IMG/VR virus record: IMGVR_UViG_3300028809_000473
Location: 1 to 38,185 of that record
DNA length: 38,185 nucleotides
Origin: a virus
Reading direction: 5' to 3' (one strand)
The notes under the pieces are model-generated. The model made no database searches. It had not been told where the DNA came from and saw only the letters and a list, made by a program, of their open reading frames with translations. Below, one piece after another: positions 1-38,185 of the stretch. Within the stretch, counting starts at the first letter, position 1; each line of letters begins with the position of its first letter. The position numbers were made by a program, and so were the translations under genes.

Positions 1-52
1 TCAGCTCGATGTTCTCGGCGGCGGTGACGATGTCCTGGCGGGAGAGCTGCAT
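1..52 (-). CDS. Partial small protein, C-terminus outside window
   Basis: An ATG at 52 opens a frame reading MQLSRQDIVTAAENIEL and runs off the left edge, so only 17 residues are visible. The start is supported by the purine-rich start-associated sequence at 53-72 (GGAACCGACC directly before the ATG) and by a good promoter of the window's main family at 105-133. Function cannot be judged from this fragment. Confidence 0.6.
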   Translation of the reverse strand, partial: MQLSRQDIVTAAENIEL

Positions 53-104
53 GGTCGGTTCCTTCTTCCGTAGTCCTCGGCCGGCGTGTCCGGCTGATGA
101 ATTA

Positions 105-133
105 ATTAAACCATAACGCCCCGGGGAAGACAA
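105..133 (-). promoter_or_regulatory. Promoter of the TTGTC/TTTAATTAA family for the left-edge gene
   Basis: On the minus strand a TTGTCT hexamer (128-133) and TTTAAT (105-110) are exactly 17 bp apart. The -10 is inside TTTAATTAATTC and the -35 inside CCCCGGGGTTGTC, features repeated in the other family members. Confidence 0.75.
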
Positions 134-157
134 CCCCGGGGCGCCGGCTTCGTTCGG

Positions 158-364
158 TCAGTGCTTGTCCGCCTCGGCGGCCGGGCGCCGCGCGGTCCAC
201 CCGATGATCAGGGTCGTGGCACCCAGCGCGATGAAGGCGCCGGACGCCAGGCCCGTGGTCACGGCGAGGACGGCGGCGCGGTCCTCGGCCGCGCCGGACG
301 CCGCCAGGGCGCTCGTCGTTCCGACGGCCAACATGGCCGCGCCCAGCTTCGTCGACTTCAGCAT
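158..364 (-). CDS. Small two-helix membrane protein, unknown function
   Basis: 68 residues. Two hydrophobic stretches, about residues 9-25 and 33-57, are followed by a short basic/polar tail (ARRPAAEADKH), so it is probably an inner-membrane protein with two transmembrane helices. The first helix could instead act as an uncleaved signal anchor. The ATG overlaps the stop of the upstream gene by one base (TGATG), and the start-associated sequence CCAAGGAATCGAGG lies inside the last codons of that gene, which points to translational coupling. No family is recognised. Confidence 0.7.
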   Translation of the reverse strand: MLKSTKLGAAMLAVGTTSALAASGAAEDRAAVLAVTTGLASGAFIALGATTLIIGWTARRPAAEADKH

Positions 365-528
365 CAGTTCCTCGATTCCTTGGTCAGTGCCTGGCCGATG
401 ACGCGGGCGGCCTCGCCGTACAGCGGCTCGTCCACCGGGAGCCGCAGCAGCCGGCCGGCCGCCTTCGCGGCCTCGCCGTACAGCGGTTGGTCGACGGGAC
501 GCATCAGCAGGGTGCGCGGGTCGGTCAT
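364..528 (-). CDS. 54-aa protein made of two tandem repeats
   Basis: Starts at the ATG at 528 after GAACGAGGACCCG. The protein contains two copies of an approximately 20-residue unit: PVDQPLYGEAAKAAGRLLRL is followed by PVDEPLYGEAARVIGQAL, so most of the protein is an internal duplication. Its last residues, TKESRN, are encoded by the start-associated sequence of the next gene. It is the first gene after the promoter at 580-609 and shares one base with the following membrane-protein gene. No known domain is recognised; the repeat suggests a small helical binding module. Confidence 0.7.
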   Translation of the reverse strand: MTDPRTLLMRPVDQPLYGEAAKAAGRLLRLPVDEPLYGEAARVIGQALTKESRN

Positions 529-579
529 CGGGTCCTCGTTCCTTGGTCCGCCGGGCCGGCTGTCCGGCCCGATGAATTG

Positions 580-609
580 ATTAAATCATAAGGGCCCCGA
601 GGTCGACAA
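580..609 (-). promoter_or_regulatory. Promoter of the TTGTC/TTTAATTAA family
   Basis: TTGTCG (604-609), 18-bp spacer, TTTAAT (580-585) on the minus strand; drives the 54-aa repeat protein and the small membrane protein. Confidence 0.75.
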
Positions 610-632
610 CCCCGGGGCCCTCGGCGGTTCGG

Positions 633-959
633 TCAGCTCTGGCACCACTTGTGCGAGCAGTTCCACTCCGGGCGGCACTTGGGCGCGCGACGCTCACGGC
701 CGTCCAGGCAGATGCCGCACGGGTCGGAGTTCGGATTGTCGAGTGACCGCTGCGACGGAAGCCCGAAGTTGTTGATCATGTCGGCGGGCGCGGCGATGCC
801 GCAGTGCCGGTACAGGTCGCCCCGCCCGCGCCACGTCCACACCCGGCCGTGGCTGTCGGTGATGTCCGGGTGCTCGGCGCGCTCCAGCTCGGCCAGCGCC
901 GCGCGGGCATCCTGCCAGTCGGCGATCAGCCGGCCCACGGCCTCGGTTACGTTGCTCAC
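633..959 (-). CDS. Cys-rich small protein, unknown
   Basis: 108 residues from a GTG at 959 preceded by GAGGAGA. The N-terminal third is helical and acidic; the C-terminal half carries CGIC, then C, C and C at increasing spacing (CGICLDGRERRAPKC, NCSHKWC), consistent with a small zinc-binding module. It is the last gene of the unit that begins at 2565-2593 and lies 43 bp after the sliding-clamp gene, so it may be co-expressed with replication functions. No family recognised. Confidence 0.65.
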   Translation of the reverse strand: MSNVTEAVGRLIADWQDARAALAELERAEHPDITDSHGRVWTWRGRGDLYRHCGIAAPADMINNFGLPSQRSLDNPNSDPCGICLDGRERRAPKCRPEWNCSHKWCQS

Positions 960-1002
960 GTCGTCTCCTCGGTTCTGGTTCGGTCAGTTGAGTACGGTGC
1001 GG

Positions 1003-2202
1003 TCAGCGCTTGAGCCGCACCGGCATGAGCATGTGCACGAAGCCCTCGCCGGTGACGGCCTCGCCGTCGGTGAGGACGAACGGCTTGAGCGAGGTCCGCG
1101 CGTGGACGACCACCGCCGGACCGTTGAACGTCCCGAGGGCGTCCAGCAGGTACGCCCCGTTCACCACCATCGGGGCGTCCAGGCTCCCGCCGGCCAGCGC
1201 CTCGCCGCCCACGGCGACCCCGCGCACCCGGTCCTGCACCCCGTCGTCCAGGCCCGGCGAGACGGTCACGCCAGCCGGGGCGAACTCCAGCAGCACGTGC
1301 GGCGCCTTGAGACCCTTGGCCTTGGACAGGGCGTGAGCCTTGCGGACCGCCCGCGTCAGGGCCTCACGGTCCACCCGCACGGCCAGCGGCAACGCCCCCG
1401 ACGGGAGCATGCCCCACAGGTCCGGGAAGTCCCCCGCCGCGACCGGGCAACGCACCGTCACCGTCACCGCTCCGACGGTGAACGTCACCCAGTCGTCCAT
1501 CACCCCGACGGTGACCGGGCCGGTGTGCCTGCCCAGCAGCCTGGACATCTTTTCCAGCAGCCACGCGGGCACCAGTGCGGCAGTCTCCGCCCGGCCTCCG
1601 TCTATCGCCTCCACCTCGCCCACGGTGACGCGGTAACGGTCGGTGGCGGTCAGGCGCAGCACTCCGCCGGCGATGCGCAGGTGCACGTACGTCAGCGCCG
1701 GCAGCATGTCGTCCCGGCCGGCGGCGGCGGGCAGCACACGGGCCACCCGCGCGAACCACTCCGCGCCGTTCACGGTCACCTGCCCCGGGGCGTCCGGCGG
1801 GAAGGCCGGGTATTCCTCCAGCGGCAGCGTGTTGAGCGGCACCGCCAGGTCCGGCGTGGACAGCGTCCCGTCGTCCACGGTGACTCGCGTGCGGGCGGCC
1901 ACGGCCGTCTTCTCGCCGGCGACAGCGGCGGCCAGGACGTCCTTCGCGTCGTAGAAGTTGAACAGGCTGGCCCCGTCGCCTCCCGTCCCGCCGTCCACGC
2001 GGACGGACACGGAAGTCTCGTAGTCGAACGCGCGCAAGGTGAGCGCGCCGTCGGACGTCTCGGCCATCACCCCGCCCAGGATGGGGACGGGCGGCTTGGC
2101 GGCGACCCCGAGCGCCACGGTCTTCAACGCGTCGGACAGTTCGCGGTGGGTGGTGGTGAAGCGGGCCGGGGCCGTCTCGGGTGCCTGCGCGTGCGTCGTC
2201 AT
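1003..2202 (-). CDS. dnaN: DNA polymerase III beta subunit (sliding clamp)
   Basis: 399 residues, slightly longer than the usual 365-380 for DnaN. The N-terminus shows the family signature PILGGVMAETSDGALTLRAFDYETSVSV (given here by its ends: PILGG at 40-44, LRAFDYE at 56-62), equivalent to the PILSN..L.L.ATDLE strand-turn of bacterial clamps. The C-terminus ends in GFVHMLMPVRLKR, matching the YLLMPVRL end that forms the partner-binding pocket. Clamps form dimeric rings that tether polymerase, ligase and repair proteins to DNA. The ATG at 2202 follows the start-associated sequence. A second clamp on a mobile element implies either takeover of host replication or dedicated replication of the element; no polymerase gene is seen in this window. 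Identification is confident; the role is inferred. Confidence 0.93.
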   Translation of the reverse strand: MTTHAQAPETAPARFTTTHRELSDALKTVALGVAAKPPVPILGGVMAETSDGALTLRAFDYETSVSVRVDGGTGGDGASLFNFYDAKDVLAAAVAGEKTAVAARTRVTVDDGTLSTPDLAVPLNTLPLEEYPAFPPDAPGQVTVNGAEWFARVARVLPAAAGRDDMLPALTYVHLRIAGGVLRLTATDRYRVTVGEVEAIDGGRAETAALVPAWLLEKMSRLLGRHTGPVTVGVMDDWVTFTVGAVTVTVRCPVAAGDFPDLWGMLPSGALPLAVRVDREALTRAVRKAHALSKAKGLKAPHVLLEFAPAGVTVSPGLDDGVQDRVRGVAVGGEALAGGSLDAPMVVNGAYLLDALGTFNGPAVVVHARTSLKPFVLTDGEAVTGEGFVHMLMPVRLKR

Positions 2203-2235
2203 GTCTTCCTCGTTCCCTGGTCGGTTCCGGTTCGA

Positions 2236-2511
2236 TCAGTTGTGCGCGGCGGCGCGGTGCTGTTCGTCCACGCCGATGCGGGAGACGGCCAGCAGGGCCT
2301 CGCCCTCGGGGCAGTCCGCCCGGTCGTCGCGCCGGCAGTCGGCGCAGCCGACGACGTGGAAGCGGTAGTCGGAGAACGCGGCGTGGTACGGCATGGACTC
2401 CACCAGCCGCTGCTCGGGGACCTTCAACGCGGTCAGGTCCGTGTACCCCTCCAGCTCCGCCGCCTCGCTCATGGCGTCCGGCTCCCATTCGGCCCATGTC
2501 GTCTGCCGCAT
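2236..2511 (-). CDS. Small protein with CxxC...C motif, unknown
   Basis: 91 residues, first gene of the dnaN unit, starting at the ATG at 2511 directly after GAACCGACATG-type sequence. The centre carries HVVGCADCRRDDRADCPEGEAL, that is C-x2-C-x7-C followed by PEGEAL. This arrangement resembles small actinomycete plasmid and phage proteins with a single metal-binding site. The rest is acidic and helical. It lies 33 bp upstream of dnaN and may serve the same process, but no function is assigned. Confidence 0.65.
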   Translation of the reverse strand: MRQTTWAEWEPDAMSEAAELEGYTDLTALKVPEQRLVESMPYHAAFSDYRFHVVGCADCRRDDRADCPEGEALLAVSRIGVDEQHRAAAHN

Positions 2512-2564
2512 GTCGGTTCCTCGTTCCGTGGTCTGCCGGTCCGGCCGTCCGTCCCGGTGACTTA

Positions 2565-2593
2565 ATTAAATCATAGTCGCCCGTCCGGGACAA
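2565..2593 (-). promoter_or_regulatory. Promoter of the TTGTC/TTTAATTAA family for the dnaN unit
   Basis: TTGTCC (2588-2593), 17-bp spacer, TTTAAT (2565-2570). It fires leftwards while parA starts 83 bp to the right on the opposite strand, so this is a divergent control region. Confidence 0.75.
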
Positions 2594-2675
2594 CACCCGC
2601 GACCCTTCCGGCGGAGCCCACCCGGCGCTCGCTACGCTCATCCCGGACCACCGACCGAGGAACCGGGAGACAGGC

Positions 2676-3341
2676 ATGACACGACTACCAGCCGAGGGCA
2701 GGCGCATCGGCGTCATCGGCAAGGGCGGCAGCGGCAAATCCACCACCTGTGGTCACCTGCTCGCGCACTGGGGCTCCACCGGCGTCCCCGCCGTCGGCAT
2801 CGACGCCGACGACCCCGGCGAGCAGGAGGACGGCAGCCTGTACGCCTGGTCGGACAGCGCGGATCTCGGCGCCCCGGTCTACCGCGCGCCCGCCGCGTCC
2901 CGCATCGCCGACGAGGCCCGCCGGCTCACCCCACCCCACGGCCTGGCGCTCATCGACACCGGGGCGTGGGAGCGCCGGTCGGGGAACGCGCACTTCGCCG
3001 TGCTGGCCGCCAGTGACCTGGTCGTCCTCGCCGTGCAGCCCACCCCGATAGAGCTGGAGCGCGCCGGCTCGGTGCTCAAGGCAGTCGAGCAACTGGAAGC
3101 CGTCGGCGTCGTGCCGCCCCGGCTGCTGCTGCTCATGACGATGGTCAACCGCTCCGCGTCCTCCGCCCGCGAGACGCGGGAAGACCTGACGGGCGCCGGC
3201 TTCACCGTGATGCGTACCGAGGTGCCCCGCAGCGACGGCCGCGACGGCTACGCGCAGGCGTTCGGCCGCCCGCCCCGCATAGAGCAGGGCAGCCCCATGG
3301 CGCTGCTCGCCGGCGAGCTGCTGGACGAGGTGACCCGGTGA
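2676..3341 (+). CDS. parA: ParA-type partition ATPase
   Basis: 221 residues. Deviant Walker A KGGSGKST at 16-23 after IGVIG, then VGIDADDPG (Walker A prime region) and ALIDTGA in place of the usual D-T-PP switch II. The downstream AVQPTPIELERAGSVLKAVEQL matches the MinD/ParA fold (VVQPSP..L..). ParA ATPases bind DNA non-specifically and move plasmid copies through a ParB-centromere complex. The gene ends with GTGA overlapping the next start, so the two are co-translated, the normal parAB arrangement. Start chosen at ATG 2676 after GGGAGACAGGC. The DTG in switch II is unusual but seen in small plasmid ParA relatives. Confidence 0.85.
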   Translation: MTRLPAEGRRIGVIGKGGSGKSTTCGHLLAHWGSTGVPAVGIDADDPGEQEDGSLYAWSDSADLGAPVYRAPAASRIADEARRLTPPHGLALIDTGAWERRSGNAHFAVLAASDLVVLAVQPTPIELERAGSVLKAVEQLEAVGVVPPRLLLLMTMVNRSASSARETREDLTGAGFTVMRTEVPRSDGRDGYAQAFGRPPRIEQGSPMALLAGELLDEVTR

Positions 3342-4153
3342 GCACCGCACGCCCCCGCGTCGACCGCGCCGCGCTGCTCACCGGAGCCCGGTCCCGCGTC
3401 GCCGCGCCGGCCGTCAACCCGCTGCTGCCCGCGCAACCCGAGACGCCGGACCCGTTCGCACCCCGGCCGCTCGACCCGGCGGCCGTCACCGGCACCGACG
3501 AACAGCGTCTCGCCGCGTTCGAGGCGGCCATCTCCGAGGCGCAGGAGACGGCCGCCGGGTCGCTCAAGGCGGCCCGCGCACGGTTCGTCGTGGAGGCCGG
3601 GACGGCGCTGCGCGCGATCCGGGACGACACCCTGTTCCGGCTGACGCACGAGACGTTCGAGGACTACATCAGGCAGCGGTGGGACATGGACCGCACCCGC
3701 GCCTACCAGCTCATCGACGCCGCCCCGGTCATGCTGGTCATGTCGAAAATTTTCGACACGGCGCCGGTGGAGTCGCAGGCCCGCGCCCTCGCCCCGGTCC
3801 TCGCCGCCCACGGGGAGGTCGCCGTGCGCGAGGTGGTCGCCGCCGCACGGCAGTCCGGCGACAAGGTCACCGTCAAGGCGATCCGGGGAGCGGCCGACCG
3901 GCTCAACTACCTTCCGCCGCCCGCGCCCGCCCCGGCCGAGGGGCAGCCGGCGGAGCCGGTGACCGAGCACACCCCCGAGCAGGCCCGCGCACTCGTCCGG
4001 CTGGAACAGGGTCTGGCCGCGCTGCGCGGTGCCCACCGGGCGCTGCGCGGGCGGGTCATCGCCGACGCCCTGGAGGCCGATCCGGAACGGGGTCAGGTGC
4101 TGGCCGCGCAGGTCCGCGACCTCGCCGGGAAGATCGACCGCCTCACGCGGTGA
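3338..4153 (+). CDS. ParB-like partition partner (DNA-binding)
   Basis: 271 residues from a GTG at 3338 that overlaps the parA stop (GTGA). The first 60 residues are proline/alanine-rich. About residues 60-130 form a helical region in which FEDYIRQRWDMDRTRAYQLI looks like a helix-turn-helix, as in the growth-arrest/DUF3102-like and ParB-associated proteins. The C-terminal third has a Pro-rich linker and a helical tail suitable for dimerisation. The classic ParB CTPase box (GERR) is not seen, so this is a functional analogue rather than a canonical ParB. A perfect 18-bp AT-rich palindrome (3741-3758) lies within the gene. Role is inferred mainly from context. Confidence 0.65.
   Translation: MSTARPRVDRAALLTGARSRVAAPAVNPLLPAQPETPDPFAPRPLDPAAVTGTDEQRLAAFEAAISEAQETAAGSLKAARARFVVEAGTALRAIRDDTLFRLTHETFEDYIRQRWDMDRTRAYQLIDAAPVMLVMSKIFDTAPVESQARALAPVLAAHGEVAVREVVAAARQSGDKVTVKAIRGAADRLNYLPPPAPAPAEGQPAEPVTEHTPEQARALVRLEQGLAALRGAHRALRGRVIADALEADPERGQVLAAQVRDLAGKIDRLTR
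3741..3758. repeat. parS-like palindrome inside the ParB-like gene
   Basis: TGTCGAAAATTTTCGACA is a perfect 18-bp palindrome with an eight-base A/T core in about 70% G+C DNA. A near copy is at 14009-14026 (TGTCGAAATATTTCTACA, one arm mismatch). Size and symmetry fit a ParB- or repressor-binding site; centromere function is inference. Confidence 0.5.
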
Positions 4154-4164
4154 GCGGACACGAC

Positions 4165-4197
4165 GAAGCCCCGGCGCCGTGAGGGCTCCGGGGCTTC
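4165..4197. terminator. Bidirectional terminator hairpin
   Basis: GAAGCCCCGG (4165-4174) pairs with CCGGGGCTTC (4188-4197). It sits between the convergent ends of the ParB-like gene (plus) and the 59-aa gene (minus). Confidence 0.75.
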
Positions 4198-4210
4198 GGG
4201 CTGTGCGGGG

Positions 4211-4390
4211 TCAGCAGGGCGTGCCACAGGCGGTGCAGGGACCACCCCACAGCGGGACCCAGCGGCGGGGCTGGTCGTCGCCGACCGGTAGCGGGAACCC
4301 TTCCGGGTCGAACCGTGAGCCCGCGTTGCAGATAGGTCGGGGCTCCACGTTCAACGGGTCCGTGTCGGACGCCTTCACGTACGTCGCCAT
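4211..4390 (-). CDS. 59-aa protein with C-terminal CxxC
   Basis: ATG at 4390 to TGA at 4211. The product begins MATYVKASDTDPLN and ends GGPCTACGTPC, with a CTACGTPC metal- or redox-type cluster at the very C-terminus and one further Cys at residue 21. The Shine-Dalgarno GAGGGG lies in the end of the upstream 222-aa gene, whose stop is 2 bp away, so the pair is probably co-translated. No family recognised. Confidence 0.65.
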   Translation of the reverse strand: MATYVKASDTDPLNVEPRPICNAGSRFDPEGFPLPVGDDQPRRWVPLWGGPCTACGTPC

Positions 4391-4392
4391 GG

Positions 4393-5061
4393 CTACCCCT
4401 CGCCCGCGAGACGCTTCAGCGACTCCAGCGCCGCCTCGTCGGCGTCGGTGAATTCGTCACCGCGAGAGAACATCTGCTCCTGCGCGAGGCCCACGGCGTA
4501 GCGCAGGATCGCGCGCTCGTCGTCGGACAGGAGCGACGCGGCGTGGTCCCGGGCCAGCCCCGCCAGCCAGTCGGGCAGCCAGCCGATGTCCTCGGGCGCT
4601 GCGTCCGCCTCGCCGGCGATGGCTCGCAGTTGGGCCGTGGCCCATCGGGCGCCGTCACAGAAGTCGGCCGTGTCCTCGGCGGTCTGCGGCACGTCCTCCG
4701 CGTCGATCCGGTCGGCCGCGCCCCGCAGGACGTCGGGCAGCGTCTGCCGGGAAGGCATCTCCCCGTCCCAGCCGTCGTCCCGCGCGGGCTTGCCGTCGGC
4801 CAGCCACTTCACGTAGTCGGCCAGGATCGAGTCCTCAGCCCCGTCCTGGTCCCACCGGTCCGGGTCGGCCATCGTGGCCTGGATGCCGTCTCGCAGCCGC
4901 CGGTACGCCTGCGCGTCCAGCACGAGGCTGGAGGGGTTCAGGTCGCTGCCCAGGATCTCCCGGCGCGCTTCCTCGTGGTAGTCGTCCAGCTTCCGGGCCG
5001 CGTCTTCCGGGCTGATGCGGGCCCCGGTCAACCGGGCGTAGACCCACTCTCGTGCGCTCAT
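4393..5061 (-). CDS. 222-aa acidic helical protein, unknown
   Basis: Starts at ATG 5061 after a start-associated sequence (CCAGGGAAGTGAGGAAGC). The protein is rich in Asp, Glu and Ala and predicted mainly helical, with no membrane segment, no cysteine pair and one Cys only. The C-terminal part (LLSDDERAILRYAVGLAQEQMFS) looks like a helical bundle. It follows the tRNA-like gene at 5098-5196 by about 37 bp. Nothing in it identifies a function. Confidence 0.75.
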   Translation of the reverse strand: MSAREWVYARLTGARISPEDAARKLDDYHEEARREILGSDLNPSSLVLDAQAYRRLRDGIQATMADPDRWDQDGAEDSILADYVKWLADGKPARDDGWDGEMPSRQTLPDVLRGAADRIDAEDVPQTAEDTADFCDGARWATAQLRAIAGEADAAPEDIGWLPDWLAGLARDHAASLLSDDERAILRYAVGLAQEQMFSRGDEFTDADEAALESLKRLAGEG

Positions 5062-5097
5062 GCTTCCTCACTTCCCTGGTCGTCGGTGGTCTGTCGG

Positions 5098-5196
5098 TGG
5101 TGGGCCTGTCCGGACTCGAACCGGAGTCTCCCGGAGCGCGGGAACCGACCAAGGAACGCGCTTCACGGGTGCACTGCCTGACTGTGCTACAGCCCC
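5098..5196 (-). tRNA. tRNA-like gene with enlarged anticodon arm
   Basis: On the minus strand: acceptor GGGGCTG (5196-5190) pairs with CAGGCCC (one G-G mismatch), then TA, D arm GCAC/GTGC with AGTCAGGCA loop, T arm TCCGG-TTCGAGT-CCGGA, discriminator A and an encoded CCA (5100-5098). The middle does not fold into a normal anticodon arm. CCCG and CGGG can form the stem, but the loop holds about 32 nt instead of 9 and contains its own hairpin AGCGCG/CGCGCT with TTCCTTGGTCGGTTCC in its loop. No anticodon can be assigned. It could be an interrupted tRNA, a pseudo-tRNA, or a tRNA mimic. Confidence 0.5.
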
Positions 5197-5207
5197 GTGT
5201 GCCGCAG

Positions 5208-5250
5208 GCCCGTGAGCCTGCGAGCGGTGCCGGGATCGCGGCTCCCGGCC
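5208..5250. terminator. Paired hairpins before the tRNA-like gene
   Basis: GCAGGC/GCCTGC (about 5208-5225) and GCCGGGA/TCCCGGC (about 5229-5249) are two perfect hairpins between the 83-aa gene and the tRNA-like gene. They may terminate the former or help process the latter's 5' end. Confidence 0.45.
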
Positions 5251-5260
5251 GGCCGTCGTG

Positions 5261-5512
5261 CTACGCCTCGCCGACCCAGTGAGCCCGCGCACCCTTCAGA
5301 ATGTCCTCGTTGGTCGTCTCGCCGTCCTCGCTCCAGTCGTAGAAGACTCCGTCCAGCCACTTGGCGAATGCGTCGGCGGAGACGGCGGGGAGACCACCCC
5401 CGTGGGGGTCCTCGGCCCACTCACGGATGTCGTACGTCGACAGGGCTTTCACACCGGGCCGGTCGTCGCCGTCCTCCATCTCGGCCAGGGCCTTCAGCAG
5501 GTTCTTGTTCAT
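5261..5512 (-). CDS. 83-aa acidic protein, unknown
   Basis: ATG at 5512 gives MNKNLLKALAEMEDGDDRPG and a product ending HWVGEA. It is strongly acidic, with many Trp and Asp in the centre (WLDGVFYDWSEDGETTNEDI), and has no cysteine or membrane segment. GAGGAACGAC before the start is the usual start-associated form. The gene lies 20 bp after the DUF262 gene, so it is likely in the same transcript. The acidity would be compatible with a DNA-mimic inhibitor, but that is only a suggestion. Confidence 0.65.
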   Translation of the reverse strand: MNKNLLKALAEMEDGDDRPGVKALSTYDIREWAEDPHGGGLPAVSADAFAKWLDGVFYDWSEDGETTNEDILKGARAHWVGEA

Positions 5513-5532
5513 GTCGTTCCTCGTCTCGGCGG

Positions 5533-6129
5533 TCAGTGACCCGCGACGCGGGCCGCGTTGGCCATGTCGGCCTCGGTCTGCTGCGTGCCGCCGCCGTTGA
5601 CCAGCAGGTAGAACCTGGCCTCGTCTGCCTCGGTCGCGCACGCCTTCGTCTCGGCGACCATGAACTGCGCTCGGTTGGCGAAAATCCGCTGCCCCGGCAC
5701 GGTCAGACCGGTGTACCGGACGTACGGGCCGTCGCAGGTGTCCTCGGTGAATTCGATGCGGTCGGTCGGGAACCATGACGCGGGGACGGCGAACTCGCCG
5801 GCGAACCACATGCACGCGGTGGTGAGTCGCTGCCGGCCGTCGATGACCGCCCAGAAGGCACCGCCCGTCTCGTACGGGTCGCGGCCGGGGTTGGCCGTGC
5901 GCCACTCCTCGGTGGCCCGGTCGGCGAGGATGACAACGCCAACGGGCAGGCCGCGCAGCCAGGACTCCACCAGGGCGATGCGCTGGTCGGTCGTCCACAC
6001 GCTGCCGCGCTGGTACGGCGGGCTGAGCAGGAGGTGCCCCTCGGTGACGGTTCGTGCGATTTCGCGCGCCTGACGGGCTGAGGGGTTCAGGCTGGCGTGT
6101 TCCAGCGGGGCGGCGGTCTGCCTGGTCAT
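5533..6129 (-). CDS. Stand-alone DUF262 (GmrSD/ParB-fold) protein
   Basis: 198 residues. SPPYQRGSVWTTDQRIALVE (36-55) and AVIDGRQRLTTACMW (94-108) are the signature blocks of the DUF262/GmrSD N-terminal domain, a ParB/sulfiredoxin-fold nucleotide-binding domain. The later FYLLVNGGGTQQTEADMANA corresponds to the conserved N-GGT-L region. Full GmrSD-type restriction or BREX-associated proteins add a DUF1524 HNH nuclease; this one stops after DUF262, so it is a minimal version. It could be an NTPase used in partition-like or regulatory work, or a fragment acting against host defence. ATG 6129 follows GAGGAACCGACC. Confidence 0.8.
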   Translation of the reverse strand: MTRQTAAPLEHASLNPSARQAREIARTVTEGHLLLSPPYQRGSVWTTDQRIALVESWLRGLPVGVVILADRATEEWRTANPGRDPYETGGAFWAVIDGRQRLTTACMWFAGEFAVPASWFPTDRIEFTEDTCDGPYVRYTGLTVPGQRIFANRAQFMVAETKACATEADEARFYLLVNGGGTQQTEADMANAARVAGH

Positions 6130-6158
6130 GGTCGGTTCCTCGTTTCCGTGATCGGTGG

Positions 6159-6182
6159 GGCCGGGGCGACGGTGCCCCGGCC
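6159..6182. terminator. Hairpin between 195-aa and DUF262 genes
   Basis: GGCCGGGGC (6159-6167) pairs perfectly with GCCCCGGCC (6174-6182). It lies inside a likely operon, so it may attenuate rather than end transcription. Confidence 0.5.
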
Positions 6183-6196
6183 GTCGTGCGCCAGGT

Positions 6197-6784
6197 CTAC
6201 GGGGTGGTGCGCTGGGCGATGAACTCCGCCGCGTTGGACGCGCCGAACATGCCGCGCGAGCCGACGGGGCCGACGGCCGACCACACGCCGCACGGCTCGC
6301 CCGTGACCGCGTGCGGCTCCGGGCGCAGCGTCCAGTCGATGTCGTTCGTGGTCACGGTCACCGTGCCGTCCGGCCGCGCGGAGGGGTCCAGCCCCTTGGC
6401 CCGGAGGGCCGCGAGGAGCGGGGCCGACAGTTCGGGCGCGGCCGGGGTCACCGGCTCATCGGCGGACAGGTCGTCCTCGTCGCAGGTGCCGCACAGCGTG
6501 TACCCGCCGTCGGTGCGGCCGAGTTCGGTGGCCCACTGGTCGCGGCACACGGCGCAGCGCTGCGGCTCCACCACGGTCTCGCCGGTCGCACGGTCGGTGA
6601 CCCGGATCTCCAGCTCTCCGCCCCGCGCGTTCGCGGCGCGCAGCGTGTCGAGCATCGCGGCCTCGGCCGCGCCCAGGGTCCACTTCGCGTTTCGGACCGG
6701 CTTGTCGCCGTCCCACGCGTACACGACGGCGTACGGCATGGACTGGCCCTTGCTGTGGCCTCCGCCCTTGCGGGGTGCGCTCAT
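6197..6784 (-). CDS. 195-aa zinc-ribbon protein, unknown
   Basis: First gene after the promoter at 6829-6857; ATG 6784 follows GAGGAACCGACC. The N-terminus (GGGHSKGQSMPYAVVYAWDG) is followed by an alpha/beta stretch. A treble-clef-like pair, CAVCRDQW about residues 77-80 and CGTCDEDD about 97-100, suggests one zinc site. The C-terminal half repeats Trp/Gly-rich strands. No enzyme motif is visible. It precedes the DUF262 gene, from which it is separated by a hairpin. Confidence 0.7.
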   Translation of the reverse strand: MSAPRKGGGHSKGQSMPYAVVYAWDGDKPVRNAKWTLGAAEAAMLDTLRAANARGGELEIRVTDRATGETVVEPQRCAVCRDQWATELGRTDGGYTLCGTCDEDDLSADEPVTPAAPELSAPLLAALRAKGLDPSARPDGTVTVTTNDIDWTLRPEPHAVTGEPCGVWSAVGPVGSRGMFGASNAAEFIAQRTTP

Positions 6785-6828
6785 GGTCGGTTCCTCGTTC
6801 CCGGCCGGTCCACCCGGCCATTGATTTA

Positions 6829-6857
6829 ATTAAACCACAGGGCCCCGGGACGCACAA
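6829..6857 (-). promoter_or_regulatory. Promoter of the TTGTC/TTTAATTAA family
   Basis: TTGTGC (6852-6857), 17 bp, TTTAAT (6829-6834). It probably drives the 195-aa, DUF262 and 83-aa genes and could read on through the tRNA-like gene to the terminator at 4165-4197. Confidence 0.72.
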
Positions 6858-6887
6858 CCCCGGGACCCTGGCGAGTCTGGCCGGCCG

Positions 6888-7769
6888 TCAGCGGCCGTAC
6901 TGCTCCGCGCCGTGCGAGACGTAGCCCTTGCCGTCGCAGTGGCTGCACGCGGCGACCGACACGGACTCCACCACGCCCGTCCAGTGGGTGACCTGCTGCT
7001 GCCACTGCTCCAGCGCCTCGGCGTAGTTGTCGGCCGCGACCCGGTCCGGGATCGGCAGAGTCAGACGCCGGTTGACCTTCACCGGCACGTGCCTGCCCGA
7101 CTTCAGCGGCCGGCCGCCGCGTCCGGTGTTGGCACGCCACTCGGTGCGGGGCTCGTCGTACGGGACGTACAGGCTCACGTGCACGCCGGGCCTGTTCTGG
7201 AAGTTCAGGGAGACGAAGTCGACGCGCGGCATCCCCTTGAAGACGGCCATCAGGTGGGCGGCCAGGCCAGGGATGTGCCCGGGGAACAGGTGCGCGTACT
7301 CCGTCCGCTCGGCCAGCATGTACGGGAGCTGCGCGACCCACTGCGGCTCGTCAGGTGCCGGCGGCTCCCGGCCCTCCAGGAACACCACCGGGCCGTCGTA
7401 GACGTGCTCCAGCGGCGGCTGCTCCTCGGTGACGTCCGTGTAGAACGACCACAGCGCGTCCTCGTCGCCCCTCACGCGCTCGTTCCGCTCCTCGACGGTG
7501 AGGGTGGCCGGGTAGCGCACGGACTCCGCGTTCGGGTCGATCAGCCGGTAGCCGACGGTCTTCGGCCGGGGCTGAGCCGTGGCGGTGAGCCGGACGGCCT
7601 CGCGGTCCGTGGCCCACCAGTCGCCGTGCAGCTCCGCCATCGGGCGGCCGTCGGCGAACATCCCGGTCAACTTGGCGCGGGCGGTGAACCCGGGCCGGCC
7701 GAACGCGTCCGGCACCGGCAGGTGGTACAGCCGGCGGCCGTCGGGGTGCTTCAGCGCGTAGACGGTCAT
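6888..7769 (-). CDS. 293-aa protein with C-terminal zinc knuckle, unknown
   Basis: ATG 7769 follows CAAGGAACGAGGAACCGACTC, which decides the start although the frame is open further upstream. The product begins MTVYALKHPDGRRLYHLPVP. A basic patch (RGGRPLKSGRHVPVKVNRRL, about residues 220-240) could bind nucleic acid, and the C-terminus has CSHCDGKGYVSHG, a CxxCxGxG zinc knuckle of the DnaJ type. It is the last gene of the unit from the promoter at 8924-8952. No known enzyme family is recognised. Confidence 0.72.
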   Translation of the reverse strand: MTVYALKHPDGRRLYHLPVPDAFGRPGFTARAKLTGMFADGRPMAELHGDWWATDREAVRLTATAQPRPKTVGYRLIDPNAESVRYPATLTVEERNERVRGDEDALWSFYTDVTEEQPPLEHVYDGPVVFLEGREPPAPDEPQWVAQLPYMLAERTEYAHLFPGHIPGLAAHLMAVFKGMPRVDFVSLNFQNRPGVHVSLYVPYDEPRTEWRANTGRGGRPLKSGRHVPVKVNRRLTLPIPDRVAADNYAEALEQWQQQVTHWTGVVESVSVAACSHCDGKGYVSHGAEQYGR

Positions 7770-7801
7770 GAGTCGGTTCCTCGTTCCTTGGTCGGTGGTC
7801 G

Positions 7802-8017
7802 TCAGGACGCGGCGGCCGGGACGTCCAGCATCCGCAGGCCGAGGTGCAGGCCCCGGTCCCGGCCGGCGCTGTAGACGCGCTGCACCACGACGATCGCCTG
7901 GTCCATCGGCACGCCGAGGCCGCGCAGCTCCGCTATCGCCGTCTCGGTGGTGTCCATGGCCCGGGTGAACCCCGGGTCCACGATGCGCTCGTCCGGGCTC
8001 TGCACACTGGTCGTCAC
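7802..8017 (-). CDS. 71-aa helical protein, unknown
   Basis: GTG start at 8017 behind a strong AGGAGG (not the usual start-associated repeat). The product is mostly one or two helices (ELRGLGVPMDQAIVVVQRVY) with no cysteine. A TATGAT on the minus strand at 8053-8058 may be a private -10 element. Unknown function. Confidence 0.6.
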   Translation of the reverse strand: MTTSVQSPDERIVDPGFTRAMDTTETAIAELRGLGVPMDQAIVVVQRVYSAGRDRGLHLGLRMLDVPAAAS

Positions 8018-8094
8018 GGTCGTTATCCCTCCTGCCCCGCCCCTGGCGCCGGATCATACGGGCGGGGGCGGGAATTGCGTTCCTGGTTCCTTGG

Positions 8095-8307
8095 TCAGTG
8101 AGCGGTGGTGCAGAACTCCCGGCGGAACCGGGAGACGGTGTAGCCGGTGCGGGGTGGCTCGGCGCCGGTCGTGTCGATGACGTACCAGCGCTTCGGGCCT
8201 CGGCCGCGCGTCACCTCGGTGTCGTCGTTGTACGGCTCCAGCCGGTAACGGCCGTCGCTGGTGGCGTACACGCTGCTGCCGAGGTGACGCAGGGTCCTAA
8301 CAGCCAT
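8095..8307 (-). CDS. 70-aa basic protein, unknown
   Basis: The coding frame extends upstream, but the ATG at 8307, giving MAVRTLRHLGSSVYATSDGR, is preferred because GAGGGATGAGG precedes it and the upstream gene ends at 8325. The protein is beta-rich and basic (EVTRGRGPKRWYVIDTTG) with a basic C-terminus. Small size and charge would suit a nucleic-acid or nucleoprotein contact. No family recognised. Confidence 0.6.
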   Translation of the reverse strand: MAVRTLRHLGSSVYATSDGRYRLEPYNDDTEVTRGRGPKRWYVIDTTGAEPPRTGYTVSRFRREFCTTAH

Positions 8308-8324
8308 CGTCTGTGCCTCATCCC

Positions 8325-8867
8325 TCAGTCGCGGGTGAAGTGGTCGGCGATGCAGCGGCGCAGCTCCCGCAGCGCCTCGCGCTTGTTCGGGATCGGGTCG
8401 CTGCTGCCCACGACCCACCCGGAGAAGTAGGCGCCCTCGTTCTTGAAGAACCAGCTGGCTTCGGCGATGACCTCCACCTCGTACGGCAGGTCACGGTGCA
8501 GGATGTTCTCCAGCGCGACCGCCGGGTCCACGGTGGGGTCGGAGCACCACACGGCGGTGACGACGACGCCCGCGTCCACGATCCGCACGTTCTCCGCGTT
8601 GTACGGCCGGCGGGCCGGCTGCTCGGTGGCGGCCTTGCGCACGGAGCGCGGGTGCCAGTCATTCCGGCGCAGGACCGCGACGTCCCGCTTGACGCGTGTC
8701 GGTGCGTCGTCGCACTCGACTCGGACGGTCTTCTCGGTGACCTTGACGACCGCACCGGTGCGCTCGTACCAGCCGCGCCCGCCGTAGCCGTTCTCGTTGG
8801 TGACGAACTGGACGCGGTCGCCCTCGTGCACGTTGCTGAAGTCCACCGGCTCGAACGTCTCGGTCAT
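8325..8867 (-). CDS. 180-aa protein with N-terminal SH3-like barrel, unknown
   Basis: First gene after the promoter at 8924-8952; ATG 8867 follows GGGGAACCGACC. Residues about 12-60 (EGDRVQFVTNENGYGGRGWY, then GAVVKVTEKTVRVECDD) have the short strands and glycines of an SH3-like or KOW-like barrel. The remainder is alpha/beta with a conserved-looking SWFFKNEGAYFSGWVVG. A role in nucleic-acid binding is possible but not shown. Confidence 0.65.
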   Translation of the reverse strand: MTETFEPVDFSNVHEGDRVQFVTNENGYGGRGWYERTGAVVKVTEKTVRVECDDAPTRVKRDVAVLRRNDWHPRSVRKAATEQPARRPYNAENVRIVDAGVVVTAVWCSDPTVDPAVALENILHRDLPYEVEVIAEASWFFKNEGAYFSGWVVGSSDPIPNKREALRELRRCIADHFTRD

Positions 8868-8923
8868 GGTCGGTTCCCCGTTCCCTGGTCTGCGGTCCGC
8901 CCGGCCAGCGCCCCGATGAATTA

Positions 8924-8952
8924 ATTAAACCATAGGGTGCCGGGGAAGACAA
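8924..8952 (-). promoter_or_regulatory. Promoter of the TTGTC/TTTAATTAA family
   Basis: TTGTCT (8947-8952), 17 bp, TTTAAT (8924-8929); directly follows the terminator of the methyltransferase unit. Confidence 0.75.
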
Positions 8953-8965
8953 CCCCGGGCACGAC

Positions 8966-8997
8966 GAAGCCCCGGGCCGCGAGGGCTCCGGGGCTTC
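8966..8997. terminator. Terminator of the methyltransferase unit
   Basis: GAAGCCCCGG (8966-8975) pairs with CCGGGGCTTC (8988-8997), the recurrent hairpin of this element. Confidence 0.75.
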
Positions 8998-9103
8998 AGG
9001 GTGGGGCGGTCGGTCGTTCAGGGGGACAGCGGGCGGATGATGCGGTCCCAGGCGGGCGTCACCATGTAGCGGCCGACGGAGCGTATCCACGCCTGTCAGT
9101 CGG

Positions 9104-10111
9104 CTACGCCGCCAGCACCTCGCCGCGCTCGCCGACACCGGACGCGGCGAGGACGGCCGCGAGCGCCAGGGCCTTCGGAACGGCGTTGCCGACCTGGAGG
9201 TGCCGCTGGCCGGACCTGCCGAGGAAGACGAGGTCCGGCCGGAACCCCTGGAGCGCCGCGCACTCGGCCAGGGACGGCCGCAGGTGTTTGCACGGCTCGG
9301 CCGGGTCCCGCTCCCCGCCCTCCGCGCACTGCACGCACAGCGGCGCCCGGTCCCGCCACGCGTCAGTGCCGATGACCTTCCGCATGGCCTGCCGGGAGCC
9401 GTTGCCGAACGGCTCCGCGCCCCCGGTGTAGACCCCGCCGCCGGTCACCGCCGGGGACGGGCGGCGGGTGTACCCCCACCCGACGACGTCCGCCATGGCG
9501 ACCAGCGGCGGCTGTCCCGGCCCGCCGTGCGTCGACGCGGGCAGTGACACCTCCCGCACCCGGGACGCCAGCAGGAGGGCGCGAGGCCGCTTCTGCCCAG
9601 CGCCGTGCCGCTCGGCGTGCAGGACGCCGGCGGCCGTGCTGTACCCCCAGTCGCCCAGAATCTCCGCGTAGTGCCCCCACACCGGCAGCACCGACGGCAC
9701 CTGCTCCAGGACGACCCACGCCGGGCGCAGGTCGTACAGCCAGCGCATCGGCTCGGCGGTCAGGATGGACCGGGCGTCCAGGCACCCCGCAGCGTGCGCG
9801 GCCCGGGTGTCCCGGCCCCGGGCCAGACTGTCGATGGCCTCGTGAACCAGCGGCAGGTCGGTGAGGCCCAGCCTCCGCCCGGACTTGCCGAACGGCGGGC
9901 AGGGCGGCCCGCCCACCAGGCCGCCCGTGCCTGCGAACGGCTCGGTGGGGTGCCGGGTGACGTCGCACTCGATGGTCCAGTGCCCGGCGGCCCGTCGGGT
10001 GGCGCAGGCGGCCGGGTCCATTTCCAGCCCCGGGCCGTGCAGGCCGAGGGGCCGCAGCACCTCGCTGAAGCCGACGCCCGCGAATATCTCGGTAACCTGC
10101 GCGCCGTTCAT
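9104..10111 (-). CDS. C5 cytosine DNA methyltransferase
   Basis: 335 residues from ATG 10111. Motif I EIFAGVGFSEVL (8-19); motif IV GGPPCPPFGKSG (68-79) with the catalytic Cys71, where the common PPCQ is PPCP; motif VI as WVVLEQVPS with EQV (136-138) for ENV; motif VIII region GAGQKRPRALL; motifs IX-X ECAALQGF and QVGNAVPKALA. The enzyme transfers a methyl group from SAM to cytosine C5. The target-recognition region (about 205-270) is short. No restriction endonuclease gene is adjacent, so self-protection against host restriction is the likely role. The start overlaps the upstream stop by ATGA. Confidence 0.92.
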   Translation of the reverse strand: MNGAQVTEIFAGVGFSEVLRPLGLHGPGLEMDPAACATRRAAGHWTIECDVTRHPTEPFAGTGGLVGGPPCPPFGKSGRRLGLTDLPLVHEAIDSLARGRDTRAAHAAGCLDARSILTAEPMRWLYDLRPAWVVLEQVPSVLPVWGHYAEILGDWGYSTAAGVLHAERHGAGQKRPRALLLASRVREVSLPASTHGGPGQPPLVAMADVVGWGYTRRPSPAVTGGGVYTGGAEPFGNGSRQAMRKVIGTDAWRDRAPLCVQCAEGGERDPAEPCKHLRPSLAECAALQGFRPDLVFLGRSGQRHLQVGNAVPKALALAAVLAASGVGERGEVLAA

Positions 10112-10620
10112 CCCTCGTCCTCCGCCTCGTCGTCCTCGTCGGCCAGGCCGTCGGCGAGGTCGCCGAGGGTGTAGCCGCTCCAGCACCGCGCGCAGTAGAA
10201 GGCGGCGTCCTTCCGGTCCGGGAGGTCGGAGGGCTTCGCGAACAGTCGCTCCGTGGCGTGGCTGCACGACTGGCAGCGCAGTATGGCGATGGACCGGAAC
10301 ACGATCTTTCGCCGGTTCATCTCCGCCCGCAGGGCCCGCGCGTAGTCGTAGACGAAGCCTTTGTCCTGACCGGAGAACACCGTGCTGGTCAGCTCGCAGA
10401 GCTGCGCCCGGCGCAGCACCGTCGCGTCGTCCAGGCGTTCCCACTGCGAGCGGAACGCCGGCGAAGTGCGGTAGCCCTTGGCCCGCCGCAGCAGGTCGGC
10501 GAACTCTTCCGCCGTCGGGGCGGTGTACCCCTCGGGCGGCCAGACCCTGTACCGGGGCGCGTAGTCGTTGTCCCGCTTCATCTCCAGCAGGGCCCGGCGG
10601 GACAGTGTGTCGACGGCCAT
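10108..10620 (-). CDS. 170-aa zinc-ribbon protein upstream of methyltransferase
   Basis: ATG 10620 to TGA 10108, overlapping the methyltransferase start (ATGA). The N-terminal two thirds are helical and basic; a ribbon with CQSC (about 115-118) and CARC (about 143-146) follows, and the tail is strongly acidic (DEDDEAEDEG). The arrangement of helical domain, zinc ribbon and acidic tail suggests a DNA- or protein-binding accessory factor translated with the methyltransferase. Family unknown. Confidence 0.72.
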   Translation of the reverse strand: MAVDTLSRRALLEMKRDNDYAPRYRVWPPEGYTAPTAEEFADLLRRAKGYRTSPAFRSQWERLDDATVLRRAQLCELTSTVFSGQDKGFVYDYARALRAEMNRRKIVFRSIAILRCQSCSHATERLFAKPSDLPDRKDAAFYCARCWSGYTLGDLADGLADEDDEAEDEG

Positions 10621-10621
10621 G

Positions 10622-11083
10622 TCACCTCGCCCGCTTCACGGAGTGGAGGGTGAACCGGAAGTTGGCCCGCGCGCCGAACCGGGCGCGCACCTGCTTCAGC
10701 GCCTCGTACCGCGCCTCCAGCTCGGTGCGTGCGGAGACGAACACCGGCAGCAGGCTGTCCCGGCTGCCGTCCTCCGCCATCGCCTTGTGCTGGAGCGTGA
10801 CGGTCCAGCGGCGGTAGGTCTCCCGGCGCGGGAACACCTGCGAGGGGCGGTAGCGGCGGGACTGCTCCTCGCCGGCCTTGGCGCAGTACAGGTGCGTGCG
10901 GTCGGTGCGCACGTAGACGGCCGGGAACTCCACCTCGTCGCCGTCCTCGTCCAGCGTGCGGATGGTCACCGGCTGGCCCATCGTCGCCTCGCCGGGGCGC
11001 AGGTGCACCAGCCCGGGGCGGACGCGGGACGCGGGGCCGGACGGCTTGCGCCGCACCGGTCGCTCCACGGAGTAGCTGGTCAT
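10622..11083 (-). CDS. 153-aa basic protein, unknown
   Basis: First gene of the methyltransferase unit, ATG 11083 after CCAAGGAAAGTAGGGCCC. The first 30 residues are very basic and probably disordered; the rest alternates strands and helices and ends in a basic segment (RARFGARANFRFTLHSVKRAR). Only 1 bp separates it from the next gene. It resembles a small nucleic-acid-binding protein by charge, but no motif proves it. Confidence 0.68.
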   Translation of the reverse strand: MTSYSVERPVRRKPSGPASRVRPGLVHLRPGEATMGQPVTIRTLDEDGDEVEFPAVYVRTDRTHLYCAKAGEEQSRRYRPSQVFPRRETYRRWTVTLQHKAMAEDGSRDSLLPVFVSARTELEARYEALKQVRARFGARANFRFTLHSVKRAR

Positions 11084-11137
11084 GGGGCCCTACTTTCCTT
11101 GGTCTTTGGTCTCCGACCTAACGGCCGTTATGACTTA

Positions 11138-11166
11138 ATTAAACCATGAAGCCCCGGGGCGGACAA
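11138..11166 (-). promoter_or_regulatory. Promoter of the TTGTC/TTTAATTAA family for the methyltransferase unit
   Basis: TTGTCC (11161-11166), 17 bp, TTTAAT (11138-11143). Confidence 0.75.
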
Positions 11167-11188
11167 CCCCGGGGCACAGGTTCTGCGG

Positions 11189-11344
11189 TCAGTCCTCGTC
11201 CGGGACGTGCACGCGGAACGTGTCGCTGGCCGGGTCCATCCGCACCTCGGCCTGTCCGCCGTTGCTGCGGATCTCCTGCGCCTTCGCCTCGGCCGGCTTG
11301 ACGCCGCGCGGGTGGCCCGCCGGCGACGTGAACACCACTGCCAT
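11189..11344 (-). CDS. 51-aa protein, unknown
   Basis: ATG 11344 to TGA 11189, preceded by CCAAGGAATGAGGAAGATC. It begins MAVVFTSPAGHPRGVKPAEA and ends FRVHVPDED, a compact alpha/beta-sized protein without cysteine. The strong start-associated sequence and intact frame are the evidence for a real gene. No family recognised. Confidence 0.6.
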   Translation of the reverse strand: MAVVFTSPAGHPRGVKPAEAKAQEIRSNGGQAEVRMDPASDTFRVHVPDED

Positions 11345-11391
11345 GATCTTCCTCATTCCTTGGTCGGGCGCTCGGACTGAGCTGCCTCACA

Positions 11392-11423
11392 GGGGGCGCG
11401 GACGGCTCACCGGCCGCGCCCCC
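11392..11423. terminator. Hairpin after the 92-aa gene
   Basis: GGGGGCGCGG (11392-11401) pairs perfectly over 10 bp with CCGCGCCCCC (11414-11423). Confidence 0.65.
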
Positions 11424-11432
11424 GGGCGGCGT

Positions 11433-11711
11433 TCAGCGCGCGGAGGCGTTCCCCGGGAACGTCGGCACCCCGGCGGCCTCGTTCCACGCCGCGAAGTCCT
11501 CGCCGGGCATCCCGTTCGACAAGGACCCCAGCGCCGTGGCGGCAGCGCCGGCGAGGGTCGCGTGGACCAGGGCGGCGGTCAGGTCCGCCGTACGCCGGGC
11601 GATCCGCTCCTCTCCGGACATGTCCGCCTTCCAGCCGGTGTCCGCGTTCTCCCACGTCTCGGCCTGGCGCTGAAACCGTTCGGCCTCCAGGTAGTGCTCG
11701 GGTCCGGTCAT
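11433..11711 (-). CDS. 92-aa protein, unknown
   Basis: ATG 11711 after AACACGAGAGGAACCGAC. The start MTGPEHYLEAERFQRQAE is of a type common in Streptomyces plasmid and phage genomes (GPEHY-AE helix). A central Ala-rich helix (ALVHATLAGAAATALGSL) may be amphipathic or weakly membrane-associated. The frame ends just before the hairpin at 11392-11423. Function unknown. Confidence 0.7.
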   Translation of the reverse strand: MTGPEHYLEAERFQRQAETWENADTGWKADMSGEERIARRTADLTAALVHATLAGAAATALGSLSNGMPGEDFAAWNEAAGVPTFPGNASAR

Positions 11712-11778
11712 CGTGTCGGTTCCTCTCGTGTTCGGTGGGCCGGGGCCGCCGGTCGACGGCCCCGGGTCTGTCTGTCGG

Positions 11779-12192
11779 TCAGGCGCTGACCAGTTCGCGG
11801 GTCTTCGCCGGGCGCACCGTCTGGCGGACGGTCACCGGGGCGCCGCCGGCCAGGACCATGAGCACCACGGCCGCCCTGTACTCCGCCTTGCGCGGCCTGT
11901 AGTTCCGCAGCAGGACGTCCACCTGTGCGGCGGTGTAGTGGTAGGTCCGGCGGGTCCGGCTCTCCGAGCCGCGCACGGTGCGGTGGCGGCGGACGACCTT
12001 GACGGGCTCGACGCCGAGGCGCTTGGCCACGGAGCGCAGGCCGTTCGCCACACCCTCGGCCGCCTCGGCGTCCACGCCGGCCGCGAGGGCGTGGGTGGCG
12101 AGGGCGCGGCCTCGGTGCAGCGAGCGGGCCAGCCGGGTGGCGGCGGAGCGCTGGGCGACGATCCGGCGGCGGAGGCGGGAGGTCTGCGTCAT
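11779..12192 (-). CDS. 137-aa very basic protein, unknown
   Basis: First gene after the promoter at 12244-12272; ATG 12192 follows CAAGGAACGAGGAACCGACC exactly. About one residue in five is Arg or Lys (RLRRRIVAQRSAATRLARSL at the N-terminus), so it is likely to bind nucleic acid. RRTYHYTAAQVDVLLRNYRP in the C-terminal half could be a helix-turn-helix-like segment. No confident family. Confidence 0.7.
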   Translation of the reverse strand: MTQTSRLRRRIVAQRSAATRLARSLHRGRALATHALAAGVDAEAAEGVANGLRSVAKRLGVEPVKVVRRHRTVRGSESRTRRTYHYTAAQVDVLLRNYRPRKAEYRAAVVLMVLAGGAPVTVRQTVRPAKTRELVSA

Positions 12193-12213
12193 GGTCGGTT
12201 CCTCGTTCCTTGG
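12193..12213 (-). promoter_or_regulatory. Reference copy of the start-associated sequence
   Basis: The minus strand reads GACCAAGGAACGAGGAACC then GACC-ATG. Close copies precede most minus-strand genes, for example those starting at 364, 528, 2202, 2511, 5061, 6784, 7769, 8867, 12957, 13881, 15614, 18140, 18901 and 19519, and a copy precedes the plus-strand start at 37524. It contains two Shine-Dalgarno-like blocks (AAGGAA and GAGGAA), but conservation extends beyond what ribosome binding needs. Confidence 0.75.
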
Positions 12214-12243
12214 TCTGTCGCCGGTCCTCCCGGCGATGACTTA

Positions 12244-12272
12244 ATTAAATCATAGACTCGCGACGGGGGCAA
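12244..12272 (-). promoter_or_regulatory. Promoter of the TTGTC/TTTAATTAA family
   Basis: TTGCCC (12267-12272), 17 bp, TTTAAT (12244-12249); drives the basic 137-aa gene and probably the two small genes after it. Confidence 0.72.
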
Positions 12273-12287
12273 CCCCGGGACGCGAAG

Positions 12288-12317
12288 AAGCCCCGGAGCA
12301 ACGCGGCTCCGGGGCTT
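12288..12317. terminator. Terminator after the 63-aa gene
   Basis: AAGCCCCGGAGC (12288-12299) pairs with GCTCCGGGGCTT (12306-12317), a perfect 12-bp stem. Confidence 0.78.
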
Positions 12318-12332
12318 TGGTGCGGCTGGCAG

Positions 12333-12524
12333 TCAGGCCGACCGCGCGGTGAACCCGTTGGCTGTGCGGCGGACCTCCACGCCGGGGCCGACGATGCGGC
12401 CGGCGACGATCCGGGTCCCGCTCGGGGCGAGCTGGTCCATCGCGTCCAGCAGCTCGGCGACCTGGACAGCGAGGGCCAGGGCCCGCTCCTCCATGTCACG
12501 GATCTCGCGCATGCTTCCCTTCAC
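12333..12524 (-). CDS. 63-aa helical protein, unknown
   Basis: Begins at GTG 12524 behind GAGGGGGACACC; an ATG four codons later is an alternative. The first 35 residues form a heptad-like helix (MEERALALAVQVAELLDAMD) that may dimerise, followed by short strands. It is the last gene of its unit, only 10 bp from the 140-aa gene, and is followed by a clear terminator. Confidence 0.62.
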   Translation of the reverse strand: MKGSMREIRDMEERALALAVQVAELLDAMDQLAPSGTRIVAGRIVGPGVEVRRTANGFTARSA

Positions 12525-12534
12525 GGTGTCCCCC

Positions 12535-12957
12535 TCAGTACCACTGGCCGTCGGCGTTGCGGCGGGTCACGTACGTCTGCACGGTCCGGACCGTGTCCGA
12601 CCAGAGACCGGGCAGCTCGTACCGGACGGACGCGTGGTGCCGGTACGTGGCCGCCACGACGACCGGGAAGTGGTCGCCGTGCAGGCTGTGCATGGTGACC
12701 GTGTCGCCGGCGCGCAGCCCGAGGAAGTCGGGCGACTCGACCATCGCCGCGCCCTCCCACCACCGGCGGTAGTCCGCAGGGTTTCCGCGCGGCGTCTCGG
12801 GCATCGGCTCGAACAGGTCGCCGGGCCGGTAGTCGTAGTGGACGCCGGGGTCCAGCGCGTACCGGGTCAGGGACAGGGTCGGGCTGTAGAGGTGGCCCCG
12901 GTCCAGTGCCGCCGGGACGGCGGACTGCGGGAGAGTCTGCGTGTCGGTCGTGGTCAT
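12535..12957 (-). CDS. 140-aa protein, unknown
   Basis: ATG 12957 (MTTTDTQTLPQSAVP) is chosen over an upstream in-frame start because it overlaps the previous stop by ATGA and is preceded by CAAGGAACGAGGACAGC. The protein is beta-rich with many aromatic residues (LYSPTLSLTRYALDPGVHYD; RYELPGLWSDTVRTVQTYV) and a G-D-T-V-T-M strand suggesting a small barrel. No recognised family. Confidence 0.65.
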   Translation of the reverse strand: MTTTDTQTLPQSAVPAALDRGHLYSPTLSLTRYALDPGVHYDYRPGDLFEPMPETPRGNPADYRRWWEGAAMVESPDFLGLRAGDTVTMHSLHGDHFPVVVAATYRHHASVRYELPGLWSDTVRTVQTYVTRRNADGQWY

Positions 12958-13550
12958 GCTGTCCTCGTTCCTTGGTCGTCGTGCGCGAAGTCGATGGCCC
13001 GGTCCAAGGCGGGCCAGAGCCGGCCGTCCCGGCCCCACACGGGGTCGATGACGGCGAGCAGCACGCCCTCACGGATCAGCCCCCGGCGGGCGCGGCGGCC
13101 GATGCCGGGCAGCTCCGAACCGAGCTGGAGGCGGCCGGGACGGCCTCCGAAGCCGGTGTGCGGCTCGCCGCCCCACCGGGTCGCCAGCAGGCCGCGAGAC
13201 GGCCCCACAGCGCTTCCGGGGCCGTACGCGGTGACGATGAGCCCGGCCGCCCGCGCGGTCCGTACGAGGAGCCGCAGCAGCGGGTCCCCGCCGGCGATCC
13301 AGCCCTGCACGGCCGCGCGCTGCTCCCACCGGCGGCCGTCGAACGCCTCGGCGTCCATACCCGGCTGCGAGTCGGTGGTGACGTAGCCGCGCCGGTTCAG
13401 CCGGGCAAGCACCGGCACCAGGTGCGCCGTCTCCTCGTCCGGCCGCGCGGCGCCGTACCCGGGCCGCGCGTCGATGCGGCCCTCCAGCCAGCCGGCCATC
13501 GCCGCGCCCACCTCGTCGATGCTGCGGGCGTCGCGCCAGATCCGGTCCAT
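12954..13550 (-). CDS. DUF6919-like protein
   Basis: 198 residues from ATG 13550 (MDRIWRDARSIDEVGAAMAG). The pattern AGWLEGRI...PGY...PDEETAHLVPVLARLNRRGYVTTDSQPG followed by RRWEQRAAVQGWI matches what I recall of the actinobacterial DUF6919 family, whose function is unknown. Its last codons (DDQGTRTA) are encoded by the start-associated sequence of the next gene, so both the amino-acid tail and the ribosome-binding signal share the same bases. Family assignment is from memory. Confidence 0.7.
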   Translation of the reverse strand: MDRIWRDARSIDEVGAAMAGWLEGRIDARPGYGAARPDEETAHLVPVLARLNRRGYVTTDSQPGMDAEAFDGRRWEQRAAVQGWIAGGDPLLRLLVRTARAAGLIVTAYGPGSAVGPSRGLLATRWGGEPHTGFGGRPGRLQLGSELPGIGRRARRGLIREGVLLAVIDPVWGRDGRLWPALDRAIDFAHDDQGTRTA

Positions 13551-13589
13551 GGCTTCCTCCGTCCTCGGTTCCTCGGTCAGGGTGGGGCA

Positions 13590-13623
13590 GGGCCCCGGTA
13601 TCGCCAACGCGGCGCCGGGGCCC
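13590..13623. terminator. Hairpin after the 82-aa gene
   Basis: GGGCCCCGG (13590-13598) pairs with CCGGGGCCC (13615-13623); intra-operonic, so possibly an attenuator. Confidence 0.55.
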
Positions 13624-13632
13624 GGCGGGTGG

Positions 13633-13881
13633 TCAGGCGCGACGGCGCAGGAAGGGGAACGGGTCCACGGCGTCGGCGTCGGTGAACAGCCAGGCGTCGA
13701 ACTTGTCGGGCCCCATGCGCTTCTCCAGCTCGTCTATCAGCCAGCCCCGCGTGACGGCCAGTTCCTCGCTCATCGGCAGCGTCTCGGACGTCAGCCACGT
13801 CACGCTCAGGGCCTCGTCCGACATGCGGCTGATCTTCTCCTGGACTGCTGTCACGGCCTCGCGCAGTGCGTTCGCGTCCAT
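13633..13881 (-). CDS. 82-aa protein, unknown
   Basis: ATG 13881 (MDANALREAVTAVQEKISRM) after CAAGGAACGAGGAAC. All-helical acidic protein with an amphipathic N-terminal helix and a Phe-rich C-terminus (DPFPFLRRRA). First gene of the unit promoted at 13931-13960. No family recognised. Confidence 0.68.
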   Translation of the reverse strand: MDANALREAVTAVQEKISRMSDEALSVTWLTSETLPMSEELAVTRGWLIDELEKRMGPDKFDAWLFTDADAVDPFPFLRRRA

Positions 13882-13930
13882 GTGTTCCTCGTTCCTTGGT
13901 CTGTCAGCGGTCAACCCCGTCGATGAATTG

Positions 13931-13960
13931 ATTAAATCATAAGGCGGGCCAGCGGGGCAA
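13931..13960 (-). promoter_or_regulatory. Promoter of the TTGTC/TTTAATTAA family
   Basis: TTGCCC (13955-13960), 18 bp, TTTAAT (13931-13936); abuts the terminator of the unit to its right. Confidence 0.72.
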
Positions 13961-13975
13961 CCCCGGACACGGCGA

Positions 13976-14005
13976 AGCCCCGGGACCGCGAGGGTCGCCG
14001 GGGCT
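13976..14005. terminator. Terminator of the 14-15.6 kb unit
   Basis: AGCCCCGG (13976-13983) pairs with CCGGGGCT (13998-14005). Confidence 0.68.
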
Positions 14006-14008
14006 CCG

Positions 14009-14026
14009 TGTCGAAATATTTCTACA
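14009..14026. repeat. Second parS-like palindrome (one mismatch)
   Basis: TGTCGAAATATTTCTACA differs from a perfect palindrome at one position and matches the arms of 3741-3758. It covers the stop codon of the 77-aa gene, between that gene and its terminator. Confidence 0.45.
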
Positions 14027-14255
14027 CACGGTCCACGCGGAACGCGTAGCCACTGCCCTCGTGCTTCATCTGCTCGCCGGCCGGACGGTGGGCGAAGTCG
14101 GCGGCGAACCGGCGGGCCTCGCCGCGCGGCACGCGGGAGTTGTCCATCAGGCAGTACGCCACGGCGAACTCCACCTCGCGCAGCGTGCGCAGTGGGGTCG
14201 GGTTGGCCCTCACCGTGCCGTCGGGCAGGGTGCGGGTCAGGGTGTAGCTGGGCAT
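14022..14255 (-). CDS. 77-aa protein, unknown
   Basis: ATG 14255 (MPSYTLTRTLPDGTVRANPT) is chosen for the GAAACGAGGAACCG before it. Beta-strands at the N-terminus are followed by a helix (REVEFAVAYCLMD) and a basic C-terminus. The stop codon lies in the parS-like palindrome. Last gene of its unit. Unknown function. Confidence 0.66.
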   Translation of the reverse strand: MPSYTLTRTLPDGTVRANPTPLRTLREVEFAVAYCLMDNSRVPRGEARRFAADFAHRPAGEQMKHEGSGYAFRVDRV

Positions 14256-14289
14256 CGGTTCCTCGTTTCCTCGGTCGGGCGGCCGGTGG

Positions 14290-14496
14290 TCACCAGTCGC
14301 CGTCGAATCCGTAGTCCTCGGGCGTCTCGCCGAGGCAGACCGGACAGCAGCACCGGCAGGTGGACTCCCGCCCGGTGCAGCGACTCCACATGCAGCCGTC
14401 ACCGTGGCCCCGGCACAGGTCCCCGGCCTCCACGTACTCCCACGGGCCGAACGGGTCCGCCTCGGGGTCCCAGGCGAGAGCGGGGCGCCGAGTCAC
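14290..14496 (-). CDS. 68-aa Cys-rich protein, unknown
   Basis: Start taken as GTG 14496, which overlaps the upstream TGA (GTGA), rather than the longer open frame starting at 14523. It carries eight cysteines and one histidine between residues 27 and 52 (CRGHGDGCMWSRC, then CRCCCPVC), enough for two zinc sites in a cross-braced or knuckle arrangement. Acidic C-terminus. Probably a metal-stabilised microprotein; function unknown. Confidence 0.62.
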   Translation of the reverse strand: MTRRPALAWDPEADPFGPWEYVEAGDLCRGHGDGCMWSRCTGRESTCRCCCPVCLGETPEDYGFDGDW

Positions 14497-14834
14497 GCTG
14501 TTCGCCACATGCCCGGGTAGCACAGCGTGTGGTCGTCGCCGGGGCGCTTCTCATCCCCGCACCAGCAGGTGGTGTCGGCGGGCAGGTCCAGCGCCGTCTC
14601 CAGGTTCTCCACCGTCGCCTTGTCGTTGACGGCCCGGACGAGGCCGGACAGGTCCAGGGTCACGGTCAGGGCGACCGACGCCGTCCGGGACGCCTCGAAC
14701 CGCCCGGTGCCTCCGGGCGCGAGGGTCTTCAGGTGGGCGTCGATCAGGTCCCGCGCGGCCTCCAGCATCTCCAATGCCTCGCGGGCGGTGGCCGCGTTCC
14801 AGGTGTAGCGCGGCGGGTCGAACTGCGTTGCCAT
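14493..14834 (-). CDS. 113-aa protein with C-terminal Cys cluster
   Basis: ATG 14834 after CAAGGAAACGAGGAAGCC. N-terminal helix pair (ATAREALEMLEAARDLIDAHL), a central beta segment (SVALTVTLDLSGLV) and a C-terminal CWCGDEKRPGDDHTLC cluster suited to one zinc. It is translationally linked to the next Cys-rich gene by GTGA. Similar small helical plus zinc-cluster proteins are common in actinophages. No function assigned. Confidence 0.68.
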   Translation of the reverse strand: MATQFDPPRYTWNAATAREALEMLEAARDLIDAHLKTLAPGGTGRFEASRTASVALTVTLDLSGLVRAVNDKATVENLETALDLPADTTCWCGDEKRPGDDHTLCYPGMWRTA

Positions 14835-14863
14835 GGCTTCCTCGTTTCCTTGGTCGCAGGGAA

Positions 14864-14887
14864 GCCCCGGGCCCGACGGCCCGGGGC
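14864..14887. terminator. Intergenic hairpin, copy 1 of a repeated spacer
   Basis: GCCCCGGGCC/GGCCCGGGGC, perfect 10-bp stem. The surrounding spacer (about 14851-14890) is nearly duplicated at 15239-15277. Confidence 0.6.
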
Positions 14888-14894
14888 GGGTGGG

Positions 14895-15221
14895 TCACGG
14901 CGCCGGGAGCGGCCAGCCGCCCATGCCGGTACGGCGGTTGCTGTCGGGGCTGTCGACGTCGCGCGGCCGGTTGTCCTCCACGATCCGGCGCATCCACTCG
15001 GGCATCTCCATCACGGGCGGGAAGTGCTCCGCCGCGTTGTGGAACTCCACAGTGATGTCCACGCGGGAGACGTCCTGGCGGATGCCGTACTGGATGCGCA
15101 GGCCGTACGCCTTCCGACGGCCTCCGGTGAATGTCTTGACGACCGGCCGGTCCGGCAGGTTCACGCGGACCTCGTGGCTGATCTCCCGGACGACTGCCGT
15201 CACGTCGGTGGTCTGGCTCAT
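14895..15221 (-). CDS. 108-aa protein, unknown
   Basis: ATG 15221 after CAAGGAAACGAGGAACCG. Beta-rich: EVRVNLPDRPVVKTFTGGRR and DITVEFHNAAEHFPPV, ending in a Pro/Asn/Arg-rich tail. Basic patch GGRRKAYGLRI. No cysteine and no membrane segment. Function unknown. Confidence 0.66.
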   Translation of the reverse strand: MSQTTDVTAVVREISHEVRVNLPDRPVVKTFTGGRRKAYGLRIQYGIRQDVSRVDITVEFHNAAEHFPPVMEMPEWMRRIVEDNRPRDVDSPDSNRRTGMGGWPLPAP

Positions 15222-15250
15222 CGGTTCCTCGTTTCCTTGGTCGCAGGGAA

Positions 15251-15274
15251 GCCCCGGGCCGTCGGACCCGGGGC
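15251..15274. terminator. Intergenic hairpin, copy 2 of a repeated spacer
   Basis: GCCCCGGG/CCCGGGGC, 8-bp stem with CCGTCGGA loop; flanks match copy 1 at 14851-14890. Confidence 0.58.
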
Positions 15275-15281
15275 GGGCGGA

Positions 15282-15614
15282 TCACTCGCCGACGCTGCCG
15301 AGGTAGGCGGCGAGGTCGGTGCGCAGGCCGCCCCAGATGGCCAGGGTGTACTCGGCCGCGATGACGCGCTGCTCGTCGCCGGCCGCGCGGGCCTCGGCGA
15401 GCTTGCGCCGGAACCCCTGCTCAATGGCGTCCTCGCTCAGGCCGTCCCGCGTGCGCAGGGTGGACAGGGTGCGGGCGGCGGTGGCGAAGCCGACGGTGGC
15501 CATGTTCTGGGCGACGCCGGACGCCATGCCGTCGTCCACCACCTTGTGCAGCAGGTAGCTGTCGGCGGCCTCGCGGGCGTTCCGCAGCATCGGGCGGTCG
15601 TGGGTGTCGGTCAT
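15282..15614 (-). CDS. 110-aa helical protein, unknown
   Basis: ATG 15614 (MTDTHDRPMLRNAREAADSY) follows CAAGGAACGAGGGACCC. All-alpha with Ala-rich helices (VAQNMATVGFATAARTLSTL; EQGFRRKLAEARAAGDEQRV). No metal site. First gene after the promoter at 15652-15680, heading a five-gene unit of small unknown proteins. No function assigned. Confidence 0.68.
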   Translation of the reverse strand: MTDTHDRPMLRNAREAADSYLLHKVVDDGMASGVAQNMATVGFATAARTLSTLRTRDGLSEDAIEQGFRRKLAEARAAGDEQRVIAAEYTLAIWGGLRTDLAAYLGSVGE

Positions 15615-15651
15615 GGGTCCCTCGTTCCTTGGTCGGTCGTGCGATGACTTA

Positions 15652-15680
15652 ATTAAACCATCACTCGGCCGGTTGGACAA
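15652..15680 (-). promoter_or_regulatory. Promoter of the TTGTC/TTTAATTAA family, inside epimerase 3' end
   Basis: TTGTCC (15675-15680), 17 bp, TTTAAT (15652-15657). The -35 and spacer are within the last codons and stop of the epimerase gene. Confidence 0.75.
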
Positions 15681-16578
15681 CCCCGAGCGCGCGGCAGATG
15701 CCGTCCTCCAGCCGGACCCGGGGCCGGTGGTAGCGGTGCATCCGGGCCGGGTCGCCGACCCGGTACTCCACGCCCGCCGGCCGCCCCGGCAGCGGCTTGA
15801 CCTCCGGGGCGTACCCGGCGACCGCCGCCATCGTCCGGGCGAGATCGAGGAACGAGGTCCCCCGTCCAGTGCACAGGTTCACCGGCTCCGTCGTGCCCGC
15901 CTCGGCGACAGCGAGCGCCCCGGCCACGACGTCGTCCACGTGAATCCAGTCGCGCACCTGCGCGCCGCTGCCCCACACCTCCAACGGGTCCTCCCGGCGC
16001 AGCACCCGGCCGAGGATCGCCCGGAACGGGTACGCCTCGTCCTGGTCCTCGCCGTACCCGGAGAACGGCCGCACGACGGTCACCGGCACCCCGCTGTCGC
16101 GGAGGCGGGCGGCGAGGAGTTCGCCGGTCACCTTGGACCAGCCATACACCTGGTCCGGCTGCTGCACCACGTCCAGGTCCACGTCGTCCTCGCGCAGCCG
16201 GTAGCCGCTGCGCGCCGACCACTTCGTCTGAAACCACACCGGGTAGGCGGCGGAGCTGGAGAAGTACAGCACCCGGCCGGGCCGCGCGACGGCCGCCCAC
16301 CGGAACATCTCCGCGTCGATGCTCAGCGACTCCGCCGTGGCGAGCGGGTCGCCGTCGATGGTGGACCGGCCGCCGACGACCGCCGCGCAGTGCACGACGA
16401 GATCAAACGTCGGGGACGGCGGGTTCCGGTAGGTGAGCTGCCGTCGGAAGAAGGCCCGGCAGTCCTGCGCCGAGGACGCCTTCGTGTCCAGGCCGGTCAC
16501 GTCGTACCCGCGCCGCCTCAGCTCCGCCGCGAAATGCCTCCCGAGGAAGCCCCTGTCGCCGGTGACCAGCGCCCTCAT
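15661..16578 (-). CDS. NAD-dependent nucleotide-sugar epimerase/dehydratase (extended SDR)
   Basis: 305 residues. Rossmann motif G7-x2-G10-F-L-G13 (TGDRGFLG), VVHCAAVVGG (strand 4), FSSSAAYP and the catalytic Y145-x3-K149 (VYGWSK), then VVRPFSGYG and DWIHVDDVV, which define an extended short-chain dehydrogenase acting on NDP-sugars. Substrate cannot be read. The start overlaps the preceding glycosyltransferase stop (ATGA), so the two act together, most likely making and transferring a modified sugar. Neither gene carries the start-associated repeat common elsewhere, suggesting a later arrival in the element. Confidence 0.9.
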   Translation of the reverse strand: MRALVTGDRGFLGRHFAAELRRRGYDVTGLDTKASSAQDCRAFFRRQLTYRNPPSPTFDLVVHCAAVVGGRSTIDGDPLATAESLSIDAEMFRWAAVARPGRVLYFSSSAAYPVWFQTKWSARSGYRLREDDVDLDVVQQPDQVYGWSKVTGELLAARLRDSGVPVTVVRPFSGYGEDQDEAYPFRAILGRVLRREDPLEVWGSGAQVRDWIHVDDVVAGALAVAEAGTTEPVNLCTGRGTSFLDLARTMAAVAGYAPEVKPLPGRPAGVEYRVGDPARMHRYHRPRVRLEDGICRALGVVQPAE

Positions 16579-17297
16579 GCCGCCGCCGTCCCGTACTCCG
16601 CGCGCACGCGGCGCAGCGCCCCGGCGAGGCCCGTGCCGTCCCGGAAGTCCAGCCACGCGCGCCGGTCGGCGGCGTCGGCGTCGGGGGCGTTGACGGCCGC
16701 GTACCGCTCGTCCATGGCCGCCTTGCCCGCCGCCGGGTGCAGGTGCTCCACGACGACGTCCGGCAGGTACCGCAGGCCGCCGAGGCGCTGGCCCAGCTCC
16801 TGCCAGAAGTTGTCGACGTACAGGTGCCGCAGGACCGGCGGCGCCATGAAGCCGAGCGCCCGCACCAGCCGGGACGGCATGAACGCGGCCGTCGGCAGGG
16901 CCTCGCCCTGGAGCAGGTCGTCGCAGTAGACGACGGCCGGGCCGGGTCCGGCGAGCGCGCCGAGGACGTGCGCGTCCCACCCGGCGGTGCGCGGCAGGTG
17001 GTCGTCACCCATGAAGCCCAGCGCGCTGTACTCGCCGGCGAACCGGCCGGCCGCGTGGTTCAGGGCGGCCGACATGCCGGTGCCGCCCTCGCCGTCGTGG
17101 ACGGTCAGGTGCGCGATCTCGCCGACCCCCGCGCGCTCCCGGTAGCCGGGGAGTTCGGGGTCGTCGGCGTCCACGACGAAGATCAGGGCTGCGTTGAGGG
17201 AACCTGTGTCGGTGAACGCCTGTTGGAGACGGGCGGCGTTTCGCGGCCGTCCCCGCGTGGGGACGAGGACCGCCAGGGGCGGGGTGGTCTGCGTCAT
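16575..17297 (-). CDS. Family 2-like glycosyltransferase
   Basis: 240 residues from ATG 17297; a GTG at 17330 is an alternative. The N-terminus LAVLVPTRGRPRNAARLQQA is the GT-A nucleotide-binding start, and GFMGDDHLPRTAGWD (GDDH at 97-100) provides the D-x-D-type metal site. The middle (AVVYCDDLL, LPTAAFMPSRLVRALG) fits the acceptor side. No transmembrane segment, so the enzyme is cytosolic. No member of the TTGTC promoter family precedes it; a terminator hairpin is 68 bp upstream. The acceptor (cell surface, protein or DNA) is unknown. Confidence 0.82.
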   Translation of the reverse strand: MTQTTPPLAVLVPTRGRPRNAARLQQAFTDTGSLNAALIFVVDADDPELPGYRERAGVGEIAHLTVHDGEGGTGMSAALNHAAGRFAGEYSALGFMGDDHLPRTAGWDAHVLGALAGPGPAVVYCDDLLQGEALPTAAFMPSRLVRALGFMAPPVLRHLYVDNFWQELGQRLGGLRYLPDVVVEHLHPAAGKAAMDERYAAVNAPDADAADRRAWLDFRDGTGLAGALRRVRAEYGTAAA

Positions 17298-17368
17298 GCG
17301 CCGGACCGTACCGAGGATTCGCTGAATCACCGCACCGGTCGCTGCGCTCCCGGGCTCACCGGCGCGAC

Positions 17369-17400
17369 GAAGCCCCGGGCCGCGAGGGCTCCGGGGCTTC
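17369..17400. terminator. Terminator of the 241-aa gene
   Basis: GAAGCCCCGG (17369-17378) pairs with CCGGGGCTTC (17391-17400). Confidence 0.75.
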
Positions 17401-17414
17401 GGTCGGTCGGCGGG

Positions 17415-18140
17415 TCAGACGGTGGCCGGCTGCGGCGCGCGGTCCGTCTTGTAGGCGAAGAACCGGCGCACCTCGTCGCGGGTGAAGCGGTTCGTCCACC
17501 CGTCGTCGGACTGGGCGATGATGCCGCCGCGCTCGACCACGAGGACCGTGAAGCGGTCCCAGTGCCCGGAGGCGATGCCGTCCTTCACCAGCCGGTCGCC
17601 GACGCCGACCGGGACCTGGACGCTGCCACCGGTGAAGCGCGTGTACCTGATGAACACCCCGGGCGTACCCTCCGGGACGACCCCGGCCCGCGCGGTGAGG
17701 TCGTCCGTCAGGTGTTCCTGGATCAGGTCGTACAGCGGCTCGGTGCGGTAGTGGTTCTCCGGGTCGTACACGCCCCGGGCCAGCCGCTCGAACACCGGCC
17801 GCAGCTCCCCGCTGTCCGGGGCGAGGTGGACGAAGGCCAGCCGCAGCGCCTCGTTGTCCAGCGGCGGCACGTAGCCGCGCCGGTCGGCGTCGGCGATGAC
17901 CGCGTCCGGGCACTGGCGGGCGAGGTCCGCCGGGTGGGTCTTCTCGCCGGCGACGGCGGCCATGCAGCCGGGGCAGGTCAGCGCGTCCTCGGTGAGCCGG
18001 GCCGGGTCCAGCTTCTCGTAGTGGCGGACGACGGCGTAGCGGCCGGCGTCGCACGCGACGTCGATGAAGAACCCGGTGTGCGAGTTGAGCAGGCCCTGGT
18101 GGACGGTGCCCGCGTGGCCGGTGACGTTGCGACGGTCCAT
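17415..18140 (-). CDS. 241-aa protein with CPGC motif, unknown
   Basis: Single-gene unit between the promoter at 18178-18207 and the terminator at 17369-17400; ATG 18140 after CAAGGAACGAGGGACC. N-terminal alpha/beta region, a CPGCMAAV at about 56-63, then a long mixed region and a C-terminus with many aromatic and charged residues (WDRFTVLVVERGGIIAQSDD; RDEVRRFFAYKTD). The second half is beta-rich. No enzyme signature seen. Confidence 0.72.
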   Translation of the reverse strand: MDRRNVTGHAGTVHQGLLNSHTGFFIDVACDAGRYAVVRHYEKLDPARLTEDALTCPGCMAAVAGEKTHPADLARQCPDAVIADADRRGYVPPLDNEALRLAFVHLAPDSGELRPVFERLARGVYDPENHYRTEPLYDLIQEHLTDDLTARAGVVPEGTPGVFIRYTRFTGGSVQVPVGVGDRLVKDGIASGHWDRFTVLVVERGGIIAQSDDGWTNRFTRDEVRRFFAYKTDRAPQPATV

Positions 18141-18177
18141 GGTCCCTCGTTCCTTGGTCGGTGTTGCTGATGAATTG

Positions 18178-18207
18178 ATTAAATCATAGGTGTTCCGAAG
18201 GGGACAA
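18178..18207 (-). promoter_or_regulatory. Promoter of the TTGTC/TTTAATTAA family
   Basis: TTGTCC (18202-18207), 18 bp, TTTAAT (18178-18183). Confidence 0.75.
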
Positions 18208-18223
18208 CCCCGGAGACGACGAG

Positions 18224-18251
18224 AGCCCCGGAACCATACGGCTCCGGGGCT
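18224..18251. terminator. Terminator of the RapZ-C-like unit
   Basis: AGCCCCGGA (18224-18232) pairs with TCCGGGGCT (18243-18251). Confidence 0.72.
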
Positions 18252-18272
18252 GTGCGACCAACCGGCCGGCGG

Positions 18273-18668
18273 TCAGCGGGCGATGACGGGGCGGTGCAGG
18301 TCGCGGTGCTCCACGGTGACCACGTGGCCCCGACGGCGCAGGCGTCGGGCGAGGACGTTGGCGGCGACGGCGGAGCGGTGACGGCCGCCGGTGCAGCCGA
18401 CCGCGACGACGGTGTCCCGGGCGGACGGGCCGGCGTCGTACGCCCGGACGGCGCGCACCGTGGCGGCCAGCAGGGCCTTGACGCCCGGCGTGCCGAGCAC
18501 GGCACGGCGCACCGTGCGGTCTGCGGCGGTCAGCTCGCGCATGGCCGGGCTGACGTGCGGGTCCCGGAAGTGGGCCCGCAGGTCCAGGGTCAGGTGGGCG
18601 GCCGGGGCGTCGCCGTGGCCGTAGCCGAAGGAGACGATCCGGACGGCGCCGGGGCGGGGCTTGGTCAT
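18273..18668 (-). CDS. Stand-alone RapZ C-terminal domain-like protein
   Basis: 131 residues. VRIVSFGYGHGDAPAAHLTLDLRAHFRDP matches the RapZ-C start (FGFKYG.P..AD...D.R...NP, quoted by its parts), and VVAVGCTGGRHRSAVAANVLA followed by VEHRDL matches its most conserved block (GCTGGxHRSV...HRD). Full RapZ proteins are RNase adaptors with an N-terminal P-loop kinase domain; that domain is absent here. In enterobacteria the C-terminal domain binds small RNAs and a metabolite. A stand-alone copy on a mobile element could bind RNA or a nucleotide. Identification is good, function inferred. Confidence 0.82.
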   Translation of the reverse strand: MTKPRPGAVRIVSFGYGHGDAPAAHLTLDLRAHFRDPHVSPAMRELTAADRTVRRAVLGTPGVKALLAATVRAVRAYDAGPSARDTVVAVGCTGGRHRSAVAANVLARRLRRRGHVVTVEHRDLHRPVIAR

Positions 18669-18670
18669 GG

Positions 18671-18901
18671 TCACCAGTCCCCGAAGGTGCAGACAGGCCC
18701 GCACGCGCCGCGTTCGTGCGGGCCGCCCGGAGCGAAGTGGTTCGAGACCTCGGCGTCGGTCGGGTAGCCGCCGGTGCGCCCCCTCTCCGTCCGGCCGTTG
18801 CCCCAGCGGACCGGCGCGGCACCTGCCTTCAGCTCGTCGCAGCGCGGGCAGCCGTCGAACTTCTGGCCGAAGCGCGGAGCGTGGTTGTGCTTCGTGGTCA
18901 T
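18671..18901 (-). CDS. 76-aa zinc-binding-type protein, unknown
   Basis: ATG 18901 after CAAGGAACGAGGAAGCG. CPRCDELKAG near residue 18 and CGPVC near the C-terminus give two Cys pairs, with His residues at 5, 7 and 55. The middle is Gly/Arg-rich. It ends two bases before the RapZ-C-like start, so the two are likely co-translated. No family recognised. Confidence 0.65.
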   Translation of the reverse strand: MTTKHNHAPRFGQKFDGCPRCDELKAGAAPVRWGNGRTERGRTGGYPTDAEVSNHFAPGGPHERGACGPVCTFGDW

Positions 18902-18919
18902 CGCTTCCTCGTTCCTTGG

Positions 18920-19519
18920 TCAGGCGGGCGGGTTGTTGTCGATGCCGAGCAGGCCGCACATCGCGTCGCCGGTGTACTCGGCGAAGTCGGTGAAGTGTCC
19001 GAGGCCGCGCAGGAGCAGCGGCCACACGTCGCTCAGGATCTCGTCGGCCGCGTTCTGGAACCGGCGGTAGTCGTTCGGTCCACCGTCAAACGTGATCGTC
19101 GGGTCAGCCTCCAACGCTGCCCGGCGGTCCGACTCGCCCTGGAGTTCCCCGCACACGGCGCGGCCCGGGGTCCACAGACCCTGTTCGCGGAGCCAGATGT
19201 CGTAGGCCCGTTCCCCGGCGGCGCCGCCGACGAGGACGGGACGCGCCGTGTCGCCGTCCGGGTGGACGAAGGAGACGGCGCCGCTCGGGATGACGTTGCC
19301 GGGGTCTTCCCGGACGGAGATGCGGGCCATCCGGGCGCCCAGCCTCCAGTTGACGAGGAAGTGCCCGAGTTCATGGGCTGCGACCCCCTGGAGGTGTTGC
19401 GCGGGGGTGAAGTCGGCGACTTCGCCCAATGCCCCAGCCCCGGTGAAGAAGGTACGTGTGGGGAAGGCCGTCCGCACGGCCCCGTCGGGGTCCGCCACTC
19501 CGATGTTCGTGTGCCACAT
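18920..19519 (-). CDS. M41-like metallopeptidase (FtsH protease-domain type)
   Basis: 199 residues. GVAAHELGHFLVNWRLG holds the zinc motif HELGH (49-53). VLVGGAAGERAYDIW (96-110) corresponds to the LLGGRAAEE helix of FtsH-family M41 peptidases, and FDGGPNDYRRFQNAADEIL (144-162) to the GASNDL motif that gives the third zinc ligand, here D150. There is no AAA+ ATPase and no membrane helix, so it is a detached protease domain. It might cut small or unfolded substrates or be paired with a host unfoldase. ATG 19519 follows a perfect start-associated sequence. Confidence 0.82.
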   Translation of the reverse strand: MWHTNIGVADPDGAVRTAFPTRTFFTGAGALGEVADFTPAQHLQGVAAHELGHFLVNWRLGARMARISVREDPGNVIPSGAVSFVHPDGDTARPVLVGGAAGERAYDIWLREQGLWTPGRAVCGELQGESDRRAALEADPTITFDGGPNDYRRFQNAADEILSDVWPLLLRGLGHFTDFAEYTGDAMCGLLGIDNNPPA

Positions 19520-19560
19520 GGTCGGTTCCTCGTTCCTTGGTCCGTGGTTCCGATGAATTA

Positions 19561-19590
19561 ACTAAACCATAGGCGTCCGTCGGCCCGCAA
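19561..19590 (-). promoter_or_regulatory. Promoter of the TTGTC/TTTAATTAA family (TTTAGT variant)
   Basis: TTGCGG (19585-19590), 18 bp, TTTAGT (19561-19566) with GTTAATTC after it; drives the metallopeptidase, zinc protein and RapZ-C-like genes. Confidence 0.68.
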
Positions 19591-19603
19591 CCCCGAACGC
19601 GAA

Positions 19604-19634
19604 GAACCCCGGAGACTCAGGGTCTCCGGGGTTC
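19604..19634. terminator. Terminator of the His-rich membrane protein gene
   Basis: GAACCCCGGAGAC (19604-19616) pairs with GTCTCCGGGGTTC (19622-19634), a perfect 13-bp stem. Confidence 0.78.
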
Positions 19635-19657
19635 AGCCGCAGGCGGCGCCATTGTGA

Positions 19658-20077
19658 TCACCGCCTCCGGTGCGTGCCCTTCGCGGCCAGCGCCTCCGCC
19701 TTGGCCTTCGCCTCGACGGCGCCGGCGTGGGAGTTGATGATGTGCGCGACCACCAGGCCGAGCAGCACCAGCGCGGCCAGCACCACCACGGCGATGACCA
19801 TCACCGTGGCCAGCACCAGCGCGCACAGCGTCAGGACGACGCAGGCGAGCAGCGCCGCGTACAGCCACGGGATCATCTTCTCCGCCGCCGTCCGCTCCGG
19901 GCCCTGGTGCACGATCGCCCCGGCGGGGACGGCCGGCGCGGCCTCGTAATGGTGGTGGACGTGGACGTGAACCCCGCCGTCGGCCGCAGCCTGCGCCGCC
20001 GTCGGGTTGGCCCGCAGGTACTCCAGCAGCTCGCCGGGGACGGGGGTATGCCTCCGCTCTATCTCCATGGTCATCAT
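19658..20077 (-). CDS. His-rich membrane protein of plasmid spread/transfer type
   Basis: 139 residues. A soluble N-terminus with GGVHVHVHHHYEAAPAVPAG (about 34-53) is followed by two long hydrophobic helices between 70 and 112 and a basic C-terminus (EAKAKAEALAAKGTHRRR). Proteins with an HVHVHHHY patch before two helices are, as I recall, found in Streptomyces plasmids and integrative conjugative elements near tra/spd genes (DUF6251-like). Likely a mycelial membrane protein of the spread system. ATG 20077 (a second ATG two codons in) follows AAGGAATCAAGGAATG. Confidence 0.7.
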   Translation of the reverse strand: MMTMEIERRHTPVPGELLEYLRANPTAAQAAADGGVHVHVHHHYEAAPAVPAGAIVHQGPERTAAEKMIPWLYAALLACVVLTLCALVLATVMVIAVVVLAALVLLGLVVAHIINSHAGAVEAKAKAEALAAKGTHRRR

Positions 20078-20123
20078 TCCTTGATTCCTTGGGCAGAAGG
20101 GCCCCGGCAGGGGCCCCGAATTA

Positions 20124-20152
20124 GTTGTACCACGGCCGTGAGCGGCCCAATC
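20124..20152 (-). promoter_or_regulatory. Weak member of the promoter family
   Basis: TACAAC (20124-20129) followed by TAATTC aligns with the family -10; the element 17 bp upstream is GATTGG, a poor -35. Would drive the His-rich membrane protein. Confidence 0.45.
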
Positions 20153-20166
20153 AGGCGGCTAACGAC

Positions 20167-20198
20167 GAAGCCCCGGGCCGTTGCGGCTCCGGGGCTTC
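20167..20198. terminator. Terminator of the 67-aa gene
   Basis: GAAGCCCCGG (20167-20176) pairs with CCGGGGCTTC (20189-20198). Confidence 0.75.
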
Positions 20199-20222
20199 GG
20201 GGCTTCGGGTCGTGCGGTGCGG

Positions 20223-20426
20223 TCAGGCACCGGAGGCCAGGAACGCCTTGCGCTGGAACAGTCGGAGCGCGTCGCCCCGGTTGCGGGTGGGCCGCGAGAC
20301 GCGGTCACCCTGGCGGACCCGGTGCCACGTGCCCGGAACGCCCATCGTCCCGTGGTCGTCGGCGGCGACCTCCAGCGCGACTCCCGAGCGAAGCGTCTCG
20401 ACGGTCCAGTTCATCAGTTCCTCCAT
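20223..20426 (-). CDS. 67-aa protein, unknown
   Basis: ATG 20426 (MEELMNWTVETLRSGVALEV); an ATG four codons later is possible. Compact, basic, beta-rich (GTWHRVRQGDRVSRPTRNRG). It forms a single-gene unit between the promoter at 20447-20475 and the terminator at 20167-20198. The promoter is close to the start codon, leaving a very short leader. Unknown function; possibly a small DNA-binding or regulatory protein of the transfer block. Confidence 0.62.
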   Translation of the reverse strand: MEELMNWTVETLRSGVALEVAADDHGTMGVPGTWHRVRQGDRVSRPTRNRGDALRLFQRKAFLASGA

Positions 20427-20446
20427 CAGCCGGTCTCGATGAATTA

Positions 20447-20475
20447 ACTAAACCATAGGTTCTGCCGCTGCACAA
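20447..20475 (-). promoter_or_regulatory. Promoter of the TTGTC/TTTAATTAA family (TTTAGT variant)
   Basis: TTGTGC (20470-20475), 17 bp, TTTAGT (20447-20452); starts just beyond the 3' end of the 149-aa gene. Confidence 0.68.
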
Positions 20476-20478
20476 CCC

Positions 20479-20928
20479 CTACGCGGCGAACCGGTAGCCG
20501 GCCTGCCCGCCCCGGGTGTCGTCGACCAGCACGCCCTCCGCCACCCGGGCCTTGAGCCACATATAGACCCACGGGCGGGACCGGCCGGTCATGGCGGGGA
20601 TGTCCTTGAAGTGACGCGGCACCACCCGCTCGATGCCCCGGGCCCGGAGGGCGGCGAGCCGTTCGGCGGCGAGGCGTTCGGCTTCCACCCGCGTCGGCCG
20701 GGGACGGCTGTCCTCGTGCACCGTGTCCGGCGGCGCGGCGACGGCGGCCAGGCTTCCCGGACTGCGGCTCGCGGCGGCCTCCCGCCGGGCGAGACGGAGG
20801 GAGCCCTGAAGCATCCCGGGGACGACTTCCGAGGCGACTTCCAGGCTGTGCAGGACGCACAGCGGGACGGGCTTGAGGATGACGGGCGAGGCGTCGCAAC
20901 GGGCGGCGCAGCGAGTGTTCCTGCTCAT
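20479..20928 (-). CDS. Winged-helix protein of the transfer block
   Basis: 149 residues from ATG 20928. N-terminal Cys/His residues (CAARCDASPVILKPVPLCVLH) could form a zinc site. The C-terminus RHFKDIPAMTGRSRPWVYMWLKARVAEGVL is a winged helix nearly the same as that at the end of the TraB-like pump (quoted by parts: DIPAMTGRSRPWVY versus DIPGLVGRSRGWVY). It lies downstream of the pump gene, across a 277-bp repeat-rich spacer. Possibly a regulator or a DNA-recognition partner binding the same repeats as the pump. Confidence 0.72.
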   Translation of the reverse strand: MSRNTRCAARCDASPVILKPVPLCVLHSLEVASEVVPGMLQGSLRLARREAAASRSPGSLAAVAAPPDTVHEDSRPRPTRVEAERLAAERLAALRARGIERVVPRHFKDIPAMTGRSRPWVYMWLKARVAEGVLVDDTRGGQAGYRFAA

Positions 20929-20960
20929 GTCAGTGATCCTTTGTCAGAGTTCCTTGGTCG

Positions 20961-21132
20961 TGTCGGCCGGCCGACAGGGCGAGAGAGAGACCCAAGGCCG
21001 GAGGTCGTTCGGCCGGTCGGCCGACAGCCGACTGACGCGCCCGGCACCGTCAGGCATGATCGCCGACTGACGGTGTGACGGGCCGACACAGTCAGTGTGC
21101 CCCACCGGATGACCCTCCGACACCTGTCTGAC
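20961..21132. repeat. Cluster of GGCCGACA and CCGACTGACG repeats (candidate clt)
   Basis: The gene-free spacer next to the 3' end of the traB-like gene carries GGCCGACA at 20969, 21019 and 21081, its inverse TGTCGGCC at 20961 (forming a 16-bp palindrome with the first copy), and CCGACTGACG at 21028 and 21063, plus related CTGACA/CCGACA words to 21132. Streptomyces TraB pumps recognise 8-bp repeats at clt; this is a candidate or, alternatively, an operator array. Confidence 0.5.
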
Positions 21133-21143
21133 ACACCGGCAAA

Positions 21144-21190
21144 CGTCAGGGCGGGCACCCGGTTGACTGCCCCGGATACCCGCCCTGACG
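21144..21190. terminator. Terminator of the traB-like gene
   Basis: CGTCAGGGCGGG (21144-21155) pairs perfectly over 12 bp with CCCGCCCTGACG (21179-21190), 16 bp beyond the stop. Confidence 0.72.
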
Positions 21191-21205
21191 CGGCGCCTCA
21201 CGACC

Positions 21206-23209
21206 TCATCCCGCAGCGGCGGCCTCCGCGAACACGTTCCCCGTGATCTCGTAGACGGCCCGGGTGTTGGGCGGCGTGAGCCGGCGCAGCACGCCGTCGT
21301 CGGCCAGCCGCTCCAGCTCGTCGTACACCCACCCGCGCGACCGGCCGACCAGCCCCGGGATGTCCTCCAGGGCCTGGAACGTGACCTCGTGGTCCTCGCC
21401 GGACGCGAGGATGTTGATGCGGTTCAGCAGCTCCGCCCGCGCGTCCTCGGTGGTCATCCGGCCCTCGTCCACGATGGGGTCGGCGAAGGTGAGGGACAGC
21501 CCGTCGGGGGCGGCCAGCGGCTCCCCCGTGTCGATTCCGTCGCTGGTCAGAGACATGTCCCGCACCTCCGTGAAGTCGTCGTCCACCGTGCTCTCCGCGA
21601 CCGCCTGCGCGGCCGGGGACACCCGCTCGGGCTGCTCGTCGGCGATGCCCCGGGCGAGGATGCGGTACGTCCCCTCGTCCAGCTCCGCCCAGAACTGCCG
21701 CGAGGACTCCCGGGCCTCCTGCGTGTCCTTGGCGGTGCGCCTCGGCGCCCGGCCGTCGATGGGCCAGTGGGCCCGGTCCGTGCCCACGACCTCGGCATAC
21801 AGGCTGCCGGGGCTGTCGTTGCGCCACTTCGTCGGGTCGGCGCCCGCCTCCAGCGTGTCCCGGTGCAGGGAGTACTTGGCGTCCTGGTCCTCGTTCTGGC
21901 CGTGGGCGACGGACTGCACGAGGGCCGCCCGGGTCTTCCGGCTGATGTTGTCGTGCGGCATGGTCTGCATGGACAGGCAGATGTGGACACCGATGGACCG
22001 CAGCTTGCGCAGCAGCTCGTCCAGCTCCTCGTCCATCTCCACGGCGATGTCCGCCGCCTCCTCGATGTCCACGAACACCAGCGGGATGCGGTGCAGCGTC
22101 CACATCTCCGAGACCCACTGCTTGTAGCCGACGCCGCCGTCTGCCCTGGTCAGCGAGGCGAACAGGCCCGACCGGTACCCGATGACCCGCTTGAGGTTGA
22201 CGACCAGGGTCTTCACCTCGTCCTCGTCCTTGGCGGCCAGTCCCAGCATGTCCTCGACGTCGCCGAAAGACTGCTCGAACTTGGCCGGGTCGCCCACGAT
22301 CGGCACGACGTCGATGCGTTCGCGCATCTGGAGGATCGCCGTGACCATCGTCTCCGTCTTGCCCGACCCGGAGACGCCTGTCCACTTCGTGTGCGCCAGC
22401 GGCCGGTCCGCCTCCGGGTCGCCGCACAGCCACCACTCGATGTCCGAGCCGTTGGTGCGCCCGCCCAGCCAGATGGGTGCGTCGGCGACGGACATCCCCC
22501 GGTGGTCCGGGCGGTTCGCCCAGGTCACGGGCTTGCTGGAACCCTGCTCACGGGTGAACGTGACGTCCACCTGCGACTCGTCGCCCTTGACCCGGAGCAC
22601 CTTGACCTGGTCGGCGCCGACGCCGGCGACAGCCGCGATCTGCTCCCGGGCGTCCTGCGCCTCCTTCGCCGTGGTCGGCGCGTCCAGGTGGACCCGGGCG
22701 CGCAGCTCGTCGGCCGACTCCTGCACCTTGCCGACCTTGGCGTCCTTGAACGCCCTGACCTTGGCCAGCAGGCCGTCGTTTCCGCTGGTCTGCTGCGACT
22801 TGTCGGTCTCCCGCACGCCGGACAGGGCCGCGTGGCGCACGCACCACGCGGCCGACAGCACGAGGCCGCCGAGCGCCCACGCGCGGAGGATGTCCTCCTG
22901 CCAGGGCCTGATCGCCACGGCGAAAAGAGACCAGGTCAGGACGGCCGTGGCGAAGACCATGACCATGGTCCGGGTCTCCCGACGGCGCACTGCCCAGTTG
23001 GTCCAGGTCGCGTACGCCAGGTACCCGAAGCTGAGGGCGAGGAAGGCCGTCCACAGCTCGCTGTGACCGCTGGTGGCGATGACGATGTGGAGTACGAGGG
23101 ACAGCGGCCAGACGGCCGCCACGACGGCCCACGGCAGGACGTACGAGACGATCCGCTCGGGCACGTTGAACAGGGCGTATCCCCGCACGCGGGGGGTGTG
23201 CTTGCTCAT
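21206..23209 (-). CDS. FtsK/TraB-type conjugative DNA pump
   Basis: 667 residues from ATG 23209. Four hydrophobic helices (about 22-46, 52-70, 81-99, 108-128), a linker region, then an FtsK-like motor: Walker A GVSGSGKT (278-285), GDPAK (306-310), Walker B IPLVFVDIEE with D381, and SMQTMPHDNISRKTRAAL (sensor region). The C-terminus is a winged helix (EDIPGLVGRSRGWVYDELER). This matches Streptomyces TraB, which moves double-stranded plasmid DNA between mycelial cells and uses its winged helix to bind clt repeats. It follows the 188-aa gene by 14 bp. Strong support for conjugation; partner sites are proposed at 20961-21132 and 25250-25289. Confidence 0.9.
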   Translation of the reverse strand: MSKHTPRVRGYALFNVPERIVSYVLPWAVVAAVWPLSLVLHIVIATSGHSELWTAFLALSFGYLAYATWTNWAVRRRETRTMVMVFATAVLTWSLFAVAIRPWQEDILRAWALGGLVLSAAWCVRHAALSGVRETDKSQQTSGNDGLLAKVRAFKDAKVGKVQESADELRARVHLDAPTTAKEAQDAREQIAAVAGVGADQVKVLRVKGDESQVDVTFTREQGSSKPVTWANRPDHRGMSVADAPIWLGGRTNGSDIEWWLCGDPEADRPLAHTKWTGVSGSGKTETMVTAILQMRERIDVVPIVGDPAKFEQSFGDVEDMLGLAAKDEDEVKTLVVNLKRVIGYRSGLFASLTRADGGVGYKQWVSEMWTLHRIPLVFVDIEEAADIAVEMDEELDELLRKLRSIGVHICLSMQTMPHDNISRKTRAALVQSVAHGQNEDQDAKYSLHRDTLEAGADPTKWRNDSPGSLYAEVVGTDRAHWPIDGRAPRRTAKDTQEARESSRQFWAELDEGTYRILARGIADEQPERVSPAAQAVAESTVDDDFTEVRDMSLTSDGIDTGEPLAAPDGLSLTFADPIVDEGRMTTEDARAELLNRINILASGEDHEVTFQALEDIPGLVGRSRGWVYDELERLADDGVLRRLTPPNTRAVYEITGNVFAEAAAAG

Positions 23210-23223
23210 GTCGTCCACCGCCC

Positions 23224-23790
23224 TCACTGCACGGAGAAGCCGCCACGGCGGCCCCCGGGACGGTTCACCCTGCGGTCGGACTCCAGGTCGTCCAGCAGGC
23301 CCTCGAACCGGCGCCACGCCTTGACCGCGTCGGCCGCGCCGGCGACGCAGGAGTTCGCCATGTGGTCCAGGTCCCGACCCACCTGCCGCAGCGTGAGCGC
23401 GAGCTTGGCCGCCTGCGCGGGGCTCATCCACCCGTCCTTGGCCTGCCGCGCGTTGGCCCGCGCGGACGCCTTGAGCTGGCCTTCCGCCATCTTCGCGCTG
23501 ACGGCGAGGTAGTTCAGGATCGCCCGGTACGCCTCGCAGAAGGCGTGCAGGTCGTCCTGGTTCGACAACTCCATGGAGCCGATGGACTGCGCGAGCTGCG
23601 CAATGTTCTGACCCCTCGGCCCGCCGGGCCGGGACGCGCCCTGACCTGCGGACTTGCTCGTCTTCTCCGCCGGCGCCGGGTGCCCCTGGGAGTCCAGGCC
23701 CTGGCGGCGCAGCTCCTCGGCCGACTTGCCGTTGGCCCGGCCCCGCGCGCTGAACGGGTTGTCCGGGTGGTTCACTCCGATACGGCTCAT
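23224..23790 (-). CDS. Transfer accessory protein (TraA-like position)
   Basis: 188 residues from ATG 23790. The N-terminal 65 residues are basic, Gly/Ser-rich and probably disordered; the remainder is a helical bundle (ELSNQDDLHAFCEAYRAILN; AAKLALTLRQVGRDLDHMAN). It sits directly before the FtsK/TraB pump, the place occupied by small helical transfer proteins in Streptomyces plasmids. A hairpin and a weak promoter separate it from the SpdB-like gene. Function inferred from position. Confidence 0.66.
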   Translation of the reverse strand: MSRIGVNHPDNPFSARGRANGKSAEELRRQGLDSQGHPAPAEKTSKSAGQGASRPGGPRGQNIAQLAQSIGSMELSNQDDLHAFCEAYRAILNYLAVSAKMAEGQLKASARANARQAKDGWMSPAQAAKLALTLRQVGRDLDHMANSCVAGAADAVKAWRRFEGLLDDLESDRRVNRPGGRRGGFSVQ

Positions 23791-23836
23791 GACTGAGTCC
23801 TCTTCCTGCTTCCTGATTCCTGGGTCCGAAAGGGCG

Positions 23837-23870
23837 AAAGCCCTACCAGGGTCATCCCCGGTAGGGCTTT
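23837..23870. terminator. Terminator of the SpdB-like gene
   Basis: AAAGCCCTACC (23837-23847) pairs with GGTAGGGCTTT (23860-23870), 11-bp stem. Confidence 0.72.
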
Positions 23871-23871
23871 A

Positions 23872-23900
23872 CCTAAATCAAGCGTCTCGCGGTCAGTCCT
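23872..23900 (-). promoter_or_regulatory. Weak promoter candidate for the transfer accessory and pump genes
   Basis: TTTAGG (23872-23877) in TTGATTTAGGTAAA resembles the family -10, but the hexamer 17 bp upstream is AGGACT. Confidence 0.4.
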
Positions 23901-25086
23901 TCGCCGCAAGTGCCTTCTCAGCGCGCTGGATCGCCTTCTTCAGGCTGTCCGGCTTGACGTCCTCGTAGCCCGGCAGGGTGGGGACGATGGCCCGGACCTC
24001 GTCCCGGCTGTGTCCCGTCTCCATGAGGAACCGGACGGCGGCCGACACGCTGCTCAGCTTGTCCTCGGGGACATCGACCTTGCTGTCCCGCGCGGGGGAC
24101 ACGGCCGGGGACACGGTGTCCCCCTCGGCCTTGATCTCCTCGGGCGTCTTGTCCACCCGGATGCGGACGGAGGGACGCGCGGGGGACACGGCGGGGACAG
24201 CCACGCGGGTGCGGGACACGACCGGCGGGACAGGCGCGGGGACAGCCGGCGCGGCGGGGGACATGTCCCCGGGGACAGGGGACACAGGGGCAACCGGGGC
24301 CGTGTCCCGGGGGACAACCTGCGTGGGGGACATGTCCCCGGGGACGTCGTCCTGTCCCTTGTCCCGGGACACCAGGGACAGCGCCCAGTCGTGGCGCGCG
24401 TCGATGCCCGCCAGGTCCGTGACCGACTTGCGCCGGACGATCCGGGCGACGATGTCCGCCTCCGCCCGCGCGGCCTCGTCGGAGGACAGTCCGTGGCGGG
24501 CGGCGTCGATGGCGGTGGCCAGCTTGGCCGTCCGGCGGCGGTGGCGGATGGTGCCCGCCTTGACGGCGGCCACCTCGTCGGCGAGGTCCACCGCGCGGTC
24601 GGCGGCCCGGCTGCGGGCGATGGCGGCGGAGTCGGCGCCGCGCCGGCCGATGCCCAGGAAGGCCGTCAGGCGCTCCCGCAGCTCGCGCAGGGCGGACGCC
24701 AGCAGGCCGTTGGACTTCTCGCCGGACATCCGCAGCTCAAGGCCCAGAAGCAGGTGCAGCAGCACAGCCAGCAGCACCGGGCCGAGGACGACCCGGACGG
24801 GGCCGCCGACGCTGCCCGACACCTGGAAGGCGGGGATGGCCTGCACGAGGACTGCCGCGTAGGCGAGGTACGCCGGGCCCTTGGTCCGGGTGGCCCACGC
24901 GTACACCGTGAGGGCGATAATGGCGGCCTCGGCGACGCCGCACAGCACGGCGCGTTCGGTCTGGTCGGAGATCTGGAGCGCCGTCTCCAGGAAGCGGTAC
25001 GAGGTGTCGGCGGACATGGCCAGGGCCAGGGCGGCCGGGACAAGCAGACCCAGCGTCGCAGCCGTGGTGCGGGACATGCGGGACAT
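23893..25086 (-). CDS. DUF2637 SpdB-like spread protein
   Basis: 397 residues from ATG 25086. Four transmembrane helices at about 8-27, 43-62, 68-88 and 94-118 carry the DUF2637 pattern (SYRFLETALQISDQTERAVL; GVAEAAIIALTVYAWATRTK). A basic coiled segment follows (about 130-235), then a Pro/Val/Ser-rich linker with repeated GDMSP and VSPA units (about 250-345), and a helical C-terminus (AAVRFLMETGHSRDEVRAIV). DUF2637 proteins are encoded with TraB in Streptomyces plasmids and serve intramycelial spread. The linker repeats follow from dense GGGACA/TGTCCC words in the DNA, suggesting the DNA signal shaped the protein. Confidence 0.82.
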   Translation of the reverse strand: MSRMSRTTAATLGLLVPAALALAMSADTSYRFLETALQISDQTERAVLCGVAEAAIIALTVYAWATRTKGPAYLAYAAVLVQAIPAFQVSGSVGGPVRVVLGPVLLAVLLHLLLGLELRMSGEKSNGLLASALRELRERLTAFLGIGRRGADSAAIARSRAADRAVDLADEVAAVKAGTIRHRRRTAKLATAIDAARHGLSSDEAARAEADIVARIVRRKSVTDLAGIDARHDWALSLVSRDKGQDDVPGDMSPTQVVPRDTAPVAPVSPVPGDMSPAAPAVPAPVPPVVSRTRVAVPAVSPARPSVRIRVDKTPEEIKAEGDTVSPAVSPARDSKVDVPEDKLSSVSAAVRFLMETGHSRDEVRAIVPTLPGYEDVKPDSLKKAIQRAEKALAAKD

Positions 25087-25134
25087 GGTCTGTCCTCTCT
25101 TCCTTGGTCAGGTTCCTTGGTCGGTGCTGATTTT

Positions 25135-25163
25135 CTTAAATCATCGTACACGCTATCTGTCCC
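25135..25163 (-). promoter_or_regulatory. Promoter candidate for the SpdB-like gene
   Basis: TTTAAG (25135-25140), 17-bp spacer, GGGACA (25158-25163). The -35 is itself one of the repeated GGGACA words, so binding to the cluster could repress this promoter. Confidence 0.5.
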
Positions 25164-25295
25164 CGTGTCCCCTGCCCCGGCAAACCTTTGTCCCGGGACA
25201 TCACCACCCCGTGTCCCGAGGGGGACGTGTCCCCGTGTCCCGAGGGGACATGTCCCGGTGTCCCGGTGTCCCGGTGTCCCCGGGGACACGTCAAA

Positions 25296-25320
25296 GCCCC
25301 TGCGGTTGTCCCGCAGGGGC
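25296..25320. terminator. Terminator of the 25.3-27.1 kb unit
   Basis: GCCCCTGCGG (25296-25305) pairs with CCGCAGGGGC (25311-25320), a perfect 10-bp stem with TTGTC loop. Confidence 0.72.
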
Positions 25321-25348
25321 CCTGTGTCCCTGTCCCCCTGTCCCGCCG

Positions 25349-25684
25349 TCAGGTGTCGTCCCTGTCCCCGGAGATGTCCCGGCAGGGGCGGAAAGGGTCA
25401 AAGCCGTCGCACGGATGCTGGGGGCGGAACGGGTCGGCGCTCTGTACCCCCGAAGCCCTGTCCCGGTCGTCCGCCGTGACGATCTCGCTGAACCAGAAGT
25501 CGGTGATCTCGACGTCCCGCAGCTCCACACCCTCGGAGCGGGACACGTCCCGCGCGGCCTCCGCACGCAACCGCATCTCGTCGCACCGGGCGAGGGACCA
25601 CGCCGTCCCGTCCAGCACCTTGGCGTGTCCCCGGACGGTGGCTGTCCCGCCGTAGAAGTATCCGAACTTCAGCCGTCCGGTCAT
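25349..25684 (-). CDS. 111-aa protein, unknown
   Basis: ATG 25684 (MTGRLKFGYFYGGTATVRGH) overlaps the upstream stop by ATGA, which decides the start. Alpha/beta protein with EGVELRDVEITDFWFSEIVT and a C-terminal duplicated DPFRPQHPCDGFDPFRPC. The DPFRP pair may be a peptide docking motif. Last gene of its unit; its 3' part carries several TGTCCC words. Family unknown. Confidence 0.66.
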   Translation of the reverse strand: MTGRLKFGYFYGGTATVRGHAKVLDGTAWSLARCDEMRLRAEAARDVSRSEGVELRDVEITDFWFSEIVTADDRDRASGVQSADPFRPQHPCDGFDPFRPCRDISGDRDDT

Positions 25685-25941
25685 CGCAAGATCTCCGATC
25701 CGGGCGCGACAGTCCATGCGCGGACAGGGGAGCGGGGGACAGCGCGCAAGGCGCCTGTCCCCTGAAGGACGATCAGGTGATCCGTCACCCATGAGGCCGG
25801 GCGCCGGACTGCGGCGGCGAGGTCGGTGAAGTGTCCCGGGGTGAACTCCCGCACGCCCCGGTCGTGCAGGTCCCGTATGCGCTGCCGTACGGCGTCGGCG
25901 AGCGCGGGCGGTGAGCCGGTCGTGACTGTGGTGGTCGGCAC
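25681..25941 (-). CDS. Small winged-helix DNA-binding protein
   Basis: 86 residues from GTG 25941 (preceded by CGGAGAACGTC); the open frame extends upstream, but that part overlaps the glycosyltransferase gene. The middle HDRGVREFTPGHFTDLAAAV then RRPASWVTDHLIVLQGTGAL is the same winged-helix pattern as in the TraB-like C-terminus and the 149-aa protein. It overlaps the next gene by ATGA. Likely binds DNA, possibly the local repeat cluster. Confidence 0.65.
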   Translation of the reverse strand: MPTTTVTTGSPPALADAVRQRIRDLHDRGVREFTPGHFTDLAAAVRRPASWVTDHLIVLQGTGALRAVPRSPVRAWTVAPGSEILR

Positions 25942-25960
25942 GACGTTCTCCGTTCCGTGT

Positions 25961-26599
25961 TCAGATATGAAGGGGCAGGCCCTTGCCGGCGGTGTGTCCG
26001 CCGTGGACATTCCAGATCCACGTCCGAGCGTTCAGGTGCTCGAACACGGCTCCGTCGTCCAGCAGACGCACCAGATAATCCTCGTCCTCGCCACGGTAGC
26101 GGCGGCCGACCCCTTCTGTCGTCACTTCCTGACCGGGACGAAAGCCGCCTACGGCACGGACCCGTTCCGTCCGTACCAGATGCGTCATCGGGATGAACGA
26201 TCCGAGCCGGCGCAGATGTGCCTCCTGTTCGGCTCCGAAACGCACGCCCCAGGGGGAGACCCACTGGCCCTGCACGGACACGGCCGTCGGGTCCGCGCCT
26301 CCGCGCACCACCGGCGCCGGGTAGACGAGGTCCGGCCGCTCGCGCGACTGCTCCATCACCCGCATGCACGCCATGAGGTGGTTGGGCTTCAGCTCGTCAT
26401 CGTCGTCGAGCCAGGCCACGACGTCGGCGGTGACGCGCTGAAGCGCCCGGTTCCGGGCCGCGTCGGCCCCGGTGCGCAGGCTGTCGCGTTCCACGACGAC
26501 CTGGTCCGGCCGGCGGCGCTGCGCCCGTACGGAGGCCAGCGCGCGTTCCAGCATGGCCTCCCGCCCGGGGATTGTGGGGATGACGACGGCGACTGTCAT
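25961..26599 (-). CDS. Family 2 glycosyltransferase
   Basis: 212 residues from ATG 26599 (overlapping the upstream TGA; a GTG three codons earlier is possible). TVAVVIPTIPGREAMLERAL opens a GT-A fold; AWLDDDDELKPNHL (DDDD 65-68) is the metal site; RYRGEDEDYLVRLLDDGAV gives the conserved acidic catalytic block. No membrane helix. It is a second glycosyltransferase, unrelated in detail to that at 16575-17297. Acceptor unknown. Confidence 0.85.
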   Translation of the reverse strand: MTVAVVIPTIPGREAMLERALASVRAQRRRPDQVVVERDSLRTGADAARNRALQRVTADVVAWLDDDDELKPNHLMACMRVMEQSRERPDLVYPAPVVRGGADPTAVSVQGQWVSPWGVRFGAEQEAHLRRLGSFIPMTHLVRTERVRAVGGFRPGQEVTTEGVGRRYRGEDEDYLVRLLDDGAVFEHLNARTWIWNVHGGHTAGKGLPLHI

Positions 26600-26844
26600 G
26601 CGAGGCACGAGGGTGTTTCCTCTCCGTCTGCCGGTGGGCTCCAGCGCATGGCGTCCCGGACCGGCGGTGCGTAGCGGTGATCGTAGGGGCGCCCCAGTCC
26701 GAACAGCGCTCCGAGGTCTGCCGCAGCCATCGCGGCCACACCGGCCGGCGAGGACGGGTCGAGCCCGACAACCACGGAGCCCGCTTCCTGACCCTCTTGG
26801 TCAGGCGCGGGCTCCCGGCTGCCAGGCGTCCGGTCCGATGGCAT
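26596..26844 (-). CDS. 82-aa protein, unknown
   Basis: ATG 26844 (MPSDRTPGSREPAPDQEGQE) shares one base with the upstream stop (TGATG). An acidic disordered N-terminus precedes an Ala/Gly-rich helix (PAGVAAMAAADLGALFGLGR) and a short basic stretch. Placed between a winged-helix gene and a glycosyltransferase with tight overlaps on both sides, so clearly co-translated. No family recognised. Confidence 0.65.
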   Translation of the reverse strand: MPSDRTPGSREPAPDQEGQEAGSVVVGLDPSSPAGVAAMAAADLGALFGLGRPYDHRYAPPVRDAMRWSPPADGEETPSCLA

Positions 26845-27107
26845 CACGCCCCCTTGACGGCCACCCACAGGGTGTCCTTGTCGGCCTGCGAGCCTTCCGG
26901 ACTGATCTTCTGTGCCTTCCCGTCCCGGCGCAGCCGGTCCAGGGACAGGTACGTGCGGGACTTATTCAGCCCCATCTCCTCGGCGATGTCGTTGCGGGTC
27001 AGGCCGTCCGGGTTGTCCTGGAGCATGGCCAGGATCGTCTCGTCACGGCGGATGGTCTCGGCGGGCCTCGGGCGTCCTCGCGGGGGACGCTGCGCGGTCA
27101 TGGTCAT
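26844..27107 (-). CDS. Winged-helix transcriptional regulator-like protein
   Basis: 87 residues from ATG 27107. An Arg/Pro-rich N-terminus leads to RRDETILAMLQDNPDGLTRN and DIAEEMGLNKSRTYLSLDRLRRDGKAQ, a standard winged helix (MarR/ArsR-like recognition helix), ending in a wing strand. First gene of a five-gene unit after the promoter at 27146-27174. Likely autoregulates this unit or binds transfer-block DNA. Confidence 0.75.
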   Translation of the reverse strand: MTMTAQRPPRGRPRPAETIRRDETILAMLQDNPDGLTRNDIAEEMGLNKSRTYLSLDRLRRDGKAQKISPEGSQADKDTLWVAVKGA

Positions 27108-27145
27108 GGTTCCTTCCTCGGGTTCTGCACAAGGGCTGATGATTT

Positions 27146-27174
27146 ATCTTAATCGGTATTCCCGGTCCTGTCAC
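27146..27174 (-). promoter_or_regulatory. Promoter for the 25.3-27.1 kb unit
   Basis: GTGACA (27169-27174), 17-bp spacer, TAAGAT (27146-27151), with AAATCATC following as in the main family. Better -35, different -10, so perhaps separately controlled. Confidence 0.6.
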
Positions 27175-27458
27175 GCCTCAACCCCCGGCGAAGTCAGCAG
27201 ACCCGAGGAGCGGACCAGCGCGCACGCGGCGTCCACGCCCATCGGTTCGGCGCCCTCGGCGAGGTGCGCCGGCCGCTGCCACAGCACCAGCTCCGCCCCG
27301 GACGACAACGGCCCGCCGGGCGAGGTGCCCAGCAGGCCGGCAGTGCCGTTCTTCAGTTCCAGGTGGTCCCGCAGCAGCCGCTCGTACGCCTCCCGCAGGC
27401 CGAGGTACGCCCTGCGCAGATCCCGGGCGGGTATCCGCTGCGCGCCGTGCTTGCCCAT
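27171..27458 (-). CDS. 95-aa protein, unknown
   Basis: ATG 27458 after GAGGGGACAGACGGT. N-terminal basic amphipathic helix (ARDLRRAYLGLREAYERLLR) then a Gly/Ser loop and a small hydrophobic domain ending VEA. No cysteine pair. Its 3' end overlaps the -35 of the downstream promoter. The large helix may mediate dimerisation or DNA binding. Unknown. Confidence 0.62.
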   Translation of the reverse strand: MGKHGAQRIPARDLRRAYLGLREAYERLLRDHLELKNGTAGLLGTSPGGPLSSGAELVLWQRPAHLAEGAEPMGVDAACALVRSSGLLTSPGVEA

Positions 27459-27530
27459 ACCGTCTGTCCCCTCGTTCGGCTCCGGTGCGGCCGGGGACGG
27501 TATCAGCGGCCGGCGCCGGCGCCGAACGGC

Positions 27531-28001
27531 TTACTTCACCGCGCGCTGCGTCCACGCCTCGCGCATCCCGGGGTCGAACGACGCGGCCTGGCTCGCGGCC
27601 CTGGAGGCGGGCATGGTCAGGAACGCGTCGCGGCCCCGGCGGGTGGTCAGCTTCTCCAGCACCTCGTCACCGGTGACAAGACCCTCCCACTCGGTGAAGT
27701 TCTTCTCCCCCGGGGCGACCGAGACGCCGCTCTTGACGACGAGGTACGGCAGTGGCGCGGGGTTGTCCACCTCGCTGTCGACGGCGAAGATGCGGATCTC
27801 CGTCCACCGGCAGGTGGAGCAGTGGGTGCGCGGCGGGGCGAACGTCGCGTCCGGGTGGTTCTGGTGCCGGGGCCGGAAACTGGAGCCAAGCCCCAGCAGC
27901 TCCCCGGTGATCGTGATCGACTGGCCGTGCTGGTCCTGGATCGTCCACGTCCCCGCCTTGCCGACGGACTCCAGTCCGGGCAGGGGTGTAGGGCTTGGCA
28001 T
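27531..28001 (-). CDS. 156-aa protein with CxxC, unknown
   Basis: ATG 28001 after GAGGAGACGAGACC. Beta-rich N-terminal half (AGTWTIQDQHGQSITITGEL) followed by HCSTCRWTEIRIFAVDSEVD, with HxCxxC as a possible half zinc site, then PYLVVKSGVSVAPGEKNFTE and a helical C-terminus. It lies divergent from the RuvC-like gene across a 166-bp control region. No family recognised. Confidence 0.68.
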   Translation of the reverse strand: MPSPTPLPGLESVGKAGTWTIQDQHGQSITITGELLGLGSSFRPRHQNHPDATFAPPRTHCSTCRWTEIRIFAVDSEVDNPAPLPYLVVKSGVSVAPGEKNFTEWEGLVTGDEVLEKLTTRRGRDAFLTMPASRAASQAASFDPGMREAWTQRAVK

Positions 28002-28132
28002 GGTCTCGTCTCCTCAGTCCGTGGTCCTGCCCCGAGCGTACCCGCCGGACCGCTTGGTCCACCTCGCGGGATCGCGCCGTCCCGTCGCAGGTCCGGCGGG
28101 GCGTGGCGGCCCAGCGTATCGGGTATGTCTGA

Positions 28133-28155
28133 TTTAACGAAATGACTCAGGGGCG
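28133..28155 (+). promoter_or_regulatory. Plus-strand promoter/leader of the RuvC-like gene
   Basis: TTTAAC (28133-28138) in TATGTCTGATTTAACG resembles the family -10 on the opposite strand; the -35 is not convincing. GGAGG at 28156-28160 and ACCAAGGA before ATG 28168 give the ribosome site. Confidence 0.4.
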
Positions 28156-28167
28156 GAGGACCAAGGA

Positions 28168-28755
28168 ATGCGGATCATGGGGTGGGACCTGTCGATTACG
28201 TGCACGGGGGTGGCCATGCCGGACGGCTCCACCGCTGTCGTCAAGCCGCGCGGCAAAGGCTATGACCGGCTGCTCGGTATCGAGGAACGACTGTGCGCGG
28301 CGGTGCGTGTGGCCCGGCCCGACCTCGCCGTCATCGAGGACATCCGCGCGGGCCTGAAAGGCGACGCCGCCAAGGTCGTCCCGATGGTGCACGCGGTCGC
28401 CATACTCGCACTCGGCCGGGCCGGGGTGCCGTACGTCCTCGTCAACGCCTCCACGCTCAAGCTGTATGCCACCGGCTACGGCGCGGCCGACAAGGACTCC
28501 ATGGCGCTGGCCGCGCTCACCTACGGCGGCCGGACGTTCCCCGGCGACACGGGCGGAGACATGTGCGACGCCTGGTGGCTGCGCGCGGCCGGGTACGCGG
28601 CCTACGGCCGGCCGGTGGTGCGGGTGCCGCAGCCCCACGTGGACGCCTTGCGCGCGGTGGAGTGGCCGCGCGTCGGTGAGATCAGCCCGCTCATGGAGCT
28701 GCGGAGGAAGCGCGCCACGGCCCGCCCGGGGCGCCGGCGGAAGGCGGCCGTCTGA
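28168..28755 (+). CDS. RuvC-like Holliday-junction resolvase
   Basis: 195 residues; ATG 28168 or 28177. RNase H-like fold: MGWDLSITCTGVA (first Asp, residue 7), LAVIEDIRAG (Glu-Asp after strand 4), YVLVNASTLKLYATGYG and DKDSMALAA, then GGDMCDAWWLRAAG giving the last catalytic Asp. The C-terminus is basic (RRKRATARPGRRRKAAV). Phage RuvC-like enzymes cut branched DNA during replication, recombination or packaging. It is an isolated plus-strand gene closed by a strong terminator. Confidence 0.87.
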   Translation: MRIMGWDLSITCTGVAMPDGSTAVVKPRGKGYDRLLGIEERLCAAVRVARPDLAVIEDIRAGLKGDAAKVVPMVHAVAILALGRAGVPYVLVNASTLKLYATGYGAADKDSMALAALTYGGRTFPGDTGGDMCDAWWLRAAGYAAYGRPVVRVPQPHVDALRAVEWPRVGEISPLMELRRKRATARPGRRRKAAV

Positions 28756-28790
28756 CATGATGCGGTCGCGGCCCTCGGCCGTAAACAGGG

Positions 28791-28823
28791 GAAAACCCCG
28801 GGCGCGCTCTGCCCGGGGTTTTC
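28791..28823. terminator. Bidirectional terminator
   Basis: GAAAACCCCGGGC (28791-28803) pairs with GCCCGGGGTTTTC (28811-28823); A/T ends on both sides serve the converging RuvC-like and SSB-like genes. Confidence 0.82.
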
Positions 28824-28844
28824 CTCGTGGTGCGGTGGTTCGGG

Positions 28845-29450
28845 TCAGCCGCCGAACGGGTCCGCCGGCTCGTCGCCCCCGCCGCTGACGGCGGTGGCGG
28901 AGTGCACCGGCACGTCCCGCTCCGCGTGGGGGTTCTGCGCGGCCGGGGTGTACCGGGCGCTGAACGACTGGCTGGCGAACTTGGCGCCGGGCGCCTTGAC
29001 GCTCTTGCCCCGGGCCATCTCCAGGTACCCACCGACCTCGGGGAGCTGCATGCCCGCCTTCTTCAGCGCGTCGGCGAGCGCCTTGATCTTGGTGTTGGAG
29101 ACGTAGAGGGTGCGCTTGCCGTCATCCTCGGGCAGCGCCACCTCCTCGTAGTCCTTGCCCTCCCAGGTGACGCCGGTGGCCTCGCACTGCATTTCGATGA
29201 CCATCATCTCGACGGGCCGGGCCGACTCCACCGGGATGGTGAGCTGGGACTGGATGGTGGGCCGCTTGCCCTGCCAGAACAGCAGCTCGCGGGTCTCGTT
29301 GTCGGTCTGCTGCGCCATCCGCCAGTCCAGGATGGTGCCGGCGACGACGTGGCCGACCTTCGGGAACTTGGCTCCGATCTTCTTGTCGCCCGAGAGGAAC
29401 CGGGCGGCCTTCACGGCGTCCGCGCTGAACGGGTCCGTCGAGGTGGTCAT
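28845..29450 (-). CDS. SSB-like single-strand DNA-binding protein candidate
   Basis: 201 residues from ATG 29450. The central 120 residues are beta-rich (GTILDWRMAQQTDNETRELL; RPTIQSQLTIPVESARPVEM) as in OB-fold or phage SSB proteins, and the C-terminus GGGDEPADPFGG resembles the acidic DxPF tail by which SSBs recruit partners. Position between a RuvC-like gene and a RecB-like nuclease is typical of phage recombination/replication blocks. The classic SSB fold signature is not obvious, so the call rests on tail and context. Confidence 0.62.
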   Translation of the reverse strand: MTTSTDPFSADAVKAARFLSGDKKIGAKFPKVGHVVAGTILDWRMAQQTDNETRELLFWQGKRPTIQSQLTIPVESARPVEMMVIEMQCEATGVTWEGKDYEEVALPEDDGKRTLYVSNTKIKALADALKKAGMQLPEVGGYLEMARGKSVKAPGAKFASQSFSARYTPAAQNPHAERDVPVHSATAVSGGGDEPADPFGG

Positions 29451-29540
29451 GTGTTTCTCCTGTGTCTGTGGGCCTGTTGGTCCCTGGGTTTCCTCGTCCC
29501 GCCGTCGGCGGGGGAGGGGAGCCGGTGGTGCGTGGCTCCG

Positions 29541-29634
29541 GTGCGCGGCCGGGTCTCGAACCCGAATCTCCAGGGACTTACCGGCACGGGGTGACCGGGG
29601 TCCTTGGGGCTCTAGCCAGTTGAGCTACCGCGCT
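29541..29634 (-). tRNA. Second tRNA-like gene with enlarged anticodon arm
   Basis: Minus strand: AGCGCGG (29634-29628) and CCGCGCA pair over six bp (A-A at the end), TA, D arm GCTC/GAGC with AACTGGCTA loop, T arm TCGGG-TTCGAGA-CCCGG. CCA is not encoded. The anticodon arm has CCAAG facing CCTGG, but the loop holds about 28 nt, with GAC/GTC and CCGG-CAC/GTG-CCGG pairing inside. No anticodon is identifiable. Its 21-nt excess matches the 23-nt excess in the gene at 5098-5196. Confidence 0.45.
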
Positions 29635-29737
29635 GCCAGCGTTTTACGGCCGCCGCCAGACCACCCACCGACCGCCGGTGTGAGCGTTTCGCCCTCGGGC
29701 TACTTGCTGCACGACGGTGCGGCTTAGGTCTCTCAGG

Positions 29738-29768
29738 GCCCCGAGGCCGGGGGATGTGGCCCCGGGGC
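29738..29768. terminator. Hairpin downstream of the nuclease gene
   Basis: GCCCCGAGGCC (29738-29748) pairs with GGCCCCGGGGC (29758-29768), 10 of 11 pairs. Confidence 0.55.
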
Positions 29769-29879
29769 GGTCTCTGTGGAGTTGATCCGGGAGGGTCTGT
29801 GACGATTGGTGAACTACGTCTGACGCGCCCGGAGTTGGTGTGCTCCGTATGCTTTTATGATACCCCGTCGGAGGATTTA

Positions 29880-29908
29880 GTTAAACCCTCTTCACCCACC
29901 GGGTTCCG
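29880..29908 (-). promoter_or_regulatory. Promoter candidate for tRNA-like gene and SSB-like gene
   Basis: TTTAAC (29880-29885) followed by TAAATCC immediately after the nuclease stop; the hexamer 17 bp upstream is GGAACC, so the -35 is weak. Confidence 0.45.
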
Positions 29909-31202
29909 CGAGTTCCCGGAGCCTCGTCTGCATGACGTCGACCAGCGCGTCCACCTCCGCCTTGGACAGGCCGGCCTTCGTCGCCTCCTGCCAGACGGCC
30001 GACGCCTCACCCTTGGACGTGACCGCCTTGGCCCGCTCGCGCAGGGTCGGCGGCCGGACCGTCGTCCGGGACGTCACGCCGGTGTCCGGGTCGTAGTCCC
30101 CGGCCACCGGAGCCGACTTCACCGTTTGCGCGGCCGGCCGCGACGGGGCGAACGTGCCCGCCTCGGAGACCATGACCGGGGAGGCGAGGTTGCGCAGCTT
30201 GCGCCACTCCCGCACCCGCTCACACAGCACGGCCGCGTTCCAGCCCGACTCCAGGTCGATGCCGTAGACGGCCGGCTGCTTCGTCCCCGACTTGTCCACC
30301 GGCAGGTGGATGACGATGCCCGCGTCCAGCCGGACCTTCGTGCCCGGCTTGTCGAACCGGCTCAGCGGGTCCGGCTCCCACGTCTCCTCGTGCCGGTCCC
30401 ACACCCCGGCCGTGTTGATGCCCTGCGCGTACGTCCCGAGCTGGATGGCGATCTCCTGCCACCCGTAGTCGAGATCCCGGCCGGTCTTCTTGTCGCCGAT
30501 CACGTACTCCCCGGGGGACAGACGCACCTCCGCCCGGCCGATCCCCAGCACCAGCGGCTTGGTGACCTTGTAGCAGTTGTCCGAGGTCCCGGCGACGCCG
30601 TACTGCTTGACGACCGTGGTGAACTCGATGAGGTGCGGCACGGGCTCCAGGCCCGTCTCCTCCAGCAGCCGGATGTACGTCTCCACGTCGTCCCGGCAGT
30701 CCGGCGGCACCTGCTCCAGGATGCTGCGCGGCCCGCCCGGCGAGTGCCACGCCCGGTCAGCCATCTCCGTGAACGAGTGCATGGACGTGCCGAGGTTGGC
30801 GGCGACCTTGTCACCGGCGGCCGTCTTCAGCTCCGCCGTCAGCTCGTCCAGCAGTTTCTTGTCCGCGCGCACGTGCTTGCCGTGGGCGCGCTGCACGATG
30901 TCCGGCCGCATCGTCGCCCCGAGCAGCGCCATACGCAGACCCCACTGGGACAGGGCGTACGTGTCGCTGATGGACTTGGCGAACGTCGTCGCCCTCGTCC
31001 ACGCCTGCTCCCGGCCGGTGTCCGGGTGCGGGATGAGGTACCGGCCGTACCGGTCGCGCTTGGTCTCCTTCTCCCCGTGCGTCCCGGACCCGCCGGCGAG
31101 GAACTGCGCCGCCGACGCGTTCCGGTCCTGCGCGGGAGCCGGGGCCGGGGCCGGCCGGCCGCCGAGGAACCGCGCCGCCGCGTCCGCCTGGTCAGTCGTC
31201 AC
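29892..31202 (-). CDS. RecB/Cas4-like PD-(D/E)XK exonuclease
   Basis: 436 residues if translation starts at GTG 31202, just inside the end of the 70-aa gene. The core is NLGTSMHSFTEMADRAW (H142), HLIEFTTVVKQYGVAGTSDN (E193, D208) and YVIGDKKTGRDLDYGWQEIA with the D237-x-K pair, then IQLGTYAQG (Q motif): the phage RecB-type nuclease arrangement. It would process DNA ends for recombination or replication. The N-terminal DAAARFLGG is also found in the overlapping 70-aa protein. The same frame is open upstream as far as 32780, so it may also be made as part of a 962-aa fusion (see separate entry). Confidence 0.82.
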   Translation of the reverse strand: MTTDQADAAARFLGGRPAPAPAPAQDRNASAAQFLAGGSGTHGEKETKRDRYGRYLIPHPDTGREQAWTRATTFAKSISDTYALSQWGLRMALLGATMRPDIVQRAHGKHVRADKKLLDELTAELKTAAGDKVAANLGTSMHSFTEMADRAWHSPGGPRSILEQVPPDCRDDVETYIRLLEETGLEPVPHLIEFTTVVKQYGVAGTSDNCYKVTKPLVLGIGRAEVRLSPGEYVIGDKKTGRDLDYGWQEIAIQLGTYAQGINTAGVWDRHEETWEPDPLSRFDKPGTKVRLDAGIVIHLPVDKSGTKQPAVYGIDLESGWNAAVLCERVREWRKLRNLASPVMVSEAGTFAPSRPAAQTVKSAPVAGDYDPDTGVTSRTTVRPPTLRERAKAVTSKGEASAVWQEATKAGLSKAEVDALVDVMQTRLRELAEPGG

Positions 31203-32780
31203 CGCAGCACTCCTGCCCCTGCCAGCCGTCGTCGCCGTCGGCGCGGATGATGTCACCGATCCGGATTGCGGCGAAACAGCCGGAACACTCGCCCTCGTAG
31301 GCGGCGGGGAACCAGGGGCCGGGGCCGTCGTCGGGCTGGTCGTTGTCGGCGTCGATGCCGCCGAGGAAGCGGGCCGCTGCTGCGGCGTCCTGTCGTCCGT
31401 GCATTCCGTGGTCTCCTGTTCCGTGGTCCGGGGAGCGGGGGCCCGCTCCACCGTCTCGCCGAGGTTGGTCAGATTGCCGGTGCGGCCGTCGTGCGGGCCG
31501 CCGATGACGATGGCGTGGATGACGCCGTTGGTCTCGCCGGTGACGCGCATGAGCGAACCGCGCCGGGTGAAGTGGTCGCCGGTTTCCAGAAGGCCGAGGA
31601 GCACCGGGCCGGTAGCTGCTCGGACGGCCGCCACATCGCGGCGCACCTGGCCCATCACGTCCCGAGGGTCCAGGTCGGGGCTGGTCGCCTCGTCGTTCCC
31701 GGAGTCCACGGCGCCGCAAAGCCTGCACCGGAAAACCAGTTCTTCCCCGTCGTCCTCCGCCGGGTCGTTTTCGGTGAACCCGTCCGGGTGCGTGCACGGC
31801 GTACCGCAGGCGACGCACACCAGCCGGTCGTCCTCCACGCCGAACACCCCGTCGGCGTGGTCGCACGGACGGCCGTCCTCGGTCTCGCCCTGCGGCAGCC
31901 GGCTCTCAGGCGGGGTGAACCAGCCCACGGCGTCGCAGTGCTCGCAGGCGGGGACCTCCCGGCCGTCCACGCTGAGCGTGTCTCGGAATCCGTCCGGGTG
32001 TGTGCACGCCGCCTGCCGCGCGGCCTTCTCCGCGTCCACCCGCGCGGTGCACTCCGCACAGGCGACGACGCCGTGGGGCACGTTGGTGCCGCAGCCGGGG
32101 CACCGGTGGTCGTCGGTGTTGCACTTACCGCACGCCGGGTCGAACCCCTCCGGGCTCGGGCGGCCCTCGGTGAGCAAGGCGGACACCCTTGCCCTGAGCA
32201 GAGGGCCACCCGTGGGCGCGCCCATGAACCGCTCGGCTTCGGTCCGGGTGCCGTCGTCCATCGCGTCCAGGACGGTTCCGACGCCGGACGTCTCCCGGGT
32301 CAGGGCCTCCGCCAGCGGCGAGCCGTTGAACTGGTCGGCCATCGTCGGGATCGGCACACCGGCGCAGATGTAGCACTGGCCAACCGGGACGTGCCCGCAG
32401 TCGACAGCCAGCGACGCGACGAGACCGTCCGTCGTGCCGACGATGTCCGGGTACGTGCCGAGCGGGAAGTCACTCCCGGCGGGGCACGGCCGGGGCGTCG
32501 CTTCCGGGGTGAGATGGCTGCGCACCCGGCCGTTGTCGGTGAGCTGCACCGGGTGCCTGCACAGGCGGCACTGTGGGCTGTCGGCGGTCATGTCCTCGGC
32601 GAGCGCGACACCGGCCGGCGTGGCGGGCTTCTCCCCGGCGCCCTTGCACTTGCGGCTGTCCGGGTTGGCCTGCCAGTCGGGGTTGTTGGCGGTGTGGTGG
32701 CGGACCGTGCCGTCCGCGTTGACGCTGCACTCCTTGCCGCACACGGCGCACGGTGCGCGCTCAGGGGTCGACTGAGTCAT
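29892..32780 (-). CDS. 962-aa open frame: zinc-ribbon array fused in frame to the nuclease
   Basis: ATG 32780 follows ACCAAGGAACCAGGAAGG. The first about 455 residues contain repeated metal sites: CAVCGKEC, CRLC, C..CGKCN, CPGC, CAEC, then three related units of the form C-x-H-x-D-G-F ... C-x2-C (CTHPDGF, CDHADGV, CTHPDGF). No stop follows; the frame passes through a Ser/Thr/Pro/Ala-rich stretch (about residues 456-527), which is the shadow of the 70-aa gene, into the nuclease. Either the zinc-ribbon protein has lost its stop and is fused, or the linker is real and the 70-aa gene is embedded. Zinc-ribbon part confident, extent uncertain. Confidence 0.6.
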   Translation of the reverse strand: MTQSTPERAPCAVCGKECSVNADGTVRHHTANNPDWQANPDSRKCKGAGEKPATPAGVALAEDMTADSPQCRLCRHPVQLTDNGRVRSHLTPEATPRPCPAGSDFPLGTYPDIVGTTDGLVASLAVDCGHVPVGQCYICAGVPIPTMADQFNGSPLAEALTRETSGVGTVLDAMDDGTRTEAERFMGAPTGGPLLRARVSALLTEGRPSPEGFDPACGKCNTDDHRCPGCGTNVPHGVVACAECTARVDAEKAARQAACTHPDGFRDTLSVDGREVPACEHCDAVGWFTPPESRLPQGETEDGRPCDHADGVFGVEDDRLVCVACGTPCTHPDGFTENDPAEDDGEELVFRCRLCGAVDSGNDEATSPDLDPRDVMGQVRRDVAAVRAATGPVLLGLLETGDHFTRRGSLMRVTGETNGVIHAIVIGGPHDGRTGNLTNLGETVERAPAPRTTEQETTECTDDRTPQQRPASSAASTPTTTSPTTAPAPGSPPPTRASVPAVSPQSGSVTSSAPTATTAGRGRSAAVTTDQADAAARFLGGRPAPAPAPAQDRNASAAQFLAGGSGTHGEKETKRDRYGRYLIPHPDTGREQAWTRATTFAKSISDTYALSQWGLRMALLGATMRPDIVQRAHGKHVRADKKLLDELTAELKTAAGDKVAANLGTSMHSFTEMADRAWHSPGGPRSILEQVPPDCRDDVETYIRLLEETGLEPVPHLIEFTTVVKQYGVAGTSDNCYKVTKPLVLGIGRAEVRLSPGEYVIGDKKTGRDLDYGWQEIAIQLGTYAQGINTAGVWDRHEETWEPDPLSRFDKPGTKVRLDAGIVIHLPVDKSGTKQPAVYGIDLESGWNAAVLCERVREWRKLRNLASPVMVSEAGTFAPSRPAAQTVKSAPVAGDYDPDTGVTSRTTVRPPTLRERAKAVTSKGEASAVWQEATKAGLSKAEVDALVDVMQTRLRELAEPGG
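31192..31404 (-). CDS. 70-aa protein embedded in another frame, zinc-type
   Basis: ATG 31404 after ACAGGAGACCACGGA. Starts MHGRQDAAAAARFLGGIDAD and contains ECSGCFAAIRIGDIIRADGD and QECCGDD, that is CxxC plus CC. DAAAARFLGG is repeated as DAAARFLGG at the start of the nuclease. The amino-acid composition is natural here, while the overlapping long frame is low-complexity, so this is the more likely coding frame for this stretch. The downstream nuclease GTG lies within its last codons. Confidence 0.65.
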   Translation of the reverse strand: MHGRQDAAAAARFLGGIDADNDQPDDGPGPWFPAAYEGECSGCFAAIRIGDIIRADGDDGWQGQECCGDD

Positions 32781-32856
32781 GGGCGTACCTTCCTGGTTCC
32801 TTGGTCAATGGCCTAACGGCCAGGTGGGGAGGGCCGCCGCAGCCCTCCCGGGTGGG

Positions 32857-33339
32857 TCAGCGGCCGATGCGCGGGCCACCGTGCTGCACCAGACGGATCA
32901 CGGCGTTGGTGTAGGCGTCGTTCCGGGCGAGGTTGCCCAGCAGCTTGTACGCCCCGGCGTCCAGCGCGTTCAGGTCGACGGCGGGCAGGTACGCCGCCGC
33001 GTGGGCGATGCGCCGCCGTTCGTTCTCGACGGCCAGCTCCTCCGCGCCGCAGTCGCAGAACGACCCGCTGTGCCCAGACATCCCGTCGTCCGCGTACTCG
33101 AAGCGGTGGATGTGCGGCTGTTCGTCGGGCTCGGTGAACGGGTTCTTCGGCTCCTGCGCCTGCTTCCCGTCGGCCTCCTGACACTCTCGCAGGTAGACGT
33201 GCTCGAACGCCTCCGCCGTCCGCCGGACGGCCACCAACGCGTCGTCGTCGGCCTCGGTCCAGCCAGCCGCCAGATGCAGCGTCTTCATGGCGAAAGCGAT
33301 CTCCTCGCGGACGACCGCCCGTAGCCTCGTCTCGTCCAT
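32857..33339 (-). CDS. 160-aa protein with CDC motif, unknown
   Basis: ATG 33339 after AACGGGGACTACGGA. Helical N-terminus (MDETRLRAVVREEIAFAMKT), a middle with HIHRFEYADDGMSGHSGSFC and DCG, whose two His and two Cys could bind zinc, and a helical C-terminus. First gene of the nuclease unit. No family recognised. Confidence 0.68.
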   Translation of the reverse strand: MDETRLRAVVREEIAFAMKTLHLAAGWTEADDDALVAVRRTAEAFEHVYLRECQEADGKQAQEPKNPFTEPDEQPHIHRFEYADDGMSGHSGSFCDCGAEELAVENERRRIAHAAAYLPAVDLNALDAGAYKLLGNLARNDAYTNAVIRLVQHGGPRIGR

Positions 33340-33366
33340 TCCGTAGTCCCCGTTCCTGTAGATTTA

Positions 33367-33395
33367 GCTAAATCATACCTGACGGTCGCGCTGCA
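33367..33395 (-). promoter_or_regulatory. Promoter candidate overlapping the helicase stop codon
   Basis: TTTAGC (33367-33372) preceded by TATGA; that TGA is the helicase stop. No good -35 at 17-18 bp. Confidence 0.45.
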
Positions 33396-36030
33396 TGTAA
33401 GGGTCCAGCTTGCGGGAGGCGAGGGTGACCGCGAACAGGTCGCTGGCGAGGCCGGCCCGGATCTCCTCGGGCACGGTGTGCCCGGCGTAGCGGAGCATTC
33501 CGATCAACTTCGGAGACGCCGGCTTCTTCCTCCACGCCGCCGTCCGGGTCATGTTGAGCGCGGACCGATCGGTGGCCTCGGTCTCCGCCCACGCCATGGC
33601 GATGCCGAGGTCCAGGCCCTCGTGCAGCCGCTCCCAGTTCCCGCTCGGCGGGGCGTAAGCGACGTCCCACTTCTCGGCGCCCTCGCGGGACGGCCACAGC
33701 AGGATCTCCCCGTTGTCGCCGAGCGGGATGAACTGGATTCCCGCTCGGGTGCGCAGCCACGAGTAGGCGGCCGACGCCTTGAACAGGTCGATGTCCCGGT
33801 GGGTCAGCGCGAACCGCAGCGAGCCGGCCGGAACGCGGGCGTCCTTGCTGGACTCCTCGCGCTCGTACGCCTCGGCCAGAGTCTCGCCGTCGGCCACCTC
33901 CCGGAGCTGCGCGCCCGGCTCCAGGTCGACCAGCGTGCACAGCGACCCGCCCTCGCCGGCGAGGATGAGCACCAGGGCGTCCTCCTTGCCGGTGGCCGGC
34001 GACGGCCGCAGCACCCGCCCCACCATCTGTATGAACAGCGGCTCGGACTTGGTCGGCCGGGCGATGACCGCGCAGTCTGCGAACGGGAAGTCGGCACCCT
34101 CGGTCAGCACCATGCAGTTGACCAATGTGCGGATCTCGCCGGTGCGGAACTTGCGGTAGATGTTCAGCCGCTCCTCGCGGGGCGTGCCGCCGTGCACGTA
34201 CGCCGCGCTCGGCAGGGCCTCGGCCGTCTCCCGCGCGACCTCCACCGTCGGCGTGAACACGATGGGGGACCGGCGGTCGGCCGCGTGCTCCTCCAGCACC
34301 TTGGCGATGATCTGCGGGCCGCCCGCCTCCATCAGCGCGTCGCCCAGGGACGAGGCGGTGTAGTCGCCCCGGCTCCGCTTGACGTCCCCGAGGTGCAGGG
34401 TGTCCACGTCGATGAGCCGGGAGCGCACATCGGTGAGGTAGCCCCGGCTCATCGCCCACAGCGGGGAGCGCGTGTAGACGGCGTCCTCCCACACGTCCCC
34501 GAGACCCTGGCCGTCGCCCCGGGCGAGTGTCGCGGTGAAGCCGACGGCCTTGGTGCCGGGCATCCCGCTGTAGCAGCCGAGGGCGGCGAGGATGTTGCGG
34601 TAGCTGACGGCCGCCGCGTGATGGCATTCGTCAACAATGACCAGCCCGACCTTGCCGCACTTCTCCTGGCTGTCGAGCAGCCGGTGCAGCCGCTTCTCCC
34701 GAGCGAGGGTCTGCACCGAGCAGACCATGACGTCTGCGGCGATGTTGTCGTCCGCCGCCTTCACCTTGCCGGTGAACAGGGACGGCTCGGTCTGCTTCAG
34801 CTTGGACAGCGTCTGGTCGGCCAGCTCGTCGCGGTGCACGAGGATGACGACGCGCGTGCCCTCCGACTCGACGTGCTCGGCCGCCATGCGGGAGAACACG
34901 ACAGTGTTGTGCGTGACGATGTGGTGCCTCGTCACCTGGTACAGGCTGTCCGGCGCGGCCACCCGGATGCACCGGATCTCCTGGTCCTCCACTCGCTCCA
35001 CGGCCACGATGGTGCGCCGGGGTTCGAACGTCCGGCGCGGTCCGCCGGCGCGGTTCTTCCTCGGGGTGGACAGAGCGGGTGCGTCAGAGGGCATGAGGAT
35101 GTTGACCACTATGTTCTCGTAGTCCTCGCCGCTGGTCGGCTGAACCCGGTTGTAGCACCGCACGCTCGCGGTACCCCCGAGAGAGCAGACCAGTTCGCTC
35201 ACGTCGTCCGCCAGTCGCGGCGAGGTGGTGTGGTAGCAGACCGCCCGGCGTTCTGCCCGACTGGAGCCGTCGTTGTCCATGAGGCCGTGCAGCAGGGCAA
35301 GTCGCTGCGCCGTCCCGGCCTCCAGGTACCGGCGCGGGATGAACTTGTCCGCGCTGGCCACGTCCAGACCCATCACACGGATGTGCTTCTGAACCCCTCG
35401 GACGATGAAGCGGGGGCACCACTTCGTCTCGTCCACGGTCGCCCGGGTCACCTCGTGCTCCGCACGGACGCGTTCGGCCACGTGTTCGTCGGGCGTGGTC
35501 AGGACCGGGCTGGTGTGGCTCAGGTAGCCGTTGGCGAGCAGCGCCCCGAGCGTGTACGGGCCGATAGGGAGTTCCGCGTCGGGTGTGAGAGTGCCTGACA
35601 CCGGGATGGCCCACCGGTTGGCCCGCCCGTGCTTCAATCCGTGGTCCGCTATCTCCGACGTGCTGAGCGTGCGAACCTCCCGGGACGTACGCCGGTGCGC
35701 GTGGTCCCGCACGGTCCACAGGTGTTCCGCGTCCGTGACGACGGACGACCCGTCCCGGAAGGTCACACGGAACGCGGGCAGGACGCCACGGTCGTAGACG
35801 TCCACGACCTCGGTCGGGTGACCGTTGCTGCCGAACACGAGGTCCCCGGGCTCCAGGTCACCCCACTTGCGCAGACCGTCCGGGGTGGGAACTTCGGTGT
35901 TCAGTGGATGGCCTTTGCCCATGCCGGTCGCCAGCACGGCGGCCGGCCGCTGCATCCCGTCGGCCCACGCGGCGCGCACCGTGTCGATGCACTCGCGCTG
36001 GTACTCGCGCAGGGCCAGAGTCTGGCTCAT
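33373..36030 (-). CDS. Superfamily 2 DNA helicase precursor interrupted by an intein
   Basis: 885 residues from ATG 36030. After LREYQRECIDTVRAAW (Q-motif region) the Walker A is split: ATGMGK (34-39) is separated from TVVFSRM (376 on) by a 336-residue intein. Spliced, it gives ATGMGKTVVFS. Then ILVHRDELADQT (Ia), LVIVDECHHA (DEAD/H box II), GFTATLARGD (III), IVFTPTV (IV), VNCMVLTEGADFP (V) and QMVGRVLRPS (VI). The mature protein would be about 549 residues, typical of phage and plasmid DEAD-like helicases of the RadD/SSL2 type. Start overlaps the upstream stop by ATGA. Confidence 0.9.
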   Translation of the reverse strand: MSQTLALREYQRECIDTVRAAWADGMQRPAAVLATGMGKGHPLNTEVPTPDGLRKWGDLEPGDLVFGSNGHPTEVVDVYDRGVLPAFRVTFRDGSSVVTDAEHLWTVRDHAHRRTSREVRTLSTSEIADHGLKHGRANRWAIPVSGTLTPDAELPIGPYTLGALLANGYLSHTSPVLTTPDEHVAERVRAEHEVTRATVDETKWCPRFIVRGVQKHIRVMGLDVASADKFIPRRYLEAGTAQRLALLHGLMDNDGSSRAERRAVCYHTTSPRLADDVSELVCSLGGTASVRCYNRVQPTSGEDYENIVVNILMPSDAPALSTPRKNRAGGPRRTFEPRRTIVAVERVEDQEIRCIRVAAPDSLYQVTRHHIVTHNTVVFSRMAAEHVESEGTRVVILVHRDELADQTLSKLKQTEPSLFTGKVKAADDNIAADVMVCSVQTLAREKRLHRLLDSQEKCGKVGLVIVDECHHAAAVSYRNILAALGCYSGMPGTKAVGFTATLARGDGQGLGDVWEDAVYTRSPLWAMSRGYLTDVRSRLIDVDTLHLGDVKRSRGDYTASSLGDALMEAGGPQIIAKVLEEHAADRRSPIVFTPTVEVARETAEALPSAAYVHGGTPREERLNIYRKFRTGEIRTLVNCMVLTEGADFPFADCAVIARPTKSEPLFIQMVGRVLRPSPATGKEDALVLILAGEGGSLCTLVDLEPGAQLREVADGETLAEAYEREESSKDARVPAGSLRFALTHRDIDLFKASAAYSWLRTRAGIQFIPLGDNGEILLWPSREGAEKWDVAYAPPSGNWERLHEGLDLGIAMAWAETEATDRSALNMTRTAAWRKKPASPKLIGMLRYAGHTVPEEIRAGLASDLFAVTLASRKLDPYMQRDRQV
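34906..35913 (-). other. Class 3-type intein with DOD homing-endonuclease domain
   Basis: Residues 40-375 of the helicase precursor. It begins with GHPLNTEVPTPDG, so no Cys or Ser at position 1, and ends VTHN followed by Thr376. The class 3 WCT set is present: Trp105 in EHLWTV (block B), Cys354 in IRCIRVAAPDSLY (block F) and Thr376. DOD endonuclease motifs are LGALLANGY (161-169) and LLHGLMDNDG (246-255); the first has Asn167 where the metal-binding Asp is expected, so cleavage may be lost while splicing is kept. Confidence 0.88.
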
Positions 36031-36275
36031 CGGTCCCCCTCGTCGTTCCCGTCCAGCGCCCGCTCCAGCGCGCCGTAGCCCGGCCCCCGGCGCAGCCCGA
36101 GCAGCCGGTAAATTTCCGTGGCGTGCAGCATCCCGGACCGGGGGTCCGACGGAACCGGGTACGCCTCTTCCTTGCCGCACTGCTCCAACAGCCGGTCCAC
36201 CACGCGGCGCAGGTCCGTCTCGGACAGGGCCAGCGCCCGGGCCCGCAGCTCGTGGTTGTAGTCCTCCGCACTCAT
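36027..36275 (-). CDS. 82-aa helical protein upstream of helicase
   Basis: ATG 36275 (MSAEDYNHELRARALALSET) overlaps the upstream stop and its own stop overlaps the helicase start (ATGA at both ends), so the three genes are translationally linked. All-alpha, with LRRVVDRLLEQCGKEEAYPV and TEIYRLLGLRRGPGYGALER, the second resembling a helix-turn-helix. Possibly a helicase accessory. Unknown family. Confidence 0.66.
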   Translation of the reverse strand: MSAEDYNHELRARALALSETDLRRVVDRLLEQCGKEEAYPVPSDPRSGMLHATEIYRLLGLRRGPGYGALERALDGNDEGDR

Positions 36276-36580
36276 GCGGCCTTCGTCCCCTCGTACTCCG
36301 CCACGGCGCGGTCCCACGCGATGCGGGCCGGCTCGTCGGCGAACCGGGGGTCGGCACCGTGACGCGCGATCAGGTGCTCCCACAGGTCGGCGAAGTGCTC
36401 GCCGTCCCCGAGGCCGTCGCAGCGCACCGTCCACCAGCAGCTCGGGCAGTCGGCGTGCGGGCCGGTGGAGTGGGCCGCCGCGCGGCGCAGGCGCCCGAGG
36501 TAGTCCACCAGTTCCACGTCGTCCACGTCGGAGCCGAACAGGTTGAGCGCCGCCCCGTAGGCGGTCTGTTCCGTGGTCAT
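36272..36580 (-). CDS. 102-aa protein with CPSC motif, unknown
   Basis: ATG 36580 (MTTEQTAYGAALNLFGSDVD) is favoured; ATG 36631 gives a 119-aa form. GPHADCPSCWWTVRCDGLGD has three Cys and one His suited to a zinc site. The rest is helical and acidic. First gene of the helicase unit after the promoter at 36700-36728. No function assigned. Confidence 0.65.
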   Translation of the reverse strand: MTTEQTAYGAALNLFGSDVDDVELVDYLGRLRRAAAHSTGPHADCPSCWWTVRCDGLGDGEHFADLWEHLIARHGADPRFADEPARIAWDRAVAEYEGTKAA

Positions 36581-36699
36581 AGGCCCGTGATCCTCCCAGC
36601 GGGGTGCGCAATCGCCGAACCAGCACCCCATCGCCGCCCCGGCGTCCCGGGATTCCTTGGTCAGTGGTCGGCGCGGCCCCGTCGGGCCCGCTGTCCGTT

Positions 36700-36728
36700 A
36701 TGGTACCCCTCGTGTAATCGTGTGTAAA
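36700..36728 (-). promoter_or_regulatory. Minus-strand promoter of the helicase unit
   Basis: TTTACA (36723-36728), 17-bp spacer, TACCAT (36700-36705), close to the sigma-70-like consensus. Not of the TTTAATTAA family. Confidence 0.65.
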
Positions 36729-36733
36729 CGCGG

Positions 36734-36775
36734 GTATCATCGTGACGCATACTTACGCACCGTCAAGGAGGAGCA
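36734..36775 (+). promoter_or_regulatory. Divergent control region and ribosome site of the plus operon
   Basis: GTATCATCGTGACGCATAC (36734-36752) shares both halves with 29847-29863 and may be an operator. TATCAT (36735-36740) could be a plus-strand -10 with GTGTAA (36712-36717) 17 bp upstream. AAGGAGGAGCA precedes GTG 36776. Confidence 0.45.
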
Positions 36776-36991
36776 GTGGAGGACTTTCTGACCGTCCCGA
36801 AGGCGGCGGCCCGTGCACGCGTCGCCAACGGCACCGTCTACCGATGGCTGGCCGAGGGGAAGCTGACCAAGTACAAGGACGGCACCGGCCGCGTGTGGGT
36901 GGACCCGGCGGAGCTGGACGAGCTGACCCGCATCCGCCCCGCCACGGAGGTGTCCGTCTCCGCCGCCACGCCCGCAGTCACGGGGTCGTGA
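36776..36991 (+). CDS. Excisionase/MerR-type HTH protein
   Basis: 71 residues from GTG 36776, behind AAGGAGGAG. FLTVPKAAARARVANGTVYR and WLAEGKLTKYKDGTGRVWVD form the winged helix-turn-helix of the DNA-binding excisionase family (helix17-like). It stands at the divergent promoter region and is likely its regulator. Its stop overlaps the next start (TGATG). No integrase is seen nearby, so a regulatory role is preferred over excision. Confidence 0.8.
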   Translation: MEDFLTVPKAAARARVANGTVYRWLAEGKLTKYKDGTGRVWVDPAELDELTRIRPATEVSVSAATPAVTGS

Positions 36992-37467
36992 TGGCGCCGC
37001 CGGTCATCAAGGCGATAGAGACCGAGGCGTTCGGCTGCAAGTTCCGCTCCCGCACCGAGGCCCGGTTCGCCACGTTCTGCGACGCGGCCGGCGTCCCGTG
37101 GGAGTACGAGCCCGAGGGCTACAGGCTGGCCAGCGGCTGGTACCTGCCGGACTTCCGCATCCGGCCCGAATGGGCCCCTGACCAGGTGTGGGTGGAGATT
37201 AAGCCGCCCAGCGATACATTCGACGATCCACGCTGGGCGGAGCTGGCCGAGGGGAGCGGGCTGATCGTCCTCGTGCTGCGTGGCCTGCACCGGCGGGGCG
37301 ACACCTGCGGGCGCGACCACATGGTGCGCTTCTGGCACCCGGAGGGCGTCGTGGCAGACGTCCCCCGGATGTGGACCGGACAGCGGTTCGCACCGGCGTG
37401 GGACGCCGCCTCGGCGGCCCGGTTCGACCGCCGCGCGCCCGCCGGCCGGAAGGGGAGGAGAACGTAA
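36991..37467 (+). CDS. PD-(D/E)XK nuclease-like protein
   Basis: 158 residues from ATG 36991. FRSRTEARFATFCDAAGVPW (catalytic Glu in the first helix), WEYEPEGYRLASGWYLPDFR (D of PDF) and VWVEIKPPSD (E-x-K) are the ordered motifs of small phage and plasmid restriction-fold nucleases that cut branched DNA. The C-terminus is basic (RFDRRAPAGRKGRRT). It lies between the HTH gene and the primase-like gene in a tightly packed operon. Confidence 0.78.
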   Translation: MAPPVIKAIETEAFGCKFRSRTEARFATFCDAAGVPWEYEPEGYRLASGWYLPDFRIRPEWAPDQVWVEIKPPSDTFDDPRWAELAEGSGLIVLVLRGLHRRGDTCGRDHMVRFWHPEGVVADVPRMWTGQRFAPAWDAASAARFDRRAPAGRKGRRT

Positions 37468-37527
37468 GTGCCCACGCCCCAGCAGACCAAGGAAGCACGG
37501 ACCAAGGAATCGAGGAACCACCGATGA
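37468..37527 (+). CDS. Possible 19-aa leader peptide containing two start-associated sequences
   Basis: GTG 37468 directly follows the TAA of the nuclease-like gene and GGGGAGGAG; the frame MPTPQQTKEARTKESRNHR ends in TGA overlapping the next ATG (ATGA). TKEAR and TKESRN are encoded by two copies of ACCAAGGAA. It may be a translated leader coupling expression of the primase-like gene, or simply open spacer. Confidence 0.35.
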   Translation: MPTPQQTKEARTKESRNHR

Positions 37528-38185
37528 CCACGTACGTGGACACGAACGCGGGGCAGGTGTCGGACCACCACCTGGCGGAGCTGGACGCCAGCGAGATCGC
37601 CCCGGAGCACCGCGAGGCACGCGGGTACGAGACGCTGTACGGCACCGACGAGGACCGCGCGAGGCTGCGCGAGGAGTCCATCCCGGTGTGGGCCTGGCGC
37701 GAGGACACGGCCTTCCCCGGACTGTTCATCCCGATGTACCGGGTGACCGGCGAGCGGATCGGCGCGCAGTTCAAGCCCGGCCAGCCGCAGCCGAACAGCA
37801 ACGGCAGCGAGAGCAAGCCGGTGAAATACGCCACCCCCAAGGGCACCAAGCCGCGCCTGGACGTCCCGCCGCTCATGGCGACAGCCGTCCGCGCCGGGGC
37901 CGCCCCGTTGTGGATCACTGAGGGTGTGAAGAAGGCCGACTCGCTCGCCTCCAAGGGCCTCGCGGCCATCGCGCTCTCGGGCGTCTACAACTGGCGCAGC
38001 CGGCTGGGCACGCTCGGCGACTGGGAGGACATCCCGCTCAAGGGCCGGGTCGTGGTGATCTGTTTCGACTCCGACGCCCGGCACAACTCCAACGTGCTGA
38101 ACGCGATGCGCCGGCTCGGCATGTGGCTGGAGTCCAAGGGCGCCGCCGACATCCGGTACCTGATCGTTCCGCAAGAGGTCGACGG
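37524..38185 (+). CDS. DUF3854/Toprim primase-like protein, C-terminus outside window
   Basis: 220 residues visible from ATG 37524, preceded by CCAAGGAATCGAGGAACC. After a helical N-terminus (HHLAELDASEIAPEHREARG) it has PGLFIPMYRVTGERIGAQFK, a strand pair of primase-type zinc-less N-domains, and KPVKYATPKGTKPRLDVPP. APLWITEGVKKADSLASKGL (Toprim Glu), AAIALSGVYNWR and GRVVVICFDSDA (Toprim DxD) define DUF3854, usually fused to a helicase in actinophage and plasmid primase-helicases. Likely primes replication of the element. Open at the right edge. Confidence 0.85.
   Translation, partial: MTTYVDTNAGQVSDHHLAELDASEIAPEHREARGYETLYGTDEDRARLREESIPVWAWREDTAFPGLFIPMYRVTGERIGAQFKPGQPQPNSNGSESKPVKYATPKGTKPRLDVPPLMATAVRAGAAPLWITEGVKKADSLASKGLAAIALSGVYNWRSRLGTLGDWEDIPLKGRVVVICFDSDARHNSNVLNAMRRLGMWLESKGAADIRYLIVPQEVD

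Follow-up and report, generated by a model that had tools for sequence, protein, structure and literature searches.

Organization of the spdB-like locus

The window, by which we mean the whole stretch of 38,185 nucleotides that was analysed, is an entire 38-kb IMG/VR record. This record is classed as viral, yet the nearest relative with an annotation is a linear plasmid, the 98.8-kb pS1D4-14.2 of Streptomyces sp. S1D4-14; further close relatives are IMG/VR records of 92-98 kb and Streptomyces contigs. Elsewhere the window encodes a sliding-clamp-like protein (1003-2202), a RapZ C-terminal domain protein (18273-19025), a phage-type exonuclease (29892-32780) and a helicase (33373-36357).

The locus of interest (Table 1) holds genes for a TraB-like translocase, a TraA-like protein and a hydrophobic, predicted membrane protein, which is encoded beside the other two as SpdB is and is called SpdB-like here. 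The name describes its character and setting: the protein has no match to any Pfam or NCBIfam family and no detectable homology to the characterised SpdB2/DUF2637 proteins. Its hydropathy profile shows three hydrophobic segments (residues 7-27, 45-66 and 91-122), and the membrane module that they belong to is 74-84% identical in relatives. It is followed by a proline-rich linker, residues 222-335 being disordered in the AlphaFold2 (AF2) model, and by a confidently modelled C-terminal domain with helices at 341-345, 347-356, 361-370 and 379-396 (mean pLDDT of the isolated domain, 82). Foldseek searches with the full model and with the C-terminal domain returned nothing significant; the best PDB matches of the domain had E>3, and several of these were DNA-binding proteins.

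Table 1. Features of the spdB-like locus (window coordinates)
Feature	Position	Strand	Remarks
Stand-alone TraB-type winged helix, 149 aa	20479..20928	-	NF041214, C-terminal part, E=2e-9
Separate clt-like CTGAC/CCGACA array	20950..21205		directly 3' of TraB-like gene; common to relatives with different spdB words
TraB-like FtsK/SpoIIIE-type translocase with C-terminal winged helix	21206..23209	-	NF041214 plasmid TraB, E=6e-87, below equivalog cut-off
TraA-like protein	23224..23790	-	weak NF041213 match, E=1e-4
SpdB-like gene, 397 aa	23893..25086	-	ORF; membrane module, linker and C-terminal three-helix domain
Codons of C-terminal three-helix (HTH-like) domain, proposed word reader	23896..24081	-	AF2; covaries with word
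Word block 1	24068..24380	both orientations	22 TGTCCC/GGGACA, within linker-coding DNA and at its edge
DNA for conserved membrane module (aa 1-234)	24385..25086	-	word-free except its first 50 bases
Word block 2	25158..25380	TGTCCC mostly +	19 words, mostly non-coding, upstream of spdB-like start
Four tandem octamers in block 2	25250-25281		TGTCCC at 25251, 25259, 25267 and 25275
Sparser word tail	25459..25837		inside 147-aa and 109-aa ORFs
Stand-alone TraB-type winged helix, 109 aa, alternative reader	25681..26010	-	NF041214, C-terminal part, E=0.002

A dense array of exact TGTCCC words

An earlier note on this DNA had reported about 50 copies of the word TGTCCC, or its reverse complement GGGACA, in 1.8 kb where about one was expected. 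Our count within 24071-25836 is 49 (27 TGTCCC and 22 GGGACA), which lies far above both dinucleotide and codon-matched nulls; stretches of the same length (1766 bp) elsewhere in the window contain 1.12 copies on average and six at most. Counted along the whole element, as that note had proposed, the word occurs 74 times compared to 29.9 ± 5.3 in dinucleotide shuffles, none of 100 of which reached 74, and only 22 of these copies fall in the 36 kb outside 24.0-26.0 kb. The coding DNA of the spdB-like gene alone carries 26 words, compared to 6.4 ± 1.8 after synonymous-codon shuffling (maximum of 14 in 2000 shuffles), and its linker-coding part carries 21, compared to 4.4 ± 1.7 when codons were drawn from the neighbouring genes (maximum of 12 in 5000).

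About 0.9 kb separate the TraB-like start from the array, which lies upstream of it, past the TraA-like gene, and surrounds the spdB-like gene. The words are unevenly distributed over two blocks, with three at the start of the spdB-like gene and some in the next ORFs; their spacing is irregular, and they use both orientations and two reading frames. The four tandem octamers described previously are real, with TGTCCC recurring at 8-bp steps. That the words run on through coding DNA was borne out for the linker, whose coding block is full of them, but not for the gene as a whole, as the 657 bp from 24384 to 25040, which code for most of the conserved membrane module, contain no word fully inside. 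The DNA word does appear to be kept over the protein sequence: the GDMSP and VSP motifs of the linker are its by-products, and relatives with other words have DRDT, VST, VNT or ANT instead.

The array is also exact. In the window, perfect TGTCCC words are enriched 35-fold and words with one mismatch 1.1-fold. Across the five elements with this word, the enrichment of the exact hexamer is 35- to 40-fold, whereas one-mismatch versions occur at 0.4 to 1.1 times expectation.

Related elements carry other words at the same place

Within about 3.7 kb around spdB, TGTCCC is present in 51-64 copies in four other distinct loci (L006/L017, L013/L015, L014 and L016; L numbers denote the loci compared). 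Other relatives have equally dense clusters at the same place of the SpdB-like gene, composed of a different word: TGTCGCG(G) in an S. canus plasmid and its kin (L002, L007, L009, L012), GGTTCCG in S. goshikiensis (L003), CTTTCG in pS1D4-14.2 (L001/L018), CGTCTC in L019 and CGTTGC in L020.

We compared the proteins in a clade of 13, using the last ~75 aa as the C-terminus. The similarity of the membrane modules (alignment score) is 0.60-0.95 throughout, whereas the C-termini differ. In all pairs with a C-terminal similarity of at most 0.14 the word is not shared (cosine ≤0.14), and pairs with a similarity of at least 0.41 share it (cosine ≥0.63), except L019 and L020, which have a related C-terminal type (0.43) and different words. 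In this clade, then, as would be expected of a sequence-specific, membrane-anchored binder, the membrane module is retained and the word and the C-terminal domain change in concert.

Since the linker and the C-terminal domain are adjacent, part of this covariation can be linkage. However, the word chosen from the linker also fills the block upstream of the gene, with 18-22 copies compared to 0.4 expected in all five TGTCCC members, 16 compared to 0.5 in L019 and 9 compared to 0.3 in L020. As the linker word predicts the content of a block from which it is separated by the membrane module, the covariation is not merely that of a linker swapped with its domain. In L002, L003, L007, L009, L012 and L001, the DNA that the linker word fills is instead on the downstream side of the gene. 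When all loci are taken together, the word is predicted better by the membrane module than by the C-terminus (partial correlation of 0.59 and 0.39, respectively). In Mantel tests on 99 loci, the similarity of the HTH and that of the membrane module both correlated with the word, an association confounded by phylogeny that we set aside as stand-alone proof.

L001, whose word is CTTTCG, retains a TGTCCC-type C-terminal domain as a separate ORF (10131-10541; 63% identity over 43 aa). It also has a second, weaker word zone at 11890-12700 (GTCCCGGA/GTCCGGGA) with five leftover TGTCCC words.

Word arrays in other SpdB-like and SpdB2 groups

The window-type membrane module was matched in 119 of 393 Streptomyces genomes. 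At many of these loci the linker words, namely CGGTCCCC, CGGTCCGA, CCGTCCCC, CGGACCA, CGGGTAC and CGGGCAG, go with the C-terminal type, small variants of the C-terminus being accompanied by small variants of the word; several other C-terminal types have no array. CGGGTAC words occur with a GIGQARAQRIRDAL-type C-terminal domain in L121, L110, L125 and L131, and a domain related to this type occurs with a few CGAGTAC words in L059 and L078. In the CGGTCCCC group, the words are confined to the linker, some of them in tandem protein repeats such as GTEPTGDRGPTD, and an FtsK gene was not found nearby in the genomes checked; as these words may be coding minisatellites of the usual kind, we give them less weight. 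Chromosomal SpdB-like genes with such tandem CGGTCCCC-bearing linkers include L028, L058, L064 and similar loci.

Arrays are likewise present in spdB2 genes, where CGTGAGC (pJV1 and pSN22), CGCGAAC (pWTY27) and CGTGAAC (most others) each occur with their own HTH subtype. The C-terminal domain of pSN22 matches HTH_23 with an E of 8e-4, below the Pfam cut-off; the public record of this plasmid (L021, 5361-6444) splits spdB into a pair of ORFs, of which the latter contains the HTH, owing to a frameshift or a sequencing error. An hhalign comparison of window-type with pJV1-type membrane modules gave no detectable homology (E of 0.3), so the design recurs on different scaffolds. In the tree of DUF2637-type SpdB2 proteins, three changes suffice among four word classes, and the two rarer classes are each a single clade, which means few independent changes. 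pIJ101 has no comparable word array. We found no description of spdB2 word arrays in the open-access literature, although one may exist elsewhere.

Two further ideas were examined and rejected. A one-residue code (GWVA with CGTGAGC, GWVS with CGTGAAC, AWVS with CGCGAAC) fitted 12 plasmids. Unfortunately, L152 combines GWVA with CGTGAAC, and because of this locus and the single-clade origin of each rarer word class, we retained only the link between subtype and word. Private words as incompatibility markers were rejected as well, as copies with the same word share genomes (L028 and L055 in G349, L041 and L079 in G284, and three in G273).

Candidate readers of the word and alternative explanations

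The earlier note took the words for TraB recognition sequences (TRS) of a clt locus, on which the TraB-like pump would be loaded by its matching C-terminal winged helix. The TraB-like gene is indeed near the array and its product has such a winged helix, and the tandem octamers resemble TRS, which are repeats of about 8 bp. A comparison of the winged helices makes this reading highly unlikely. TRS follow the specificity helix of the TraB encoded with them, and here the word does not: between the window and L001, whose words differ, the winged helices are 79% identical, and between the window and L014 or L016, whose word it shares, they are 53% identical. The 149-aa winged-helix protein shows a similar pattern of identities and does not follow the word either. 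Nor is the TGTCCC array a single cis locus beside the translocase. That place, adjoining the 3' end of the TraB-like gene, is taken by an array of CTGAC, with 9 copies in 330 bp compared to 0.87 expected. The CTGAC array is found there in all compared elements but L020, that is, in ten relatives (L001, L006, L013, L014, L016, L019, L002, L007, L009 and L012), and it resembles the clt repeat TGACACC of pWTY27, on which the translocase of that plasmid leaves its footprint and which also lies 3' of the translocase gene (PMC3583192). L020 has an array of TGATCAC, a different clt-like word, at this place (13515-13800). The clt of pJV1 is described as built of CCGCACA[C/G][C/G] repeats (PMC3583192), and in pJV1 as in pWTY27 the reported clt repeats are unlike the spdB words. 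Judging from its sequence and position, the CTGAC/CCGACA array is likely the clt of the window element, and as the spdB word differs from the clt-like one, two DNA codes seem to coexist side by side. The TGTCCC array may still be a new type of transfer or loading zone, as the same note suggested, but on this evidence the likeliest reader is the SpdB-like protein, not TraB.

Another small DNA-binding protein might read the words, above all the 109-aa winged helix, with the SpdB-like linker simply tolerating them. Its identity is 53-59% among TGTCCC members and 46% to L001, so the word is tracked weakly, and a 68-aa HTH ORF lies beside the array in S. canus. We nevertheless consider this unlikely, because the region of the recognition helix is nearly the same in L001 (RPASWVTDHLIVL compared to RPLSWIGDHLIVL), because L019 and L020 have arrays and no match to the 109-aa protein, and because such a reader leaves unexplained why the array is always in the gene of a membrane protein and why the word goes with the C-terminus of that protein. 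Somewhat less plausible is a role of the array chiefly in silencing or as an operator, in which many sites for a repressor, perhaps SpdB itself, keep the spread genes off. One word block is directly upstream of the spdB-like gene, and Streptomyces plasmids usually have their spread genes under the control of repressors (KorA/KorB of pIJ101, PMC4170104). However, nearly half of the some 50 sites, which extend over 1.8 kb, are within spdB-like coding DNA, where promoter control has no need of them, and the elements with TGTCGCG, GGTTCCG or CTTTCG have their non-linker sites behind the gene and not ahead of it. Least probable of all is the origin of the repeats by replicative slippage or as coding minisatellites that have no cis function, for which the chromosomal CGGTCCCC relatives, with their linker-only tandem repeats and no FtsK gene nearby in the genomes checked, would be a precedent. 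Decaying duplicates would leave near-copies, and one-mismatch words are not enriched; moreover, the words of the window are irregularly spaced, occur in both orientations and two reading frames, and fill separate coding and non-coding blocks alike.

A proposed membrane tether with its own address

The most likely explanation, to which we assign a probability of roughly 0.6, is that the words serve as private binding sites for the SpdB-like membrane protein, which the same DNA encodes and which would be tethered to them via its C-terminal domain. The N-terminal module would seat the protein in the membrane, and the three-helix domain, carried at the tip of a flexible linker, would read TGTCCC. 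The array would be kept where the DNA is free to carry it, namely in the non-coding upstream DNA and in the DNA coding for an unconstrained linker. As an outcome, a membrane anchor would be inherited together with its own address, apart from the clt of TraB, and the element would probably be held at the membrane or cross-wall, beside TraB, for intramycelial spreading, transfer or stable inheritance. Several observations speak against such a tether: the reported non-specific DNA binding of pSVH1 SpdB2, the different words of L019 and L020, the separate domain in L001, the lack of a fold match in our searches, the better prediction of the word by the membrane module over all loci, the few changes needed in the DUF2637-type tree, and L152.

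The proposed system resembles several known ones. Like the clt/TRS of pSVH1, pJV1 and pWTY27, it is based on a short, repeated, plasmid-specific word in a Streptomyces conjugative element, and its proposed reader, the HTH-like domain of a predicted membrane protein encoded on the element, would correspond to the helix-turn-helix with which the membrane-associated TraB reads its repeats. However, a clt has four (pWTY27) or nine (pJV1) repeats compared to some 50 words here, and the spdB-like array is in spdB coding DNA and its flank, consists of a word other than that of the translocase and is accompanied by a separate clt-like array. In pIJ101, the DNA site of a Spd protein likewise lies inside its own coding region: SpdA2 binds palindromes (sps) within its own gene, and loss of either the palindromes or the gene affects stability (PMC4170104). 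The sps is a single conserved 12-bp palindrome in 1-3 copies, common to many plasmids and bound by a small soluble protein (PMC4170104), whereas the spdB-like array is made of a hexamer that belongs to one lineage and is repeated tens of times, and its reader would be a predicted membrane protein.

The SpdB2 proteins of pSVH1/SLP2, pJV1 and pSN22 share with the SpdB-like protein a hydrophobic N-terminal module and the setting in a transfer operon, and the pJV1/pSN22-type genes also have word arrays, together with a C-terminal HTH where the window protein has an HTH-like domain; unlike these similarities, the membrane module of the pJV1 type has no detectable relation to that of the window. SpdB2 of pSVH1 is reported to be a membrane protein that forms oligomers, binds dsDNA in a non-specific manner and interacts with TraB. 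For SLP2, a stabilising effect of spdB2 is reported, an spdB2 mutant being unstable (both cited in PMC4170104). Plasmid centromeres and iterons (parS-ParB, parC-ParR, Rep iterons) similarly place an array of sites beside the gene of the binding protein. They differ in that a predicted membrane protein is the proposed reader here, with the array running through the DNA that codes for its linker, and we noticed no ParA/ParB pairing among the genes beside the spdB-like array.

More tentatively, and at somewhat less than even odds, these arrays may represent a second, TraB-independent address system, in which a gene would be its own centromere-like landing strip and a private word of the lineage would be rewritten, in coding and non-coding DNA alike, together with the domain that reads it. 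Such a system would extend over at least two membrane scaffolds with no detectable homology and also to chromosomal genes with no translocase nearby.

It has long been asked what the Spd proteins do in Streptomyces conjugation. TraB alone suffices for DNA transfer, yet for spreading in the mycelium plasmids retain several spd genes. With a private address in the spdB gene, these proteins would have a directly testable role, that of a membrane tether which knows its own element. If true, this would be a clear case of a protein linker shaped by a DNA signal and not by protein function, and the natural set of paired domains and words could yield a recognition code.
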